Below are positions 1 through 64,000 of a DNA stretch of 64,000 nt, one piece after another; the first letter of the stretch is position 1, and the number at the start of each line of letters is the position of its first letter. This DNA is from Cytophagaceae bacterium (GTDB lineage Bacteria; Bacteroidota; Bacteroidia; Cytophagales; JAIYAX01): contig JAIYAX010000006.1 in NCBI GenBank assembly GCA_027488815.1, positions 98,185-162,184 of the forward strand, in the 5' to 3' direction. The position numbers were made by a program, and so were the translations under genes. Under the pieces are notes generated by a model. It had not been told where the DNA came from. It worked only from the letters and a program-made list of their open reading frames with translations, and did no database searches.

Positions 1-391
1 AAGTCCTGCAAGCTTCTAGTACATTAAAAAACCCATTGATGTTTGAATTAATATAGTCTTTTGGATTTGTAATGGAGTATCTGACACCAGCCTGCGCAGC
101 CAAATGAACTATGGCATCAAATTGATGCCTGGCAAAAAGTGCGATCAGATTTCCTGCGTCTTCAAGGTTCATTTCAATAAACTTAAAGCCAGATACACCC
201 TGAACCTCCTTGTTGTAAAGAATGTGCTCTTTGGATATCCCCAAATTCTTTAATCTGGCATATTTTAGGTCGATTTCGTAGTACGTATTGATATTGTCTA
301 ACCCAATCACTTCGTAACCTTCAGCTGTTAGCAGCTGGGCTGTATGCATCCCAATAAAGCCTGCCGCACCGGTAACTAACACCTTAGTCAT
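1..391 (-). CDS. NAD-dependent epimerase/dehydratase, N-terminal part (nucleotide-sugar epimerase)
   Basis: This gene runs off the left edge and is missing from the ORF track because it is open there; 130 codons are visible. The N-terminus reads MTKVLVTGAAGFIG, the glycine-rich Rossmann motif of extended short-chain dehydrogenases, followed by GLDNINTYY, the acidic residue that binds the adenosine ribose. HLAAQAGVRYSI further on matches UDP-glucuronate 4-epimerase relatives, with NSNINGFFNVLEAC after it. The family interconverts UDP-sugars in the cytoplasm for exopolysaccharide or LPS. The start ATG lies 25 bp below the end of the winged-helix gene, and the gene continues the polysaccharide locus. 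UDP-glucuronate epimerase is the best guess; another nucleotide-sugar epimerase of the same subfamily is possible because the catalytic YxxxK lies outside the window. Confidence 0.85.
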   Translation of the reverse strand, partial: MTKVLVTGAAGFIGMHTAQLLTAEGYEVIGLDNINTYYEIDLKYARLKNLGISKEHILYNKEVQGVSGFKFIEMNLEDAGNLIALFARHQFDAIVHLAAQAGVRYSITNPKDYINSNINGFFNVLEACRT

Positions 392-415
392 ACTGCACTT
401 TAATTGAGACTTTCA

Positions 416-952
416 TTAAGGTCTCTCCTCCCAAATCAACAGACAGTCTTTCAAATTCAAACTTTCATAAAGCCCTTCGTACTGCTCAAATGAGATGATC
501 ATTACTTTGACTCTACGTTTGATCAACACCTCAACTTTATCAATGAGGGTGGCAACATATTCTTTATTAGGTGAACCAACGAGAAGAAGTTCAATCAATC
601 CTTTGTCTTGACCTATGGCATAATCTCCAAGTACGTAGGCTCTCTTCAAGGGACCTACCTTTTGAATAATCCCTTCTATTAGTTGATCTATGCCCAAATA
701 CTTTTTCACCAAACTACTTACTTCCGGAAACAGCGGATGCGCTTCATTGGCTTTATACCTTACTTTATTTCCACTATCCTCGACATTCAACAGGCCCCCC
801 TCTGACAAGCGGTTAAGCTCAAGCCGGATGGAGTTGGTACTTTCGCCAAATTCCGTAGCCAGACTGCGTAGATAGGCTGAATTCTTCGGGTTAGAAAAAA
901 ACTTCAGCAGCAGTTTTATACGGGTCTTGGAGGTGATGAGGGAGTCTAGCAA
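416..952 (-). CDS. Winged-helix regulator with degenerate nucleotidyltransferase-like domain
   Basis: A 178-aa protein. Residues 5-65 form an ArsR-like winged helix-turn-helix (TKTRIKLLLKFF, then YLRSLATEFGESTNSIRLEL as recognition region). Residues about 95-165 look like a minimal nucleotidyltransferase fold (AYVLGDYAIGQDKGLIELLLVG), but the catalytic GS and DxD residues are not kept, so it is probably a sensing or regulatory remnant. Proteins of this architecture recur at the start of Bacteroidota polysaccharide loci, and here it precedes a nucleotide-sugar epimerase by 25 bp. The start codon is TTG at 952, the longest in-frame option. Role as a local transcriptional regulator is inferred. 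Confidence 0.75.
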   Translation of the reverse strand: MLDSLITSKTRIKLLLKFFSNPKNSAYLRSLATEFGESTNSIRLELNRLSEGGLLNVEDSGNKVRYKANEAHPLFPEVSSLVKKYLGIDQLIEGIIQKVGPLKRAYVLGDYAIGQDKGLIELLLVGSPNKEYVATLIDKVEVLIKRRVKVMIISFEQYEGLYESLNLKDCLLIWEERP

Positions 953-978
953 TACTAAGGGCTATGGAAGTTAAAAAT

Positions 979-1013
979 GGTTTATGAAGGTCTATGAAGG
1001 TTTATGAGGGTTT
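979..1013. repeat. Left decamer repeat block (TTTATGAAGG units)
   Basis: Three consecutive near-identical 10-bp units, TTTATGAAGG, TCTATGAAGG and TTTATGAGGG, lie just upstream of the regulator gene. Its last 16 bp (998-1013) are the exact reverse complement of 1490-1505, so the block is one arm of an inverted pair around the broken four-helix-bundle gene. Confidence 0.8.
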
Positions 1014-1115
1014 GATGCATAGAGAGCCGTAAATAATGCTTCGACTTGCAAAAGAAAGAGTGACAAAAAACAGTCCCGACTAAACATACCATTTGAGATT
1101 CCCACTCTTTAGTCT

Positions 1116-1448
1116 TTATAAAAGAAAAGTAACTTTATCCATTTGTGTTCTAAGCTCAATATATTTACTTTTTTCTATGCCTTCTAAATCTAAGGCAGTG
1201 ATTAGGTTATCTAAAGTTTCTAAACAACTACTAAAAGCTATTCTATAAAAATTGTTCTGATCATTTATAGTTGTTCTTCCTGAGCCTTCGGCGATATTGG
1301 CAGTATTTGAAACGGCTGATCTTCTTATTTGATTAGTAAGTCCAAACTTTTCAAAATCCGGGAATAAATACGAAAGCTTATATATTTCAACTTTTAATAC
1401 CCTTGCTTCTTTCTATACCACTAAATTTTCAAAGGAATAAATCTTCAA
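1116..1448 (-). pseudogene. Four-helix bundle (S23 / 23S rRNA intervening-sequence type) protein, nonsense-disrupted
   Basis: Not in the ORF track. Read on the minus strand from TTG 1448, the frame gives SFENLVV, then TAG at 1413-1415, then KEARVLKVEIYKLSYLFP, FEKFGLTNQIRRSAVSNTA, NIAEGSGR and NNFYRIAFSSCLETL up to TAA at 1116. This is the full consensus of the small four-helix-bundle family (FENLxVWxxAxxLxxxIY...FGLTxQIRRAAVSxxxNIAEG). The stop falls exactly where the conserved tryptophan should be (TGG to TAG), and the initiation codon is a weak TTG where relatives have ATG. The rest of the frame is intact, so the damage looks recent. Flanked on both sides by decamer repeats. Functional expression is unlikely unless a downstream start is used. 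Confidence 0.8.
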
Positions 1449-1480
1449 TTACTTTATTTATTGTAAAACCCGATTAGCTA

Positions 1481-1560
1481 AACCTACATAAACCCTCATA
1501 AACCTGTATTAGCTAAACCTCTAAAAGCAAGGCACCAATAAACCTTCATAAACCTCTAAA
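1481..1560. repeat. Right decamer repeat block (AACCTTCATA units)
   Basis: Units AACCTACATA, AACCCTCATA and AACCTGTATT (1481-1510), and after a short spacer AACCTTCATA and AACCTCTAAA (1541-1560), are the reverse complement of the left block. The perfect 16-bp match is AAACCCTCATAAACCT at 1490-1505. GATTAGCTAAACCT/TATTAGCTAAACCT also recurs as a direct repeat (about 1472 and 1508). Confidence 0.8.
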
Positions 1561-1580
1561 AAGCCTTCGGCTTTTTAGAG
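1554..1580. terminator. Long AT/GC hairpin at end of the repeat block
   Basis: A perfect 12-bp stem CTCTAAAAAGCC / GGCTTTTTAGAG encloses the loop TTC. A- and T-runs lie inside the stem, so it could terminate from either side, or be the end structure of the four-helix-bundle element. Confidence 0.6.
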
Positions 1581-1626
1581 CTCCGCCGCCTCAGCCCCAG
1601 TGAGTAAATAAATTACTCAAAAATGA

Positions 1627-1657
1627 GTATAAAAAATAAACGGCGCAAGAGCGCCGT
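1627..1657 (-). terminator. Rho-independent terminator after the PIDGG protein gene
   Basis: The 7-bp stem ACGGCGC/GCGCCGT with loop AAGA (1640-1657) is followed, on the minus strand, by a T-rich run (TTTATTTTTTATA). It lies 30 bp after the stop of the small gene at 1687 and closes the Wza/Wzc transcription unit. Confidence 0.75.
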
Positions 1658-1686
1658 GTGAAATCTTTGTTAAATCTGTATTAAAT

Positions 1687-1899
1687 TTAGGAACGTTTTT
1701 TTCGGAGGTCATAGGTCTTTTTTGCCCCTAGAGCAGCACCAGCACCGATCAGCAGGCTGATTCCACCATCAATGGGAATGGGGTCAGGATCAGTATCACC
1801 TCCTCCTCCAGGACCTCCTGGCTGGCTAAATGAAACCGTCATACTAGCGAGGATCAGACCCAAGGCAAAAAATAAGCCTTTCAGGTTCAAGTTGTTCAT
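1687..1899 (-). CDS. Small secreted protein with Gly/Pro linker and PIDGG C-terminal tail
   Basis: A 70-aa protein. Residues 1-25 are a signal peptide (LFFALGLILASMTVSFSQ). A low-complexity linker follows (PGGPGGGGDTDPDPIP), then PIDGGISLLIGAGAALGAK, a hydrophobic segment, and a basic end (KKTYDLRKKRS). This motif-hydrophobic-basic order is that of a tripartite sorting or anchoring tail, and the PIDGG form resembles short PID-type tails known in Bacteroidota. Its ATG overlaps the stop of the large T9SS gene (TAATG), so the two are translationally coupled. Function is unknown; a processed cell-envelope peptide linked to polysaccharide export is an inference from position. Confidence 0.7.
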   Translation of the reverse strand: MNNLNLKGLFFALGLILASMTVSFSQPGGPGGGGDTDPDPIPIDGGISLLIGAGAALGAKKTYDLRKKRS

Positions 1900-4634
1900 T
1901 ATTCAAGTATGGTTTTAAAGGTGTAAACCCCTGTAGCGTCCTGTAAAGTGACAATATAAGCACCTGACGATAGTTGCTGCAATGGCAGCTCAATTTTAGT
2001 TTCCTCGTTGGTTACTTCTACTACTTTGTGCTCACGCCCTTGCAAATCTAGCACTTTGATAACTGCTCCTCTACGTTCAACTCCTGCCATATCCAAAAGG
2101 AGTACTTTAGGCCGAAGTGTGAAAAGGTAAGGCTCTGGTGTACTAGTTGTCGTTGATGCCATGCCTGCTACTAGGGTTGGAAGAAAATGCAACCTGAATC
2201 TCGTGGAACCATATACGGTTGCTTGCTGACTAAACACATAATCACCGCTTGTTTTGAAATTATGCATCAGATTGAGCTGTGTATCTTCCAACACAATATC
2301 AATGCTGTCAAAATCGGTCATATCAGGTGAAATAAACCGATGCTGACCCGGAGTAACAGCGTTGTACATCAAAGGGACAATTTTAGAAGAACTAACAGGT
2401 GCGACTGCCTGTATAGCCATATAGTCATTATTTCCAATCATTGAAGCGAGCTGGACATTTGCATTACCCCATAACTTAACTGCATCGTAATCAATGTCTA
2501 CCATATCAGTTGCCAATGGGTGCACTGCAATAAAAGTCCTGTCAGCCACGCTATCTGCATTCATTAAGGAAAGATAAAGCCTCTTGACAGGAGTATTTGA
2601 AATCTTTAGCAAAGCTGAGTTGTTTGCCAATCTCATGGAGTTATCAAAATTGATTGTTGTTGCAGAATTGGCCTGAATGAAAAACCCCTGACCACTAGGA
2701 ATTGTAAAATCAGGATCAAGATTACTACGCTCTTCGTAATCAAGTAAACTTGTACTCCAGACATAAACTGTGTTTGCCTGAAACTTTCCAACATTTCCTG
2801 CAATAAATGATGAACTACTTATTGAAGAAGGATAAGGGTTACCGATTAGGTTCCATCCGTCTGAGGCAGATAGTCCAGATGAAGTATTCGTAACTGAAAT
2901 AGATTGATTACCATTATTTACCAACCCGAAAAAGGTAATCATTCCAGGTCGAGCTGTAGCATAACCTCGTGCTACTGTTAAATTTCCTGCAGTGACATTT
3001 GTCCATCCTGTATTGATGTTTGTCGAAGTATTAGTTTCAACATACATTCTTCCTATAAATCCTCCATACTGCAAAACTGAAAATGGAGCATCAGCTGATC
3101 GCACCGGAGAAGAAACGTGATTCCATCTAACTGGTGTACCTGCTACACTGTTTCCCTGTCTGAAAATTCGAACATTGCCAACAACTGAGCCTTCAGGAGT
3201 AACCGTGGAAGCACTATCAATGATTCTACCGTTTGAAATAATGTTAAGTCTTCCATTGGTGTTAAACGTTCCAGATAGAATTCGTAACTCACCAGAAAGT
3301 ACAACGCTATCAGAACTAGCACTACTCAATGTAATTGAGGTTCCACCGGTTTTATTTAATCTTATGTTCCTAGTAGATAACACCCCAGTAATATTTCTTG
3401 AAACAGAACCCGTGAGATCTAGCCTTCCATCAAAATTCATGTTGATTAATCCTAACCCAGTTAAAAAGAGGTGGCCTTGCAAGGACTGAATAGTAGAACC
3501 TAGATTAAGCAGAGAATTGATAATAGATACTGAATCTGCAAAAACAAGGTTGTTGTTGATGGTGTATTGCCCATCTTCAAATGTCCAACGTATGTTGGCA
3601 TCATTGAATCCATTATCTGCATCAATAGATTTCAAGCCTAAGCCAAATAGCACAAATCTTGGGGTACCGGGAGCACTTGCCCTTCCTGAAAATGTATAGC
3701 CAGTTCCTTGAAGGTCTATGTAAGTGCCAATTCTAAAAACAGGATTCCCTGTAGCAGAACCCCCATCGCATCCTCTGAAAATAGAAGTGCCGGACTGGAT
3801 AAACGCCCCTGAAATACTAATTACATTACTTGCTGAGTTGGCAGTTCCAATAAATGTCCCCCCTGAAAGATTAAAATCAAGACCTACATTAATTCTTGTT
3901 GCTCCGACGGAAGTTGCTCCTTGCAATCTGGCATTACCAGACTCAACATTCAATGAGCCTGATATATTAATAGTTGAAGAAGCCGAAGCAATAGTGGCAT
4001 TGTTACCTTGAAATATCCCTGAACCACGCACGATCACATCTCCCCCAATATTTACTGTTCTAGTCCCAGCTACTCCACCTGCAATACCATTAAAAGTTCT
4101 TGTACCTTGAATAATTAAATTGCCACCTACATTTAGTACACCCCCATTGGCTGTACTTACCGTTGTAGTTTGACTTGAGCCTTGTAGAATTAAATTACCA
4201 TAGGTTAAATTTTGGTTTAATACACCAGCATTGAGTGTAAAATTCGAGCCAACATTAACAGTTCCGAAGGCGATAAGGGGATAAGAAACATTTGTAATGA
4301 ACTCCGCTCCATTCTCCATGTCCAGAGTAAAAGCTGGAGCATGTCCGGCATTTATTGTTACAGATCCGGTGTTCTCTATGTACAATTTACTTCCTACCCC
4401 TGAAATTTGAAATGGAGCAGTAGTAACCGCCGACTCTCCAGCTAGCACTCTAAATATTTGATTCGTTGTAATGAAATCAGGTGGATTGTTTCCTGAGCCA
4501 TCAGTAGCATCGTTCCAATTAGCTAAATCACTAATGTTATCGTCTCCATTTACAGCATTACCAACAAAGTAATATGTCTGGGCTTGAACATAGCTAACAC
4601 TGAGCAAAAGAAAAATAAATACTAATTTCTTCAT
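1899..4634 (-). CDS. Large secreted T9SS surface protein with repetitive beta-rich body
   Basis: About 911 aa from the chosen start. The ORF track starts 8 codons earlier, but MKKLVFIFLLLSVSYVQAQ is a clean signal peptide, so the second ATG (4634) is preferred. The first 450 residues are rich in short V/I-G-N-L strands (GGNLIIQG, NVGGDVIVRG), as in right-handed beta-helix or autotransporter-like proteins. The middle holds WNLIGNPYPSSI-type segments seen in many Bacteroidota exoproteins. The last 80 residues (VIKVLDLQGREHK ... LSSGAYIVTL ... YTFKTILE) are a T9SS type A sorting domain, so it should cross the outer membrane and be retained at the surface. It sits 70 bp downstream of wzc and is coupled to the PIDGG protein. 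Ligand or enzymatic role is not recognisable. Confidence 0.8.
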   Translation of the reverse strand: MKKLVFIFLLLSVSYVQAQTYYFVGNAVNGDDNISDLANWNDATDGSGNNPPDFITTNQIFRVLAGESAVTTAPFQISGVGSKLYIENTGSVTINAGHAPAFTLDMENGAEFITNVSYPLIAFGTVNVGSNFTLNAGVLNQNLTYGNLILQGSSQTTTVSTANGGVLNVGGNLIIQGTRTFNGIAGGVAGTRTVNIGGDVIVRGSGIFQGNNATIASASSTINISGSLNVESGNARLQGATSVGATRINVGLDFNLSGGTFIGTANSASNVISISGAFIQSGTSIFRGCDGGSATGNPVFRIGTYIDLQGTGYTFSGRASAPGTPRFVLFGLGLKSIDADNGFNDANIRWTFEDGQYTINNNLVFADSVSIINSLLNLGSTIQSLQGHLFLTGLGLINMNFDGRLDLTGSVSRNITGVLSTRNIRLNKTGGTSITLSSASSDSVVLSGELRILSGTFNTNGRLNIISNGRIIDSASTVTPEGSVVGNVRIFRQGNSVAGTPVRWNHVSSPVRSADAPFSVLQYGGFIGRMYVETNTSTNINTGWTNVTAGNLTVARGYATARPGMITFFGLVNNGNQSISVTNTSSGLSASDGWNLIGNPYPSSISSSSFIAGNVGKFQANTVYVWSTSLLDYEERSNLDPDFTIPSGQGFFIQANSATTINFDNSMRLANNSALLKISNTPVKRLYLSLMNADSVADRTFIAVHPLATDMVDIDYDAVKLWGNANVQLASMIGNNDYMAIQAVAPVSSSKIVPLMYNAVTPGQHRFISPDMTDFDSIDIVLEDTQLNLMHNFKTSGDYVFSQQATVYGSTRFRLHFLPTLVAGMASTTTSTPEPYLFTLRPKVLLLDMAGVERRGAVIKVLDLQGREHKVVEVTNEETKIELPLQQLSSGAYIVTLQDATGVYTFKTILE

Positions 4635-4704
4635 ACCGATTGGTTTAGGCGGCTTCAAAATTACAGAAAATCAGGCTTATCCACATTCGTTTTATTGGAT
4701 TTTC

Positions 4705-7152
4705 TTACGCCCTCTTCCCGAAACGGAAAAATCCTGTCTTTGGTTTTATCCCTTTGTCCTCTGCATAGTAACCCCCGCCATAGCCGTATCCATAGCCATA
4801 GCCGTATCCATAGCCATAACCGTATCCATAAGAATACCCATATTTCTGCACCTGTATGTCGTTAAACACCATACTGAGGTTTTTCAACTTGCCGCTTTCA
4901 TACATCTCCTGTGCATGCCTGATCGTCCCTTTGGGGGTATAGTTTTGCCTAACCACATAGATGGTGTGATCGGCTTTTTCCATCAACTGTAAAGCATCCG
5001 TCACCAATCCTATGGGTGGGGTATCGACCACAATCACATCGTATCGTTCCCTTAAAATCTCCAATAGGTCGTTCATCCTTTTGGAAATCATCAACTCCGA
5101 TGGATTTGGAGGTATGGGCCCAGCGGAGAGCACATCGAGTTGGTCGATCATGGTAGGCTGTATGACTTCATCGATGCTGGCTGCACCTGCCAGGTAGCTG
5201 CTCAGACCTACTTTGTTGGTGAGGCCAAAATCCGCATAAATCTTGGGCTTACGCATATCGGCTCCGATCACCAGGGTCTTCTTGCCTGAGATGGCATATA
5301 CAGTACCGATATTGATAGAGCAAAAGGTCTTGCCCTCTCCACTGAGCGAGCTGGTCACCATGATCATCTTCTTCTCCTTATCAGGCGTGAAAAACTGTAT
5401 GTTGGAGCGTATCGAACGGAAACTTTCGGTGACGGCAGATTTGGGGTTTTTGTATACGGACAGATTCTCGCCGCTGTTATCATGCCCCACTGCCCCCAGA
5501 AAGGGGATATCGGTAATGGCACTGAGGTCTTCCCGGAAAATGATGGTCTGGTTGAGAAGATCTCTAACAAATATGATGGAAAAGGGCAGCAGCAGACCCA
5601 GGATAAATGCGATGGTGTAGTTCTGTTTGGTATTTGGGGCAATAGCTCCGCCGGTTTGCCGAGGCGGCTCGAAAAACTCCATGTCTGCAGAGGTAGCTGC
5701 ACGTTTGATAGCAGCTTCTGTCCGCTTTTCCAGTAAAAGCAAGTAAAGTTTCTCCCTAAGCCCGTACTGTCGGGTGATACTGATTAGCTGTCGCTCAGTA
5801 GAGGGGATGAGGCGAAGGTTGCTCTCAAGCCCATTGGCACGCTCCTGCAACTCTCTACGCTTCAGCCGGGCGGCATTGCGCTGGCTTTTGAGGTTTTCGA
5901 TGATCTCCGTTTTGAGGGAACTAAACTCTTTCAGCTTTTGGCGGATGATGGGGTTGTTTTCTTGTTTCTCCTTGTTAAAAGTGAGGCGTTCCCTTTGCAT
6001 ACTGATGAGGTCAACGATCAATCGGTTGAGCACAGGGTCTTCTACACCAAAGGTGGAGGGGATAAGCAGGTCTTCGTAATTGTCTTTGGTGCCGGTAATG
6101 TAAGACGAGATTTGTTCAAAATACTTGAGTTGCAATTCAACTTCGGCCTCTTGCGATTGCAGGCCGTTGAGCTCTTCAAGTATTCTTTCTCCTCTCACAC
6201 TCAGCTCACCCATAATGTTGTTTCCCGACTTGAACGACTGGAGCTTGCCTTCTATTTGATTCAGGGTGTCTGAAATTAAGGTTAGTTGCTCATCGATAAA
6301 ATAGATGGTTTGGTTAGCAACCTGTCGCTTCTCGTTGAGGTTTTGTTGGATGAATCGATTAACCAATGAAGACAGAAAATCGATTTCCTTCTGTGGGTCA
6401 GTACCCGTAGTTGATAAGCTGATGATGTTTGACCGGCCTTGTTTGTCAGAAAGTTCTGTAGCTATTTTACTTCTATAAAGCTCTGTAACTGCGTTAACGG
6501 AATTGAATTTCAGGATGTACTTGCTGCCTGTTTTTGGCTGCTCTCCGCTAGGTTTCAAAAACCTGCATTTGAATTTATCGAGAGTAATCTCTTCACCAAA
6601 GGCATGCACCCCATTTGGCAAGGCCTTGCCTGTTTCATTGGTTGAGTTGATTTTATATTGATCGTTATCAAGAACCTCGAAAACATATGATTTGCCTTCG
6701 GGGAAAAAGGCCAGGGTGTCATAGGCAAGCAGTGCCGGTCTGGGTTTGTACTCTTCGGTGGCCCGAATTCTGCCTTCCTTGATAAACGAATAGTGAAATC
6801 CCAGGTCAAGTATGGTTTCTCTTACGATAGGGTAGGCCTTGATCATCATTTGTTGATCAACAAGGGTGTTAAAATACCAAAGCGCATACCTCTGGCCAAA
6901 AAGCATAGCTGAAGGGTCCTCTGCAGCGTCTTTACTGGTTTTGAAGTAAACCCTGCCATTAACCGGGTAGATACGATCGGCATAGCGGTTTACCGTATAT
7001 GCGAACCCGAGTGCTAGGGCCAATGTGATGATAAACCAATACCAATTTTTTAGCGACTTATATAAAAGCCTCTTAAAAATACCAAGACTATCCCCTCTGG
7101 ACTCTTCCTGTGGGATAAACAGTTCTTTGGTGTTGGGGTAAGCCTGTCCCAT
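4705..7152 (-). CDS. wzc: Polysaccharide copolymerase / tyrosine autokinase (Wzc family)
   Basis: An 815-aa inner-membrane protein controlling chain length and export of exopolysaccharide. Residues about 36-55 form TM1 (NWYWFIITLALALGF); a Wzz-like periplasmic domain and a coiled-coil region (about 270-450) follow; TM2 is near 510-530 (IAFILGLLLPFSIIF). The cytoplasmic BY-kinase has Walker A SSLSGEGKT (about 600), Walker A' VIGADMRKP and Walker B VIVVDTPP. The C-terminus is a striking GYGYGYGYGY tract of alternating Gly and Tyr, the expected autophosphorylation cluster but unusually regular, encoded by imperfect 12-bp repeats. It follows the wza-type gene by one base, so both are co-transcribed. 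Family assignment is firm. Confidence 0.95.
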   Translation of the reverse strand: MGQAYPNTKELFIPQEESRGDSLGIFKRLLYKSLKNWYWFIITLALALGFAYTVNRYADRIYPVNGRVYFKTSKDAAEDPSAMLFGQRYALWYFNTLVDQQMMIKAYPIVRETILDLGFHYSFIKEGRIRATEEYKPRPALLAYDTLAFFPEGKSYVFEVLDNDQYKINSTNETGKALPNGVHAFGEEITLDKFKCRFLKPSGEQPKTGSKYILKFNSVNAVTELYRSKIATELSDKQGRSNIISLSTTGTDPQKEIDFLSSLVNRFIQQNLNEKRQVANQTIYFIDEQLTLISDTLNQIEGKLQSFKSGNNIMGELSVRGERILEELNGLQSQEAEVELQLKYFEQISSYITGTKDNYEDLLIPSTFGVEDPVLNRLIVDLISMQRERLTFNKEKQENNPIIRQKLKEFSSLKTEIIENLKSQRNAARLKRRELQERANGLESNLRLIPSTERQLISITRQYGLREKLYLLLLEKRTEAAIKRAATSADMEFFEPPRQTGGAIAPNTKQNYTIAFILGLLLPFSIIFVRDLLNQTIIFREDLSAITDIPFLGAVGHDNSGENLSVYKNPKSAVTESFRSIRSNIQFFTPDKEKKMIMVTSSLSGEGKTFCSINIGTVYAISGKKTLVIGADMRKPKIYADFGLTNKVGLSSYLAGAASIDEVIQPTMIDQLDVLSAGPIPPNPSELMISKRMNDLLEILRERYDVIVVDTPPIGLVTDALQLMEKADHTIYVVRQNYTPKGTIRHAQEMYESGKLKNLSMVFNDIQVQKYGYSYGYGYGYGYGYGYGYGYGGGYYAEDKGIKPKTGFFRFGKRA
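4771..4840. repeat. Imperfect 6/12-bp tandem repeat encoding the Gly-Tyr tail of Wzc
   Basis: Runs of CCATAGCCGTATCCATAG-type units (minus-strand codons TAT GGC TAC GGA). The 12-bp period makes the tract prone to slippage, which would change tyrosine number without frameshift. Confidence 0.8.
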
Positions 7153-7153
7153 G

Positions 7154-8041
7154 TTATCTAAAAAGCAATGTGATAATCAAGACAGTGGTGGAGATGGTGG
7201 TTACGAACAGGCTATAGTTTTGCCCGAAGTACCTCCTGAATGGCCTTTGTTTCAATGGGGGCACTACAAGCACATCGTTCTGATTCACATAAAAGTAGGG
7301 TGAATTCATAAGGTTCTCGTCCAAAAAATTAAGGTATTGCACAGATGTGCCATTGGCATCTTGCCTGATGAGTTTCACTTTTGACCGGTCTGCCAGTTCA
7401 CCAAAGCCGCCTGAAAGCCCGATGGCCTCCATCAAGCTGATCCTATTATTTGAAATTTGAATGGTGCCCTCTTTGTTCACCTCACCTAAAACGGTAAACC
7501 TATTGTTCAGCAGCCTGATTTTTACCAAAGGGTCGTCGTTATACTTTTTTACTATTCCAGAAAGGTGTTGTTCGGCTTCGAAAATAGTTTTACCCCCAAG
7601 CTTCACTTTCCCTTCTAGGATTACATCCACAAATCCCGCATCATCCACCAGGTATCCAAAAATGAGCGATCCGGGCCCTTGTGCCATCATCATAGGGTTT
7701 TGCATAGCTGCATTGCCGGCTGTTATCTTATTGAACACATCAATCTCCTGATTAGTCAGGCTTTTAATGTCAATGTACAGGAGGTCGTTGGGCTGTATCT
7801 TATAATCAAAAGTCTGAGCAGGGTATTTGCGAATGACTGAATCCAACACTATATCTTTGGTATGCAAGTCATTCTTTTGCAACAATACCACCTTCCTGTT
7901 TTGAACACAGGAAGCGGCAAACAAAAGCAATAAATAAAGGAGGGCTTTGGAGGAAGCAGGCACTTGCTTAAACAAAACGAATGGAATTTGATGGAGTTGT
8001 TTTGGTCTTCGGTTAATCAAACTGAGGCCGCAAGATACCAT
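7154..8041 (-). CDS. wza: Outer-membrane polysaccharide export lipoprotein (Wza/BexD family)
   Basis: A 295-aa protein. A lipobox-like LLLLFAASC places the lipidated cysteine near residue 45, so either the n-region is long or the true start is a later non-ATG codon; the ATG at 8041 is the only ATG upstream. The poly-export domain begins around YKIQPNDLLYIDIKSL, an SLBB segment follows (FTVLGEVNKEGTIQI ... LSGGFGELADRS), and a C-terminal hydrophobic segment (YSLFVTTISTTVLIITLLF) could span a membrane. The family forms the outer-membrane channel that receives polymer from the Wzc partner encoded immediately downstream. Confidence 0.9.
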   Translation of the reverse strand: MVSCGLSLINRRPKQLHQIPFVLFKQVPASSKALLYLLLLFAASCVQNRKVVLLQKNDLHTKDIVLDSVIRKYPAQTFDYKIQPNDLLYIDIKSLTNQEIDVFNKITAGNAAMQNPMMMAQGPGSLIFGYLVDDAGFVDVILEGKVKLGGKTIFEAEQHLSGIVKKYNDDPLVKIRLLNNRFTVLGEVNKEGTIQISNNRISLMEAIGLSGGFGELADRSKVKLIRQDANGTSVQYLNFLDENLMNSPYFYVNQNDVLVVPPLKQRPFRRYFGQNYSLFVTTISTTVLIITLLFR

Positions 8042-8086
8042 TTTTTAAAGCTTATTGTCAAAACCACAATGAAGCTTTAATTTGCC

Positions 8087-8650
8087 CTACATTGCCTGCC
8101 AAAGCCTGGAACCCGGAGATTCTTTTTCTGTTGGATCTGCTTTGCGGATAGTTTTTAGCCAACCGGAAGGTATATTCACCAAAATAGACTGAGCCAGTAA
8201 CTCAAAACGCACCCTTACCCTGAATTCTCCATGAAGTGAAACCAATTCTCCTTTCATTCCCATCATAGGGCCAGCATTCACTTCCACAAGATCGCCTGGT
8301 TCAAAATCCTGCTCGACCACTTCCATATCTATTTCCTCAAGCAACAAACGTCTTACAAGAGTGATCTGCTCCGGTGGAATAGCAACTGCTTTTCGTTCAA
8401 AAGTGATAAACCTTACAACTCCATAGGTCTGAAGTACTTTCATGTATTCTAACTCGGAAACAAAAACAAACAGATAGGAACGAAACAGTGGCTCTTCGAC
8501 CCATTTCTTCCGGTCACTCCATTGTTTAAGTCTTTTTTGAAGGGGAAGGTAGCATTCAATGCCCTGTCTTTTCAGTTGATCTTCGACCTTCTTCTCAGCA
8601 CGGGCATTGGTGTATATGGCATACCAGCTATACGCCGGAACTTTATTCAT
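8087..8650 (-). CDS. UpxY/NusG-like transcription antiterminator of the polysaccharide locus
   Basis: A 187-aa NusG paralogue. The N-terminal NGN domain reads SWYAIYTNARAEKKVEDQL, EPLFRSYLFVFV and GVVRFITFE; the C-terminal KOW region is EPGDLVEVNAGPMMGMKGEL. Specialised NusG proteins of the UpxY type travel as the first gene of Bacteroidota capsule operons and help RNA polymerase read through long 5' regions and operons. Here it is first in the minus-strand export operon, directly ahead of the wza and wzc genes, fitting an operon-specific elongation factor. A -7 box (TACTTTTG) lies 39 bp upstream of the ATG. Confidence 0.9.
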   Translation of the reverse strand: MNKVPAYSWYAIYTNARAEKKVEDQLKRQGIECYLPLQKRLKQWSDRKKWVEEPLFRSYLFVFVSELEYMKVLQTYGVVRFITFERKAVAIPPEQITLVRRLLLEEIDMEVVEQDFEPGDLVEVNAGPMMGMKGELVSLHGEFRVRVRFELLAQSILVNIPSGWLKTIRKADPTEKESPGSRLWQAM

Positions 8651-8688
8651 TTGATTTAAGCTAGCGATTATTCATTCTACAAGGTACT

Positions 8689-8696
8689 CAAAAGTA
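8689..8696 (-). promoter_or_regulatory. -7 box TACTTTTG for the polysaccharide operon
   Basis: Matches the Bacteroidota TAnnTTTG consensus, in the gap between radA and the UpxY-like gene; predicted start near 8682 gives a leader of about 30 nt. No clear -33 TTTG at 18-20 bp. Confidence 0.5.
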
Positions 8697-8706
8697 ATTC
8701 GAAGGT

Positions 8707-10080
8707 TCAAAGCAAGGCCTGGTATACTTCATCTAGCCGGTCTACAGGTACCACTTTGATCTTGGTTTTTCGTGGCTCCAGACTTTTCAGGCTGTAACTG
8801 CTGATATAAATCTGTTCAAAGCCCAGTTTCTCTGCCTCAGCCACTCTGTTCTCAATTTTAGCTACAGGACGCACCTCACCGCCAAGACCTATTTCTGCGC
8901 TGAAACAAACTCCATCGGGCAGGCTCTGGTCCTCAAATGAAGATAGAATGGCCATGCAAACAGCCAGATCGATGGCTGGGTCCTCCAGTCGAATTCCTCC
9001 GGTCACATTGAGATAAACATCATGCAAACCCATTCGTTTTCCTCCTCTTTTCTCCAGAACTGCCAGCAACATTTGCAATCTTTTCAGATCATAACCGGTG
9101 ACTGAACGCTGAGGAGTTCCATAGGTAGCCGGACTGACAAGTGCCTGAAGTTCAACCAAAAAAGGTCTGTTACCCTCTATGGCCGATGCTATAGCTACCC
9201 CGCTTAGCTTATCCTGTCGGTGGCTGAGCAATATTTCGGAAGGATTACTTACTTCTCTTAGTCCTGAGCCCTGCATTTCATAAATCCCTAGCTCAGAGGT
9301 CGACCCAAACCGGTTTTTTATGGTTCGTAATATTCTGTAATTCAGATGACGGTCACCCTCAAATTGCAATACAGTATCAACCATATGCTCCAGTACTTTC
9401 GGCCCCGCAAGGGTACCCTCTTTGGTAATGTGTCCAATGAGAAATACGGGTGTATTGCTCTCTTTTGCAAATTTCATCAGCTCAGCAGTGCATTCTCTTA
9501 CCTGCGAAATACTGCCAGCTGCGGACTCAATAAATGCTGATTGAAGGGTTTGAATAGAGTCAATGATCAAGAGGTCTGGCTGAAGCAGCTCGATTTGTTT
9601 GAATAGGTTCTGAGTATTGGTTTCAGCGAACAGGTAGCATTCTTCTGATAATGAGCCCAGTCGCTTCGCTCTCATGAGGATTTGTTCTTCACTCTCCTCA
9701 CCTGAGACATAAAGTACTTTGAGTTGATTTAGCTTCACAGCTATCTGCAAAAGCAAGGTGGATTTGCCTATACCGGGCTCACCTCCGATCAAAACCAGAC
9801 TTCCTGGAACGATACCTCCTCCAAGTACCCGGTCAAATTCCAGATTCCCAGTCGTGATTCTTGTCAGTGGCGCACCAACACTGATTTCAGTAAGCCTGCG
9901 GGGCTTAGAGGCAACGATGCTGCTACCTGCTGGCTTCCAACTACCCGGCTTTGACTCTTCTTTTTGAATTAACTCCTCGACAAAGGTATTCCAGGAGTTA
10001 CAAGCCGGACAGCGACCCAGCCATTTGGGGGAGTTGTATCCACAGCTTTGGCAGAAATACGCTGACTTTGTTTTTACCAT
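8707..10080 (-). CDS. radA: DNA repair protein RadA
   Basis: About 457 aa from ATG 10080. The track start at 10158 is rejected: the TACTTTTG -7 box at 10088-10095 lies inside that extension, and MVKTKSAYFCQSCG is the usual RadA N-terminus. Features in order are a C4 zinc finger (CQSCGYNSPKWLGRCPAC), RecA-like ATPase with Walker A GGEPGIGKST, the RadA-specific KNRFGS motif (TIKNRFGSTSELG), and a C-terminal Lon-protease-like domain. RadA is a hexameric branch-migration helicase acting in recombination intermediates. Divergent from the GyrI-like gene. The assignment is certain. Confidence 0.97.
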   Translation of the reverse strand: MVKTKSAYFCQSCGYNSPKWLGRCPACNSWNTFVEELIQKEESKPGSWKPAGSSIVASKPRRLTEISVGAPLTRITTGNLEFDRVLGGGIVPGSLVLIGGEPGIGKSTLLLQIAVKLNQLKVLYVSGEESEEQILMRAKRLGSLSEECYLFAETNTQNLFKQIELLQPDLLIIDSIQTLQSAFIESAAGSISQVRECTAELMKFAKESNTPVFLIGHITKEGTLAGPKVLEHMVDTVLQFEGDRHLNYRILRTIKNRFGSTSELGIYEMQGSGLREVSNPSEILLSHRQDKLSGVAIASAIEGNRPFLVELQALVSPATYGTPQRSVTGYDLKRLQMLLAVLEKRGGKRMGLHDVYLNVTGGIRLEDPAIDLAVCMAILSSFEDQSLPDGVCFSAEIGLGGEVRPVAKIENRVAEAEKLGFEQIYISSYSLKSLEPRKTKIKVVPVDRLDEVYQALL

Positions 10081-10087
10081 GAGTGAA

Positions 10088-10095
10088 CAAAAGTA
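10088..10095 (-). promoter_or_regulatory. -7 box TACTTTTG of radA, 7 nt from the ATG
   Basis: Perfect TAnnTTTG on the minus strand with seven bases to ATG 10080, implying transcription starts at or next to the initiation codon. Confidence 0.6.
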
Positions 10096-10172
10096 CACAG
10101 CAGGCCATGATTTATTGATCCTTATCTGATGACATAGCCTGATTTGCTCATGAATCAATCCTTAAGACCAGC

Positions 10173-10180
10173 TACCTTTG
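10173..10180 (+). promoter_or_regulatory. -7 box TACCTTTG, 7 nt from the ATG
   Basis: Perfect TAnnTTTG followed by TTTTGTC and ATG 10188. A TTTG at 10143 is too far (26 bp) to be a standard -33 box. Confidence 0.55.
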
Positions 10181-10187
10181 TTTTGTC

Positions 10188-10718
10188 ATGAAAAAAGCCT
10201 GGATCATTGTCATTTCTCTGGCAGCGGCATTGCTGCTCACCCTATTGCTTTGGTATTACCGTCTTGGTGGTTTTAATGATCCTGTCTTAAGTGAGGCTGA
10301 GGAAGGACCGTTTTATTTGGCAGGAGTCTATTATGAAGGCCATGTAAAAGATCCTTCCATGAGTGCTTTATTCGATAGTTGCTATGCGAAAGTGGAAAGA
10401 GCTGAACTCCCGGGCACTTTGGCCTCTCACTTTATGAACGATCCAAATGCTTCCAAAGGAATGATCAAAGCATTTATTGGTGTTGCCTTTTCAGATAGCC
10501 TTCATCCTCTCCCCAAAGGGTACCAATGGCATGTATTTCCAAAAAAGTCAGGGCTAAAAGCCAGCCTGGAGGCTCATTTCATGCTTGCACCAGTGAAAAT
10601 CTACCCTGCTTTGGAGGAGTTGGCCGCTCAGAAAAAGAAAAAACTTGCAGATGAAAGTCTGGAGCTATACCCCAGCGATAAACAAGTACTTGTACTTTGT
10701 CCGTATATTGAGGAGTAA
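10188..10718 (+). CDS. Membrane-anchored GyrI-like (small-molecule-binding fold) protein
   Basis: A 176-aa protein with one N-terminal membrane segment (AWIIVISLAAALLLTLLLWYY, residues 4-24). The remainder lies outside the cytoplasm and resembles a GyrI/effector-binding domain: FYLAGVYYEGHV opens the fold, IKAFIGVAFSD and HVFPKKSGLKASLEAHF form the repeated beta-alpha pattern, and the end has KKLADESLELYPSDKQVLVLCPYIEE. Such domains bind hydrophobic or cationic small molecules, but the ligand cannot be predicted. It is followed 20 bp later by the PspC gene. Family assignment is by pattern only; a generic hypothetical protein remains possible. Confidence 0.6.
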   Translation: MKKAWIIVISLAAALLLTLLLWYYRLGGFNDPVLSEAEEGPFYLAGVYYEGHVKDPSMSALFDSCYAKVERAELPGTLASHFMNDPNASKGMIKAFIGVAFSDSLHPLPKGYQWHVFPKKSGLKASLEAHFMLAPVKIYPALEELAAQKKKKLADESLELYPSDKQVLVLCPYIEE

Positions 10719-10738
10719 TTAACTAAACGCTGAAACCT

Positions 10739-10921
10739 ATGGAAAAGAAACTGACCCGTTCTTTTAATCAAAAAATGCTTGCCGGAGTGTGTGGAGGTAT
10801 TGCAGAATATTTTGGCTGGGATGTTACCATCGTGCGAGTTGTCTTTGTTTTAGGCATCTTTTTAGGGCTAAGCACATTGGCTCTTTATGTGGTACTGTTG
10901 CTTCTGATGCCTCAATCTTAA
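10739..10921 (+). CDS. PspC-domain membrane protein
   Basis: A 60-aa protein that is almost exactly one PspC domain: KLTRSFNQKMLAGVCGGIAE then YFGWDVTIVRVVFVL and a hydrophobic segment (GIFLGLSTLALYVVLLLLM). PspC domains sit in the inner membrane and relate to envelope-stress signalling. Probably co-transcribed with the GyrI-like gene. Its stop overlaps the 3' end of the convergent ABC transporter by 4 bp. Confidence 0.9.
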   Translation: MEKKLTRSFNQKMLAGVCGGIAEYFGWDVTIVRVVFVLGIFLGLSTLALYVVLLLLMPQS

Positions 10922-12777
10922 ACTTCTTCTTCCTTCTCCAGCTGTTTTTCATATAGCTCACGATAGATCCCACCCTTTTCATACAACTCATCATGGGTGC
11001 CTTGTTCCATCAAACGACCTTCATGTAGTACAATGATTTTATGGGCCAGCTTGACAGAGCTTAACCGATGAGAAATGATAATCGTCGTTCGGTTGTGGGT
11101 TACTGAGCGCAGGTTGTTCAGAATTTCATTTTCCGTACGGGTATCAACTGCGGAGAGGCAGTCGTCCAAAATCAACACTTCCGGGTCTCTAACCAAGGCT
11201 CTGGCAATAGATACCCTTTGTTTTTGTCCACCTGACAAGGTAATACCCCTCTCTCCCAGCATGGTTTCAAATCCTTTTGGAAACCTATTTACATTTTCAG
11301 CCAAATCAGCCCTTTTTGCAGCCTGCTGCATTGCTTCGTCACTTTCCTGATCGGCACCAAACAAGATGTTTTGCCTGATGGTGTCAGAAAAGAGGAAAAC
11401 ATCTTGTGGCACATAACCAATATGTGAGCGTAGGTACGTAACGTCGTAGGCACTCAACGGTTGGCCATCCAGAAGGATCTGCCCATTATCCGGATCCATC
11501 ATCCGGCAGAGCAGATTGGCGATGGTGCTTTTGCCTGCCCCTGTGGTGCCAACAATAGCCAGTGTTTCACCTTCAGGCACTTCAAAACTCAGGTCTGCCA
11601 CAGCATGAGTGCCTGTCTCTGGGTATGTGTAACTTACTCCTTTAAAAAGGATATGCCCTGAAATGGTTGACCTAAGGCCGGAGGAAGTATGTAAAGGGTT
11701 GTGCTCATTTAGGAATTCGTTGATTCTCTTTTGGGAGGCCTCAGCCCTTTGAATGATGCTAATGGTCCAACCGAGGGAAGTAACAGGCCAGGTGAGCAAG
11801 TTCACATAGATGATAAATTCTGCTATCACCCCATTGCTGATCCGGCCCGCAGCAACTTCCATCCCGCCGATAGTGACTGCAAACAAGGTGCTAAGCCCGA
11901 TGAGGGCCATAATCAAAGGAAAAAACAAAGACTCCACCCGATTGAGCCTCATGCTTCGTTTCCAAAACTCATTGTTTTCCTCCGTAAACCGTTGGTTGGC
12001 ATGCTCCTCTCTTGAAAATGCCTTGGCTACTCTCACCCCGCTAAAGGCCTCCTGTACAAAAGTAGAGAGGTTCGAAACGCTCTCCTGAATGGCCTCTGAT
12101 CTTCTGTTAATGGTGTTATTTACAAAATAGATACTCAGTGATAGAATAGGTAGCGGCATCAGTACCCATAAAGTAAGGCTTACATTGATGCTGAACATAT
12201 AAGAAATCAGCATGATAAAGGTGACCAACAGGTTGATACCGTACATGATGGCAGGACCGGTATACATACGCACTCGTCCCACATCTTCTGATATCCTGGC
12301 CATCAGGTCCCCGGTATTGTTTCTCCTGTAAAAACTCAATGGAAGGGACTGATAATGCCTGTACATCTCGTTCTTTTGGTCAAACTCAATATGCCTTGAC
12401 ATTACAATAATGGTTTGCCTCATGAAAAACATGAAGAGCCCTCTTAATAAGGCCATGCCTAGAATTAGCAAGCCATACACCAAAACGGATTGATGGAACT
12501 GCTCTTCTATTAATCGTTTCTCTTTCCCTTCAGGGCTTGATTTGAGTTGGCTTAGAGTTCCTGCAATCAGGTCAAAGGCTTCCCGCACATAATAGGCCGG
12601 CAGGATGGAAAAAAAAGTAGAAATGATGATGAAGATAGTTCCCCCAACCAAATACCAACGGTATTGGTAAAAATAAGGATGGAGAGTGCTGAGTGCTTTC
12701 AAGAGAGATAGAGGCTGTATCTTCGAACTGAGAAAATAAAAAAAACAGAATACCTTTGCGGGGCTTTTTGTACGCAA
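10918..12777 (-). CDS. MsbA-like ABC exporter (fused permease and ATPase)
   Basis: About 619 aa, one half-transporter. Residues about 45-340 carry the six-helix exporter domain; the ATPase has Walker A GTTGAGKST, Q-loop YVPQDVFLF, signature LSGGQKQRVSIARAL, Walker B VLILDDCLSAVD and the switch His in IIISHR. The family exports lipids, peptides or drugs as homo- or heterodimers; substrate is not predictable. The start is a TTG, preceded by TACATTTG with only 5 nt between, so either the mRNA begins at that TTG or translation starts further in, near SLLKALSTLHPYF, where homology-like sequence begins. Confidence 0.9.
   Translation of the reverse strand: MRTKSPAKVFCFFYFLSSKIQPLSLLKALSTLHPYFYQYRWYLVGGTIFIIISTFFSILPAYYVREAFDLIAGTLSQLKSSPEGKEKRLIEEQFHQSVLVYGLLILGMALLRGLFMFFMRQTIIVMSRHIEFDQKNEMYRHYQSLPLSFYRRNNTGDLMARISEDVGRVRMYTGPAIMYGINLLVTFIMLISYMFSINVSLTLWVLMPLPILSLSIYFVNNTINRRSEAIQESVSNLSTFVQEAFSGVRVAKAFSREEHANQRFTEENNEFWKRSMRLNRVESLFFPLIMALIGLSTLFAVTIGGMEVAAGRISNGVIAEFIIYVNLLTWPVTSLGWTISIIQRAEASQKRINEFLNEHNPLHTSSGLRSTISGHILFKGVSYTYPETGTHAVADLSFEVPEGETLAIVGTTGAGKSTIANLLCRMMDPDNGQILLDGQPLSAYDVTYLRSHIGYVPQDVFLFSDTIRQNILFGADQESDEAMQQAAKRADLAENVNRFPKGFETMLGERGITLSGGQKQRVSIARALVRDPEVLILDDCLSAVDTRTENEILNNLRSVTHNRTTIIISHRLSSVKLAHKIIVLHEGRLMEQGTHDELYEKGGIYRELYEKQLEKEEEV
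12751..12758 (+). promoter_or_regulatory. -7 box TACCTTTG upstream of leucine dehydrogenase
   Basis: Perfect TAnnTTTG on the plus strand, giving a leader of about 50 nt to ATG 12815. It lies inside the annotated 5' end of the divergent ABC gene, supporting a shorter ABC protein. Confidence 0.5.
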
Positions 12778-12782
12778 GAGGC

Positions 12783-12790
12783 CAAATGTA
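12783..12790 (-). promoter_or_regulatory. -7 box TACATTTG upstream of the ABC exporter
   Basis: Matches TAnnTTTG on the minus strand with 5 nt to TTG 12777; no -33 box at the expected spacing. Confidence 0.4.
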
Positions 12791-12814
12791 TAACAAATAC
12801 CCCTTTCATTTCAT

Positions 12815-13912
12815 ATGGTAGAGTCCCAGGTAGCAACTAAGGAAGCCTTAACGGTTTTTAATCAAATTCAAGAATTGCAACATGAACAAGTGGTCTATTG
12901 TTTCGATGAAGCTACTGGTCTGAAAGCGATTATCGGCATCCACAACACTGTGCTGGGTCCTGCTTTGGGTGGCACCAGAATGTGGGCCTATACTTCTGAA
13001 GCTGAAGCCCTTAATGATGTCTTGAGATTGTCGAGGGGAATGACCTTCAAAGCTGCAATTTCCGGCCTAAATCTGGGGGGAGGAAAAGCGGTCATCATCG
13101 GGGATGTAAACAAGTTGAAAAACGAAGCTTTCTTACGACGCTTTGGCAAGTTTGTAAATAGTCTGGGGGGCAAATACATCACAGCAGAAGATGTGAACAT
13201 GAGTACCCGTGACATGGAGTATATCCACATGGAAACTAAACATGTAACTGGACTTCCTGAGCTTATGGGAGGTGGTGGTGATCCATCACCCGTTACAGCT
13301 TACTCTACTTATATGGGCATGAAAGCTACGGCAAAAAAGGTGTTCGGTAACGATGACCTTTCCGGTAAAAAAGTGGCTGTACAAGGAATGGGTCATGTAG
13401 GAACTTTCCTGGTGGATCTCCTGATCAAAGAAAATTGTAAAGTATATATCTCCGATATTTATGAAGACAGGCTCAAAGCCGTGGCATCTAAAACCGGTGC
13501 CACAGTGGTAGGAGCTGAAGAAATCTATGATATTGACATGGATGTATATGCACCCTGTGCCCTTGGAGCCACCCTCAACGATAATACCATCGGTCGCCTG
13601 AAGTGCAGCATAGTGGCCGGGGCTGCCAATAACCAGCTTAAAGACGAAGTGAAGCATGGACAGGCACTTATCACCAAAGGAATTTCATACGCTCCCGATT
13701 TCCTGATCAATGCCGGGGGATTAATCAATGTGTATCAGGAGTTGATCGGATACAACCGTGAAAAAGCCTATGCCAAGGCGCAAACCATTTACGATGTGAC
13801 ACTTCAGATACACAAAGTAGCCGAAGACCAAAAAATTACAACTCAGCAGGCGGCCATTCACATGGCGCTAAAGCGAATAGAAGACATAGGAAAAGTAAAA
13901 ATCAGTTACTAG
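12815..13912 (+). CDS. ldh: Leucine dehydrogenase (Glu/Leu/Phe/Val dehydrogenase family)
   Basis: A 365-aa enzyme, typical length for leucine dehydrogenase. GPALGGTRMW binds the substrate, NLGGGKAVIIGD holds the conserved lysine, ITAEDVNMS carries the catalytic aspartate, and VQGMGHVGTFLV is the NAD-binding glycine motif. The family reversibly deaminates branched-chain amino acids to 2-oxo acids with NAD+. In Bacteroidota it feeds branched-chain fatty-acid precursors, consistent with this lineage. It precedes nusB by 49 bp. Valine or phenylalanine preference cannot be excluded. Confidence 0.92.
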   Translation: MVESQVATKEALTVFNQIQELQHEQVVYCFDEATGLKAIIGIHNTVLGPALGGTRMWAYTSEAEALNDVLRLSRGMTFKAAISGLNLGGGKAVIIGDVNKLKNEAFLRRFGKFVNSLGGKYITAEDVNMSTRDMEYIHMETKHVTGLPELMGGGGDPSPVTAYSTYMGMKATAKKVFGNDDLSGKKVAVQGMGHVGTFLVDLLIKENCKVYISDIYEDRLKAVASKTGATVVGAEEIYDIDMDVYAPCALGATLNDNTIGRLKCSIVAGAANNQLKDEVKHGQALITKGISYAPDFLINAGGLINVYQELIGYNREKAYAKAQTIYDVTLQIHKVAEDQKITTQQAAIHMALKRIEDIGKVKISY

Positions 13913-13961
13913 ACCTCCCCTTTCATTGGCCTGAGTAAAGGCACACGTTCTTATTTTTATT

Positions 13962-15125
13962 ATGTTCAACAGGCGAATATTACGCTCTAAGGCAGTTCAA
14001 TTTATGTACGCTTACCTGATCGGTGAGCAGGCAAGGCATGCCTTAGCTGCTGAGTCAGCCTTTGCGGCCTTTTTGCCTGATCTGAACTCCATGCAGCCTG
14101 AAGATACTCAGGAACTGAAAGGAAAACGTGAACTTTCCAGGTTGCTTTTTGAAGAGTGGTACAAGCTCGAGCAAGCCCCTGCGGATGTTCATGTGCCGAA
14201 GGATGTAAGACAAAAAACCTGGGACACCATCTTGCAATACCGAACTCATTTACGAAAGGATAAAGAAAGTCTGCTCAGCTTTGCAAAAAAGGAGTTTGAT
14301 ACCGTATCAGATATGGTATTTTTCTGCATGCAATCCATCGACTCAATCAAAAGAGAGGCTGAGGATGAGTTAAATGGACCCGAGAGAAAAAGAAGTTCAG
14401 ATTTCCTGCTTGACCACTTTTTTTCCAATCCGTTTTTTGAGGCATTCGCTTCGTCAAAGTCATTTCAACAGAAAAGGCTTAGAACGAAAAAAACGTTTAC
14501 CGAAAACAGCTCACTTCCGGCTCGGGTATGGAGAGAAAAACTCAGCAAAGATGAGCAGTTTAAGTCTTATTGTCTGAGCGATGAGCAATCCCTTGAACAC
14601 CACGCTGACGAGATCATTCGAATACTTAAAGAAGTGATGATCAAAAGCGATGCGTTTCAACAAGCCGCTGAAGAGATTGACCTTTACTGGGAGTTTGATC
14701 AGTCGATCGTGCGCTCTCTTGCTGGCCTGGCATTGAAAGAGTGGAAAGGTGGTAAAGATCTTGAAATGCCGGAACTCTCCCCGGATTGGGAGGCAGACCT
14801 TGAGTTTTTCCTTGAATTATGCGGCCAAACGATGGAGAAACATCATGAGTTGGATGAACTGCTTCAATCCAAATTGACCAACTGGAAGCTGGACAGGATC
14901 ACGACAACAGATGAGGCTATCCTCAAATTGGCTCTTACCGAAATGATGATCTTCCCTTCGATTCCGGTCAAAGTGACCATAAATGAGTATATTGACCTGT
15001 CTAAACAATACAGCACTCCAAAAAGTAAACAGTTTATCAATGGAATGCTGGATGTAATGACCATCGAATTAAAGTCTTCCGGAAAAATCAGAAAAAGCGG
15101 AAGAGGATTGATTGACAACAAATGA
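13962..15125 (+). CDS. nusB: Transcription antitermination factor NusB (long Bacteroidota form)
   Basis: 387 aa, much longer than the 140-aa E. coli protein, as is normal in Bacteroidota. The N-terminus MFNRRILRSKAVQFMYAYL is the RNA-contacting helix start; the C-terminal third (KLTNWKLDRITTTDEAILKLALTEM, then IPVKVTINEYIDLSKQY) is the conserved NusB core, with an inserted helical region between. NusB binds boxA RNA with NusE for rRNA antitermination. First gene of the nusB-ytxH-DUF1573-yajC-ybbR-coaE cluster. A weak -7-like TATTTTTA lies 2 nt before the ATG. Confidence 0.95.
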   Translation: MFNRRILRSKAVQFMYAYLIGEQARHALAAESAFAAFLPDLNSMQPEDTQELKGKRELSRLLFEEWYKLEQAPADVHVPKDVRQKTWDTILQYRTHLRKDKESLLSFAKKEFDTVSDMVFFCMQSIDSIKREAEDELNGPERKRSSDFLLDHFFSNPFFEAFASSKSFQQKRLRTKKTFTENSSLPARVWREKLSKDEQFKSYCLSDEQSLEHHADEIIRILKEVMIKSDAFQQAAEEIDLYWEFDQSIVRSLAGLALKEWKGGKDLEMPELSPDWEADLEFFLELCGQTMEKHHELDELLQSKLTNWKLDRITTTDEAILKLALTEMMIFPSIPVKVTINEYIDLSKQYSTPKSKQFINGMLDVMTIELKSSGKIRKSGRGLIDNK

Positions 15126-15138
15126 TAACGACAAAACC

Positions 15139-15441
15139 ATGAGCGCAAAAGGCAATTTCTGGGCTTTTATGGCAGGAGCTGCCACAGGGGCCTTACTTGG
15201 GGTACTCTTTGCCCCTGACAGCGGCAAAAACACCCGTGACAAATTGAGCTTTCAATTGAAAAAGAACAGAGACCAGCTTAAAAATTTGGTCAATGAGCTG
15301 CTCGATCAGGAAAAGAACCAACCTGAAACTGCAGCCAAAACCGAAGGCAAACGAATCATCAATGATACCAAACTCAAAGCCGAGCAATTGCTTGATGATG
15401 TGGAAAGCCTGATTGGAGAAATCACCCGAAAAAAATCTTAA
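15139..15441 (+). CDS. YtxH-domain membrane protein
   Basis: About 100 aa. The N-terminal glycine-rich membrane segment GNFWAFMAGAATGALLGVLFAP followed by DSGKNTRDKLSFQLKK is the YtxH signature; the rest is a charged helix likely to form a coiled coil. The track uses a TTG at 15112 that overlaps nusB; the ATG at 15139, 13 bp after the nusB stop, is preferred. The function of YtxH proteins is poorly known (stress-related, inner membrane). Conserved neighbour of nusB and yajC in this phylum. Confidence 0.85.
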   Translation: MSAKGNFWAFMAGAATGALLGVLFAPDSGKNTRDKLSFQLKKNRDQLKNLVNELLDQEKNQPETAAKTEGKRIINDTKLKAEQLLDDVESLIGEITRKKS

Positions 15442-15475
15442 GTTTTCATCCCCCAGACTAAAAAGCTAATTCCAA

Positions 15476-15964
15476 ATGAATCTGAAATCCTTTTTGATAG
15501 GTGCTATAGTCGTATTGACGGCCGGCGCCTGCAGCGAAAAAGAAAAAGAAGAAAAAATGTCTGCCCGTGAGTTAATTGCCAATCCTGCGACGGCAAACAA
15601 TTCTGAAGGCATAGACCCAAATGCCAAAGTCCCATCGTTTGATTTCGAAGAAACCATGCATGATTTCGGAACCATCACAGCCGGCGACAAAGTAAACCAT
15701 GTGTTTCGCTTTACCAACAGTGGTGAGGTGCCTTTGGTCATTCAAAATGCCAGTGCAAGCTGCGGATGTACCGTGCCCGACTGGCCTAAAGAGCCCATCC
15801 CTCCCGGAGGCAAAGGTGAAATAAAGGTTGAGTTTGACTCCAAAGGCAAAGGAGGTCTCCAAACCAAAACCGTCACCATCATCGCTAACACACAGCCCAA
15901 TACCACCAATCTCGAAATCCGTGGAACTGTAAATCCGCCGGCAAACGAGACCAAGCCTAATTAA
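15476..15964 (+). CDS. DUF1573 lipoprotein
   Basis: 162 aa with a lipoprotein signal (SFLIGAIVVLTAGAC, lipid on Cys19). From residue 50 the DUF1573 domain shows the hallmark FEETMHDFGTITAGDKV, FRFTNSGEVPLVI and ASASCGCTVPDWP, then PPGGKGEIKVEFDSKGK. The fold is immunoglobulin-like; the CGC cysteines are invariant. Periplasmic or outer-membrane location inferred; molecular role unknown. Lies between ytxH and yajC, 25 bp before yajC. Confidence 0.9.
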   Translation: MNLKSFLIGAIVVLTAGACSEKEKEEKMSARELIANPATANNSEGIDPNAKVPSFDFEETMHDFGTITAGDKVNHVFRFTNSGEVPLVIQNASASCGCTVPDWPKEPIPPGGKGEIKVEFDSKGKGGLQTKTVTIIANTQPNTTNLEIRGTVNPPANETKPN

Positions 15965-15989
15965 CTTAAAAACAACCCTTTTCAGACAC

Positions 15990-16295
15990 ATGATTTTACT
16001 ACAAGCCTCCTCAGCCGCCCTCATTCAACAACTTGTGATGTTGGGTCTTATCGTTGTTGTATTTTATTTTTTCATGATCCGCCCTCAACAGAAAAGAAGC
16101 AAAGAGCAAAAACAATTTAAAGAAGGTATCAAAAGAGGGGACACTGTGGTGACCATCGGAGGTATGCATGGCAAAGTCTTTCAGGTAAACGATGAAACCA
16201 TCGTGCTTGAAGTAGACAAAGGCATACAATTGACCATCGAGAAGAGTGCGATCTCACTTGAGTCAACCATGAGGTTGCAAGGCAAAACCAAGTAA
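15990..16295 (+). CDS. yajC: Sec translocase accessory subunit YajC
   Basis: 101 aa: one N-terminal membrane helix (LIQQLVMLGLIVVVFYFFMI) followed by RPQQKRSKEQK and the GDTVVTIGGMHGKV motif that defines YajC. It associates with SecDF in the inner membrane. Length and motif are typical. The next gene begins 10 bp downstream. Confidence 0.95.
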   Translation: MILLQASSAALIQQLVMLGLIVVVFYFFMIRPQQKRSKEQKQFKEGIKRGDTVVTIGGMHGKVFQVNDETIVLEVDKGIQLTIEKSAISLESTMRLQGKTK

Positions 16296-16305
16296 TTAAG
16301 CTGCA

Positions 16306-17025
16306 TTGGCATCCCGACCCGGTAAAACCTTCAATGCCTTAAGACGACTGAGGCTGAGGCAGCAGAACTGGGGAGTATATGCGCTTTCGCTCTTTGTAGC
16401 ACTTGTTTTTTGGGTTTTCAATGACCTGGGCAATACGTTTCAAACCCGGATACGCTATCCGATTTTGATTAAGTATGATACGCAGCGGCAAGTACTTACA
16501 GGCAAGCTCCCAGAGAGTTTTCAGGTAAGTGTGACCGGTACCGGTTGGCAGATTGCTCGCTGTATGTGGGAGGACCATGAGCCCATTGAAATAAAAATCA
16601 ACCCTCTGGCAGAGTTGCCCATCATTAATCTTCAGCGCTATCTGTTCAGCCTGAAAGAGGAGCTGAGTGAGTTGAATGTAAACGGGCTTACCGATGAAGC
16701 AATAGAGGTGCCTCTTGAACTCAAATCCAGCAAAACCATACAATTTGCATTAGCCGACAGCAGCATACTTGAAGGTTTGGACGCAAACAGCCAGTTGAGT
16801 TTTTTACCAGCAACTGTAATGGTCAGCGGACCTGCTTCGGTTATCGATACTATGTCGGAGGTGATGCAGCTACAACCTGCTGTGGATCGGCTCACGGAAG
16901 GCTATACGGAGAAATTCAATCTGCCTTCTTTAAAAAAAATGCATTGTGAGCTTAGCAGTCGATATGTCATCCTTTCGCTGGATGCCGTCAAAACTGATCC
17001 TGAGGTACAACCTACAGCACCTTGA
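16306..17025 (+). CDS. YbbR/CdaR-like membrane-anchored protein
   Basis: 239 aa with one N-terminal membrane helix (NWGVYALSLFVALVFWVF) and an extracytoplasmic part of YbbR-like beta repeats (VSVTGTGWQI ... VMVSGPASVIDTM). The helix position and FWVFNDLGNTF junction match YbbR proteins, which in Firmicutes regulate diadenylate cyclase; that role is not shown here. TTG start at 16306, 10 bp after yajC; no ATG is nearby. Coupled closely to coaE (6 bp). Confidence 0.8.
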   Translation: MASRPGKTFNALRRLRLRQQNWGVYALSLFVALVFWVFNDLGNTFQTRIRYPILIKYDTQRQVLTGKLPESFQVSVTGTGWQIARCMWEDHEPIEIKINPLAELPIINLQRYLFSLKEELSELNVNGLTDEAIEVPLELKSSKTIQFALADSSILEGLDANSQLSFLPATVMVSGPASVIDTMSEVMQLQPAVDRLTEGYTEKFNLPSLKKMHCELSSRYVILSLDAVKTDPEVQPTAP

Positions 17026-17031
17026 TACTTT

Positions 17032-17616
17032 GTGAAACAGGTTGGAATCACCGGAGGAATTGGCACAGGAAAAAGCACGGTATGCCGCCTGTTTTCACTG
17101 CTGGGTATCCCCGTGTACGACGCTGATCAAAAGGCTAAACGGCTTTATGAAACTGATGAAACACTTCAACAAGAAGTAAAAAGCCTCTTTGGAGAGGATC
17201 TGTTTGTTGATGGGAAACTACAGCGGACTTTGCTTGCTGCCAGGGTTTTTGGGAAACCGGAAGAGCTACACAAGTTAAACAACCTTGTGCACCCTGCAGT
17301 AGCCCGAGACTATCAGTTCTGGAAAACGAAACAACCCAATGCTCCTTATGTGCTTCGTGAAGCTGCCCTGCTGTTTGAGGCCGGTGCGGATCGGGGCCTG
17401 GATGCTGTTTTAGTGGTGACTTCCCCATTGGAACTTAGGATTGAACGGGTGAAAGCCAGAGATCCACTACGAAAGGAAACTGAAATTAGGGCCATCATCG
17501 ATCGTCAATGGCCTGAGGAGAAAAAAATAGCCTTAGCAAGTCATGTGATCCATAACGATGGGCTGCAGGCATTGATACCGCAGGTGTTAAAGGTCCATCA
17601 AGAACTAATAAACTAG
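17032..17616 (+). CDS. coaE: Dephospho-CoA kinase
   Basis: 194 aa. P-loop GGIGTGKST at residues 8-16, then IPVYDADQKAKRLYE with the CoA-binding aspartate, LNNLVHPAVARDY and YVLREAALLFEAG. Catalyses the last step of CoA synthesis, ATP-dependent phosphorylation of dephospho-CoA. GTG start at 17032, required to include the P-loop N-terminus. Last gene of the plus-strand cluster; it ends 3 bp before the convergent DUF4249 gene. The coaX gene for an earlier CoA step lies 14 kb away. Confidence 0.96.
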   Translation: MKQVGITGGIGTGKSTVCRLFSLLGIPVYDADQKAKRLYETDETLQQEVKSLFGEDLFVDGKLQRTLLAARVFGKPEELHKLNNLVHPAVARDYQFWKTKQPNAPYVLREAALLFEAGADRGLDAVLVVTSPLELRIERVKARDPLRKETEIRAIIDRQWPEEKKIALASHVIHNDGLQALIPQVLKVHQELIN

Positions 17617-17619
17617 TTG

Positions 17620-18552
17620 TTACCTGGGTGGGATCACCACTGTACGATAGCTGGCAGAGTAGCCACCCCAAATTCCTAAGCCTCCCTGAATATTCGACCG
17701 AATGATGACCGGGCTGGCAAATGGGTTGCCTACACTTGCCTGATCAAATTCCAAAGAACTCCAGAAGCCATGATGTGCCTCATCAATAGCGCACCAGCGA
17801 AGGGTGACGGTATCACCCGCCACAAAATAAATGTATAAGTCTTCGTCAATATCAGTGACTGGATCCCAACCTCGTTCAATAGGGAAGGTAAAAGATTGCC
17901 CATCAACATTGAATAAGCTGCGGTCATCAAGTACCGAGCTAAAATAACCTGGATAAAAGGGCTCTTGATTTCTCTGGGTAAAGTATCGAATGAAATTGCG
18001 GCGACCAGGTGGGTCGGAATACCTAACACTCAATGAATATAAGGTGTCATACTGCCCGGATTTGGGATAGGGGTTAATAATGACCGAGTCAACAGGGTTT
18101 AACTCCGGCAAAGTGGTAAGCGCAGAAATGCTGACACCCGGGGCTTGTACACTGAGCCGGTAGCTTCGGCCGATTTGCCCAAGCATTTGTGAGCTGGTAT
18201 AAAAATACAAATGCAGACCAAGGCTATCAATCAAGGTATTGTAGTCAAGCCCGAATGCTGAGCCTAGAAAAGAACGAAGTTCAACAGGTATGCTGCGGAT
18301 GGATACCTCTTGTAACGTAACGGTGGTAGACCCCTCTGAGACGGTCACCACAGCACCTCTGATCTGGGTGGCTGCAAAAGCGGCAGGGCTCAAATCACCA
18401 AAATAAGGAACAGAGGTACTCAAAAACACCAAAGGGGGAAGGCCTGGTTCTATATATCCCTCGACAACAACAGCGGGCTCTCCTTCGGGAAGGGGAATGC
18501 TGATGTCAGTGGTGCAATTGGTTGTAAGGCCCGTAAGGATAAGTACGTACAT
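17620..18552 (-). CDS. DUF4249 lipoprotein, partner of the TonB receptor
   Basis: 310 aa from ATG 18552. The track start at 18675 would translate through a GC-rich palindromic element and overlap the receptor gene; MYVLILTGLTTNC is a good lipoprotein signal, so the later ATG is chosen. The body matches DUF4249: EGEPAVVVEGYIEPGLPP, PVVFLSTS-like strands, then IRGAVVTVSEG, LSVQAPG and the C-terminal IRSNIQGGLGIWGGYS. These lipoproteins accompany TonB receptors with carboxypeptidase-like domains and are thought to act at the outer membrane in uptake. No substrate clue beyond that. Confidence 0.85.
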   Translation of the reverse strand: MYVLILTGLTTNCTTDISIPLPEGEPAVVVEGYIEPGLPPLVFLSTSVPYFGDLSPAAFAATQIRGAVVTVSEGSTTVTLQEVSIRSIPVELRSFLGSAFGLDYNTLIDSLGLHLYFYTSSQMLGQIGRSYRLSVQAPGVSISALTTLPELNPVDSVIINPYPKSGQYDTLYSLSVRYSDPPGRRNFIRYFTQRNQEPFYPGYFSSVLDDRSLFNVDGQSFTFPIERGWDPVTDIDEDLYIYFVAGDTVTLRWCAIDEAHHGFWSSLEFDQASVGNPFASPVIIRSNIQGGLGIWGGYSASYRTVVIPPR

Positions 18553-18569
18553 CGTGTGTCGCAGCCCAT

Positions 18570-18642
18570 GCGGCAGGGATGGTAAGGGCCTGGCCCGAAA
18601 GGGCCGAAGCGTGAGCGTAGCCCTGAACAGCCCGGCTGCCGC
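18570..18642. repeat. GC-rich REP-like palindromic element
   Basis: 73 bp bounded by the inverted ends GCGGCAG and CTGCCGC, with an inner GGCCC-GAAA-GGGCC hairpin. Base composition is far richer in GC than the neighbours. Lies in the 104-bp gap between the receptor and DUF4249 genes. Confidence 0.6.
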
Positions 18643-18656
18643 CCTAGTAAAACTCC

Positions 18657-21014
18657 TTAAAACTGGAAATTCCATGTGACAGAAGGTAAAATAGGGAATA
18701 GGTAGAGCTTCTTTGCCTGAAGCCCAAGTGAACCATCTGACAGGCTACCTGAAGGCTCAATGAAATAAAGAAGTGGATTCTTACGGCTATAAACATTGTA
18801 AACAGACATGGTAAGGCTAGAGCGCAGCCTTTTTCTGGGTTTGAAATGATAGGTAGCGGAGAGGTCCATACGATGGTAGGACTCCATCCGGAAGTTGTTT
18901 CGTGGGCCATACTGATTGACAACCTGGCCTTCAATGAAATACCTGCGCTCGGGAACGGTAATGGGCTGCCCACTGCCAAAGACGAACACCAATCCCAAAT
19001 CCCAACGCTTGTCTGGACTATAATTGGCGACGATGGAGAGGTCATGCAACCTGTCAAAACGAGAAAGAAACCACTGGCCTTTGTTGACCAGATCAAATTG
19101 TCGCTCTGTACGTGAAAGGGTGTATCCAACCCAACCTTGAAACTTACCCTGACGTCTACGAATGAGAAGCTCTAAACCATAGGCTCGCCCTTTACCAAAC
19201 ACAAACTCCCGCTCCAACTCTCCGTTGATCTGGGGAACATAGTCTTCTCGGTACTCCACCTGCTGCTTCATGGTTCGGTAAAAAGGCTCCACAATAAACT
19301 CAAATCTGTTTTGTGAAAACAACTGCACATAGGCCATCGACCAGGAGTCTCCACTCTGAGGCTGAACAAGTACACTGGATGGCACCCAGATGTCAAATGG
19401 CAATGAGTTGCTGGAAAGCGATACCAGATGCACAAACTGATGGTTACGATTGTAGCCGAACTTAAAGGAACTATGCTCTGAAAGTGAATAGCTGGCAGAA
19501 AGTCTGGGCTCCCAACCGGTAAAACTTGTTATGGTTTGGAAGGATCGGTAGGAAAGGGTATCGACAATGAGGCCGTTTTCAATTTGGACATAATCGTAAG
19601 GTCCTACCTGAGTGAAGCTAGCCAGTCGTATGCCGGTGTTGACCCGCAATCGGTCTCCGATAGCCCACTCGGCCTGAAGATAAGGTGCGATATCATGGGC
19701 CAGACGGCGGCTAATGTTGAGCGGATTGCTAAAACTTACCTCTGAGTCCGGAATTCGGGCATCAGAACGTCTTGGCGTAAAACTTCTAAAAATATACTGA
19801 ACCCCAGCTTTGAATTTTAACAGAGGGCTGTGGACAAATTCCCAATCGGCTTTGAAGGAATAATCACTGATATCTGAGTTTACATTGGCTTCAATATTGT
19901 CAAAATTAGTAAGGGCTGAAAAGCCAAAACGGTTGTGAATAAGGGCATACGTGCTGAACAGCCTACGACTATGTGCACGTGTCCACCGTAAGCTCAATGC
20001 CCTGTTGCCCCAGTCAAGATTGGCTTTAATGCGGCCTTGCAGGAGGTTAAGCGCTAATACGTCCCTGCCTGTGTAGGCACTTAGACTGATTTGATCCCGA
20101 TCACCAAATCGGTAAGTGGTCTTGAGGTTAAAGTCATAGAAATAATATGGAAAGCCTCTGACACCATTGTTTTCTAGAAAGGGTTTGGTAATGAGATCGA
20201 GGTAACTCCTACGTGCTGAAAACAATATGGAGGATTTGTCTTTTTGAATGGGGCCTTGTACGGTAAGCCGGCTGGTAAGCAGTCCAAGCCCGCCTTCAGT
20301 TGTCCAGTTGCGGTAGTTGCCTTCTTTGGTGTTGACATCAATGACAGCACTTAGCCTGCCTCCATAGCTGGCGGGCATACCCCCTTTGATGAGTTGTGCC
20401 CCCTGAATGGCATCAGGATTGAAAACGGAAACGAAACCAAACAAATGCCCGGTGTTAAACACCTGAGCATCGTCCAGCAGCACAAGATTCTGATCTGCAC
20501 CACCTCCCCTGATGTAAAGGCCTGTATTTCCTTCGCCTGCAGATTGCACACCAGGAAGAAGTTGCAGGGTTTTTAGAATATCCACTTCACCAAATAAAAC
20601 AGGCAGGCTCTTGATTTCTGACATACTGAGTCTCACTGTTCCTATTTCGGTATTCTTGATCCGATCAACGGCTGACTCTGCCGTGACTGTTACTTCTCTG
20701 AGGTTGATGGCATCGGGACTAAACCATAGATTTAAAATGGTGTCGCTGCTAATGTGAAGACTTAGAGCAATGGATTTATACCCAAGACTTGAAATGAACA
20801 GCTCGTATTGCCCTTTGGGAATTCGAATGGTAAAATAGCCTGATAGATTTGCAGCAGCTGAAGCCTGAAGATCACCTTTCGCCAGGATCGTAGCACCAAT
20901 GAGAGGTTCTGAGGTAAGACTATCTCTCAAAAAGCCATTGATCTCCACTTGCTGAGCTTTAACCCTAGCAAAAGCCACCATCAAGACAAGTGCAACAAGC
21001 CATCGAGTGTTCAC
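18657..21014 (-). CDS. TonB-dependent outer-membrane receptor with carboxypeptidase-like domain
   Basis: About 785 aa from the GTG at 21014. The track start (21089) overlaps the upstream gene by 58 bp, while MNTRWLVALVLMVAFARVKAQ is a clean signal peptide 17 bp after that gene. Then a carboxypeptidase-regulatory-like domain (EINGFLRDSLTSEPLIGATI ... FISSLGYKSI), a plug (LKTLQLLPGVQSAGEG, NTGLYIRGGGADQNLVLLDD, SYGGRLSAVIDV), and a 22-stranded barrel ending in LPSVTWNFQF with terminal Phe. Imports an unknown substrate through the outer membrane using TonB energy. Operon with the haem lipoprotein upstream and DUF4249 downstream. Confidence 0.92.
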   Translation of the reverse strand: MNTRWLVALVLMVAFARVKAQQVEINGFLRDSLTSEPLIGATILAKGDLQASAAANLSGYFTIRIPKGQYELFISSLGYKSIALSLHISSDTILNLWFSPDAINLREVTVTAESAVDRIKNTEIGTVRLSMSEIKSLPVLFGEVDILKTLQLLPGVQSAGEGNTGLYIRGGGADQNLVLLDDAQVFNTGHLFGFVSVFNPDAIQGAQLIKGGMPASYGGRLSAVIDVNTKEGNYRNWTTEGGLGLLTSRLTVQGPIQKDKSSILFSARRSYLDLITKPFLENNGVRGFPYYFYDFNLKTTYRFGDRDQISLSAYTGRDVLALNLLQGRIKANLDWGNRALSLRWTRAHSRRLFSTYALIHNRFGFSALTNFDNIEANVNSDISDYSFKADWEFVHSPLLKFKAGVQYIFRSFTPRRSDARIPDSEVSFSNPLNISRRLAHDIAPYLQAEWAIGDRLRVNTGIRLASFTQVGPYDYVQIENGLIVDTLSYRSFQTITSFTGWEPRLSASYSLSEHSSFKFGYNRNHQFVHLVSLSSNSLPFDIWVPSSVLVQPQSGDSWSMAYVQLFSQNRFEFIVEPFYRTMKQQVEYREDYVPQINGELEREFVFGKGRAYGLELLIRRRQGKFQGWVGYTLSRTERQFDLVNKGQWFLSRFDRLHDLSIVANYSPDKRWDLGLVFVFGSGQPITVPERRYFIEGQVVNQYGPRNNFRMESYHRMDLSATYHFKPRKRLRSSLTMSVYNVYSRKNPLLYFIEPSGSLSDGSLGLQAKKLYLFPILPSVTWNFQF

Positions 21015-21031
21015 AAAAGGCCAACTTAGGC

Positions 21032-21700
21032 TTACTTCTTTTTCTGCAACGACATCACAAGCTCTTTGCGACTCATTGTAATGCTCCACATGCCCCTGAA
21101 CTCATTTAGTTTAAAGCCGATTGCCTGATCTTGAGGGTAGTTGGTTTTAAGTAATGCTAATGTGGCAGTATTGATTTCTGTTTCAGGATTTCCATGGCAT
21201 TGCAAACATAAGGGGGCAGACAGCATAATCGGAGCTGTGTAAAGAACCTCTTGAGTACTCCTTAACACTTGCACATTGGGCTCAAGAGGCAGCTTCTGCT
21301 CAAGATTGTACAAGTAGCCATCAAGATAAACCGCTTCAACGGTATCTGGTTTGTCAATCGGATTTCTTGCTTTGTGGCTTACCCTTCTGATAGTGGCCTG
21401 ATATGGCTTCCCTAGGCTGTCCAGGATGTTAAGTGCACTCAGCTTACAAAATGGAATGGCATATTCTGTTCCCCCTTTTGCCAATGCAGCAGAAAGTTGA
21501 GTGACCAGGGTTTTCTGGGCGTTGCTCGTTATTTCATCACCCATCTGCATGGCTTTCTCTAGTATTTCTCCCTCGGTAAGTCGTTGAATTCTTCGATGTC
21601 GTAGCTCCTCTTTTACGGTTTTGCCGTCGATATTTCCGTCTGTGAATTCACATGAGGTAAAGAAAGCAGCGATCAAAAAGATAAACGAAAATGGCTTCAT
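21032..21700 (-). CDS. DUF3365 (Tll0287-like) lipoprotein with CxxCH haem motif
   Basis: 222 aa from ATG 21700, chosen because MKPFSFIFLIAAFFTSC is a lipoprotein signal; the track start is 17 codons earlier. The domain shows FCKLSALNILDSLG, IRRVSHKARNPIDKP and PLCLQCHGNP, i.e. one CxxCH c-type haem site, typical of DUF3365 sensor-like domains. Probably a lipid-anchored periplasmic haem protein. It is the first gene of the receptor operon, which suggests redox- or metal-linked uptake, but this is inference. Confidence 0.82.
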   Translation of the reverse strand: MKPFSFIFLIAAFFTSCEFTDGNIDGKTVKEELRHRRIQRLTEGEILEKAMQMGDEITSNAQKTLVTQLSAALAKGGTEYAIPFCKLSALNILDSLGKPYQATIRRVSHKARNPIDKPDTVEAVYLDGYLYNLEQKLPLEPNVQVLRSTQEVLYTAPIMLSAPLCLQCHGNPETEINTATLALLKTNYPQDQAIGFKLNEFRGMWSITMSRKELVMSLQKKK

Positions 21701-21747
21701 CTGAACTAGTTTACATATTGGAAACAAAAAAAACAGGACGATGTTGC

Positions 21748-24700
21748 TCAATTGACATCAATTTCATCCTCTGTATGCCACTCGGGCAAGTTCTGGTATC
21801 TGCTGGCAACAAAACTGCACCAGGGGCAATCTTCCTCCTCGCAGCCCTGACTGAATTCATGGGCAATAATTCCCTGATATACCGTCTGTATTTGCTGCTT
21901 TACCTGTTGCTCATACTCCGGCAAAAGCGGGACTTCTCTGGAGTTTAACTTCCCATCTTTATAAGGCTCAACAAAATCAAATCGCCCGGTTCTCATTTTC
22001 CAGGCTTTGCTTCGGTCTGCTTCGAGAAGCAATTTGTAAAAGATCATTTGCCTCCAGTAGTCTCCTCCATCAGCTTGCTTTTCTCCGGGAGGAAGAAACT
22101 TTTCTTCACTAAGCCTTCCGGTTTTGTAATCCACCACAGTCACATCATTGCCGTCAAACTCCAGCTTATCGAGCCGTCCACTCACAGGAACACCATCAAT
22201 AGCCAAATGGTTGGATTTGTATTCCAGAATCACAACAGTGTTTGAGTTAAGTACATGCAATTCTCTAAACTTTTGAAGGGCAAAGTGACCCCGCTCACGG
22301 TAGCTTTCAAAACTATGATCGGTAAAATGAGAACGATAAAACCGCATGCTTTTATCAAAATAACGGATCAATTGTTCCTCTTCGGGAAATCGGTCTGTTT
22401 TAAGTCTGTCTGCATAATACATTTCCAGGGCATAGTGAATGGCACTGCCGTACCCCATCACTGCGCTTCTGGCCGCAGGCACCCTCAGGATGTTTTCAAA
22501 ATAAAATGAAACCGGACATCGCAAGTACTTATTGAGGTGAGTGACGCTCATCCTGTACCCTTTGAGAGCGGCGTTGATCAAGGTATGGTCGAGCCAGGGT
22601 TTGTTAGACAAAGGGACAGGGCTAAGAGCATTGAGATTAAACTGATCCAATGATGAATCAGCCATGGAAATAACGTTTTCCTTGAGAAATCCTTCCGGGT
22701 CATTGGACTCGGCAACAAAGCGGCTTGCTTCCAGCTCTTTTCCCTTCATGTCTTGTCTGGAATAGCTGATGCTGAGGCTTCTGCGTGCTCTTGTCATCGC
22801 TACATAAAACAACCTTCGTTCCTCCTCTTCCTGCATATCATCACGAAGGGCTTGCAGTACAAGTGGAAGGGTAATGAACCTACCGGGAGAGCGTTTTTCT
22901 TCCCACATGTTTTTCTGGGCTCCCATGAGATAAACATGATCAAACTCCAGCCCTTTTGCGCTATGTGCCGTGAGCAGTTGCAGGCCATCTTCAGCATGGT
23001 AAATCTGATGAGCGATGAGCGATACGTTATTGATCAGCATTTGGTCCAAAAGAAAAAGCAGACCATTGAGGCTGGTTTCTGGTTTTCTGGCTGTCTCTTC
23101 CTTTATAAAATCAAAAAATGTATTGATGACTTCCATGAACCAGCTCCGATCCGGGTGGTTCATCACCTGGCTTAGCATGCCGCTTTCTTTTAACACAACA
23201 GCAAAATACTCCTGCAAGGTGTCGTTTGCCAGACTTTTCATCATGGCATTGAGCATGTGGTTAAGCTTTTTGAAAGCCCCCAGACTACCTAATCCGGCTT
23301 GCAGCATTCGCTCAGGGCTGGAAAGCATCTCCCTCCAGGGTGTTCCACGGTCATCGTCGAAGCCACGGTCGCAAATCCTGCTAAATCGTGCAGCATCAGC
23401 CGGGTGTATGTCAAAACAGTCGAAATGCATTATTTCGAAAAGCAGGTAATCCCCATATCCTGTCCCTCTCATTTCCTCTGCCGCATAGCGCATAAGATGT
23501 ATGAGTTGTTTGATCATGGGCAACTCAAGGATGTTCATCGGCCTGGCCGTTTCAAATGGGATATTCAAATGCTTAAGTTGATGAATCAGCTGATCGGCTT
23601 GTTTATGGTTCCGATAAATGATTGCCAACTGCGAATAAGGAACACCTTCGCTTATTTTCTTTTGCACCTGATCCAGAATGTACTGCCATTCATGGATAGG
23701 GTTGTTACAGACGATCTCCTCAATCAATCGGTTTGAAGCTGCAAGCTCAGGATTAGCGGCCTTGAGGGCCATTACTCTGGAGGGATTCTGCCGAACGATT
23801 AGTTGGTGTGACGCCTTAAGCACTGCTGGAATGGAACGGTAGTTCTCTTTCAGAACGATTTTCCTCAAGTGCTTCTGATACTGACGCTCAAAGTTTAACA
23901 AATTGTCAGCCTCTGCACCTTGAAAACGGTAAATCGCCTGATCTCCGTCACCCACCACAAAAAGATTGGGCTGTTCGTCAGGATCTTCCGAAAGCAGGCG
24001 GAGCAACTCCAATTGGGAGCCATTGCTGTCCTGGTACTCGTCGACAAGCATGTAAAGGTATTGTTCTTTGTAGCGCAGCAAGAGTGGCTCATGCTCTTGA
24101 AAAGCTCTGATTACCCAACTGATCATGTCCTGAAAGTCAAAACGTTGACGCTCAGCCATCAGTAGATTGTATTGTTCAAAAAGGTCAGTAGCCTGAGCAG
24201 TTTTTAAAAGCCTTCGCTCTGCATCCTTAAACTTTTTCTCGTTGAAATCACCCTTTTTGTACCCGGGACCATTCCGCTTGTAGTAAAAATCCTCACTGCT
24301 TTTGTTGAACTCAATTTCTGCCAGTGATTCTTCCTTGATTACTGAAGGGCTTAGGTTTTCCTGCTTGATGAGATTGAAAAAGGAACCCAATCCATGCAGC
24401 AAATAGGACTTGTCCTGAGCCGTTGAGTACAATGGTGTGCCCGGTTTAATCCCCTTGATGAGGTCTTGAAACAGTTCAATACGCTCTATTTCTGAAAGAG
24501 GCTTTAGTTCTCTGAAGCCAAAATACTCAGGACTTCGGCTAATGACCTGGTTACAAAAGCTATGAAAGGTATGGATATGTACTTTATGTGCCTCAGCACC
24601 TATCAGACTGAGCAGACGCTCCCGCATGGCAACCGCACCTGCATCGGTGAAGGTGAGGCAAAGGATATGATGGGGAGAAGCCTGGGTATGTGGAGAAGCC

Positions 24701-24864
24701 AACAGATAGGCAATCCTGGTGGCGATGATTTGAGTCTTGCCTGTGCCTGGCCCGGCAAACACGGCTACCGGACCCTGCGTGGTCTCCACCGCTTCTCGCT
24801 GCTCTGGATTTAATCCCTGAAAAGCCTTGAGGTAGGCTTCAGAAAGTCTGATCTTTTCATTCAT
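21748..24864 (-). CDS. UvrD/Rep-type helicase fused to PD-(D/E)XK nuclease with Fe-S cysteines
   Basis: About 1038 aa from ATG 24864 (MNEKIRLSEAYLK). SF1A helicase motifs run in order: Q-motif LNPEQREAV, Walker A GPGTGKT, Ia LTFTDAGA, II VDEYQDSNGSQ, III GDGDQAIYRFQGA, IV LKENYRS, V AHSAKGLEFDHVYL and VI FYVAMTRARR. The C-terminal 270 residues are a RecB/Cas4-like nuclease: SGRLDKLEFDG and VVDYKTG hold the metal and QxxxY-type residues. A cysteine in LRCPVSFYF plus CEEEDCPWCSF gives the four-Cys Fe-S set of AddB/Cas4 nucleases. Acts in DNA double-strand break processing. Alone here, without an AddB/AddA partner. Confidence 0.92.
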   Translation of the reverse strand: MNEKIRLSEAYLKAFQGLNPEQREAVETTQGPVAVFAGPGTGKTQIIATRIAYLLASPHTQASPHHILCLTFTDAGAVAMRERLLSLIGAEAHKVHIHTFHSFCNQVISRSPEYFGFRELKPLSEIERIELFQDLIKGIKPGTPLYSTAQDKSYLLHGLGSFFNLIKQENLSPSVIKEESLAEIEFNKSSEDFYYKRNGPGYKKGDFNEKKFKDAERRLLKTAQATDLFEQYNLLMAERQRFDFQDMISWVIRAFQEHEPLLLRYKEQYLYMLVDEYQDSNGSQLELLRLLSEDPDEQPNLFVVGDGDQAIYRFQGAEADNLLNFERQYQKHLRKIVLKENYRSIPAVLKASHQLIVRQNPSRVMALKAANPELAASNRLIEEIVCNNPIHEWQYILDQVQKKISEGVPYSQLAIIYRNHKQADQLIHQLKHLNIPFETARPMNILELPMIKQLIHLMRYAAEEMRGTGYGDYLLFEIMHFDCFDIHPADAARFSRICDRGFDDDRGTPWREMLSSPERMLQAGLGSLGAFKKLNHMLNAMMKSLANDTLQEYFAVVLKESGMLSQVMNHPDRSWFMEVINTFFDFIKEETARKPETSLNGLLFLLDQMLINNVSLIAHQIYHAEDGLQLLTAHSAKGLEFDHVYLMGAQKNMWEEKRSPGRFITLPLVLQALRDDMQEEEERRLFYVAMTRARRSLSISYSRQDMKGKELEASRFVAESNDPEGFLKENVISMADSSLDQFNLNALSPVPLSNKPWLDHTLINAALKGYRMSVTHLNKYLRCPVSFYFENILRVPAARSAVMGYGSAIHYALEMYYADRLKTDRFPEEEQLIRYFDKSMRFYRSHFTDHSFESYRERGHFALQKFRELHVLNSNTVVILEYKSNHLAIDGVPVSGRLDKLEFDGNDVTVVDYKTGRLSEEKFLPPGEKQADGGDYWRQMIFYKLLLEADRSKAWKMRTGRFDFVEPYKDGKLNSREVPLLPEYEQQVKQQIQTVYQGIIAHEFSQGCEEEDCPWCSFVASRYQNLPEWHTEDEIDVN

Positions 24865-24908
24865 AAGGCAGGCATTACCAAAGGCATCTAATATAATGCA
24901 TAAAAAGC

Positions 24909-24935
24909 AAAAGGCCACCTCTGGGGTGGCCTTTT
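24909..24935 (-). terminator. Strong bidirectional hairpin terminator between ppiD-like gene and helicase
   Basis: Perfect 11-bp stem AAAAGGCCACC/GGTGGCCTTTT with a 5-nt loop, ending in T-runs on either strand; it lies 21 bp past the stop of the foldase gene. Confidence 0.88.
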
Positions 24936-24955
24936 AGATAAGCTTAGATTTCTGA

Positions 24956-27067
24956 TTAGAAGAACTTGTATCGCTCGTCTTTTACTTTTTTCAGTTCCTT
25001 AACACTTTCCGCCAGGAAGTAATCCGTTCTGCCGGATTGGCTTTGCTGAAGCTGGTTTTTGTTATAGCTGTAGTCGGCCATTTCAGGGGCGGTAGCTATG
25101 CTTTGGGTGGAAATCACCACAACACCGTTATCTCCTTTGATCGGTCTTGAGATTTCCTTGTCTTTAAGACCAAATGCCATCCCGATTGCTTTGGGTTCAA
25201 AACCTGCCCCATTGAGGGAGTTGCCTGCGATGGTAAGGTCAGGCATGCTGTAAACAGTTGCTTCGGTGCCAAACTCTTTGGCCATTTCTTCAAGGCTCTG
25301 AGATTTAAGTCCGTCGAGTTTCTTAATGATAAATTCAGCTTTCTTCTGATTGCGTACTTTAACTTTAATGTCCTCTCCAAATTCATCTACAGTTGGGTCT
25401 TCACCAAGGGCTTTCAAATCCAGAATGGCAACCAGGAAATTGTTGTCCACTTCTTTCACATCCGACACCTCACCAACCTTGGCTTCATTAAATGCCCAGC
25501 GAACGACTTCTCTGGCTCCCGTAAAACTGTTGATATACTTGTCTCCTTTGCGGATGGTTTTAGCTTCCTGCATCACAAGCCCATTTTCCTTTGCCTTAAT
25601 CTCCATATCATCAGCACTAGTCAGGCTGCTCGCAAAGTAATCTGCCTTTCTGAAAATCTCATTGCGGGTATCGTCGCTAGCCGTAACGTTTAGTTCAACA
25701 GTTGACATCTGGAATGAGAGGCTGGTAGGCACTTCCGTTACCTTGATGAGGTGGTAACCAAACTGGGTTTCAACGATATTAGGTAGTAAGCCTTTTGAAT
25801 TTGCAGCGAAAATGGCTTTCTCAAAAGGGGCAACCATTCGTCCTTTGCCAAACCAACCTAAGTCCCCGCCCTGTGTCGAGGTGCCATCGGTTCCGTGAAT
25901 TCTGGCCATCTCTTCAAAGGATGCGCCAGTTTTGATTTCGTTCAGGATTTTGTTCGCCTGATCCTTTGCTGTTTTCTTGTCTGCATCGCTCTCAGTGGTC
26001 CATCTGAACAGAATATGCGATGCTCGGGCGTAGACGTTGGTGTCGCCTTGTGTTCTTTTTAGTTTAAACAGTTTGTAGCTGCTGCCATCCAGCACCGGGC
26101 CAACAACGGTAGTTTCTACTATTTCACCAGCCAGGGCTTGAACTGCCGGAGGTAGCTCTCCCGGATTTACAATTCTGGGTACTCCCGGCACATCTGAATT
26201 TGAGCGAATAAAGGCAGTATCGTTTTCTGAAGTTTGAAAACTGGCTTTAAGATCTTCCAACTCTGCACGAATTGCGGCACTGTCGGCTTCCGTAGGAATA
26301 ATCGGAAAGGGTGCCATTTTAAGCCTTGCCACACCTTGCGCTGAGTAAGAGTTTTTATTTTCGGCCAGATAACTGCTCAATTCCGACTCAGTGGGCTCAT
26401 AAGCAGAGTCAGGAAGGGAAAAGTACGGTACATACAAGTAGCTTACAGTAGCTTTGGCATTTTGAGAGGCATAATTGCGCTTTGCTTCTTCGGTGGTAAC
26501 GTAGGTCGTAAGCTTGATCAGGTTGTTGTACTTGGTACGAAGCCTGTCAGGGCCCAGATTTTTCTCAAAATTTAGCCAGAGCTGTTTTTGAGAAGCCTCT
26601 ACACGGTCAATGTTTTTCAGAAATCCAATGATTTGTGATTTGTCAAACTGTCCTGTATTAGGGTTGGTGAATGCTTGAACAAGGGCAGGGTGTACGTTTT
26701 CACCTTGTACCATGTCATACAGCTCATCGTCACTTACTTTAAGTCCTAGGGCATCAAACTCCGCCTGATACGCTGTTTCAAAGATCATCATGTTCCAGGC
26801 TTGCTCACGCAACTGATCCATTTCTGCATCACCTGCTGCTTTCTGGTTTTGAAGGGCATATTGCACCTTCATCTCTTCAATCTTCAGGTTGTATTCCTGA
26901 AGGCCAATGCTTTGGCCATTAATTTCTCCGACTTCCTGTTTGGAGCCTCCAAGAAGGACGGAATTGGGTGCCAGCAGGTCACCACCAACGACAAACAATC
27001 CCAGGCCAAGGGCAATGATCCCTACCGCTACTCCTGTCTTCTCTCTGATCTTATTGATTAACGCCAT
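24956..27067 (-). CDS. ppiD: Membrane-anchored peptidyl-prolyl isomerase (PpiD/SurA-like)
   Basis: 703 aa. An N-terminal inner-membrane anchor (TGVAVGIIALGLGLFVVGGDLL, residues 11-32) and SurA_N-type helical chaperone part precede a parvulin (rotamase) domain near residues 345-445: ARASHILFRW, ASFEEMARIHGTDG, GGDLGWFGKGRMVAPFE and ETQFGYHLIKV, all conserved parvulin motifs. The C-terminal part is a second, weak rotamase-like domain plus helical tail. It assists folding of exported proteins in the periplasm. It has its own strong promoter and a strong terminator, so it is a single-gene unit. Confidence 0.93.
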   Translation of the reverse strand: MALINKIREKTGVAVGIIALGLGLFVVGGDLLAPNSVLLGGSKQEVGEINGQSIGLQEYNLKIEEMKVQYALQNQKAAGDAEMDQLREQAWNMMIFETAYQAEFDALGLKVSDDELYDMVQGENVHPALVQAFTNPNTGQFDKSQIIGFLKNIDRVEASQKQLWLNFEKNLGPDRLRTKYNNLIKLTTYVTTEEAKRNYASQNAKATVSYLYVPYFSLPDSAYEPTESELSSYLAENKNSYSAQGVARLKMAPFPIIPTEADSAAIRAELEDLKASFQTSENDTAFIRSNSDVPGVPRIVNPGELPPAVQALAGEIVETTVVGPVLDGSSYKLFKLKRTQGDTNVYARASHILFRWTTESDADKKTAKDQANKILNEIKTGASFEEMARIHGTDGTSTQGGDLGWFGKGRMVAPFEKAIFAANSKGLLPNIVETQFGYHLIKVTEVPTSLSFQMSTVELNVTASDDTRNEIFRKADYFASSLTSADDMEIKAKENGLVMQEAKTIRKGDKYINSFTGAREVVRWAFNEAKVGEVSDVKEVDNNFLVAILDLKALGEDPTVDEFGEDIKVKVRNQKKAEFIIKKLDGLKSQSLEEMAKEFGTEATVYSMPDLTIAGNSLNGAGFEPKAIGMAFGLKDKEISRPIKGDNGVVVISTQSIATAPEMADYSYNKNQLQQSQSGRTDYFLAESVKELKKVKDERYKFF

Positions 27068-27106
27068 TTTATTGGATAAAAAGCACTCGCTTCAAAATTT
27101 AGGACG

Positions 27107-27137
27107 CAAAAATAGGTGAATACCAATGCAAAGCAAA
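27107..27137 (-). promoter_or_regulatory. Consensus promoter TTTG-N19-TATTTTTG of ppiD-like gene
   Basis: The best full match in the window to the Bacteroidota -33/-7 promoter: TTTG (27134-27137), 19-bp spacer, TATTTTTG (27107-27114). Predicted start near 27100 gives a leader of about 33 nt. Confidence 0.75.
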
Positions 27138-27148
27138 GCATTGAACTA

Positions 27149-28423
27149 CTATTCCTCTTCTCTTACCAGAAGTTCTACAGTATCAATTCTGGCTTCGTCC
27201 ATTTTTAAAATCTCAAACAAAAAGGGGTGCAGGTCAATTACATCCCCACTCTGGGGTAAATCTTCATATTGTGAGAGGATAAAGCCGCCCAATGTTTCGT
27301 AGTCACCCATTGGAATATCCAGGTGGTATTTTTCATTGAGGTAATCGATCTCCAATCTTGCACTGAACTGATATTTACCATCCCCCAGTACAACTTCAGT
27401 GTATTCTTCTTTATCGAACTCGTCTCTGATCTCACCAAAGATTTCTTCCATGACATCCTCGATAGTCACTAGTCCGGAGGTACCTCCATATTCATCAACA
27501 ACCAGAGCAATGCTTTTTGATGAACTGGTAAATTTGATGAGCAATTCATTTGCCGGAAGTGTTTCAGGCACTACGGTGATGGGTGTAATGATACTTTCCA
27601 GATTTCTGGGTCTTTTGAAAAAAGTATTGGCATGGCAATAACCCAGAATATTGTCAATGTTATCTCTGAAAACTAAAATCTTGGAGTGCCCACTACCGAT
27701 GAACCTATCTTTTAGGTAGTCAAGTCCTTCGTTGATCTCTACTGCTTCTATGTCAGCTCGTGGAATCATGCAATCTCTCACTTTGAGAGACTTAAACTGC
27801 AAGGCATTATGAAATATGGCCGAGTCAACGGACGGGTCTTCGGCCTCATCTTCATGCCTCATGGTAGTACGAATGTAATGGCTCAGATCAGTTAGCCCGA
27901 AAACCGTTTTGTCTTCCTGGATTTCGGCTCGCAGCACTTTTTTAAGGAACCATTTAGCAGCTCCGATTATGGTATATGAAAATGGGGCCAGTACCAAGTG
28001 AATGATACGGAACGGCATTGCTAGTCTAAGCAAAAGTGATTCCGGATTGATCATAAACAAACTTTTGGGAAGGAACTCGGCCGTAATCAGGACAATGACT
28101 GTTGAGGCTACAGTTTGTACGAGAAGCAAGGCTGCTTCATTCCCTTGCAAAAAAGGCAAGTTAGCTGTGATCAAAGGATCAAGTACTTCTGCCATATAAA
28201 TACCAAATACCACCAGGCTCAGGGTATTCCCAATGAGGCAGGTTCCTATAAACATGGAGGGATTAGCATAAAAATTGGAAATCAGCCTGGCGCTATATTT
28301 TCCTTGCTGCTTAAGCAACTCAATGTGCAACTTATTACTAGAAATAAATGCGATCTCAATACCTGAAAAAAAGGCTGAGAAAATAAGCGAAATCAAAATA
28401 CCATAAATCGCTTCAGGATTCAT
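27149..28423 (-). CDS. CNNM/CBS/CorC family membrane protein (hemolysin-like)
   Basis: 424 aa. Four membrane helices of a CNNM (DUF21) domain at residues 1-195 (IYGILISLIFSAFFSGIEIAF), then paired CBS domains (VRDCMIPRADIEAVEI; SKSIALVVDEYGGTSGLVT) and a C-terminal CorC/HlyC domain (YQFSARLEIDYLNEKYHLD). The family is linked to Mg2+/Co2+ efflux; in Bacteroidota a relative, GldE, supports gliding, and this could be of that group. Last gene of the coaX operon; its ATG overlaps the stop of the preceding small membrane gene (ATGA). Confidence 0.9.
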   Translation of the reverse strand: MNPEAIYGILISLIFSAFFSGIEIAFISSNKLHIELLKQQGKYSARLISNFYANPSMFIGTCLIGNTLSLVVFGIYMAEVLDPLITANLPFLQGNEAALLLVQTVASTVIVLITAEFLPKSLFMINPESLLLRLAMPFRIIHLVLAPFSYTIIGAAKWFLKKVLRAEIQEDKTVFGLTDLSHYIRTTMRHEDEAEDPSVDSAIFHNALQFKSLKVRDCMIPRADIEAVEINEGLDYLKDRFIGSGHSKILVFRDNIDNILGYCHANTFFKRPRNLESIITPITVVPETLPANELLIKFTSSSKSIALVVDEYGGTSGLVTIEDVMEEIFGEIRDEFDKEEYTEVVLGDGKYQFSARLEIDYLNEKYHLDIPMGDYETLGGFILSQYEDLPQSGDVIDLHPFLFEILKMDEARIDTVELLVREEE

Positions 28424-28662
28424 TTTTTCTTCTTTGTCTTTGGTTTAGTGGCTTGTTTGAACTGAGGACCATCGTTGACCTCACTTGCATTATTCCTTTT
28501 ATAAGTCTTTCGCAGGTTGTAAATGATCAGACAGGTAAATGAAATCATAAAAATCCAATATGACTCCATCAAGCCATTGACAAACACCTGATGAAAGCCA
28601 ATGACAGTAAACGCTACCGCAATTGAAAAAAGGACTATATCAGTGAGTTTTGCATCAATCAT
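28420..28662 (-). CDS. Small two-helix membrane protein
   Basis: 80 aa. Two hydrophobic segments (IVLFSIAVAFTVIGFHQVFV and YWIFMISFTCLIIYNL) with a lysine-rich cytoplasmic tail ending KPKTKKKK. Overlaps lptC by 8 bp and the CNNM gene by 4 bp. No known function; its position suggests a part in the envelope or LPS-related operon. Confidence 0.8.
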   Translation of the reverse strand: MIDAKLTDIVLFSIAVAFTVIGFHQVFVNGLMESYWIFMISFTCLIIYNLRKTYKRNNASEVNDGPQFKQATKPKTKKKK

Positions 28663-29245
28663 TGATACTGAATACGCCAGTAGGTTTTAATATTTTGTAT
28701 TTGGTAAAGTTTTGATTGGCCTCAAGCCCTTCACCTTTAAGTATTTCAGTTGGGGTTTCAATCACCACAAATTTATCAGTAAACACGATTTGTTTCTGAG
28801 GATCCCAATTCAATTCTTCCGTTGACAATTTTTTACCCTCGATTTTGTTCTCTACCACTACGTTGCCTGTCACGGTGTAACGCTGGGTGGCTTTTTCATA
28901 GTAGCCTTTTCTGGCCACCAAGGTAGAACCGGGTATCGTGTCTTCGTTGTAAAAGACTATGTTGATGCCATTTGGGAAGCTGCGGTTTCCGTTTTCGTAT
29001 TCTTCCTGCAAGGGTGCAGTCAGTTTGATTTTGAGCTGGGCAGAGTCGCTGTATATGGTTGAAAGCTCCCGAAGGGTGATGAGTGGGCCTTTGTATTCAG
29101 GCATAGGAGCCAACTCAACTTTTTTGTTGCTGCAGGCTGATAGAACCAGGATACCCAGCAATAAAAAAAATTCACCGGCCACAAATTGAGCCGGTGAACT
29201 GAAAGGAAATGGACAAAAGCCATTTACACGGCCTTTGAACTTCAT
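28655..29245 (-). CDS. lptC: LPS export periplasmic protein LptC
   Basis: 196 aa. A lipobox-like hydrophobic segment (FFLLLGILVLSAC, Cys near 38) replaces the transmembrane helix of E. coli LptC. The remaining beta-jellyroll reads ITLRELSTIYSDSAQLKIKL, GINIVFYNED, LVARKGYYEKATQRYTVTGNVVVEN and LNWDPQKQIVFTDKFV, the OstA/LptC pattern of Bacteroidota. Ferries LPS from the inner-membrane LptBFG. No other lpt gene is near. Directly abuts the TPR gene. Confidence 0.9.
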   Translation of the reverse strand: MKFKGRVNGFCPFPFSSPAQFVAGEFFLLLGILVLSACSNKKVELAPMPEYKGPLITLRELSTIYSDSAQLKIKLTAPLQEEYENGNRSFPNGINIVFYNEDTIPGSTLVARKGYYEKATQRYTVTGNVVVENKIEGKKLSTEELNWDPQKQIVFTDKFVVIETPTEILKGEGLEANQNFTKYKILKPTGVFSIND

Positions 29246-30537
29246 TATTTGCGTTTTTTGATTTTCACAGTTTCACCAATCCAACATCCGGTGCTGATGG
29301 TCTGGCCTTCACTGTAGTTATGGGTAAAAATCTCCTCAGCTGATGGGAATTGAGCTTCTGCCTGGTTCATCTTTGCCCTTACACCTGACTTTTCATACAT
29401 TTCATACGCCGCAAGGTAGATGGCTCTGGAAAGTACAGGGTTCTCTCCCTTGCACTCTCCTCCACTGGTAAAGTATAGGTCACCAATCAACTCATATCCC
29501 TCAGAGGCAACAGTGGATGAGGTAGCGATCGCCTTTCTGGCTGAAGCTCTTGCTGACTCATTTACTCCTCTACGATAATGCGCAGCTGCAATTTCCATGT
29601 AAGCTGCAGCCTTTTCTTTTTCTCCGGGAGCCATTTCAGCTGCCTTTTCGAAGTATTCGATCACCTTGGACCAGTCTTTGGCAGCCTTGTACAGCACTCC
29701 CTGAATTTTATAACCTCCATAGCTAGGCTCAACTTTTATGATGGCTTCATTGGCTTCAAGAAAAAGAGGGCTTGAGGTACACTTGCCTGAGATCATCAGT
29801 GCAAAGATTTTCTTAGCCAGTTTGAGGTCTGTGGGATTTGCTTTGAATTTTGGGCCCAGGTTTTTCTCTACAAAATCGCAGTCAACTTTTACACAGCTTG
29901 ACAACTTGTCTTCAACAGCCGTTTTGGTTTGCTCTGCTGCGGCAGTATTCTTGCCATTGGCGATGTTTTCTTCAAGCACTTCAATGATCTTCTCATATTC
30001 CTCTATGATTTGCTCATCATTGATTTTTCCTTCAGCCTTTCTTTTACAAAGTACATCCATAAAGAATGTTGTGTTGGCTAAAAAGGTCGTCTTGCCGTTC
30101 ATTGAGAAAATCTTGTCATACAAAGTGAATAGTTCATCTGTATTTTTTGAACGGTTCACCAGGAATGGGTACGCTTTTAATCCTTTAAAATTCAACACGG
30201 CAGCCTCTTCATTGAAGTACTTGATACGATTATCATAAAGTTGCAATATGGTATCCTGCAACTCCACTTTTCTCTTAGTATCCTTTTCGTTGGCCTCAAG
30301 GAATTCATAAATTTTCGTACCGTTCTGATACAGCGATTTATGCAGATTTGGGGCCTCTTTGTACAGCCAGCGAAAGGCTTCAACAGTAGCATCACTGTAA
30401 TTTTTGGCCTTTACAGCATCAACAAAAAGAGTGTACTTCTCTGAAGCCTTGGCTTTATCTTCAGGCCAGTTGGGCTCTTGGGCAAAACCGGCATATCCGA
30501 AAGCCAGAAAAACAAGTGTTAAAATGAATGATTTCAT
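29245..30537 (-). CDS. Secreted tetratricopeptide-repeat protein
   Basis: 430 aa with a cleavable signal peptide (SFILTLVFLAFGYAGFAQ). The body is alpha-helical with TPR-like units, clearest at WSKVIEYFEKAAEMAPGEKEKAAAYMEIAAAHYRRG and the following ASEGYELIGDLYF unit. Binds partner proteins in the periplasm or outer membrane by inference. Located between the porin-like protein and lptC, where related Bacteroidota keep a similar TPR gene; abuts lptC. Confidence 0.82.
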   Translation of the reverse strand: MKSFILTLVFLAFGYAGFAQEPNWPEDKAKASEKYTLFVDAVKAKNYSDATVEAFRWLYKEAPNLHKSLYQNGTKIYEFLEANEKDTKRKVELQDTILQLYDNRIKYFNEEAAVLNFKGLKAYPFLVNRSKNTDELFTLYDKIFSMNGKTTFLANTTFFMDVLCKRKAEGKINDEQIIEEYEKIIEVLEENIANGKNTAAAEQTKTAVEDKLSSCVKVDCDFVEKNLGPKFKANPTDLKLAKKIFALMISGKCTSSPLFLEANEAIIKVEPSYGGYKIQGVLYKAAKDWSKVIEYFEKAAEMAPGEKEKAAAYMEIAAAHYRRGVNESARASARKAIATSSTVASEGYELIGDLYFTSGGECKGENPVLSRAIYLAAYEMYEKSGVRAKMNQAEAQFPSAEEIFTHNYSEGQTISTGCWIGETVKIKKRK

Positions 30538-30572
30538 AATTATATTGATGTAAAACGGTTGCTGATGTTGGT

Positions 30573-31856
30573 TTAATCTTCTCTAAATCTCACAAACCAT
30601 CGATCGGTTATAGAGTATCCCAGGTTTATCTGGATGTATTCCTCGAAAATTGGGATTGTAGAATTTGCTCCTCTTCGTCCAAAAATTGCTGATACGTTCA
30701 ATTTAGATGTTTTGTCAACCGGTAAAGAAAAGCCAAAACTTATACCAAGATCATTAACTCTCTGATTGTCAATTACAATAGGCCTTTGCTCTGCGTGAAA
30801 TCCTATCCTGTAAGCGGTTCTTTTGAACAAGTTACCACTGATGGATGGAACCCATGAAGCACCTAAAGCAATTCCTACCGAGTTTTTGAAGGTTTCGGGT
30901 CTAAGATCATTGCGGTACCTGCTCCACTGTTGATGAAAAACATCCATGCTCAGGATATAGCTTCCTTCTTTCTGATAACTTAGTCCAAGACCGATTCTTG
31001 GAGCCAGCTGGACCTGTGCACCTTCTCTGAACGAAATGGTGTCATTGAGGTTAGCAAAAAAATTGTCTCGTACCGAAACTTGTTCTGATACTTTGAATTG
31101 TTTGGTTTGAAGGCTTGCGCCACCATCTACGGTCAGACCTATGTTAAGCACCCTTGGAACCACACCCGTGAGAGGTATTGAGTACAATGCCCCTGTGCGA
31201 AGAGTAAGCAGATTGTATCGGTTTCTCATCACAATACTGGTTTTTAACAAACCATTGCCTGGGATGTCCGCACGATAGGTATCAACATAAAAAAGTGAGC
31301 CAAAGGTATATTTGGCTTCCAGCCCTATTTTGAGCTTCTTGTTGATCTTAATTCCATTAATGAGATTGAGATTGTTCAGGTTGCCCTCTCCTGAAATCTC
31401 CCGAATGGTGAAGTTGGGGGTACCGACTATCGGTATTCGATCGAAGTACTCATAGCTTACTTCACCTCCGCTGTTAAAACCCAGTATGGTATTCCAGGTA
31501 GGGCTTACAGGTATGGAGGCAAATAAATAGCCTATGTTGCCTGAACGGTTAAACTGAGAGGCTTCTCCAATCGATACTGATCTGGCCTGATATCGTATTG
31601 AACCATCCACCAAGGTAAGCCGGGAACCACCCAAAGAGGCCGGATTCAAAATTGAAATCAAGTTGGTTTCGTTTGTCGCAATACCTGTTCCTCCCATCGC
31701 AAGGTTGCGAACAGTACCTGCACGGCCTTCGTCACCCAAACCAAACCGGCTGAGCGGTGCTGGCGGCACGGACTGTGCAAAGCTTAGTTGCAGCAGGGCA
31801 GCAAAAAAAGAAATACAAAAGGTATAGAGAAATTTACCTCTTTTAAGAATGTTCAT
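30573..31856 (-). CDS. Outer-membrane beta-barrel protein (FadL/OmpP1-like fold)
   Basis: 427 aa with signal peptide (LYTFCISFFAALLQLSFAQ). Starts APLSRFGLGDEGRAGTVRNLAMGGTGIATNETNLISILNPA, the pattern of OmpP1/FadL-like barrels in which a conserved NPA follows the hatch. Later strands alternate hydrophobic residues, ending YIQINLGYSITDRWFVRFRED. Probable outer-membrane protein of unknown substrate. Its start overlaps the coaX stop by 14 bp. Confidence 0.82.
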   Translation of the reverse strand: MNILKRGKFLYTFCISFFAALLQLSFAQSVPPAPLSRFGLGDEGRAGTVRNLAMGGTGIATNETNLISILNPASLGGSRLTLVDGSIRYQARSVSIGEASQFNRSGNIGYLFASIPVSPTWNTILGFNSGGEVSYEYFDRIPIVGTPNFTIREISGEGNLNNLNLINGIKINKKLKIGLEAKYTFGSLFYVDTYRADIPGNGLLKTSIVMRNRYNLLTLRTGALYSIPLTGVVPRVLNIGLTVDGGASLQTKQFKVSEQVSVRDNFFANLNDTISFREGAQVQLAPRIGLGLSYQKEGSYILSMDVFHQQWSRYRNDLRPETFKNSVGIALGASWVPSISGNLFKRTAYRIGFHAEQRPIVIDNQRVNDLGISFGFSLPVDKTSKLNVSAIFGRRGANSTIPIFEEYIQINLGYSITDRWFVRFRED

Positions 31857-32574
31857 GATACTTCAACACGGCAAACAAGCCTTCAAATACCCAATTTGGC
31901 CGGGCAAAGATGGGGCTATTTAGCTTAGATTCAAACAGTCCGATGTCTCCTCCTGTCAATACAATTTTTAGGTCAGGGTGCATAGCGGAAAAACGATGAA
32001 TACGATCAGATATTTCAGCTAAGAGTCCAAAAAAAACTCCTGATCGTATGCTCGACTCGGTTGTATCGCCCAATAATTCTGTTGGCACAACGGTAAGGGA
32101 CAACTCAGGCAGGTTTTCTGTAAACTGAGCCAAGGCCTTAAATCTCATGAGTAAGCCGGGTGATATTGATCCGCCCAGGTAGTTGCCTGAGGAATCAACA
32201 AAATCCATCGTAAGTGCGGTACCCAGGCCAATATACAGTACCGGGCTCCCCGGAAAAGCTGTTACTGCAGCGCAGGCTCCTGCCAGGCGGTCTGCACCAA
32301 GAGTAGCAGGAGTTTTATAGGCACACTTGACCGGCAAGTCGATTGTGGTGTTCAGTTCAACTGCCCGATGATCTTTAAGCAATCTATTCCACTCTGAAGG
32401 CATCTTCCCGGTACGCACATAGGCCAACCTGGCTCCGGGATTCTTTTTCAGAAAGGCTTCACAAGCTTGAAAAAGTTCCGTTGACTGGAGAAGTTCAATG
32501 TTGTTCTTGTCGTTAGCAATGGCTGCTTTGATTCTGGTATTGCCAATGTCGATGAGGAGAACTGCCGATTGCAT
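31843..32574 (-). CDS. coaX: Type III pantothenate kinase
   Basis: 243 aa. The ASKHA ATP-binding motif is LLIDIGNTRIKAAI at the N-terminus; GADRLAGACAA and YIGLGTALTMDFVD are the substrate-binding and second ATP motifs, followed by GGSISPG and VLTGGD. Catalyses the first step of CoA synthesis. Head gene of the coaX-OMP-TPR-lptC-CNNM operon. Its upstream region reads TACCTTGC close to the ATG, a possible variant -7 box, facing the anmK promoter in a 56-bp gap. Confidence 0.95.
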   Translation of the reverse strand: MQSAVLLIDIGNTRIKAAIANDKNNIELLQSTELFQACEAFLKKNPGARLAYVRTGKMPSEWNRLLKDHRAVELNTTIDLPVKCAYKTPATLGADRLAGACAAVTAFPGSPVLYIGLGTALTMDFVDSSGNYLGGSISPGLLMRFKALAQFTENLPELSLTVVPTELLGDTTESSIRSGVFFGLLAEISDRIHRFSAMHPDLKIVLTGGDIGLFESKLNSPIFARPNWVFEGLFAVLKYHEHS

Positions 32575-32614
32575 CTTGCAAGGTAAAAAATGCCCGTGAT
32601 TTAGGTAAATATGC

Positions 32615-32622
32615 TAGGTTTG
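32615..32622 (+). promoter_or_regulatory. -7 box TAGGTTTG of anmK, 8 nt from the ATG
   Basis: Matches TAnnTTTG exactly with eight bases to ATG 32631; predicted leaderless or near-leaderless transcript. Confidence 0.55.
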
Positions 32623-32630
32623 CTAAGCAC

Positions 32631-33716
32631 ATGGAACCACGTCAGTACCTCGTTTTGGGCATGATGTCAGGCACCTCAATGGATGGGGTCGATCTGGCGT
32701 TGACCCAATTTACTTATCAAAAGGCCTGGAAATATGAAGTATTGGAAGCCAGGACGGTACCTTATGAAAAAGAGTGGCTGGACAGGTTCAAAAAGGCAGA
32801 TTCCCTTCGTCCGGAAGAGCTGATTCAACTGGATCATGACTATGGTAAGTACCTGGGATTGCTTGCCTCAAATTTTTTGAATGGGAGAGAAATTCTTTTG
32901 ATCTCCTCTCATGGCCATACGCTTTTCCACCGACCTGAAAAAGGCTACAGTTTTCAAATTGGCCATGGGGCTGATGTGCATGCGCAGACAGGCCTTCCAG
33001 TTGTTTGTGACTTTCGCTCTGTCGATGTTGCTCTTGGAGGTCAGGGAGCCCCTTTGGTTCCGGTTGGAGAGACTTATTTGTTTAGTGACTATGCTTTTCT
33101 GGTCAATCTGGGTGGAATTGCAAACCTGACCTATCGACAAGCAGATGGGAAAGTGAAGGCAAAAGATTTTGGATTTGCCAATATGGGCCTTAACCTGCTG
33201 GCCTCGCAAAAAGGAAGAAGCTATGATGATGATGGACAGATGGCCAGAAAAGGCAGAGTTTCCAAAGACTTTACAACAGCTTTAGAACAAGCCTATCTTA
33301 AAATTCCACCGGTTTCACTGAGCAGGGAGCTGTTTGAGCAATTCTTAGAGCCTGTTTTGCTTGACCCCAACTATTTGCTTGAAGACCGACTTTGCACTTT
33401 TGTCCATGTGCTTGCGCTAAAACTCAGGGGTGAGCTACAGGTGCATTTGGAATCAGAACAATTGCTTAAACCCAGACTGTTGCTTACCGGAGGGGGAGCT
33501 GAAAACAGCTTTCTGGTAGATGTGTTACGTGCCAAAACGAGTGATTTATGTCATTTGGTTGTGCCCTCCATTGAAGTAATCAGGTATAAAGAGGCTTTAA
33601 TCTTTGGCTTTCTGGGGTTGAGAAGACTCATGGGGGCCACGAATGCCCTGCCATCGGTGACTGGAGCCCTTCACGAAAGTGTGGGAGGGGCCTTGTATGG
33701 TGCGTTGAAAGTGTAA
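32631..33716 (+). CDS. anmK: Anhydro-N-acetylmuramic acid kinase
   Basis: 361 aa. GMMSGTSMDGVDLA is the ATP-binding signature; SSHGHTLFHRP, GGQGAPLVPVGE and NLGGIANLT follow in order, and LLTGGGAENSFLV closes the nucleotide site. Phosphorylates and opens 1,6-anhydro-MurNAc from peptidoglycan recycling to MurNAc-6-P. The usual GPGN stretch is replaced by GFANMGLN, as in other Bacteroidota AnmK. Independent transcription is likely from its near-leaderless promoter. Confidence 0.95.
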   Translation: MEPRQYLVLGMMSGTSMDGVDLALTQFTYQKAWKYEVLEARTVPYEKEWLDRFKKADSLRPEELIQLDHDYGKYLGLLASNFLNGREILLISSHGHTLFHRPEKGYSFQIGHGADVHAQTGLPVVCDFRSVDVALGGQGAPLVPVGETYLFSDYAFLVNLGGIANLTYRQADGKVKAKDFGFANMGLNLLASQKGRSYDDDGQMARKGRVSKDFTTALEQAYLKIPPVSLSRELFEQFLEPVLLDPNYLLEDRLCTFVHVLALKLRGELQVHLESEQLLKPRLLLTGGGAENSFLVDVLRAKTSDLCHLVVPSIEVIRYKEALIFGFLGLRRLMGATNALPSVTGALHESVGGALYGALKV

Positions 33717-33721
33717 TTTTG
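33692..33721 (+). promoter_or_regulatory. Promoter CTTG-N18-TAATTTTG for the second dehydrogenase
   Basis: The -7 box TAATTTTG (33714-33721) overlaps the anmK stop codon; CTTG (33692-33695) lies 18 bp upstream. A start near 33728 gives a leader of about 18 nt and supports ATG 33746 over the TTG at 33719, which is inside the box. Confidence 0.6.
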
Positions 33722-33745
33722 CCTCCGCTAATTCCCTATTTTTTT

Positions 33746-34978
33746 ATGTTTGATTTGCTCAAGAAATTCGAAGAAACTGCTCCGGAAATTGTATTTGAAT
33801 GGTCTGACTCAGAAACGGATGCAAAGGGATGGGTGGTCATTAACAGCCTGAGGGGTGGCGCTGCGGGCGGAGGCACCCGCATGAGAAAAGGTCTTGATAA
33901 AAGGGAAGTAGAGTCCTTGGCCAAAACCATGGAGGTGAAGTTTACCGTTTCTGGACCTTCGATTGGCGGAGCCAAATCAGGAATCAACTTCGATCCGGCA
34001 GACCCCAGAAAAGCAGGTGTGCTTCGCAGGTGGTACAAAGCGGTTTTTCCTCTGCTCAAAAACTATTATGGTACAGGGGGTGACCTCAATGTTGATGAAA
34101 TACATGAAGTAATTCCCATCACTGAAATGTACGGACTTTGGCACCCTCAGGAAGGTGTAGTCAACGGTCATTTCAACCCAACTGAACCTCAAAAAATCAA
34201 AGTGATAGGGCAGTTGAGACAGGGAGTCAGCAAGGTGCTGGAAGACAGCAGGTTTTCACCGGACGTACGCCGTAAATATACGGTAGCTGACATGATCACC
34301 GGCTATGGAGTAGCGGAGGCAGTCAGGCATTACTATGAACTTTGGGGGGGTGAAATGCATGGTAAAAAGGCCATTATTCAGGGCTGGGGAAATGTTGGAG
34401 CTGCCGCCGCCTATTTTCTAGCTCAAAAAGGAGTACGAATTAGTGGAATCATCGATCGTGCGGGGGGCCTGATTGATCCAAATGGCTTAAGCCCTGAAAT
34501 GGTGAAAAGGCTATTCCTTGACCGGGTAGAAAACAAATTACAGGCCACTACCCTCTTGAGCTTTGAACAGATCAACGAAATGGTTTGGAGCTCGGGAGCT
34601 GAAATCTTTATTCCTGCTGCCGCTTCAAGGCTAGTCACCCAGTCACAAGTAGATCAGATGGTCAAAAATGGACTTGAAGTCATTTCTTGCGGGGCAAATG
34701 TGCCTTTTGCTGATTCAGAGATATTCTTTGGGCCAATCGCAGGATATGCCGATGAACATGTGGCCGTCATTCCTGATTTTGTCGCCAATTGCGGAATGGC
34801 AAGGGTGTTTGCCTACCTTATGCAGGCTAACGCAGAGATAACGGATGAAGCCATTTTTCAAGATACGTCGGCCACCATCAGAAAGGCCCTGGAGAAGACA
34901 CTGGCACTGAGCACTAAAAAAGTGCATTTGGCAAAAAACAGCATGGAAATAGCTTTGAAACAACTCATTCAACCTTGA
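33746..34978 (+). CDS. Glu/Leu/Phe/Val dehydrogenase family enzyme
   Basis: 410 aa from ATG 33746. SLRGGAAGGGTRMRKG (substrate loop), GPSIGGAKSGINFDP (conserved lysine), TGGDLNVDEI (aspartate) and IQGWGNVGAAAAYFLA (NAD-binding glycines) identify the family. It is longer than, and clearly different from, the leucine dehydrogenase at 12.8 kb and closer in length to glutamate dehydrogenases. Amino-acid specificity cannot be set from sequence alone. Own promoter overlaps the end of anmK. Confidence 0.85.
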   Translation: MFDLLKKFEETAPEIVFEWSDSETDAKGWVVINSLRGGAAGGGTRMRKGLDKREVESLAKTMEVKFTVSGPSIGGAKSGINFDPADPRKAGVLRRWYKAVFPLLKNYYGTGGDLNVDEIHEVIPITEMYGLWHPQEGVVNGHFNPTEPQKIKVIGQLRQGVSKVLEDSRFSPDVRRKYTVADMITGYGVAEAVRHYYELWGGEMHGKKAIIQGWGNVGAAAAYFLAQKGVRISGIIDRAGGLIDPNGLSPEMVKRLFLDRVENKLQATTLLSFEQINEMVWSSGAEIFIPAAASRLVTQSQVDQMVKNGLEVISCGANVPFADSEIFFGPIAGYADEHVAVIPDFVANCGMARVFAYLMQANAEITDEAIFQDTSATIRKALEKTLALSTKKVHLAKNSMEIALKQLIQP

Positions 34979-35054
34979 AAGAGATTTGAACATCGGTGAT
35001 TATTCATTAGATTGGCATCTTTTTAACAGACACTACTACTTCTTTATTTCAAAC

Positions 35055-35450
35055 ATGACCTTCTTTAAAAATTCCTCAGTTTTGGCATTGATGATTGCCA
35101 TGTTTTTGGTGTCCTGTGGTGGCACTCCAAAAGCAGACAAAGTACTTCAGGGAGAGTGGAGTATTTCACAACTTAATCTTGCGGGTAACGAATTAGACAA
35201 AGAAATGCTGGAGGGCTCCTACATGCGTTTCGGTGAAGCCGGTAAGTTTGAAGAAAACATGGTTGGTGACAGTCATGCCGGTATCTTTAAAATCAATCCT
35301 GAGGGCAGTGGTTTCTCCGTCACTTACGACGGAGAAGAGGGTGAGGGTGAGCACTACACCATTTCATCGATCACTGCTGAAAAAATAACGATTGAAGGTG
35401 AGTCTCACGGCATGAAAAGGACACTCACATTGGAAAAGGCGAAGAAGTAA
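35055..35450 (+). CDS. Lipocalin-like small lipoprotein
   Basis: 131 aa from ATG 35055, chosen because MTFFKNSSVLALMIAMFLVSC gives a lipoprotein signal; the track start is 23 codons earlier. The mature part, LQGEWSISQLNLAGNEL ... MRFGEAGKFEENM ... YTISSITAEKITIEGES, has the GxW start and beta-strand rhythm of lipocalin-like Bacteroidota lipoproteins. Ligand unknown. Confidence 0.7.
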   Translation: MTFFKNSSVLALMIAMFLVSCGGTPKADKVLQGEWSISQLNLAGNELDKEMLEGSYMRFGEAGKFEENMVGDSHAGIFKINPEGSGFSVTYDGEEGEGEHYTISSITAEKITIEGESHGMKRTLTLEKAKK

Positions 35451-35469
35451 CCCTAGTGTCAACTCTGGC

Positions 35470-36183
35470 ATGTGCTACAACATTGCCTTTCTCACCAAAA
35501 GACAGAAAGTCTACGAAAAGCGCTACGGAGCCAAATTTGACCAGCCTGAGCTGATACAACCCATGTATCATTCCAATGGATTTGGACATCCGGAGGTACC
35601 GGTGATCAGTTCCGATTTTCCAAAAGAATTTACGTTTATGGCCTGGGGTCTGGTTCCTTTCTGGGTAAAGGACCAGCTGGCAGCAGAAAAGATAAAGCAA
35701 CAAACCCTTAATGCTCGTTGGGAGACATTAGGAGAAAAACCTGCCTTTCGTGAGGCTTACAAACATCGGAGATGCCTCGTTCCGGTGGATGCTTTTTTCG
35801 AACATCAACAATTGGGCAAACGAAAGCAAGCCTATCTGATCAAATTGAAAGGAGACCAGGTAATGACCTTGGCAGGGGTATATGAAACCTGGCGATCCAG
35901 CCTGAATGGCAGTGTCTATCAGGGTTTTTCAATAGTGACACAGGCAGCGCAGCCATTGATGGAGACCATTCATAACACTAGCAATGAAGCTGGTCCCAGA
36001 CAACCACTCATTTTGGCAAAAGAGGAAGAAGGCAAATGGTTATTTGAGCAGGGGTATATGCCAGTTGGAATCGCTGATGAAGATTTGGAGGCTTACCCTG
36101 TGTCGCCTCTCAGTGGAAAGAAATACCCAGGTAACTCTCCTAAACTATGGGAGAGAGCTGAGCCGGAGGCAAGTTTATTTTAA
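35470..36183 (+). CDS. SOS response-associated peptidase family protein (SRAP/YedK/HMCES)
   Basis: 237 aa. Cys2 directly after the initiator Met (MCYN) is the nucleophile that crosslinks to abasic sites. FMAWGLVPFWVKD, TLNARWET, RRCLVPVDAFFEH (conserved Glu) and METIHN (conserved His) follow in family order. SRAP proteins shield abasic sites in single-stranded DNA. The usual RMP after HN is replaced by TSNEAGPRQPLIL, a visible family variation. Ends in a 9-bp tail-to-tail overlap with the next gene. Confidence 0.92.
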   Translation: MCYNIAFLTKRQKVYEKRYGAKFDQPELIQPMYHSNGFGHPEVPVISSDFPKEFTFMAWGLVPFWVKDQLAAEKIKQQTLNARWETLGEKPAFREAYKHRRCLVPVDAFFEHQQLGKRKQAYLIKLKGDQVMTLAGVYETWRSSLNGSVYQGFSIVTQAAQPLMETIHNTSNEAGPRQPLILAKEEEGKWLFEQGYMPVGIADEDLEAYPVSPLSGKKYPGNSPKLWERAEPEASLF

Positions 36184-38835
36184 TACCTCAATCCAGCCTT
36201 TGTAGCTCTCATCAGGGCCACTCAAGTCAAGAACATAATAATATGCCCCTGCTACCACATCTGAAGGTGGCCAGTTATTTTGATAGTTATCAGATTTGAA
36301 AACCACCCTTCCCCATCGGTTAAGAATTTGAAGCTGGTTCTGAGCGTATAAAGAAAGGTTTTCAATCTTGAACAGGTCATTAAAACCATCACCATTCATG
36401 GTAACCATGTTAGGGATGAAGAGGGAGGCTTCCTTTCTAATTTCTAAAATATTCGACCAAGAGGATGCCTGTTGATCCGCTCTGATGGCCCTAACTCGAT
36501 AACCAAATGTTGTATTCTGCTTAAACTCTGGAATTATGATACTAGTGTCTATTGTTTGGAGCAGCAATGAAAATCCTGTTTCCCCTGGTCTCCTGATAAA
36601 CACTTCATACCTAAGTACTCCGACTGGCCAATTCACATACTTATTCCACTTCAATTGAAATAAACCAGAAGAGGGTACTGTATCATATCGAAGCAGAATG
36701 GTCTGATGAAATGGGGTTCTCCTTGTGGTTATACAATTTAATTTTTCATTCACATAGTAACGGTAAATCTGATTAGATGTATTCAAATTGAGGTCTCTGA
36801 ATTCATTCGTTGAATTATCAATCAAGCCTAAGTAAAGGGGCGATGAAGAGCCCGTTGAGTCTCTTGTGACATAAATGGAGTCCTGGTTAATTCCGGTTCT
36901 TGAAAACAAAAGAACAATATCCTGATCTAATAGGAAATCAGTTGAGACAGATTTAATACTTGTGGTAGGCTGAATAATCGTCTGAAAAAAGATATTCTGA
37001 AATGCAGTATTCTGACATCCAGTATTTGTATTCGTAACGTTTAGTAAATATGATATGGGATACGATAAAGGGTTCAATGAAGGTGGCTTGAAATAGGTTT
37101 GACTTAAAAAAGGATTAGACAAGTTGATCTGAGGACTCCATTCATACGTTAATCCAGGTAATGCAGGTGTACCAATCAAAATACTGTCAAGTGAACAGAT
37201 AATGGCGGACTGTAAAAAAGGAGCTGCAGGTCTTGGGAGGACTTGGATATTTATACTGTCTTCATAAACACATGTTCCGATTGAGGCACGATATTTTATA
37301 AAAAAGCTTCCTGGACTATTTGCAAAATAATTTAATGAACTACCACTAAAAATATTATTTCCAATTAACCAACTGTGTGACGCCCCAGGAAGCATTGTCC
37401 CAGTAAGCAAAATATTATTGAATTCACATATTGAAGTATCATTATTAATAATTCGAATTGAATCAGAACAAGGTGCTGGTGGGGGGCAGTTGACTTTGTT
37501 TATTGGGCTGGAGACGATCGTCGAATTTGATAAAAATACATACTGTAAAGGAGAAGCTAGAACAGAAATTGCTTGTATGTTAACCGGTAGTGGTGCTGTT
37601 GAAACTGAGACAGGGTAAGATAATACCGAACAGCTATTCTGACCCAAACAGTTAAAAGCAAAAATCTTGGCTCTGTTTGAGCCTGTTCCGTAATCAGTGG
37701 CTGTCGCTCTAAAAGTATTATCCTGCATTTCTGCAACTTTCTCTAGTTCACTTACAAGTGAGGCATTACTTGAATTTTTTGATGACCAGATAAGATTTCC
37801 GCTTGGGCTAATCTTAATATAAATATTCTGATAGTTTGGGAATTTATCAACATTAGTTACTGCAGTCATTAGAAAATTTCCGTCCTGAAGTCTTATACAT
37901 TCTGTTGTTATATCATCCCCGGAGGTTCCGAATTGTCGGGACCAAATGACTTGTCCATTGCTACTATTAAATCTTATTGCGAACATATTTACTCCCAGAA
38001 AAGAGCTAAAGCCTCTGTTGTATCCAAAAGCTATATATTCATTACTACTTACTCTATGAGTCGAAATGTTTGTGTCATTGTTAGGTCCTCCATGTCTGTA
38101 ACTCCAGATAATATTCAGGCCAGTTGAATCAGTCTTAAAGAAGAAGCCGTCATAAATAGGCCCTCCGGTAAATCCGTTGACCAAGAAACCTCCATCAGTA
38201 TCTTGTTTCAAGTCATAAGTAAAACTTCCTGCTTGAAGTTGATATTGCCTTTGCCACAACAAGGTTCCTGAAGAACTCAATCTGCATAGTACAGCATTGT
38301 TCGGGCCTGAACCATTGCTTGAAAAGGAAAGAAAGCAAGCAAATGCAAATCCACCATCATTGGTTTGAATGATGTGCTGCCCATTAACATTTAAATTACC
38401 TTGCAATTTTGAAGACCATACTACATTAAAATTACTATCAAGTCGAACAATAATTGCCTCATTTAGACCAGAATTATTTATAATTCCTATTGCAATAAAT
38501 CCATTATTAGCTAATCGCCTATGTGTTTTCAAGATGATGGAAGTACTGCTATTAAGTTGTCTGGCACTAATGATGTTCCCAACACTATCCAAAGTTACAA
38601 AAGCAGGTATAGTATTTCCGTTGACTTGCCTCTCTAAAATAAAATTTGATGAGTTATTTGGTAATTGAACTATTGACTGGCTTCTTGAATTCTCAATAAT
38701 GTCAAACTCAAATGTCTTTGTCAATAACGAACAATTTGAACTAACAACTCCCTTGTACTCAGGTATCTGAGCTTTAACTGTGTAATAATGTTGAAATATA
38801 CAGATGAAGGTAAAGTATAAATAATATTTGTACAT
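36175..38835 (-). CDS. Gliding-motility CTERM (T9SS type B) secreted protein
   Basis: 886 aa. The N-terminus (YYLYFTFICIFQHYYTVKAQ) is a signal peptide. The first half contains WD/kelch-like strand repeats (NDGGFAFACFLSFSSNG, TDGGFLVNGFTGG); the middle has Ig/PKD-like segments (SICEFNNILLTG); the last 75 residues carry the gliding-associated C-terminal domain: PNMVTMNGDGFNDLFKI, LQILNRWGRVVFKS, AGAYYYVLDL, YKGWIEVLK. Exported by T9SS to the cell surface. A near-consensus TATATTTG box lies 15 nt before the ATG. Confidence 0.88.
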   Translation of the reverse strand: MYKYYLYFTFICIFQHYYTVKAQIPEYKGVVSSNCSLLTKTFEFDIIENSRSQSIVQLPNNSSNFILERQVNGNTIPAFVTLDSVGNIISARQLNSSTSIILKTHRRLANNGFIAIGIINNSGLNEAIIVRLDSNFNVVWSSKLQGNLNVNGQHIIQTNDGGFAFACFLSFSSNGSGPNNAVLCRLSSSGTLLWQRQYQLQAGSFTYDLKQDTDGGFLVNGFTGGPIYDGFFFKTDSTGLNIIWSYRHGGPNNDTNISTHRVSSNEYIAFGYNRGFSSFLGVNMFAIRFNSSNGQVIWSRQFGTSGDDITTECIRLQDGNFLMTAVTNVDKFPNYQNIYIKISPSGNLIWSSKNSSNASLVSELEKVAEMQDNTFRATATDYGTGSNRAKIFAFNCLGQNSCSVLSYPVSVSTAPLPVNIQAISVLASPLQYVFLSNSTIVSSPINKVNCPPPAPCSDSIRIINNDTSICEFNNILLTGTMLPGASHSWLIGNNIFSGSSLNYFANSPGSFFIKYRASIGTCVYEDSINIQVLPRPAAPFLQSAIICSLDSILIGTPALPGLTYEWSPQINLSNPFLSQTYFKPPSLNPLSYPISYLLNVTNTNTGCQNTAFQNIFFQTIIQPTTSIKSVSTDFLLDQDIVLLFSRTGINQDSIYVTRDSTGSSSPLYLGLIDNSTNEFRDLNLNTSNQIYRYYVNEKLNCITTRRTPFHQTILLRYDTVPSSGLFQLKWNKYVNWPVGVLRYEVFIRRPGETGFSLLLQTIDTSIIIPEFKQNTTFGYRVRAIRADQQASSWSNILEIRKEASLFIPNMVTMNGDGFNDLFKIENLSLYAQNQLQILNRWGRVVFKSDNYQNNWPPSDVVAGAYYYVLDLSGPDESYKGWIEVLK

Positions 38836-38850
38836 ATACTAGAATTTTAG

Positions 38851-38858
38851 CAAATATA
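38851..38858 (-). promoter_or_regulatory. -7 box TATATTTG of the gliding-CTERM gene
   Basis: Perfect TAnnTTTG on the minus strand, 15 nt before ATG 38835; part of a divergent promoter region with the methyltransferase. Confidence 0.5.
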
Positions 38859-38908
38859 GAAATATTAAAATTCATGAATGAGTTACTTACAAAAAACCCA
38901 AACTCCAT

Positions 38909-38916
38909 TAACTTTG
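38909..38916 (+). promoter_or_regulatory. -7 box TAACTTTG of the methyltransferase, 6 nt from the ATG
   Basis: Perfect TAnnTTTG, with CGATCT then ATG 38923; it lies inside the track ORF, which therefore starts too early. A weak TTAC lies 18 bp upstream. Confidence 0.6.
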
Positions 38917-38922
38917 CGATCT

Positions 38923-39852
38923 ATGAAGTACAGTTGCCCCTTATGTCATTCTCAGGATGGATCAAGACTTGAAACGATTTCAGTAGAAGATTTAAAAAAG
39001 CTTTACCACAAATCTCTGAAATTTGATGTGGGCTATCTTTTTTCAACCAGTAGTATTGATCTGGTAAGCTGCAGTAACTGTCAACTGCAATACTATTCAC
39101 CTGCCACATCAGGTGATGAAAAGTTTTACAATCGTCTTCAACAAGAAGAATGGTATTATGTGGATGAAAAGGAGGAATACCATTACTCCCAGCAGTTCAT
39201 TTTTGAAGGAGCGAAGGTCCTGGAAATAGGAAGTGGAAAAGGAGCCTTTGCCAAAAAACTATCCAAAGCAGATTATACAGGATTAGAATTCAGCACCGAG
39301 GCCATCCTAATTGCAGAAAAACAAGGGATTAAACTCGTTAACGAAAGCATTGAACAACACGCACTTGAAAACAAGAACAGCTATGATGTCGTTTGCAGTT
39401 TTCAAGTACTTGAACATGTGGAAGATATACACAACTTTGTTAAGTCTTCACTTGCTGCCCTGAAAGAAAATGGGCTAATGCTTATAAGCGTCCCTTCAGA
39501 AAACAGCTTCTTAAGCTACTCCGTAAACGATACATTGAATTTGCCTCCCCACCATATCAGCAGGTGGAAAGATGAAGTTTTCCAACATATGGCTGACCTG
39601 TTTCAACTAGAACTGGTAGCAGTTAAGCATCAACCAAGTGAGCCAATTCATTATTTCCAGTATTTCTATGCCACTTCACACATAGCTATCCGGAAATTAC
39701 TTGGCCTCCCCATTAAAAGAGTTGATCTCACTTTTATCTCAAAGTTGATCAAGCTACCCTCTTTCCTTATTTCAAAACTTCTCTTGCGGGTGGTTAATGC
39801 TGATACTATGCCATATGGCCATACAGTAACTGCTGTATTCAGGAAGAGATAA
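38923..39852 (+). CDS. Class I SAM-dependent methyltransferase with N-terminal zinc-ribbon
   Basis: 309 aa from ATG 38923. The N-terminus has CPLCHSQD and CSNC separated by about 40 residues, a likely zinc-ribbon. VLEIGSGKGAFAKKL is the SAM-binding motif I and VCSFQVLEHVEDIHNF is motif post-I/II. Such two-part proteins often methylate sugars or lipids, or act in surface polysaccharide synthesis; the substrate is not known. The start is moved from 38878 because a -7 box lies between the two. Divergent from the T9SS type B gene. Confidence 0.85.
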   Translation: MKYSCPLCHSQDGSRLETISVEDLKKLYHKSLKFDVGYLFSTSSIDLVSCSNCQLQYYSPATSGDEKFYNRLQQEEWYYVDEKEEYHYSQQFIFEGAKVLEIGSGKGAFAKKLSKADYTGLEFSTEAILIAEKQGIKLVNESIEQHALENKNSYDVVCSFQVLEHVEDIHNFVKSSLAALKENGLMLISVPSENSFLSYSVNDTLNLPPHHISRWKDEVFQHMADLFQLELVAVKHQPSEPIHYFQYFYATSHIAIRKLLGLPIKRVDLTFISKLIKLPSFLISKLLLRVVNADTMPYGHTVTAVFRKR

Positions 39853-39853
39853 C

Positions 39854-42800
39854 CTACCTAACCTCCACTGCCGGTTTATTGATCTCTGCTGCTTTTGAGT
39901 TGAAAGCTGGAACACTCTCCTGCTCCAACTTTTTAAGTTTTGCCAATTGCAAATCGATACGACCAGCAATATCTGTATAAGCCAGCTCGCATTGTGCGGG
40001 TGGCCTGGTGTCGGCAGATGAGGCCATCGAAGCGATTGAAGCCAGTTTGTTGTTGAGTTTTACAGGATAATTGAGAAGATCCTGGAAAGCTTTTGCCTTG
40101 GTTTGAATCAATTCCTCCTCAATCGCCCCCAATGTATCCAGGATGGGTTTACTGAAACTCTTTAGCGGAGCAGCTTTGGCAGTATCCAACAGTGCCCCCA
40201 TAAAGTCATTCATCTGCTTACGGATTTTTCTTAATCGGTTGATGGCCTGGTGGGTTTCGGAGAGCTTTTTATTGACTTTTAAATGAAATGCCAGCTGAGC
40301 TTCAAGATCTCCTGCTTTGATCAGTAGTCTTGGGTCTTGTTTGATCTCAAACGAAGTGGATGCCGTCAAGAGGCTATCTTCATACAAATTTGCCTTGTAG
40401 ATGCCGGGTATTGCCAAGGGGCCTGTAATGCTTCCACCCCACATCATGCTCCCTCCATCAACTGCCTCTGCATCCGGATAGCGCATATCCCATTCAAATG
40501 TATTCATCCCCTGCTCCGACATCAGCAGTCCCGGACGGCTGATTTCTTTCTCCTCATAAAAATCAGCTGAAACCTTGATGGGTTCTCCCCTCCTATTTTT
40601 AGTGCTTGAGTAGCTTATAATACTGTCTCCTGAGGCTGTGAGCAAGTAAAGCTTTAATTCTTTGGCTGGCTTTGCAGGCAACAAATAGTGAAAGGCTACT
40701 CCAGAGGCATGGTTTTGTCCTGCCTGCATGGTGCTTGAAACAAAACGGTAGCCGGGAGTTCGGTAAGCAGGCTTGGGGTTTAGCACTACTGCCTTTTGAT
40801 TTTGAAGTTGCTTGCGCTGGTGCAGAGGGCTCAGATCATCGATGACCCAAAACGACCGCCCATGTGTAGCAACTACCAGGGCTTTTTCTCTTTTCTGCAA
40901 GGCGATATCGTGTATAGGAGTTTTTGGAAGACGGTCTTCCGGCTTATATCCTATGTTGTTCAGAGCCTCCCAGGCTTCTCCATTGTTCGTTGAAAAATAT
41001 ATTCCATTCTCAGTGCCGGCATAGAGTAATCCCTTTTCATTAGGATCTTCTCTGACTACCCTGGTATAATCTGTTTCAGGAATGCCTTTCGTGATGCTTT
41101 TCCAGGTTTTTCCAAAATCTTGTGTGCGGAAGAGGTAAGGCTTGTTGTCACCCCACTTGTATCTTGTGGCTGCAATGAATGCTGTTCCTGCATCAAAAGG
41201 CGATGCCTCGATGATGGAAATCAGCGCAGCCGGTGGAAGTTCAGGAATATTGATTTTTTGCCAGGTATTTCCCTCGTCCGTACTGAGATGTACAAGTCCA
41301 TCATCGGAACCAGTCCATAAGACGCCTTTTTTAACCGGGCTTTCGGCAAAGCTGAATATCGTGCAATGAGTCTCGGCACCTGTGTTATCACCTGTAAGCA
41401 TACCACCCGATGGTTTTTGTTTGCTCTTGTCATTGCTCGTTAAATCGGGGCTTAAGGTTTGCCAGCTCATCCCTTCATCACAGGATTTGTGAACCATTTG
41501 AGAAGTGACGTACATGCAGCCTGACTCATGATGTGAAAAAACAATAGGGAAAGTCCAGTTGAACCGATACTTCATATTCTCTGCACCTGAGCCAATATGA
41601 TTTTCAGGATAAACCATTACTTGCTGCGATGTTTTTAAATGGTGGTCGTAGCGTGTAATGGATCCCATGTAATTGCCTCCAAATACTATTCCCGGCTTCG
41701 TTGGATGAGCTGCTACATAGCCTGACTCTCCGCTGGGTATTGCGTACCAGTGACTGCCGTTGATCGAATAAGAGGGGCTTCGGCTGGGGATGCAAACTGC
41801 AGAGTTGTCCTGCTGGGCTCCATAAATATTGTATGGGAAAGCATTATCAACCGAAACATGATAAAATTGGGCAGTAGGCATATCGATCTCTGTCCAATGC
41901 TGCCCACCATTTATGCTCACTTCTGCACCTCCATCACTTGCCAAAATAAGGCGCTTTGGGTCTTTTGGGTTAATCCATAGATCATGCGTGTCGCTGTGGC
42001 CGATGGGTATTTGCCTGAAGCTATTTCCTCCATCAACAGATCTGAAAAACTGAACGTTTAGCACATAAACAACCTCTGCTTTTTGAGGGTCTGCATAAAT
42101 ATGCATGTAATACCAGGGACGCTGAGTCAAGTTTTTATCTTCATTAATTCTACGCCACGTTTTGCCGGCATCGCTGCTTTTGTACAATCCGGTTTGCTTG
42201 CTTTCGACCAGGGCATAAACTGTCTTACCATCTGCTGCTGGAGCCACTCCTATTTTACCAAGCATGCCCTGTGGCATTCCGGGATTCTTTGACAATGATT
42301 TCCAGGTCTCACCACCATCTTCAGATTTATAAAGTCCGCTCCCTTTGCCACCGCTGCTCATGGTATAAGCATTTCGGAAACATTGCCAGGTAGAGGCGTA
42401 AAGAACACGTGGGTTCGTTGGGTCCATCCGAATGTCAATTCCTCCGGTACTGTCATTTATGAAAAGTGTTTTACGCCAGGTTTTTCCACCATCGATGGTC
42501 TTATAAATCCCCCTGTCAGGCCCCGGGGCAAATGGGCTACCCAAGGCCGAAACCCAAACCTGAAGAGGATCCTGAGGATGAATGACGATATGCGAAATCG
42601 CCCAGGTTTTCTCCAAACCGATTTTTGCCCATGAACTTCCCCCATCCAGACTTTTGTACATGCCATCTCCATAGGAAATATTGCCTCTGATTTCTGACTC
42701 TCCCATTCCTACATAAATCGTGTTAGGATCAGAAGGAGCAAGACTTATGGCACCTACGCTTGAGCTGGTAAATACACTATCCGAAATGACCTGCCAGTCT

Positions 42801-43033
42801 ATTCCGCCATTTTCGGTCTTCCATACTCCCCCTCCAACAGCGCCAAAATAATAGAGCTCCGGATTTGTGGGATGACCCGTGACAGCCAGAGAACGACCGG
42901 CTCTCCAAGGGCCTATACTCCTCCAACGCATCGCTTTGAGTATTTCAGTTTCAACAGCAGCGGGTTTGGTCTGTGCCTGAGTAAGTGATGCAAACAGTAA
43001 AACAAGGGCAACGATGGCAGGTAATTGTCTCAT
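39854..43033 (-). CDS. Sortilin/VPS10-like BNR-repeat secreted protein
   Basis: 1059 aa with signal peptide (IVALVLLFASLTQAQ). The first 700 residues form beta-propeller repeats with Asp-boxes: KTENGGIDWQV, KSLDGGSSWAKI, KTIDGGKTWRKT, KSEDGGETWKSL, KSSDAGKTWRRI and RTQDFGKTWKSI. A C-terminal Ig-like then helical part follows, with no recognisable T9SS tail. The family includes periplasmic or surface glycosyl-hydrolase-like propellers of unknown function in Bacteroidota. Export could be to the periplasm only. Confidence 0.85.
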   Translation of the reverse strand: MRQLPAIVALVLLFASLTQAQTKPAAVETEILKAMRWRSIGPWRAGRSLAVTGHPTNPELYYFGAVGGGVWKTENGGIDWQVISDSVFTSSSVGAISLAPSDPNTIYVGMGESEIRGNISYGDGMYKSLDGGSSWAKIGLEKTWAISHIVIHPQDPLQVWVSALGSPFAPGPDRGIYKTIDGGKTWRKTLFINDSTGGIDIRMDPTNPRVLYASTWQCFRNAYTMSSGGKGSGLYKSEDGGETWKSLSKNPGMPQGMLGKIGVAPAADGKTVYALVESKQTGLYKSSDAGKTWRRINEDKNLTQRPWYYMHIYADPQKAEVVYVLNVQFFRSVDGGNSFRQIPIGHSDTHDLWINPKDPKRLILASDGGAEVSINGGQHWTEIDMPTAQFYHVSVDNAFPYNIYGAQQDNSAVCIPSRSPSYSINGSHWYAIPSGESGYVAAHPTKPGIVFGGNYMGSITRYDHHLKTSQQVMVYPENHIGSGAENMKYRFNWTFPIVFSHHESGCMYVTSQMVHKSCDEGMSWQTLSPDLTSNDKSKQKPSGGMLTGDNTGAETHCTIFSFAESPVKKGVLWTGSDDGLVHLSTDEGNTWQKINIPELPPAALISIIEASPFDAGTAFIAATRYKWGDNKPYLFRTQDFGKTWKSITKGIPETDYTRVVREDPNEKGLLYAGTENGIYFSTNNGEAWEALNNIGYKPEDRLPKTPIHDIALQKREKALVVATHGRSFWVIDDLSPLHQRKQLQNQKAVVLNPKPAYRTPGYRFVSSTMQAGQNHASGVAFHYLLPAKPAKELKLYLLTASGDSIISYSSTKNRRGEPIKVSADFYEEKEISRPGLLMSEQGMNTFEWDMRYPDAEAVDGGSMMWGGSITGPLAIPGIYKANLYEDSLLTASTSFEIKQDPRLLIKAGDLEAQLAFHLKVNKKLSETHQAINRLRKIRKQMNDFMGALLDTAKAAPLKSFSKPILDTLGAIEEELIQTKAKAFQDLLNYPVKLNNKLASIASMASSADTRPPAQCELAYTDIAGRIDLQLAKLKKLEQESVPAFNSKAAEINKPAVEVR

Positions 43034-43073
43034 TGATTAGGGATCATGGGGCAAGATAATGAATAGGGGGAAA

Positions 43074-43964
43074 TTAGCTTTGAGCTTGAACTTGCTGTTC
43101 AGGTAGCCTCTTCTGCTTCCAACGACGGTGGGTCCAAAGCCAGAATTCAGGTCTTTCTTTAATATCAGCCTCCAGCTTTCGGGTGAACCCCTCCGTAATT
43201 GAGCCTTCTGTTGCCGTTTCAGGCTGAGCTTCCATCAGCTCGGCAAACATTTCGTAATACCCTCTTCTGATAGGTTTCATAATGGCATAAACCACAGGTG
43301 CATTAAGTTTCCTGGCAATTTTTTCCGGCCCTTGAAAAACGGGTGTGTCCTGATGAAGAAAGTCGGTCCAGTAGGCTACTTTGGGCAGAGGTGTTTGATC
43401 TGCGACAAAAGTATATGCTGTAATGCCTTTGTATTCAATTACTTGCCTGTAAACTTTAGATTTTGTGACAAGAATGGCCCCAAATTTTGAACGGGTAGCC
43501 TGTATGAGCTTCTCAAACTTCGGATTGGACAACTCCTGATAGATGATGGTGATCGGGTATCGCCATGCCAAACTCATCCCCAAGGCTGCCAATTCCCAGT
43601 TCCCATAGTGTCCAAGAACCAAGACCACACTTTTTCCCTGAGCGGCTGCCTGTTCAAACACGGAGTTATCCTTCATAAAACATCGCTTCATGGTCTCCTC
43701 TTTGCTGATCGTGAGGAGCTTCACTGTCTCCACCAAAACATCGCAAAAATACCTGAAGAACTTTCTTTCAATCTCCAATCGCTCCTGCTCAGATTTCTCC
43801 GGAAAGGAATTTGCAAGGTTCTGACGTACAACGTTTTTGCGATAACCTACTAAGTAGTAAATAATGACATACAGCCCATCCGAAACCCCATAAAGTATCC
43901 TTAAGGGCAACATGGAAAGACCATAAAGCAGAGGTAAAAAAAGATAAAAGCTCAGGGTTTGCAC
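43074..43964 (-). CDS. Lysophospholipid/lipid A acyltransferase (LpxL/HtrB family)
   Basis: 296 aa. N-terminal hydrophobic helix (FYLFLPLLYGLSMLPLRIL), then the catalytic HxxxxE motif as LGHYGNWELAA, and PITIIYQELSNPKFEKLI and FVADQTP downstream, as in lipid A late acyltransferases. GTG start at 43964. Transfers an acyl chain to lipid A or a related lipid at the inner membrane; the exact acceptor is not known. Orphan location, 40 bp downstream in position of the BNR protein gene. Confidence 0.88.
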   Translation of the reverse strand: MQTLSFYLFLPLLYGLSMLPLRILYGVSDGLYVIIYYLVGYRKNVVRQNLANSFPEKSEQERLEIERKFFRYFCDVLVETVKLLTISKEETMKRCFMKDNSVFEQAAAQGKSVVLVLGHYGNWELAALGMSLAWRYPITIIYQELSNPKFEKLIQATRSKFGAILVTKSKVYRQVIEYKGITAYTFVADQTPLPKVAYWTDFLHQDTPVFQGPEKIARKLNAPVVYAIMKPIRRGYYEMFAELMEAQPETATEGSITEGFTRKLEADIKERPEFWLWTHRRWKQKRLPEQQVQAQS

Positions 43965-43994
43965 AGGAACGAATTCGCTACTCTTTAGACGTCT

Positions 43995-46163
43995 CTATCG
44001 GATCATCATCACAAAGCCCTTGATGGTTTTGTTTTCATAGCGTGCAAAGTAATAATAAGTTCCATCCGGTTCACCGCCACCATTCCATTGGAAGGTATCA
44101 TCAGTGGAATGAAAGACCAATCTGCCCCAGCGGTTGAAAATGGAGATTTCTTCAAATTGGCATTGATCCGGCAGGTAGTCAATTGAAAAACGGTCGTTTT
44201 TACCGTCTTGATTAGGTGAAATAAAATTAGGTTGCTCCTCACGCTCCGGTATATCAATTGGCTGAAAGTACAATCGTTTTTGATTCTTCAGGTTTTCACA
44301 ACTGAACTCTTGACCGACAAATTGAAATGCAAAAGGGACACTCGAAACATCAGTACAGCGGGGTGTCCAGGTAATTCTGGCGTACAGACTATCAAGCCGT
44401 ACCAATTGCTCGATCTTAAAGTTGGAAGGTACCTGACCCTGAATCCTTTGCCAGTTAAGTTGGATAGGATCAAAATCAGCATCTGTGAGGTATACCAGCT
44501 CTTCCAGAGGTTGGTCTATCTCGGCAAATACAATGCTATCCTCATCAGCTGCACCTATCCTACCGATGTCTGGTGCTTTATTCTCATATTCAAAATGAAA
44601 CGTATAAAAAAGTGTATCCAGACTTTCCAGGCAAGTCTGCTCTTCGAAAATCAGCATCAGCCTCATGCTGTCAAGTGAAAAAAACTGACACCCGGTACGA
44701 AAAAACATGGAGGCTACATAAGGAGTTTTCTCCCTATCGGGAAATATTAATATCCCGGTTTGTGAAATGTCAATGTCAGGTGAAAACAAGCGTATGCTCA
44801 CTGAATCCTGTTCAGGATCACTGACTGCCACATTAAGTGTAAAAAAGGCATTGTTCAGCAAGCTAACTTTCCCCTCTGGCACGTCAGGCAGTAAGGTTGG
44901 TTTTTGGTTGGTAATCGCATTTGTGATCAACACAAATCTGGCTGTATCTTTTAAGGTAAAGGGGCAACCCTGATCTTCCAGGATCAAGGATAGATTCAGA
45001 GTATCGAAAGAGGGAATACATCCGGCAAGACAAACATCAAGTTCTAAAGTATCGATCTGTGCTCCTGTATTTACAAGTACATTGTTTACAGGAATACTCA
45101 GTTGTAGGCCTGGGGAACCCGTTAGAAGCCCTCTTAAGGAAAGCAAAGTATTTGGATCAATGTCAGTGACATTCACAGAGAAGCAACGGCTGCTGTCTGT
45201 GATCGAGAGGGTGTCTGCAACAGCGTTGGCCTGTGCAAAATCATCATAAGCAATAGAGGGATGGGTGTTCAAACCGCATGCGATCACAAAAATCTGGAAC
45301 TCACGTCGTACTTCTCCTATTTTTTGTCCGGCTCTAAATTCTTCACAACGTACTGCGAAAACATACAGTCCAATTTGGCTAGGCCTAACCCTGATAATGC
45401 CAGCACTGTTTACCTGAAAACTGGGATTGCCGGGAATCATATTGTTCACCCCTAACCCGGGCTGAAAAATGATAAAAGGATAAGGGCCGGGTTGGACAAT
45501 AGGCGCAGGATTACTTACAGTGCTGAAGCCAGCAAGAGGAGAAACTAAACTATATACCAGTGAGTCGCCATCGGGATCATTGCCAGCTATACTGTACTCA
45601 AATAACTGATTAACACAGGCATAGTCCCTCACCGGAGGAAACAAAGAAGGTGAGGAGTTAAATACATCCGTCAAAAGATTGGTGGAGGCTGGGAACTCCA
45701 TGTAAAAAAGCTGTCCTGTAGCACCAGGTGCAATGATATTGCTAATTGCTCCATTTCTACAACACCGGTCCCAGGCGATATAATAACCTGCCTGTTGAAA
45801 GTAAACCCCAGGAGGGAAGCTTACTATAGCAGAATATAAAATCCGCTTGGTTGCAATGGAAGGAATTGCACAAAGCGGGTTGGTGTAAGGCACCTGACTC
45901 TCTGAATCGAAAGGTAGCACCAAATAATTAACAATGGAATTACTGCTTTTTGAGAAAACTCCAACCGTCACCGAGGGATCATTTGCTCCGGGATTTCCAT
46001 TGATCAGATCGAAATAAAGAATAAGGGATACCCGATAAGTAAACCCGCTGATTTGAGTACGCTCCAACTCTCCTCCGACGATATGAGTTGATCGTGCGGG
46101 TGAGGCCAATAACAGAAGTCCAAATATGAGCCCTGTAAGAAGATGAAGTCCAGCGCTTTTCAT
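43995..46163 (-). CDS. Gliding-motility CTERM (T9SS type B) secreted protein
   Basis: 722 aa with signal peptide (LLTGLIFGLLLLASPARS). It begins THIVGGELERTQISGFTYRVSLILYFD, a recurrent N-terminus of large Bacteroidota adhesin-like proteins, with Ig-like segments after it. The last 75 residues form the type B domain: PNFISPNQDGKNDRFSIDYL, ISIFNRWGRLVFHS, PDGTYYYFARYENKTIKGFVMMIR. Predicted T9SS-exported surface protein; function unknown. It ends 30 bp upstream of the acyltransferase start. Confidence 0.88.
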   Translation of the reverse strand: MKSAGLHLLTGLIFGLLLLASPARSTHIVGGELERTQISGFTYRVSLILYFDLINGNPGANDPSVTVGVFSKSSNSIVNYLVLPFDSESQVPYTNPLCAIPSIATKRILYSAIVSFPPGVYFQQAGYYIAWDRCCRNGAISNIIAPGATGQLFYMEFPASTNLLTDVFNSSPSLFPPVRDYACVNQLFEYSIAGNDPDGDSLVYSLVSPLAGFSTVSNPAPIVQPGPYPFIIFQPGLGVNNMIPGNPSFQVNSAGIIRVRPSQIGLYVFAVRCEEFRAGQKIGEVRREFQIFVIACGLNTHPSIAYDDFAQANAVADTLSITDSSRCFSVNVTDIDPNTLLSLRGLLTGSPGLQLSIPVNNVLVNTGAQIDTLELDVCLAGCIPSFDTLNLSLILEDQGCPFTLKDTARFVLITNAITNQKPTLLPDVPEGKVSLLNNAFFTLNVAVSDPEQDSVSIRLFSPDIDISQTGILIFPDREKTPYVASMFFRTGCQFFSLDSMRLMLIFEEQTCLESLDTLFYTFHFEYENKAPDIGRIGAADEDSIVFAEIDQPLEELVYLTDADFDPIQLNWQRIQGQVPSNFKIEQLVRLDSLYARITWTPRCTDVSSVPFAFQFVGQEFSCENLKNQKRLYFQPIDIPEREEQPNFISPNQDGKNDRFSIDYLPDQCQFEEISIFNRWGRLVFHSTDDTFQWNGGGEPDGTYYYFARYENKTIKGFVMMIR

Positions 46164-46237
46164 CAGGCTGAATATACTTTAGAATACAATTCCAGACAAT
46201 GCATTTTAATGCTTAGACAAGAATTGGTACAAAACGG

Positions 46238-47470
46238 CTACATCTGGAGCCATTTCACCCCTTTGATTAAGTCTTCGAAAGATTCCCGTTCTCTGATTAA
46301 ATGAGCCTGGCCATCTATGACCAGCACTTCCGGTGGGCGAAGCCTTGCGTTGTAATTGCTTGCCATGGTATAACAATAAGCCCCGGCATTGTAGAACGCC
46401 AGCAGGTCTCCTTCAGCGATCTCAGAAATTTTGCGGTTCCAGCCAAAGGTATCCGTTTCGCAGATGTAGCCTACTACGGTGTAGATTCTGGGTTGTGCTT
46501 CAGGCCTGGACACGTTTACTATATGGTGATACGCATCATAAAACATCGGCCTGATCAGGTGATTGAGCCCTGTCTCTACCCCGGCAAACAATGCGGCAGT
46601 GGTCTGTTTCAAAACATTTACTCGAGCTAGAAAAATGCCGGCTTCACTTACCAGGTACTTTCCAGGCTCAAACATGAGGGTCAGAGGCTTGCCGTAACTT
46701 TGGCAAAAGGCATTAAAACGATCCGAAAGCTTACTGCCTAATTCGTGTAAATCTGTCTCAATATCTCCCGGCTTATAAGGCACTTTGAACCCGCTGCCAA
46801 AGTCGAGAAACTGCAAATGAGGGAAAGATACCGCAGCTTCAAAAAGTATTTCAGCTCCCTGCAAAAAAACATCTGTATCGAGTATATCCGATCCGGTATG
46901 CATGTGAAGGCCCTCCACATGAATCGAATGTGCCTCAACGATTCTCAACAAATGAGGCATTTGGTAAATGGAAATGCCAAACTTAGAGTCAATATGTCCA
47001 ACACTGATTTTGGAGTTTCCTCCGGCCATGATATGTGGATTTAGCCGAATGCAAACCGGCACCCTGGACCCATAGGCATGCCCAAACTGCTCTAATATGG
47101 AGAGGTTGTCAATGTTTACATGCACTCCCAACTCCACCGCCTCGATGACCTCTTCAAATGAAACGCAATTGGGTGTGTAGACAATCTCCTCAGCCAGGAA
47201 ACCTGACATGAGACCCAACCTGACTTCCTGAATGGAAACTGTATCAAGTCCAGCCCCTAGCTTTCTAAAAAATTGTAGCACTGCCGGGTTGCTCAAAGCC
47301 TTGCAGGCATAGTTGATCTTAACACGGGTCGATGAAAATGCCTTTTGCATCCGCTCATACTGCCTTTGTATGACGGAGGAATCGTAGACATAAAGTGGGG
47401 TTCCAAATTGCTCAGCCAAAGCCAATACAGACAAACCTTGAATTTGGTATCCTTGATTTACTAATTCCAT
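46238..47470 (-). CDS. lysA: Diaminopimelate decarboxylase
   Basis: 410 aa, usual length. INYACKALSNPAVL holds the PLP-binding lysine, VEGLHMHTGSDI the PLP-phosphate loop His, FLDFGSGFKVPY the glycine loop, YICETDTFGWN the catalytic cysteine at the dimer interface, and GAYCYTMASNYN the C-terminal active-site segment. Last step of lysine synthesis (meso-DAP to lysine) in the cytoplasm. Stands alone; the other lysine genes are not near. Confidence 0.95.
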   Translation of the reverse strand: MELVNQGYQIQGLSVLALAEQFGTPLYVYDSSVIQRQYERMQKAFSSTRVKINYACKALSNPAVLQFFRKLGAGLDTVSIQEVRLGLMSGFLAEEIVYTPNCVSFEEVIEAVELGVHVNIDNLSILEQFGHAYGSRVPVCIRLNPHIMAGGNSKISVGHIDSKFGISIYQMPHLLRIVEAHSIHVEGLHMHTGSDILDTDVFLQGAEILFEAAVSFPHLQFLDFGSGFKVPYKPGDIETDLHELGSKLSDRFNAFCQSYGKPLTLMFEPGKYLVSEAGIFLARVNVLKQTTAALFAGVETGLNHLIRPMFYDAYHHIVNVSRPEAQPRIYTVVGYICETDTFGWNRKISEIAEGDLLAFYNAGAYCYTMASNYNARLRPPEVLVIDGQAHLIRERESFEDLIKGVKWLQM

Positions 47471-47673
47471 CTTTAATGAAGTGCTGATTTTTAATTCACC
47501 AGATCTTCTGCCTATACGTTAGGTAATCCAACTCACCAACAAGAAAAACAGAAGCTCTTTTACATCAAAGATAAGAGATCAAAATATAAAATTTTCATTC
47601 CTCTTTGTGGAGGAATGTCCAGTAATGGGAATAACTACCCCTGTAATTACCACAAAAAAGCTCGTTTTCAGGA
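47471..47673. other. Divergent intergenic region, no recognised element
   Basis: 203 bp between lysA and the plus-strand methyltransferase. AT-rich (near AAAATATAAAATTTTCATTC), with no perfect TAnnTTTG box and no clear RNA structure. Promoters for both genes should lie here. Confidence 0.5.
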
Positions 47674-47715
47674 TTGGAAGCAGAATTGAATAGGAATGGA
47701 AAACTCAATGTAAAG

Positions 47716-48543
47716 ATGAACAGCACCAGTATCAGGTTAGAATTTGGCAGATCTCAAACTTTCTCTTCCATCAGCATGGCACGTTTCCCCCTGCTTAGCC
47801 AGTGGGTGTATGGGTTATTTGGCTATACCAATATTGGAAATTGGGCCCGCTCAAAAGTTTTGATCAAAATCTTAAACCAAATCGAGCTGGGAGAAATGAA
47901 GCAAATACTTGATCTGGGCTGTGGTAGAGGAGAATTTGCTACGATGATCGCCGAGGGGGTTCCTCAGGCGCATGTTACTGCTCTTGATATCAGACTGCAT
48001 ACAGTGGCCCGACTCAACAGGGTGATAAAACATATGGGGCTTAACAACCTCTCAACCTTTTTGGGTCGCCTTGAGCAAGTGCCACCAATGAGAAAATTCG
48101 ACTTTATCTACTCGGTTGATGTGTTTGAACATATACTCGAAGAAGAAATGCCCTTTGCGGCAGCCTACGAGCGACTAAAGCCGGGAGGCTACCTGCTGGT
48201 AAAAATGCCTTCAAAACACCAATTGACTATTATGCCTTCATCCTGGTTTTCGGAGCATGAAGACTGGCTTAAGGAAGAGCATATAGGTCAGGTTTATGAA
48301 CTAGATGACCTGGAAAAAAGATTTAAATCTGAAGGTTTTGAACCGGTTTACAGTGCATATGCAGATGGCTTTTGGGCAAGATTGGCCTGGGAAATTGCCT
48401 ACCTGGCTAAAAAAGGAGGAAAAGTTACCCAACTTCTGAGCCTGCCATTTTGCAAGGCTCTGGTGATGATTGATCAACTATTTCCGGTCAGAAAAAAAGG
48501 AAATACCATTCAGGTGATTGGGAGAAAACCTTTTGATCAGTAG
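47716..48543 (+). CDS. Class I SAM-dependent methyltransferase
   Basis: About 275 aa from ATG 47716; the track start is a TTG 14 codons earlier. Motif I is ILDLGCGRGEFATMIAEG and motif II/III YSVDVFEHILEEEMPF, followed by LKPGGYLLVKMPSKH. A methyltransferase of small molecules or lipids/sugars; substrate unknown. Ends 7 bp into the convergent purF-like gene. Confidence 0.82.
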   Translation: MNSTSIRLEFGRSQTFSSISMARFPLLSQWVYGLFGYTNIGNWARSKVLIKILNQIELGEMKQILDLGCGRGEFATMIAEGVPQAHVTALDIRLHTVARLNRVIKHMGLNNLSTFLGRLEQVPPMRKFDFIYSVDVFEHILEEEMPFAAAYERLKPGGYLLVKMPSKHQLTIMPSSWFSEHEDWLKEEHIGQVYELDDLEKRFKSEGFEPVYSAYADGFWARLAWEIAYLAKKGGKVTQLLSLPFCKALVMIDQLFPVRKKGNTIQVIGRKPFDQ

Positions 48544-50429
48544 GCCCTTACCGTTTTACCTTCCATGAAATTGACGAAAGCCTTGTTTACCACAGCATAG
48601 CCACCTGGTGTAGGGTAATCACCGGTAAAATACCAGTCTCCGCTATGCCGGGGGCAAGCATCATGTAGGCTTTCTACTGATTGATACACAACAGAAACCT
48701 CGGCTTTGATGCTTGGGGGTTTGATCATTCGGGCGATTTCTTCTGAAATCTGCTCATCGGTGAAATGCTCATACAACTGCTTCACGTAGTTTTTCTCCCG
48801 TGCTTCTCCTGTTGCCAATCCTGCTACACATCGGGTATACACGTCTTCAAGCTCATTTTCTCCGCCATTCTGCCTCAGCAAATTGAGCATTGCCCTGAAT
48901 GCGATGAAATCCTTAAGCCTTGACATGTCGATACCGTAGCAATCCGGATACCTGATCTGTGGTGCCGAAGAAACAATGACAATCTTCTTTGGCTCTAACC
49001 TATCCAGCATCGTAAGTATGCTCTTTTCCAATGTAGTACCTCGTACAATGCTGTCATCGATGATCACCAGTGTGTCTTCCCGCTTTTGAATCACCTCGTA
49101 AGTTGTATCATAAACATGTGCCACCATATCATCACGATGTCGGTCATCCGTAATGAATGTTCTCAACTTAGCGTCTTTGATCACCAGTTTCTCAACTCTT
49201 GGCCGAAAGGATAATGCCTTCTTGAGCCCCTCGCCTTTTACTTTATTTTCTTCGATCAATCTGTGACGAAGGGAAACCAAATGCTCCTCTAGGCCTTGAA
49301 TTAGTCCCAGAAAAGCTGTTTCTGCCGTGTTAGGTATGTAACTGAACACGGTATGCTCTAGATCATAATTTATCGCATCCAACACATGAGGAGTAAGCTT
49401 ATATCCCAGCATTTTGCGCTCACGATAAATCTCCGGGTCGGACCCTCTTGAAAAATAAATGCGTTCAAAAGAGCAGGATTTCTTTTCACCGGGAGGGGTA
49501 AATTCTTTAACTCCATAATCACCATCTCTGCCTATGATGAGTGCACAGCCGGGACTTAGCTCCTGAATGGCATCGTACTCTGCATTGAAGGCTGTTTTAA
49601 TGGCCGACTTCTCCGAAGCAGCGACGATTACTTCGTCATTGACATAAAAATAGGCGGGTCTAATTCCATTAGGGTCTCTGGCAACAAAGCCTGCTCCATT
49701 CCCTGTCATGCCCACCATGGTATAGCCACCATCAAAATCTCTGGCCGAACGGTGTAGCACACGGGCCAAATCCATTCGATCGGCGATGATCTCCGACATT
49801 TCCTGATTGCTAAACTGTTCTTTGAACTCATTGAACAGTCGCTGATTTTCTTCATCTAAAAAGTGACCTATTTTCTCAAGTACCGTCACTGTATCGATTT
49901 TCTCTTTGGGATGCTGCCCAAGCTCAACCAGTTTGTTGAACTGCTCATCCACATTGGTCATGTTGAAGTTTCCGGCAAGAACAAGGTTCCGTGATCTCCA
50001 GTTATTCTGCCGCAGAAAAGGGTGGCAGTTTTCAATGGCATTTTCACCAAATGTCCCATAACGTAGATGCCCAAGAAATACTTCTCCTGAAAAAGCACAG
50101 TTTTCCTGTAGCCACTCGGCATCGAAGTATTGCTCTTTGTTTTGCTTATAGGCTTTCTTGAACTTCTTATTGATTTTGGCAAAAATGTCTTGCAGAGGCT
50201 GTTGCTCCACCGACCTGTACCTGCTGATATACCTCTTGCCTGGTTTTACTTTGATCTTAATATTGGCAACTCCGGCACCATCCTGTCCTCTGTTATGCTG
50301 CTTCTCCATGAGCAAATACAGCCTGTTAATCCCATAAAGCGGGGTCCTGTATTTGTCAATGTAGTATTGTAAGGGCTTGCGCAGTCGCAAAAAGGCGATG
50401 CCGCATTCATGCTTGATGGAGTCGCTCAT
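48537..50429 (-). CDS. purF: Amidophosphoribosyltransferase-family protein (large PurF form)
   Basis: 630 aa, about 120 longer than E. coli PurF, a form common in Bacteroidota. The class II glutaminase starts at Cys9 after a short propeptide (HECGIAFLRL); HNRGQDGAGVA and HLRYGTFGENA follow. The phosphoribosyltransferase part has VIIDDSIVRGTT, the PRPP motif. PurF makes phosphoribosylamine, first step of purine synthesis. A second, shorter PurF usually coexists in these bacteria, so this copy may have a paralogous role; gene symbol is provisional. Confidence 0.85.
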   Translation of the reverse strand: MSDSIKHECGIAFLRLRKPLQYYIDKYRTPLYGINRLYLLMEKQHNRGQDGAGVANIKIKVKPGKRYISRYRSVEQQPLQDIFAKINKKFKKAYKQNKEQYFDAEWLQENCAFSGEVFLGHLRYGTFGENAIENCHPFLRQNNWRSRNLVLAGNFNMTNVDEQFNKLVELGQHPKEKIDTVTVLEKIGHFLDEENQRLFNEFKEQFSNQEMSEIIADRMDLARVLHRSARDFDGGYTMVGMTGNGAGFVARDPNGIRPAYFYVNDEVIVAASEKSAIKTAFNAEYDAIQELSPGCALIIGRDGDYGVKEFTPPGEKKSCSFERIYFSRGSDPEIYRERKMLGYKLTPHVLDAINYDLEHTVFSYIPNTAETAFLGLIQGLEEHLVSLRHRLIEENKVKGEGLKKALSFRPRVEKLVIKDAKLRTFITDDRHRDDMVAHVYDTTYEVIQKREDTLVIIDDSIVRGTTLEKSILTMLDRLEPKKIVIVSSAPQIRYPDCYGIDMSRLKDFIAFRAMLNLLRQNGGENELEDVYTRCVAGLATGEAREKNYVKQLYEHFTDEQISEEIARMIKPPSIKAEVSVVYQSVESLHDACPRHSGDWYFTGDYPTPGGYAVVNKAFVNFMEGKTVRAY

Positions 50430-50436
50430 CTTAAAA

Positions 50437-50444
50437 CAAAGGTA
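50437..50444 (-). promoter_or_regulatory. -7 box TACCTTTG of the purF-like gene, 7 nt from the ATG
   Basis: Perfect match on the minus strand, TTTTAAG then ATG 50429. A T-rich stretch lies at the -33 distance. Confidence 0.6.
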
Positions 50445-50478
50445 CGTTTATCCTTAAGCAGAAAAAAGACCTGAATGC

Positions 50479-51921
50479 TCAAAACCATACACCCGGAAAA
50501 AAGAAGAATAGCAGTATAGCCAGGGCTAAAACCAGCCAAAGTGATTTCACCGTCCATGGACTATCGGAAAGCTGACTTTGGGAGCACTCATTTTTAATAA
50601 ACCCAAAGTAAAAAGGTCTCAGATAGTAAAACAAAGCGGGTAAGGTATTGAGCACTGAACCTGCTAAAACCCACCACCAAAGCCCTGCCTGAGGCCCGTT
50701 TAAATACTCAAACAACTCCGTGAACAGAAAGAACTTCGCAAAAAAGCCCATAGTCAATGGCAGTCCGGTAAGACTCATAAAGGCCACCAGCAGCATCAGA
50801 CCATCAAAAAGCCCCGAACTCCTCTGGAAACTCCAGGTGGTCATTTCTGCACCAAGGGCAGGTCCTAGCCGCTGATAAACTGCCCAGGCCAGCCATTTAC
50901 CCAATACCACTGAAATGAGGTAAAAAACAAGGATTTTAAGACTGTCCCCAGTAGTCGCTAAAATCAAAGCCAGCCACAAAAAACCACTTTGAGAAACCGA
51001 GGAGAAAGCCATCATTCTCCTGAAGTTCAATGCCCTGAAAGCTCCGAAGTTCCCTAATGTCATCACGACAACCGCAAACAATGCCAGCCAGACCTGTACC
51101 CATCCTTCCATTGGGCCTGAATGAAGGTATCGGTAGGCAGCTGCTATTCCTGCAATCTTGGAAACTGTTGAAAAAAGGAGGATTACGGTGGTGTTGCCGG
51201 ATTGATACACATCTGGAGCCCACCAATGCAAAGGCCACATGCTTAACTTAAAAACAAAGCCTGCCAGGCTAAGTAAAAAACCTGTCAGAAGTAATGGGTT
51301 TGAGGATTGCATGATGACCTGCAAAAGCGAAGAATAATGCAGGCTACCACTAAAGGCAAACATAATGGAAAAGCCAAACAGCATCATCGCACTGCTTGTA
51401 GCTCCCTGGATGAAGAATTTAAGTGCAGCTTCAGACCGTTCCTCCACAGGAATCTTCAGCCCTGCCGGGTGTAGTAAAATAAGGTAGGAAGATAAAGAAA
51501 GTAGCTCCAGTGCGAGATAGGCCGTAAGCAAGTGAGAAGCATAGGCCAGAAACAATGCTCCCATAACAAATCCGATCAGGATCAACGGGAAATAAGTGCC
51601 AATACTATCTTCCTTAGGGGCAAAAAACCAAACTAATCCAGTGGTTACTACAATCAACACAGCAAACTGAATACTTGCCTGATCAACTTGCCAGCCTTCC
51701 CAGAAATAACTTCCAAAACGACAGTTGCACTGGTATGCGATGAGTATGGCTATAAACAGTAAAGCCAGGGCATAGATCTTGCCCCATGTCACGGTTGTGG
51801 CCTTGCTTTTGAAGAATAAAGCCTGAATTAGCGAAATCAAAAAAAGAAAGACGATAGCAGCCTCCGGCAGTAAGGCAGGCAAGTCGGTAAGCAAGGATTG
51901 GATCAGCCGATCAGCATTCAT
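50479..51921 (-). CDS. nuoN: NADH-quinone oxidoreductase subunit N
   Basis: 480 aa, about 14 membrane helices, one of the three antiporter-like subunits of complex I. Motifs LALELLSLSSYLILL (membrane Glu), FKLSMWPLHWWAPDVYQSG (Lys and helix break) and MAFSSVSQSGFLW are diagnostic. Last gene of the nuoI-N block; its ATG overlaps the nuoM stop (ATGA). Function is proton pumping in the membrane arm. Confidence 0.95.
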   Translation of the reverse strand: MNADRLIQSLLTDLPALLPEAAIVFLFLISLIQALFFKSKATTVTWGKIYALALLFIAILIAYQCNCRFGSYFWEGWQVDQASIQFAVLIVVTTGLVWFFAPKEDSIGTYFPLILIGFVMGALFLAYASHLLTAYLALELLSLSSYLILLHPAGLKIPVEERSEAALKFFIQGATSSAMMLFGFSIMFAFSGSLHYSSLLQVIMQSSNPLLLTGFLLSLAGFVFKLSMWPLHWWAPDVYQSGNTTVILLFSTVSKIAGIAAAYRYLHSGPMEGWVQVWLALFAVVVMTLGNFGAFRALNFRRMMAFSSVSQSGFLWLALILATTGDSLKILVFYLISVVLGKWLAWAVYQRLGPALGAEMTTWSFQRSSGLFDGLMLLVAFMSLTGLPLTMGFFAKFFLFTELFEYLNGPQAGLWWWVLAGSVLNTLPALFYYLRPFYFGFIKNECSQSQLSDSPWTVKSLWLVLALAILLFFFFPGVWF

Positions 51922-53564
51922 GGGGTCAGTGATGGCATGGATGCTGAATTCATCAAAGCAAAAAACCAGTCTGATCCGGCCTGAAGAGGATCAAGCCACA
52001 ATGATGGAAACAAACCAGCCAACAATGAAAAAAATACCAAAGGGAAAAAAATCAGCTTATCCTGCAATCCGGGTGCTTTAAACCTGGTAATCTCTTCGGT
52101 CACCACATTGAAGTAGGGTCCAAAAAACAGTCTTTGTAAGGCCCAGATGAAATATCCGGCACCTACCAGCAAGCCCGCTAAAGCCAGCACCGGAACCCAT
52201 AGACCAAAAATCGGCAAGGGCCCGGTAGCCGCTGAAAAGGCTCCTGTGAGCACTAAAAATTCGGCTACAAATGCGGAAAACCCGGGTAGACCTAATGAGG
52301 CAAAAAACAATAAGACAGCCAAGGCTGTAAAGCCCGGAGAGCGATGAAACAAGCCCCCCAACCCTGATATTTCTCTTGTTCCGGCTTGCTCCTTGACAAC
52401 ACCGGCGATTAAAAACAGACCTGCACTCAAAAGACCATGGCTTAGCATTTGAAACACCGCTCCGGAGAAACCCACTGAACTCCCTGTCGACAAGCCAAGT
52501 AATACAAAACCCATATGTGAAACCGAGGCATAGGCAATCATGGCCTTCAGGTCATTTTGTGCCAAGGCAACCCATGCCGTGTATAAAATGGCCACTGCTC
52601 CCAAGGCTGCCAGGATGTGGGCATTGGCCATAGCAACATCCGGAAACAAGCCAAAAGAAAGCCTCATTAAACCAAAAGCCCCCACTTTGAGAAGTACGCC
52701 TGCCAATAGAACAGAGACTGGAGTAGCGGCCTCAACATGTGCATCAGGTAACCAGGTATGAAATGGAACAGCAGGCAGTTTAATCAGCAAACCAATGCTC
52801 AGGAGCCAAAATGCGACTTCACGTACGCTTAAGCCGGCGAAAAGTACCTGATCACTCATCACCACTGCATCCTTAAGGTAGTTCCCCTTTTGCATAAGTA
52901 CACGCAGATCAAGGCTATGTACCACAACACCACCTGTATACTCCGGTTGCGCCAGTGTCGATGACAGCAAAAGTAATACGAGCACTCCAAGGACAAGCAA
53001 AGAGCCAAAAAGGGTGTAAAGGAAAAATTTAATACTGGCATAATGCCTCCTTGGCCCTCCCCAAATTCCGATCAGGAAATACATCGGCAGCAGCATGAAT
53101 TCGAAAAAGAGGAAAAAAAGAAAGAGATCTAATGACAGAAAACAGCCCATTACGGAGGCGTTCAAGACCAGGAATAGCAGGAAATAAGACTTGACTTTCT
53201 CATTCAGCTTCCAGGAAGAAAGGGCTGCAACAAAAAACACCAAAGAGGACATCCAAACCAACAGCATGGCAGATGCATCAGCTCCGATATGATAGTTTAT
53301 CTGGATGGCAGACTGATGACCAAGACTCAGTTCAATCCAGGGCAAATGCGTTTGAAAGAGGAGAATGGATTCAAATCCACCTGAATATTTCACTTCTGAC
53401 CATCCTACCATTAGCCATAGCCAGGTGCTTAGAAAAAACTGAATGAGGCAAAGCAATACCACCGCTGCTCTGAACACATTTTTTCGCTCTGCCGAGACGG
53501 GGATCAAGCCCAGGGCTAAAACAAGCGGAAGAAAGATAAAGGCATTGAGTACTATTTTCTCCAT
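51918..53564 (-). CDS. nuoM: NADH-quinone oxidoreductase subunit M
   Basis: 548 aa, about 14 helices. Characteristic FLFFFEFMLLPMYFLIGIWG, KLPAVPFHTWLPDAHVEA (conserved Lys and helix break) and IAYASVSHMGFVLLG are present. Antiporter-like membrane subunit of complex I. Starts 4 bp after nuoL ends. Confidence 0.96.
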   Translation of the reverse strand: MEKIVLNAFIFLPLVLALGLIPVSAERKNVFRAAVVLLCLIQFFLSTWLWLMVGWSEVKYSGGFESILLFQTHLPWIELSLGHQSAIQINYHIGADASAMLLVWMSSLVFFVAALSSWKLNEKVKSYFLLFLVLNASVMGCFLSLDLFLFFLFFEFMLLPMYFLIGIWGGPRRHYASIKFFLYTLFGSLLVLGVLVLLLLSSTLAQPEYTGGVVVHSLDLRVLMQKGNYLKDAVVMSDQVLFAGLSVREVAFWLLSIGLLIKLPAVPFHTWLPDAHVEAATPVSVLLAGVLLKVGAFGLMRLSFGLFPDVAMANAHILAALGAVAILYTAWVALAQNDLKAMIAYASVSHMGFVLLGLSTGSSVGFSGAVFQMLSHGLLSAGLFLIAGVVKEQAGTREISGLGGLFHRSPGFTALAVLLFFASLGLPGFSAFVAEFLVLTGAFSAATGPLPIFGLWVPVLALAGLLVGAGYFIWALQRLFFGPYFNVVTEEITRFKAPGLQDKLIFFPLVFFSLLAGLFPSLWLDPLQAGSDWFFALMNSASMPSLTP

Positions 53565-53568
53565 TTGA

Positions 53569-55512
53569 TCAATCCAGATACATCATCACCAAACCTACTA
53601 AAACCATCAGAACCAAGGCTGTTCTTGCCAAATATCCCTGAAGTTTCCCCTCGGAAGTGGTTGCTCCCCAGGGGCCTGCATGATAGAGTGCCTTGTTGAA
53701 CAGTCGAAGTCCACCGTCAATAAGGTGTCGGTCGACAAGCTTAAATACATGAGCCAGCACCACTACGGAGCGAGACAATGTCTCAATGCCTGCATCTAAA
53801 ATCCTTCGGTCTGCAAAAGAGAATCCTCTGCCTGCCGCAAAAACCGGTCGAATAAGACCCGCTTGCAGGTGCTCTGTCCAATATCTTCTGTTCAAAAAGG
53901 GTAATTGCAGGTTAAACCTGAACAATAAAAAACCTACTATCCACCCCGATAACGTCAAGGCTAAACTGATCAAAAGCCATTGGGTCGATGCAGGGATGGG
54001 ATTACCTGCCTGGTAAAAGCCAAATCCTAAAACAGGACCCCAATTTTTTGTTCCTTCAAAAGGGTTGAGTGAGAGCAAAGGGAATAAACTAAACAAAGCC
54101 AAAAGAAAAGGGATCATCCAAAGAGAAGCAGTTGCTTTCCATGTTTTACCCAAAAGTAGTTCCTCTGAGCCGGTGTGAAAAACCGTAAAATAAAGCCTTG
54201 CCGCATACGCTGCAGTCAATAGGGGAACCAGGAATGAAATCCAATACAAGGGATCACTCCAAGTCTGATGGGAGGCAGCAAAACCCATTAAGATTTGTTC
54301 CTTGGACAAAAAAGCTGCTGTCAATGGGAAGCCCGAAAGGGCACATAAAAGCACAATACCTGACCATCGGAGCACTTTGTGGTTTAAGAGCCAGGGCTTA
54401 AGGCCTCTGATGCTGCCCGGCTCGTTGAGCTCGGCATGCTGAGCAAACAAAATGAAAATGCCCGCCAGCAAAAACAACCCCGATTTAAAATAAGCATGTG
54501 CATACAAGTGCTGAAGACTGGCGTATTCGCCCCCTTTACTCAATGCCATGATCATCCAACCAAGCTGAGAAATCGTGCTCCAGGCCAACAGCTTTTTTAG
54601 ATCTGTTTGAAACAGTGCCATGACGGCTGCCATCAAAGCGGTTAGGCCTGCTATGCCATAAAGAAGATCAAGGTGAATGGGCAAAAGCAAAGGTTTGATG
54701 CGCAATAGCAAAACGATGCCGGAGACCACCAATGTGGCGGCATGGATCAGTGCGGAAATAGGTGTTGGGCCTGCCATAGCTGCCGGTAGCCAGGCATGCA
54801 GTGGAAACTGTGCTGATTTCGCCAGAGAGGCGATGACAAACCCAAATCCAGCGATGACCAATAGACTTTCAGCATACATCCCCTCGCTTGCTAAGTCCGA
54901 AAGGGCGGTAAAATCTGCTGTGCCACCGGCAAGCAATAGGATCGAGACGGCAGTCAACAAGCCCAGATCTCCTACACGGTTATGCATGAATGCACTGCTG
55001 GCTGCACTTGCCTCGTCCAGTGTTTCACGATAAAAACCAATGAGCAGGTAGGAAGCAATGCCTATCAGTTCCCAACCCATAAAAAACTGACCCAGCCCCG
55101 GTGCTACCAAAAGCCATTGCATACCAAAGATAAACAGGCTGAGATGCCTGAAATACCTATGCCGATCTTCCTTTACACCCAGGTAGGCCAAAGAGTAAAT
55201 CCATACAAACAAGCTTAACAAAGAGACTGTAAAGACCAAAAAGGCCGTTTCGGGATAATGAACCAGGCCAAACTGAAGATTCCATGCTTTCACTTTGATC
55301 CATTCCCAGCTTGCATAGCGGTAAAGCCTGCTCCCTGAGCTCAGGAAATAAACCAGCGAACTAAACCCGGCAAGCCCATTCAGAATGCCTGCAACATGCA
55401 AGTAAGGTTTACGGGTGGCCGTTACGGGAAGGCAAAGCCACAAAAAGGAGATCAAGGGCAAGGCCAATGTGCAGATCAACATCAGAAAAGTGAGGTCCAT
55501 CACTGCAATCAT
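53569..55512 (-). CDS. nuoL: NADH-quinone oxidoreductase subunit L
   Basis: 647 aa, slightly long. GWELIGIASYLLIGFYRE, KSAQFPLHAWLPAAM, PTPISALIHAATLV and LLAWSTISQLGWM are NuoL signatures; the C-terminal long lateral helix region follows. Its ATG overlaps the nuoK stop (TAATG). Confidence 0.96.
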   Translation of the reverse strand: MIAVMDLTFLMLICTLALPLISFLWLCLPVTATRKPYLHVAGILNGLAGFSSLVYFLSSGSRLYRYASWEWIKVKAWNLQFGLVHYPETAFLVFTVSLLSLFVWIYSLAYLGVKEDRHRYFRHLSLFIFGMQWLLVAPGLGQFFMGWELIGIASYLLIGFYRETLDEASAASSAFMHNRVGDLGLLTAVSILLLAGGTADFTALSDLASEGMYAESLLVIAGFGFVIASLAKSAQFPLHAWLPAAMAGPTPISALIHAATLVVSGIVLLLRIKPLLLPIHLDLLYGIAGLTALMAAVMALFQTDLKKLLAWSTISQLGWMIMALSKGGEYASLQHLYAHAYFKSGLFLLAGIFILFAQHAELNEPGSIRGLKPWLLNHKVLRWSGIVLLCALSGFPLTAAFLSKEQILMGFAASHQTWSDPLYWISFLVPLLTAAYAARLYFTVFHTGSEELLLGKTWKATASLWMIPFLLALFSLFPLLSLNPFEGTKNWGPVLGFGFYQAGNPIPASTQWLLISLALTLSGWIVGFLLFRFNLQLPFLNRRYWTEHLQAGLIRPVFAAGRGFSFADRRILDAGIETLSRSVVVLAHVFKLVDRHLIDGGLRLFNKALYHAGPWGATTSEGKLQGYLARTALVLMVLVGLVMMYLD

Positions 55513-55814
55513 TAGCCTTTCAATCGGTTAAGTTTTTCAGGGTCAGTGGACTTATATCCTTTGTAAACTGCCAGCAATATGGCCAGACCCACGGCAACCT
55601 CGGCAGCAGCCACCACCATGACAAACAGTGCAAAAATTTGTCCCGATACCTCCGGATTTTGATTGGAAAACGCCACAAGGTTGAGGTTGGCAGCATTCAG
55701 CATCAGTTCAATCCCCATTAGCATCATGATAGCGCTCCTGCGGCTAAGCACAACAGCCAGCCCGATAAGAAACAAAGGGCCGCTTACATAGGCGATATGT
55801 ACAGGCTCAATCAT
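55512..55814 (-). CDS. nuoK: NADH-quinone oxidoreductase subunit K
   Basis: 100 aa from ATG 55814, overlapping nuoJ by 8 bp (the track start is 8 codons earlier, deeper in nuoJ). Three membrane helices with GIELMLNAANLNLVAFS (conserved Glu) and AAAEVAVGLAILL (second Glu) identify NuoK. Confidence 0.95.
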   Translation of the reverse strand: MIEPVHIAYVSGPLFLIGLAVVLSRRSAIMMLMGIELMLNAANLNLVAFSNQNPEVSGQIFALFVMVVAAAEVAVGLAILLAVYKGYKSTDPEKLNRLKG

Positions 55815-56307
55815 CCTTTCGTTGAAACCATTGGCCAATATGAGTAGCCCCTACCATCACCAGCAAAAGCAACAAGCCGGCAATTTGCAAAGGCACAGCC
55901 GCATACGTCATTAATTGCATCCCAATCTGTCGGGTTTCTACTCCTTGAAAGGAAGTTTGCACACTCAAATGGCTGAGCAAATAAAACCAGCCGAAACAAG
56001 CGAGTATAATGAAAAACAAGACCAGAAAAAGTGATCTATATCCTGCAAAAGGTCCCTCCTGAGTCTCCCTCTGAGTGAGAAACACTCCAAAAATGATCAA
56101 AATCAAAATACCCCCTACATACACCAACACTTGTGAGATTGCAAGAAAAGGAGCACCCATCCATACAAATAGCCCGGCAACTGAAAGCAAAGAACCCATC
56201 AATGAAAAGGCCGCATGCAGCAGAGATCTCAGCAACAATACACCCAAAGCAAAAAGAAGCACGGATGCCGAAAAAAAATAAAACAGAATATCTGAAAGAA
56301 GGCTCAA
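55807..56307 (-). CDS. nuoJ: NADH-quinone oxidoreductase subunit J
   Basis: 166 aa, five membrane helices; QVLVYVGGILILIIFGVFL is the conserved NuoJ helix 3. Overlaps nuoI by 4 bp (ATGA) and nuoK by 8 bp. Confidence 0.93.
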   Translation of the reverse strand: MSLLSDILFYFFSASVLLFALGVLLLRSLLHAAFSLMGSLLSVAGLFVWMGAPFLAISQVLVYVGGILILIIFGVFLTQRETQEGPFAGYRSLFLVLFFIILACFGWFYLLSHLSVQTSFQGVETRQIGMQLMTYAAVPLQIAGLLLLLVMVGATHIGQWFQRKDD

Positions 56308-56975
56308 AACGTACTGTTGCCCGGGGGCTTGGGTTTAAAAACAGGTTTGAAAGCCGGCTTGGCTGGTTCATTGCCCGGCGTGGGAGCCTGCGTTGGAACC
56401 TGTCTGGCACTTTGTCGCAAAGCCTCTCTTTCTGCCTCTTTGGCTTTTAGGGTTGCTATTTTTGCTTCATCAAGATCACTGTATTCATATACCATCTGCC
56501 TCACATCAAGCTCTGAGAAATCGAAACTGGGGGTCATGGTAAGGCATTCGGTCGGGCAAACAGTGGTACAAAGGCCGCAGAAACAGCATTTGGCCATATC
56601 AATGTCAAACCGGGCAGCATAGAGACGTACCGGAGAGCCATCCGATGTTTTACGTATCTCAACATCCGATTTAATGGGCTCTATGTCAATACAATCCACC
56701 GGACAAATTTTGGCGCATTTGTCGCAGACGATGCAGTCTTCGATCTCATTATGCAGCCGATATCTGCCATGGTCCGGTACCGGAATTGACTCATAAGGGT
56801 ACTCTACCGTCATGGCACCCGTGCTTTCTTCGAAATAGTCAGCCTTGCGGATATCCGTCACCTTTCGCTTACGGCTACCTTTGGATAAATGCCTGAGCGT
56901 AAGCCTGAGCCCGGTTAGAACCGAGACCGTAGTGCTGTAGACCTGACGTATGGCTGAAAAAGTAGCGCTTGGCAT
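56304..56975 (-). CDS. nuoI: NADH-quinone oxidoreductase subunit I (two 4Fe-4S clusters) with P/K-rich tail
   Basis: 223 aa. Two ferredoxin motifs, CIVCDKCAKICPVDC and CCFCGLCTTVCPTEC, ligate clusters N6a and N6b that pass electrons toward quinone. A C-terminal extension of about 50 residues (ALRQSARQVPTQAPTPG ... KPVFKPKPPGNSTF) has no counterpart in E. coli NuoI. It is the first gene here: nuoA-H are absent, so the operon is split. A -7 box sits 7 nt before the ATG. Confidence 0.94.
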   Translation of the reverse strand: MPSATFSAIRQVYSTTVSVLTGLRLTLRHLSKGSRKRKVTDIRKADYFEESTGAMTVEYPYESIPVPDHGRYRLHNEIEDCIVCDKCAKICPVDCIDIEPIKSDVEIRKTSDGSPVRLYAARFDIDMAKCCFCGLCTTVCPTECLTMTPSFDFSELDVRQMVYEYSDLDEAKIATLKAKEAEREALRQSARQVPTQAPTPGNEPAKPAFKPVFKPKPPGNSTF

Positions 56976-56982
56976 GGTTGGA

Positions 56983-56990
56983 CAAAGTTA
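56983..56990 (-). promoter_or_regulatory. -7 box TAACTTTG of the nuoI-N operon, 7 nt from the ATG
   Basis: Perfect TAnnTTTG on the minus strand followed by TCCAACC and ATG 56975. Shows that nuoI can start its own transcript. Confidence 0.6.
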
Positions 56991-57053
56991 ACAGAACATT
57001 AACAAGGCAGATAGCTTGGGTGTTTGATCCGGCCAAACTACTTTTAGAGGCTA

Positions 57054-57086
57054 TTGGTGCGAAACCATTCGCCTTTTCTATCTTCG
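57054..57086 (+). promoter_or_regulatory. Putative pfkA promoter TTGG-N21-TATCTTCG
   Basis: -7-like TATCTTCG (57079-57086; one mismatch) with TTGG upstream; leader about 45 nt to ATG 57135. Confidence 0.4.
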
Positions 57087-57134
57087 CAAGGTTTAAAAAA
57101 GATCTAAAGCGGCTGAGCGCTTGAACATTAAAAA

Positions 57135-58106
57135 ATGAAAAAAATAGCAGTTTTCACCTCAGGTGGCGATGCGCCGGGCATGAACGCCTGCGTAAGGGCC
57201 GTAGTTCGATCAGGTATTTATTTTGGACTTGAGGTTTACGGAATTTACCGTGGCTACGACGGTATGATCAATGGCGATATCCAACTCCTCAACTCCCATA
57301 GCGTCAGCAACAGCATTCAGCGGGGTGGCACCTTGCTCAAATCAGCCCGAAGCAAAGAGTTCATGACCGCCGAAGGCAGGCGAAAAGCCCATGGGCAATT
57401 GCTGAAGCATGGTATTGAAGGGCTGGTGGCGATCGGAGGGAACGGTACCTTCACCGGAGCCATGATTTTTTATGATGAATATAAAATACCTACAGTCGGG
57501 TGCCCTGGCACCATCGACAATGACTTGTATGGAACGGACCATACCATTGGCTACGATACCGCCGTTAACACCGCTTTGGAAGCCATCGATAAAATACGGG
57601 ATACCGCAGCCTCTCATGACCGCATTTTCTTCATCGAAGTGATGGGCCGTGACAGCGGGTATATCGCCATCGCTTCGGCCATTGGCGGTGGTGCAGAGAT
57701 GGTGATGGTGCCTGAAACACGAACCACTATCCATGATGTGATCGATACTCTTAAGCAAGGTTGGAACCGATCCAAGAGCTCTTCGATTGTGATTGTGGCT
57801 GAAGGCGATGAAGAAGGCAATGCGACTGAGATCGCCGGTAAAATCAAAAATGAGCTTCCGATGATGGACATTCGTGTGACCACACTCGGCCACATACAAA
57901 GGGGGGGAGCTCCAACCGCTTATGACCGTATCCTCGCCAGCCGATTGGGGTTAGGTGCTGTGGAGGGTCTTTTGAGTGGAAAAAGCAATGTGATGGCCGG
58001 TGTGATGAATGAAAAACTGGTGTATACTCCCTTTTACGATACCATTCACCAGGTAAAACCCATCAACCAGGATTTCATCAGGATGATCAACATCCTCAGC
58101 TCCTGA
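57135..58106 (+). CDS. pfkA: 6-phosphofructokinase
   Basis: 323 aa, usual length for ATP-PFK. FTSGGDAPGMNACVRAV, GYDGMINGD, GCPGTIDNDLYGTDHTIG (catalytic TIDND), IEVMGRDSGYIA and TLGHIQRGGAPTAYDRI are in place. The glycine of GGDAPG at the ATP site, rather than the PPi-type residues, favours ATP as donor. Glycolysis, cytoplasm. Followed 4 bp later by rlmH. Confidence 0.96.
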   Translation: MKKIAVFTSGGDAPGMNACVRAVVRSGIYFGLEVYGIYRGYDGMINGDIQLLNSHSVSNSIQRGGTLLKSARSKEFMTAEGRRKAHGQLLKHGIEGLVAIGGNGTFTGAMIFYDEYKIPTVGCPGTIDNDLYGTDHTIGYDTAVNTALEAIDKIRDTAASHDRIFFIEVMGRDSGYIAIASAIGGGAEMVMVPETRTTIHDVIDTLKQGWNRSKSSSIVIVAEGDEEGNATEIAGKIKNELPMMDIRVTTLGHIQRGGAPTAYDRILASRLGLGAVEGLLSGKSNVMAGVMNEKLVYTPFYDTIHQVKPINQDFIRMINILSS

Positions 58107-58110
58107 GGCC

Positions 58111-58581
58111 ATGCGGGTATTGCTGCTCGCCATCGGAAAAACAGATGAAACTTATCTGTTGGAAGGCATCAAAAAGTACCAGCAAAGATTGCAGCATTAT
58201 CTCCAATTTGAGTTTGTAGCCCTGCCTGACCTAAGGCAACCGCCCAGCCTGGAAAGCCAACGTCAGATCGAAGAGGGTAAGCTTATCCTCAAACAGTTGC
58301 AGCGCAATGACAGGCTTGTGTTGCTGGATGAAAAAGGAAACACCTTCAACTCCACAGGTTTTGCCCGTTGGCTGGAAAAAACGAGCATGCAAGGCAGTGG
58401 AAGGATGGTTTTTGTGATTGGGGGGCCCTTTGGCTTTTCAAACGAAGTAAAGGAAGCTGCCATTTCTTCCATCTCCCTATCCCCCCTCACCTTTTCACAT
58501 CAGATGGTTCGTCTCTTTTTTGTGGAGCAATTGTACCGTGCCTGCACCATTTTGAAAGGGGAAAAGTACCATCACGACTAA
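58111..58581 (+). CDS. rlmH: 23S rRNA pseudouridine1915 N3-methyltransferase
   Basis: 156 aa, a SPOUT knotted methyltransferase. VLLLAIGKTDETYL at the start, LVLLDEKGNTFNSTGFARWL, VFVIGGPFGFSNEV (SAM knot) and LSLSPLTFSHQMVRLFFVEQLYRA are the family signature, with C-terminal KGEKYHHD. Methylates helix 69 on assembled 70S ribosomes. Co-transcribed with pfkA; 4-bp convergent overlap with the rqcH gene. Confidence 0.96.
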   Translation: MRVLLLAIGKTDETYLLEGIKKYQQRLQHYLQFEFVALPDLRQPPSLESQRQIEEGKLILKQLQRNDRLVLLDEKGNTFNSTGFARWLEKTSMQGSGRMVFVIGGPFGFSNEVKEAAISSISLSPLTFSHQMVRLFFVEQLYRACTILKGEKYHHD

Positions 58582-60113
58582 GGGGCCGGCTTCACCATCA
58601 ACACCTCTTCACGGTCAACACGGACCAGCCCGGGAGCTCCGCCTTTGATCTTTCGCACATATTTGCGGGGAGTGTACATCACCGGGCACAGGCTATCCGT
58701 CCGACGCTTGCTGTACCAGGCTGCCAGTGCTGCCGCCCGCTCAATCACCGGCTTGGGAAAGGGATGACCCGGCCTGCGACGAATAAGCACGTGTGAACCG
58801 GCCACATCTCTGGCATGCAGCCATAGATCGTCTTTGTGCGCCATCTTAAGCAGCAAATCATTTTGGTTCTCGTTCTTGCCTACCCAGATCAAATGTCCCA
58901 TCACTTCTTCCTCACGAAAGGCAACATGATCAGAGCTTTCAACTTCGGGGCCCGGTTTGAAGGCTAGTATCCACTCCTGCAACTGGTTCAGGTCAGTTTC
59001 GGCTTCCAGACTTTCCAATAGTTCATCCACTTTTGCCAACAGTACTTTTCGGTTTTCAATGTTTCCTTGCAGGCTATTGATCTCGAGGTGCCGGTTTTGA
59101 GCCGATTTGTACCACTTTTCTGCTTGCTGCTGAGGGTTAAGGCCGGATTTGATCTTCAGTGTGAGAGATTGGTTACGGTAAAAGTCCTGCACAGTAATCT
59201 CCGTTTGCCCGGGCTCTACTTCATGCATATAGGCCATGAGCAAATCAGCCCATTGTGACTTGGGTTGCTCTTGATCCAATTCCTTCAGCCGATTGTTGGC
59301 CTGCTGAATTTGGTCCATGAGGGCTGATTTTCGCTTTTGAAGAACTCTGTTCAATTCTCCTTTCAGTGCCCCCAGTTGTTTTTTGTACTGGTATCGTCTG
59401 AAAAAATGGCTAAGCCCTTCACTAAGTGATTTAAACAGAGTGTCATTCTGATCGAGAGTGAACAATGAAAATACAGGCAATGGCCCCCTCTCGTCAATAA
59501 AAGCCTTTGGTTGCTCCAGATGTTGAATCATCTCTTTCCATAGATCGGCAGCTGGAGGGTAGCCTGAACCTTTCTGTTGGAGAAACCGGTGGATTGCAGC
59601 CGATGCAAAAGGATAGCTACTTTTTACATCCTGCTCGGAGTCAGGCAAATGCCATTGGCATGTTTCTGTTGCCATCGGCCATTCGAACCGAAGATCTGCC
59701 TTCAGTTGATTTCGAAACAGTCGAATGACTTCACCATTTTTTAGCAACAAAAGATTGCTTTTGTTACCATGAAGTTTAAAAACAAGTTCCAATCCATCCC
59801 TCAGATACAACACCAGCACTCGATCGAGGATAGGAGCTTCGGCTTTGACAACCCGCTGCCCAATCATTTCAGGAAAAAGATCAATGCTGTTTCTTCTTGC
59901 CCGGTGAAACACTTTGGGAAAGGCCAGGCAGGTGAATGAAGGTTGTAAATGTGCTTGCACATAAAACTGCTTGCCACTTGCTGTGTAAAATTCCAAAATC
60001 ATCTCCTCCTTCTGCTGACTAAAGGCTCCTGTGAGTACAGCCGACCCTAATTCAGCACTCAGCTCAACAGCCAGCCCCTTCAGCAAAAAGTAATTCAGAT
60101 GCATGCTCCCCAT
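58578..60113 (-). CDS. rqcH: RqcH/NFACT-family ribosome-quality-control factor
   Basis: About 511 aa. The track start (GTG 60122) overlaps a -7-like box TTAATTTG, so ATG 60113 (8 nt from the box) is preferred; ATG 60104 is also possible. NFACT-N (LNYFLLKGLAVELSAEL ... FTCLAFPKVFHRA), central coiled coil (about 270-390) and NFACT-R (LIWVGKNENQNDLLLKMAHKDDLWLHARD, GSHVLIRRRPGHPFP) occur in order. RqcH adds C-terminal Ala tails to nascent chains on stalled 50S subunits. The C-terminal NFACT-C is not obvious. Confidence 0.9.
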   Translation of the reverse strand: MGSMHLNYFLLKGLAVELSAELGSAVLTGAFSQQKEEMILEFYTASGKQFYVQAHLQPSFTCLAFPKVFHRARRNSIDLFPEMIGQRVVKAEAPILDRVLVLYLRDGLELVFKLHGNKSNLLLLKNGEVIRLFRNQLKADLRFEWPMATETCQWHLPDSEQDVKSSYPFASAAIHRFLQQKGSGYPPAADLWKEMIQHLEQPKAFIDERGPLPVFSLFTLDQNDTLFKSLSEGLSHFFRRYQYKKQLGALKGELNRVLQKRKSALMDQIQQANNRLKELDQEQPKSQWADLLMAYMHEVEPGQTEITVQDFYRNQSLTLKIKSGLNPQQQAEKWYKSAQNRHLEINSLQGNIENRKVLLAKVDELLESLEAETDLNQLQEWILAFKPGPEVESSDHVAFREEEVMGHLIWVGKNENQNDLLLKMAHKDDLWLHARDVAGSHVLIRRRPGHPFPKPVIERAAALAAWYSKRRTDSLCPVMYTPRKYVRKIKGGAPGLVRVDREEVLMVKPAP

Positions 60114-60197
60114 CGCTGACACAAATTAATCTTTAATTGGTCAAACGATCACCAAATTCCAGTCTTATGAAAGCCTTTATCCTCTGGCTGGTGTTCA

Positions 60198-60299
60198 GTC
60201 ACCAACCAGAAGAAAGGACCTCAAAAGTTCATCGACTACTCCCTCACCACTTTTTGCAAAAAACTGTAAATCGCTCTCCTTGCAAGCGTGGGTGATTGG
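60198..60299. repeat. Diverged direct repeat A downstream of fic
   Basis: About 100 bp alignable to 61702-61801: both begin GTCACCAACCA and share GACTA-(C/T)-(T/G)C, CACTTT and GATTGG near the end, with an estimated two-thirds identity by eye. On the minus strand the A copy reads LLVGD then a stop where B has LVGDGT. Confidence 0.65.
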
Positions 60300-60327
60300 A
60301 TAGGGAAGGGTTTTCCAAATTTTGCGC

Positions 60328-61515
60328 TTAGCCGCCAATATTTGGCGACCTCCGCTTGGCAATCATACTTCTTAAAATGTCAGTATTTGCTATGTAGCCT
60401 GCACTTGACTTGCGGACGAGTTCTAATTCAATAAGCTTTTCAACATCTCTTTGGATAGTTTTTTCAGAGACACCAGAGCCAGAGTACAGTTTTGCTAAAG
60501 GCACAGACAAACTTGACGCTTGGGCTATTGTAAATTCTTTTTCAAAGGGAATCTCCAAAGCAAGTGTCCTTTGCCTTCTAAAAACCTCTTCACGACTTCC
60601 CTGGCGAATAGCATCGAATTTGTCATAAATCAGCTTCTGCCAGGTATTTTGAAATTGGCTCTTCTGAATTACATCAAGCGTTTGTGCAAGACCGTCTCTG
60701 AAGCCAAGCAGAGCATATTCAATAAAGTTCGACAAGTTCCTGCTTTCAGTTGCCTTTTCAATTTGCAGGTAGTATGCCGTTCGGGTCATATTGTAGTAGT
60801 TTGACAAAATATGTGAGGCAATATCAGGGTTGCCCCCTCTCAATAGAATATAGAATTCTACAAGACGGCCAGTGCGGCCATTGCCATCTCCAAACGGGTG
60901 AATCCATTCAATGTAAACATGGGTTACGATAGCCTGCACAACTACCTCTGAAAACGATTGCTCCCCTTGACCAAACCTAAACTCCTCTTTCAACCATTGA
61001 CAAAGCCTGTCAAGCAGGATTGGAACATCTCTATGGTCAGGACACCTGTAACGACCTACGATAACATCGGAGTTTCTCAATTGACCAGGAATAGCGGCAA
61101 AATGTTCTCCTAAATTTTGCCCGACCATTGTGTGAAATCGCAAAAGCAAATCTCTGGAAATATAGTGGTCAACCCCTGTATTGATTATTTCATCTAGCAA
61201 AACATTGAAGGTGTTGAGGATATTCTTAACCTCTATCTCCTGATACTCCTTACTTGGTGGCAGCTTCTGGTTGTCCATAATCTTTTGCACCTCTTCATCT
61301 GACAATGTGTTGCCTTCAATGGCAGTTGTTGCCTGTGCCCCTTTCATCAATGCAACATTCATCAATTGGCTGTAGTGATGGGGCAAAATTGGCGTGTTGT
61401 TTATGGCCTTTACATACGCTTCACACTGACCCAGAAGCATAAGCGCTTTTGCAGACAAATCCCAATGTCTGCGAAACATCAAATGTGGGTACTCTCTGTT
61501 TAACTCCTTAGACAT
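60328..61515 (-). CDS. fic: Fic-domain AMPylase-like protein with C-terminal winged helix
   Basis: 395 aa. The N-terminal inhibitory helix motif TTAIEGNTL (near residue 62) matches (S/T)xxxE(G/N), the class II autoinhibited type. The Fic active-site loop HPFGDGNGRTGRL (near 215) is fully conserved, so AMP transfer from ATP is possible. Residues about 340-385 form a winged helix (SGVSEKTIQRDVEKLIEL), so it may bind DNA, and self-regulate through the ATGTCT repeats on its promoter. No antitoxin gene is adjacent. ATG 61515 is chosen because it lies in register with the repeats. Confidence 0.92.
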   Translation of the reverse strand: MSKELNREYPHLMFRRHWDLSAKALMLLGQCEAYVKAINNTPILPHHYSQLMNVALMKGAQATTAIEGNTLSDEEVQKIMDNQKLPPSKEYQEIEVKNILNTFNVLLDEIINTGVDHYISRDLLLRFHTMVGQNLGEHFAAIPGQLRNSDVIVGRYRCPDHRDVPILLDRLCQWLKEEFRFGQGEQSFSEVVVQAIVTHVYIEWIHPFGDGNGRTGRLVEFYILLRGGNPDIASHILSNYYNMTRTAYYLQIEKATESRNLSNFIEYALLGFRDGLAQTLDVIQKSQFQNTWQKLIYDKFDAIRQGSREEVFRRQRTLALEIPFEKEFTIAQASSLSVPLAKLYSGSGVSEKTIQRDVEKLIELELVRKSSAGYIANTDILRSMIAKRRSPNIGG

Positions 61516-61575
61516 TTATTGAGACATTTAGCTAGACATTATCAAAGACATAAGTATGGACAAATATAGAGACAT
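61504..61575 (-). repeat. Six-unit 12-bp ATGTCT tandem array over the fic promoter, leader and start
   Basis: Units of exactly 12 bp on the minus strand from 61575 down: ATGTCTCTATAT, TTGTCCATACTT, ATGTCTTTGATA, ATGTCTAGCTAA, ATGTCTCAATAA, ATGTCTAAGGAG (the last starts fic). All are in one frame; units 4 and 5 read Met-Ser-X-stop. Confidence 0.85.
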
Positions 61576-61591
61576 TTTGAGCACAATCAAG
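61561..61591 (-). promoter_or_regulatory. fic promoter CTTG-N19-TATATTTG
   Basis: -33-like CTTG (61588-61591), 19-bp spacer, perfect -7 TATATTTG (61561-61568), within repeat units 1 and 2. Predicted start near 61554, giving a leader of about 39 nt that spans units 3-5. Confidence 0.7.
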
Positions 61592-61608
61592 CGTTTTGTG
61601 GATTGGCT

Positions 61609-61719
61609 TTATTCGTTTGCAGGTGAAGTATAGGTATAGTTAACACGGGTATCCCTAGCAAAACCAGGTTTGTTTCCCGCTTCCCAAATAGTTGATGTTC
61701 CGTCACCAACCAAAGTGTG
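61609..61719 (-). other. Short open-frame remnant upstream of fic
   Basis: A 36-codon frame without a start, read from a stop at about 61720 to TAA 61609-61611: HTLVGDGTSTIWEAG then NKPGFARDTRVNYTY and TSPANE. It overlaps the 3' end of direct repeat B. The residue pattern looks protein-like, but the family is not recognised; it may be a decayed C-terminus. Confidence 0.35.
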
Positions 61720-61801
61720 GCCCTAAAAAGATCAGTGACTATGCTCTAAACACTTTCGGACAAAATACTGCATCGCCCTTGTTTGGCAAGAGGGCGATTG
61801 G
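61702..61801. repeat. Diverged direct repeat B upstream of fic
   Basis: Partner of 60198-60299. It also holds a hairpin (ATCGCCCT/AGGGCGAT, 61771-61799) that may terminate the SBBP gene on the minus strand. With repeat A it brackets fic and its promoter. Confidence 0.65.
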
Positions 61802-61819
61802 GTTTAGGTCATCAACCTT

Positions 61820-63532
61820 TCATTCCTTTACCAACTTCAGCACCGTTTGCCCTTGAGGGGTTTTTACACTCAAAAAGTAAATTCCAGATGGGCCGGCAAT
61901 GTTGATTTGCTCATCGGTTACCGCATCAAGCTCTTTGGTAAACACTGTTTTCCCCTGTAAATCAGTGACTCTAATTTCTACGTCATTCATGGGTTGTTCG
62001 AAGGTAAGTTGTAACAGGCCCTCGCTTGGGTTGGGGAAGGCCTTTACTTGAACACCTTTCGCTATTTCCACCAATCCGGTTACACCTCCCTGGCTCATTT
62101 TATGAACGAAAACATCATTGAACCCTGCTGAAATAAGGTTAGCTGTTCCTGCTCCCGGATCGAAATCTGCTGTCCCTACAAACGCTCCAGTGGTATATAC
62201 ATTCCCTTAAGCATCTACCGTTATGGAAAAGCCTTCATCAGAAGAGCTGCCACCAAAGGATCTTGCCCATAGAAAATTACCGGAAGCGTCTAATTTCTGA
62301 ACAAAAACATCTCTATCCCCTGCTGAAGAAAGGCTAGCGGTTCCTGTACCCGGATCAAAATCTACGGTTCCTTCAAATATCCCAGTGGAATATATACTCC
62401 CTGAAGCATCTATAGTGATGGAGCTCACATCTTCATTAAAGCTGCCACCAAAGGGCCTGGCCCAAAGAAAATTACCGGAAGCGTCTAGTTTTTGCACGAA
62501 AATATCATCGCCTCCTGCTGATGTGAGGTTAGCTGTTCCTGCTCCAGGATCAAAATCTACTGTTCCAACAAAAATTCCAGAGGTATAGACATTCCCTAAA
62601 GCATCCACCGAGATCGAAGACACAAAATTATTTGAAGTGCTGCCAAAAGACCTGGCCCAAAGAAAATTACCGGAAGCGTCCAGTTTTTGAACGAAAACAT
62701 CTATGTTCCCAGCTGAAGTGAGGTTAGCTATTCCTGCTCCCGGATTGAAATCTACTGTTCCCAAAAATGTTCCTGTGGTATAGACATTCCCTGAAGGATC
62801 TACCGATATCGAAACTCCATAATCATCGGAACTGTCACCAAAGGACCTGGCCCACAGAAAATTTCCGTAAGTGTCCAGTTTTTGAACGAAAATATCCCTG
62901 CTCCCTACTGAATTAAGGTTAGCTGTTCCTGCTCCAGGATCAAAATCTACTGTTCCTGCAAAGTATCCTATGGTATAGACATTCCCTGAAGGATCTATTG
63001 TGGAAGACCCCCCTCCATCATAAGCGAGGCCACCAAAGGATCTGGCCCATAGAAAGTTACCTGAAGCTCCTAGTTTTTGAATAAAAACATCTGCGGATCC
63101 TGCTGAAGAAAGAATAGCAGTTCCTGCCCCTGGATCAAAATCTCCTGTTCCTTCAAAGTATCCTGTGGTGTATACATTTCCTGCAGTATCTGTCTTGATC
63201 GAAAATCCAATATCAAAAGAGCTGCCACCACTACCAAAGGACCTGGCCCATTGAAAATTACCCGAAGCGTCCAGTTTTTGAACGAAAACATCAACAGATG
63301 CTACTGATGTCAGGTTAGCTGTTCCTGCTCCCGGATCAAAATCTACTGTTCCTACAAAGTATCCAGTAGTGTAGAGATTCCCTGAAGCATCAACTTTGAT
63401 GGACCGCCCTTCATCATATGAACTTCCACCAAATGACCTGGCCCATTCAAAGGTTTGGGCGTGGGCTAAGCTAACTCCGATTGTGATCAGGATAGCGAGC
63501 GTGGTTTTTAACAATTGCTTACTTGTTGTCAT
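61820..63532 (-). pseudogene. SBBP-repeat T9SS surface protein, split by a nonsense codon
   Basis: The two track ORFs 62207-63532 and 61820-62098 are one frame of 570 codons broken by TAA at 62207-62209. Around it the frame reads ITVDA-stop-GNVYTTG, where the other repeats have DPSGNVYTTG or DALGNVYTSG, so TCA to TAA is likely. After a signal peptide (LAILITIGVSLAHAQ), seven units of about 65 aa follow (DFDPGAGTANL ... VFVQKLDASGNFLWARSFG), with a T9SS type A tail at the end (VQVKAFPNPSEG ... GIYFLSVKTPQGQTVLKLVKE). Without read-through, the exported product lacks its sorting domain. A sequencing error must be excluded. Confidence 0.85.
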
Positions 63533-63702
63533 GAGGTTGACTGTTTTTCTTGCCAGTTGGGATGTACTATTATGTAGATGCTAAAAAATAAGCTCTGTAA
63601 ATGTAGAGCTTTATCCTGTATCCATAAAATATACGATGTTCGTAAAAAAAGCATTTAGGTGTGCTAAGGGCAAATAAGTGATCAAATCAATCTAAGAAAG
63701 AA

Positions 63703-63902
63703 GTACCCACCAATCGAATAGGTTTTTCAGACAACAGGGTCCTTTCAGTCGGGTTGAATTAAAGGTACTTCAGGAAGTCATTACCCTGCTGGTGTTCATG
63801 ATCTTCTCCCTCCTGCTTTTTAAAAACCAGCAGTTTTCGCTCAATCACTTGCCTGGTTTTGCCTTTTTGATTCTGGCTGTCCATTTTATTTTCAAGGCTT
63901 AA
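63703..63902 (+). pseudogene. DUF486 (DMT-family small membrane protein) remnant with frameshift
   Basis: Not in the ORF track. In one plus frame VPTNRIGFSDN appears (from 63703), then in another frame QGPFSRVELKVLQEVITLL, VFMIFSLLLF and PGFAFLILAVHFIFKA run to TAA 63900-63902. Together these match the C-terminal half of DUF486 proteins (VPANRIG ... GPFSxxQLKxxQEVITL). A frameshift near 63733 and lack of the N-terminal half mark it as decayed. Confidence 0.65.
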
Positions 63903-64000
63903 CCGGCAGCAAACGACCAGCAAGGTCGATTTTCAAACGACCTTCTTCCAACATGTGTCGGGCTTCTGCTTCGATGCTTTCCCTTTGTGACAACGGAAAC
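63892..64000 (-). CDS. Unidentified protein, C-terminal end only
   Basis: The last 35 codons of a minus-strand frame entering from the right edge: FPLSQRESIEAEARHMLEEG then RLKIDLAGRLLPVKP and TGA at 63892. Helical and charged, typical of a real C-terminus, but too short for assignment. It overlaps the end of the DUF486 remnant by 11 bp. Confidence 0.4.
   Translation of the reverse strand, partial: FPLSQRESIEAEARHMLEEGRLKIDLAGRLLPVKP

Follow-up and report, generated by a model that had tools for sequence, protein, structure and literature searches.

The promoter, leader and start codon of a fic gene from a Cytophagaceae bacterium are overlaid by six half-sites in exact 12-bp register. We consider it probable, at roughly four chances in five, that this array is a promoter-embedded operator through which Fic would repress its own gene by means of its C-terminal winged helix. 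The window analysed here is the whole stretch of 64,000 nucleotides that contains the gene. Class II enzymes make up most Fic proteins, and the control of their abundance and activity is poorly understood (PMC9755527). A sequence-defined operator that accompanies a single Fic clade in several phyla identifies the DNA involved and makes the autoregulation of solitary SoFic-like enzymes directly testable.

The array on the fic promoter

Read 5' to 3', the minus strand at 61576-61505 is AATGTCTCTATA TTTGTCCATACT TATGTCTTTGAT AATGTCTAGCTA AATGTCTCAATA AATGTCTAAGGA. The sequence-only reading had described six units in exact 12-bp register up to the fic ATG, and this was confirmed on the minus strand. 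The units are real, with two corrections to their description: the array spans 61505-61576 when the base before each ATG is counted, and unit 2 is degenerate, reading TTGTCC where the other five of the six units hold an exact ATGTCT. Ahead of the start codon of fic come four exact copies and the TTGTCC copy; the start codon itself begins the sixth unit. The features are listed below, where L-numbers are labels of homologous fic loci.

60328..61515, minus strand: fic, encoding a 395-aa class II Fic enzyme with SoFic-type domain order, active site HPFGDGNGRTGR and inhibitory motif TTAIEGN
60364..60591, minus strand: part of fic coding for the predicted winged helix (residues about 309-384; AlphaFold2 model and alignment)
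61561..61568, minus strand: putative -7 box TATATTTG (TAnnTTTG) of the fic promoter, Bacteroidota type
61565..61576, minus strand: putative operator unit 1 (AATGTCTCTATA), in the promoter spacer, immediately before the -7 box; same position in L031
61553..61564, minus strand: putative operator unit 2 (TTTGTCCATACT), sharing its TTTG with the -7 box; the resulting fusion of box and half-site, TAnnTTTGTC, is also present in L031, L066 and L071
61541..61552, minus strand: putative operator unit 3 (TATGTCTTTGAT), just past the inferred transcription start
61529..61540, minus strand: putative operator unit 4 (AATGTCTAGCTA), in the inferred mRNA leader
61517..61528, minus strand: putative operator unit 5 (AATGTCTCAATA), in the inferred mRNA leader
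61505..61516, minus strand: putative operator unit 6 (AATGTCTAAGGA), holding the fic ATG; the arrays of L031, L035, L066 and L080 likewise end on the start codon

The start codon of fic occupies 61515-61513 of the minus strand. The -7 box at 61568-61561 was present as the sequence-only reading had described it, as were the mini-frames ATG-TCT-AGC-TAA of unit 4 and ATG-TCT-CAA-TAA of unit 5. In the published geometry of the Bacteroidota promoter, the -7 box extends from T-12 to G-5 (PMC6847099); applying this geometry places the fic transcription start near 61556, which would give a leader of about 41 nt. A scan for sigma-70-type promoters and terminators returned nothing exceeding chance. Most desulfobacterial copies of the gene have the promoter TTGAC-N17-TAnnnT, with half-sites on the -35 element, in the spacer and just past the -10 element. 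Such positions on promoter elements would favour repression. As far as sequence evidence goes, fic encodes a Fic protein with a repeat operator overlapping its own promoter.

The array stands alone in its surroundings. Elsewhere on the minus strand of the window, no set of at least four identical hexamers among six in phase was found at periods of 7-29 bp, and at the array itself TRF made only a weak period-12 call of 2.7 copies. Rfam identified no known RNA element in 61000-62200. Across the 3.37-Mb genome, the pattern WTGTC-N7-WTGTC-N7-WTGTC matched only at fic (four overlapping matches), and a reversed-pattern control matched once. Half-site pairs were not enriched genome-wide outside fic, with 35 occurrences, including 5 at fic, against 53 for the reversed-pattern control. 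With no second three-unit array in the genome and no excess of pairs, there is no sign of a regulon.

Conservation of the half-site lattice

A scan of GTDB genome contigs recovered 44 close fic relatives from Bacteroidota, Thermodesulfobacteriota/'Deltaproteobacteria', Gemmatimonadota, Acidobacteriota, Deinococcota and Nitrospirota and from bins labelled Actinobacteria, Gammaproteobacteria and Altiarchaeales. Forty orthologues from several phyla, 43-89% identical and mostly from MAG contigs, were scored for the lattice. Among the relatives compared, the conserved half-site core was (T)TTGTC / WTGTC and not ATGTCT. Half-sites of the same orientation in the fic upstream regions are 12 bp apart, and divergent half-sites keep a fixed offset of 15 bp between the first bases of their [AT]TGTC cores, or 27 bp (12 + 15) where the middle site is weak.

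The sequence-only reading had proposed aligning relatives to see whether the units and their 12-bp phase persist, and the lattice, with its (T)TTGTC core, was found in most of the orthologues. A lattice score of at least 4.4, in a scheme designed after the first 40 regions had been viewed, was reached by 31 of the 40 fic upstream regions (the other 9 scored lower), against 1 of 140 upstream regions of other ORFs and 37 of 3814 random windows from the same contigs. At a score of at least 6.4, the corresponding counts were 19 of 40, 0 of 140 and 0 of 3814; as orthologues share ancestry, p-values from such counts are not those of independent samples. On the same contigs, same-orientation 12-bp [AT]TGTC pairs occurred 23 times in 7,200 bp upstream of fic and 3 times in 243,060 bp elsewhere, while inverted pairs occurred 9 times against once at 27 bp and 4 times against once at 15 bp. 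A motif-free 5-mer autocorrelation of the fic upstream regions, which left out the window and L031, peaked at 12, 24 and 36 bp with values of 51, 22 and 8, over a background of mostly 1-2 with 9 at 16 bp and 6 at 35 bp.

Loci that had not entered the design of the pattern also fitted it. L080, from a genome, scored 10.0, with the ATGTC of its start codon as the last unit, and the viral-contig loci L101, L104 and L113 scored 9.0, 9.2 and 9.0; L113 is only 36% identical and has five units in phase. The lattice was absent from the later-fetched L081, L082/L105 and L106 and from the more distant L083-L088, so that its conservation is, on this comparison, wide and not universal. The three viral-contig loci are IMG/VR predicted viral contigs that carry a related fic together with the lattice, pointing to carriage of such genes by phage or prophage.

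The number and orientation of the half-sites vary from about 3 to 8, direct or inverted, which provides ready EMSA probes with built-in mutants. Bacteroidota copies mostly carry tandem arrays: L031 has six units at the positions found in the window, L033 has eight, L034 four, L035 six and L071 six. L036 has four half-sites, all in the opposite orientation. Desulfobacterial copies typically have two left-pointing half-sites and one right-pointing half-site straddling the -35/-10 elements. A maximum-likelihood tree built from 47 Fic proteins placed the seven nearest Bacteroidota copies, each with a direct array, in one supported group (100/98). A larger supported group around it also took in L066 and L080, in which direct and inverted sites are mixed. 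The desulfobacterial group, with the Altiarchaeales-labelled bin in it, has mostly inverted triplets. L040, the contig from that bin, carries a fic nearest to that of Desulfosudis; the promoter is bacterial (TTGACA-N17) and the lattice is the same, which reflects either a recent transfer or a mis-binned contig.

Comparison of the window with L031 separated the cores from the sequence between them. The TGTC cores were identical at 24 of 24 positions and the linkers at 30 of 48 (Fisher p = 0.0002), and the third codon positions of fic were 59% identical with a protein identity of 89%. Because the cores are intact while linkers and third positions have diverged to this extent, the array is not a young slippage product. 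In L033, three nearly identical TTTTGACCTAAA units stand in a row about 60-100 bases before fic, and on this evidence operator arrays can evidently lengthen by 12-bp slippage. A neutral tandem repeat grown in this manner (a slippage VNTR), or an iteron-like replication element, with no role for fic in either case, is nevertheless a most improbable account of the whole: the cores are conserved while the linkers diverge, the phase holds even between linkers that have no sequence in common, and fic has no recurrent replication gene next to it.

Fic as the candidate binder

The fic product matched the Pfam Fic domain with E = 4.7e-17, and its HPFGDGNGRTGR agrees with the active-site motif HxFx(D/E)GNGRxxR, being near-invariant in 40 aligned sequences. 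TTAIEGN at residues 63-69 of the same chain agrees with the class II motif (S/T)xxxE(G/N), and T63, A65, I66, E67, G68 and N69 are invariant in the alignment of 40 sequences. The PADLOC SoFic profile PDLC03963 aligned over nearly the full length (residues 19-381; E = 1.5e-56). Because the score of 50.8 bits falls far below the cut-off of 550 of the NCBIfam SoFic equivalog NF046030, the protein is best classed by sequence as a distant SoFic relative and not as SoFic itself. It is likely an anti-phage toxin enzyme. Plasmid-borne relatives reach an identity of only about 28%.

An AlphaFold2 model built with 40 sequences (mean pLDDT 86.9) predicted a C-terminal DeoR-like winged helix at residues about 309-384, in agreement with the domain proposed by the sequence-only reading. 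Its elements are helices 330-335, 338-345 and 351-363 and wing strands 367-369 and 374-376; the recognition helix 351-363 bears the conserved T353, R356 and D357, and the wing spans 367-376. The top PDB neighbours of the model were CbFic2 (the best), a Desulfovibrio Fic, CccR, a mycobacterial Fic and SoFic, with 7XUX (CccR) and 8CIL (CbFic2) among the structural matches. Inspection of recognition-helix residues against half-site sequence within the clade revealed no clear covariation rule. The lattice-less L067, L103, L105 and L106 have changed recognition helices; those of L113 and L117 differ too, yet both loci keep GACA repeats.

The view of the gene as a Fic without antitoxin held in part. 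It is solitary, in that no recurring neighbour ORF of at least 70 codons was found across 44 loci, a limit below which antitoxins like AS1 of E. coli Sofic, reported at 47 residues (PMC12249575), would escape; as a class II Fic, however, it has its own inhibitory helix (TTAIEGN). No gene other than fic recurs widely beside it in the 44 loci, the other recurrent ORFs being shadow frames of fic or common to at most three loci. With no recurring neighbour, the factor that travels with the site would most simply be Fic.

We infer the following mechanism. The DeoR-like winged helix of Fic would recognise the half-site (T)TTGTC. Six copies of this half-site, head-to-tail and 12 bp apart, extend from the spacer over the -7 box and the inferred start as far as the fic ATG. 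Rising Fic levels would fill them with adjacent molecules, probably in a cooperative manner, covering the -7 box and the start region and shutting off fic transcription. A potentially toxic AMP-transferase may in this way be held at a low set level. A cooperatively bound operator had been suggested from the sequence beforehand, along with autoregulation; the comparative evidence argues strongly for an operator and for autoregulation. A counterpoint is that the C2-symmetric Fic dimer in crystals of CccR, SoFic and CbFic2 suits inverted sites better than the postulated head-to-tail binding to six direct repeats. It is a structural puzzle how one winged helix would serve direct repeats spaced by 12 bp as well as inverted pairs whose offset is fixed. 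We regard as speculative and rather unlikely a further version, in which a head-to-tail Fic filament on the array makes the operator DNA both a repression site and a store setting enzyme activity, from which an infection signal would strip Fic, causing derepression and the release or activation of the AMP-transferase.

The binder might instead be another host regulator or a regulator shared by a defence island. The sites overlap promoter elements as those of any repressor would, and Fic is itself a predicted binder. However, fic keeps this half-site and spacing in several phyla while no neighbour gene recurs, and its own genome has no three-unit array away from fic and no enrichment of pairs. 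A host regulator would have to conserve its specificity across phyla, yet have no other target gene in this genome; we therefore hold this reading to be unlikely. An equally small chance is given to Fic binding the lattice to activate its own promoter, or chiefly to switch its enzyme activity with DNA as an allosteric effector. DNA binding does stimulate (de)AMPylation by CbFic2 (PMC10628234), and arrays that reach into the leader exceed the length required by a simple repressor, but half-sites on the -7 box, on the -35/-10 elements and in the inferred start region occupy positions typical of repression, and CccR, the closest tested relative by function, is an autorepressor.

Translational control, in which tandem mini-ORFs of the form Met-Ser-X-stop, or stacked starts, would hold back Fic synthesis, had been offered as a second reading of the array. 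In this one genome, units 4 and 5 do read Met-Ser-Ser-stop and Met-Ser-Gln-stop in the fic frame within the inferred leader. The conserved core TTTGTC/WTGTC, however, is without ATG, and the corresponding lattice positions of orthologues read TTTGTC, GTTGTC or ATTGTC. L031 keeps an ATG before the start codon in units 1 and 5 only, of which unit 1 lies upstream of the -7 box and unit 5 reads Met-Ser-stop; in L033, L036 and the desulfobacterial set, most or all half-sites have no ATG. The desulfobacterial half-sites are moreover inverted and lie within promoter elements, and the A+T-rich linkers of Bacteroidota supply stops by chance. The uORF reading was rejected as a conserved function because the ATGs are not conserved and the desulfobacterial sites lie in promoter elements; there is hardly any chance that it explains the array, and a minor translational effect may exist in this genome.

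Known Fic systems and other features of the window

CccR of Yersinia pseudotuberculosis is a class II Fic with a C-terminal HTH that binds and represses its own promoter (PMC9755527; PDB 7XUX). It resembles the protein studied here in class, inhibitory helix and C-terminal DNA-binding domain, and is a structural neighbour of the model, with about 20% identity in the structural alignment. Its operator, a single 46-nt inverted repeat AGATAATCAT-N26-ATGATAATCT (PMC9755527), differs in sequence and layout from the 12-bp TTTGTC lattice. The form of that operator, a long-spaced inverted 10-bp repeat, was not found at fic, which has a direct 12-bp array, with inverted triplets in desulfobacterial relatives. 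CccR is also a T6SS effector. In a literature search that covered few subscription papers, CccR was the sole Fic reported to act on a mapped operator of its own through a DNA-binding domain in the same protein. Fic autorepression as a kind is thus already known. What appears to be new is the tandem 12-bp lattice: how long it is, how it merges with the -7 box and how widely it is spread over phyla.

In CbFic2 from Coxiella burnetii (PDB 8CIL), the HTH binds DNA, and this binding stimulates the enzyme (PMC10628234). CbFic2 has an HTH like that predicted here and is the best structural neighbour of the model, but the published work used random DNA and described no operator (PMC10628234). As for binding mode, the winged-helix regulators BldC and PhoP bind side by side on head-to-tail direct repeats, BldC on 9-bp repeats of variable copy number (PMC5859096) and PhoP of M. 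tuberculosis on 7-bp motifs with a 4-bp spacer (PMC4832192). These are analogies of binding mode only, as neither is a Fic protein and their repeats measure 9 and 11 bp against 12. Class I Fic/antitoxin modules (FicT-FicA, VbhT-VbhA) have a separate adjoining antitoxin gene, whereas at fic none of at least 70 codons recurs.

The SoFic-type anti-phage Fics (PDLC03963; PDB 3EQX, 3ZCN; E. coli Sofic, PMC12249575) are likewise solitary class II enzymes with the same domain order. Canonical Bacteroidota SoFics were ruled out as carriers of the same array: 30 of them had no 12-bp array (autocorrelation of 3 at 12 bp), and the T..RD recognition-helix signature was absent in 20 aligned sequences. Inspected by eye, the canonical SoFics L161, L164, L168, L177, L183 and L187 had blocks of their own, inverted or repeated and unlike the lattice, ahead of the start codon, for instance TGTATAGAAAA...TTTTCTATACA in L177. 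Autoregulation with clade-specific operators may be widespread among SoFic-like genes.

Two further features of the window were observed. At 61820-63532 on the minus strand, a beta-propeller (SBBP) repeat gene is followed in the same frame by a type IX secretion sorting tail (Por_Secre_tail), and a single in-frame TAA at 62207-62209 separates the tail from the repeat part; the gene looks newly broken, or a base of the TAA is an assembly error. A tandem repeat at 4777-4842 consists of three copies of an 18-bp unit, GCCATAGCCGTATCCATA, with 97% matches.
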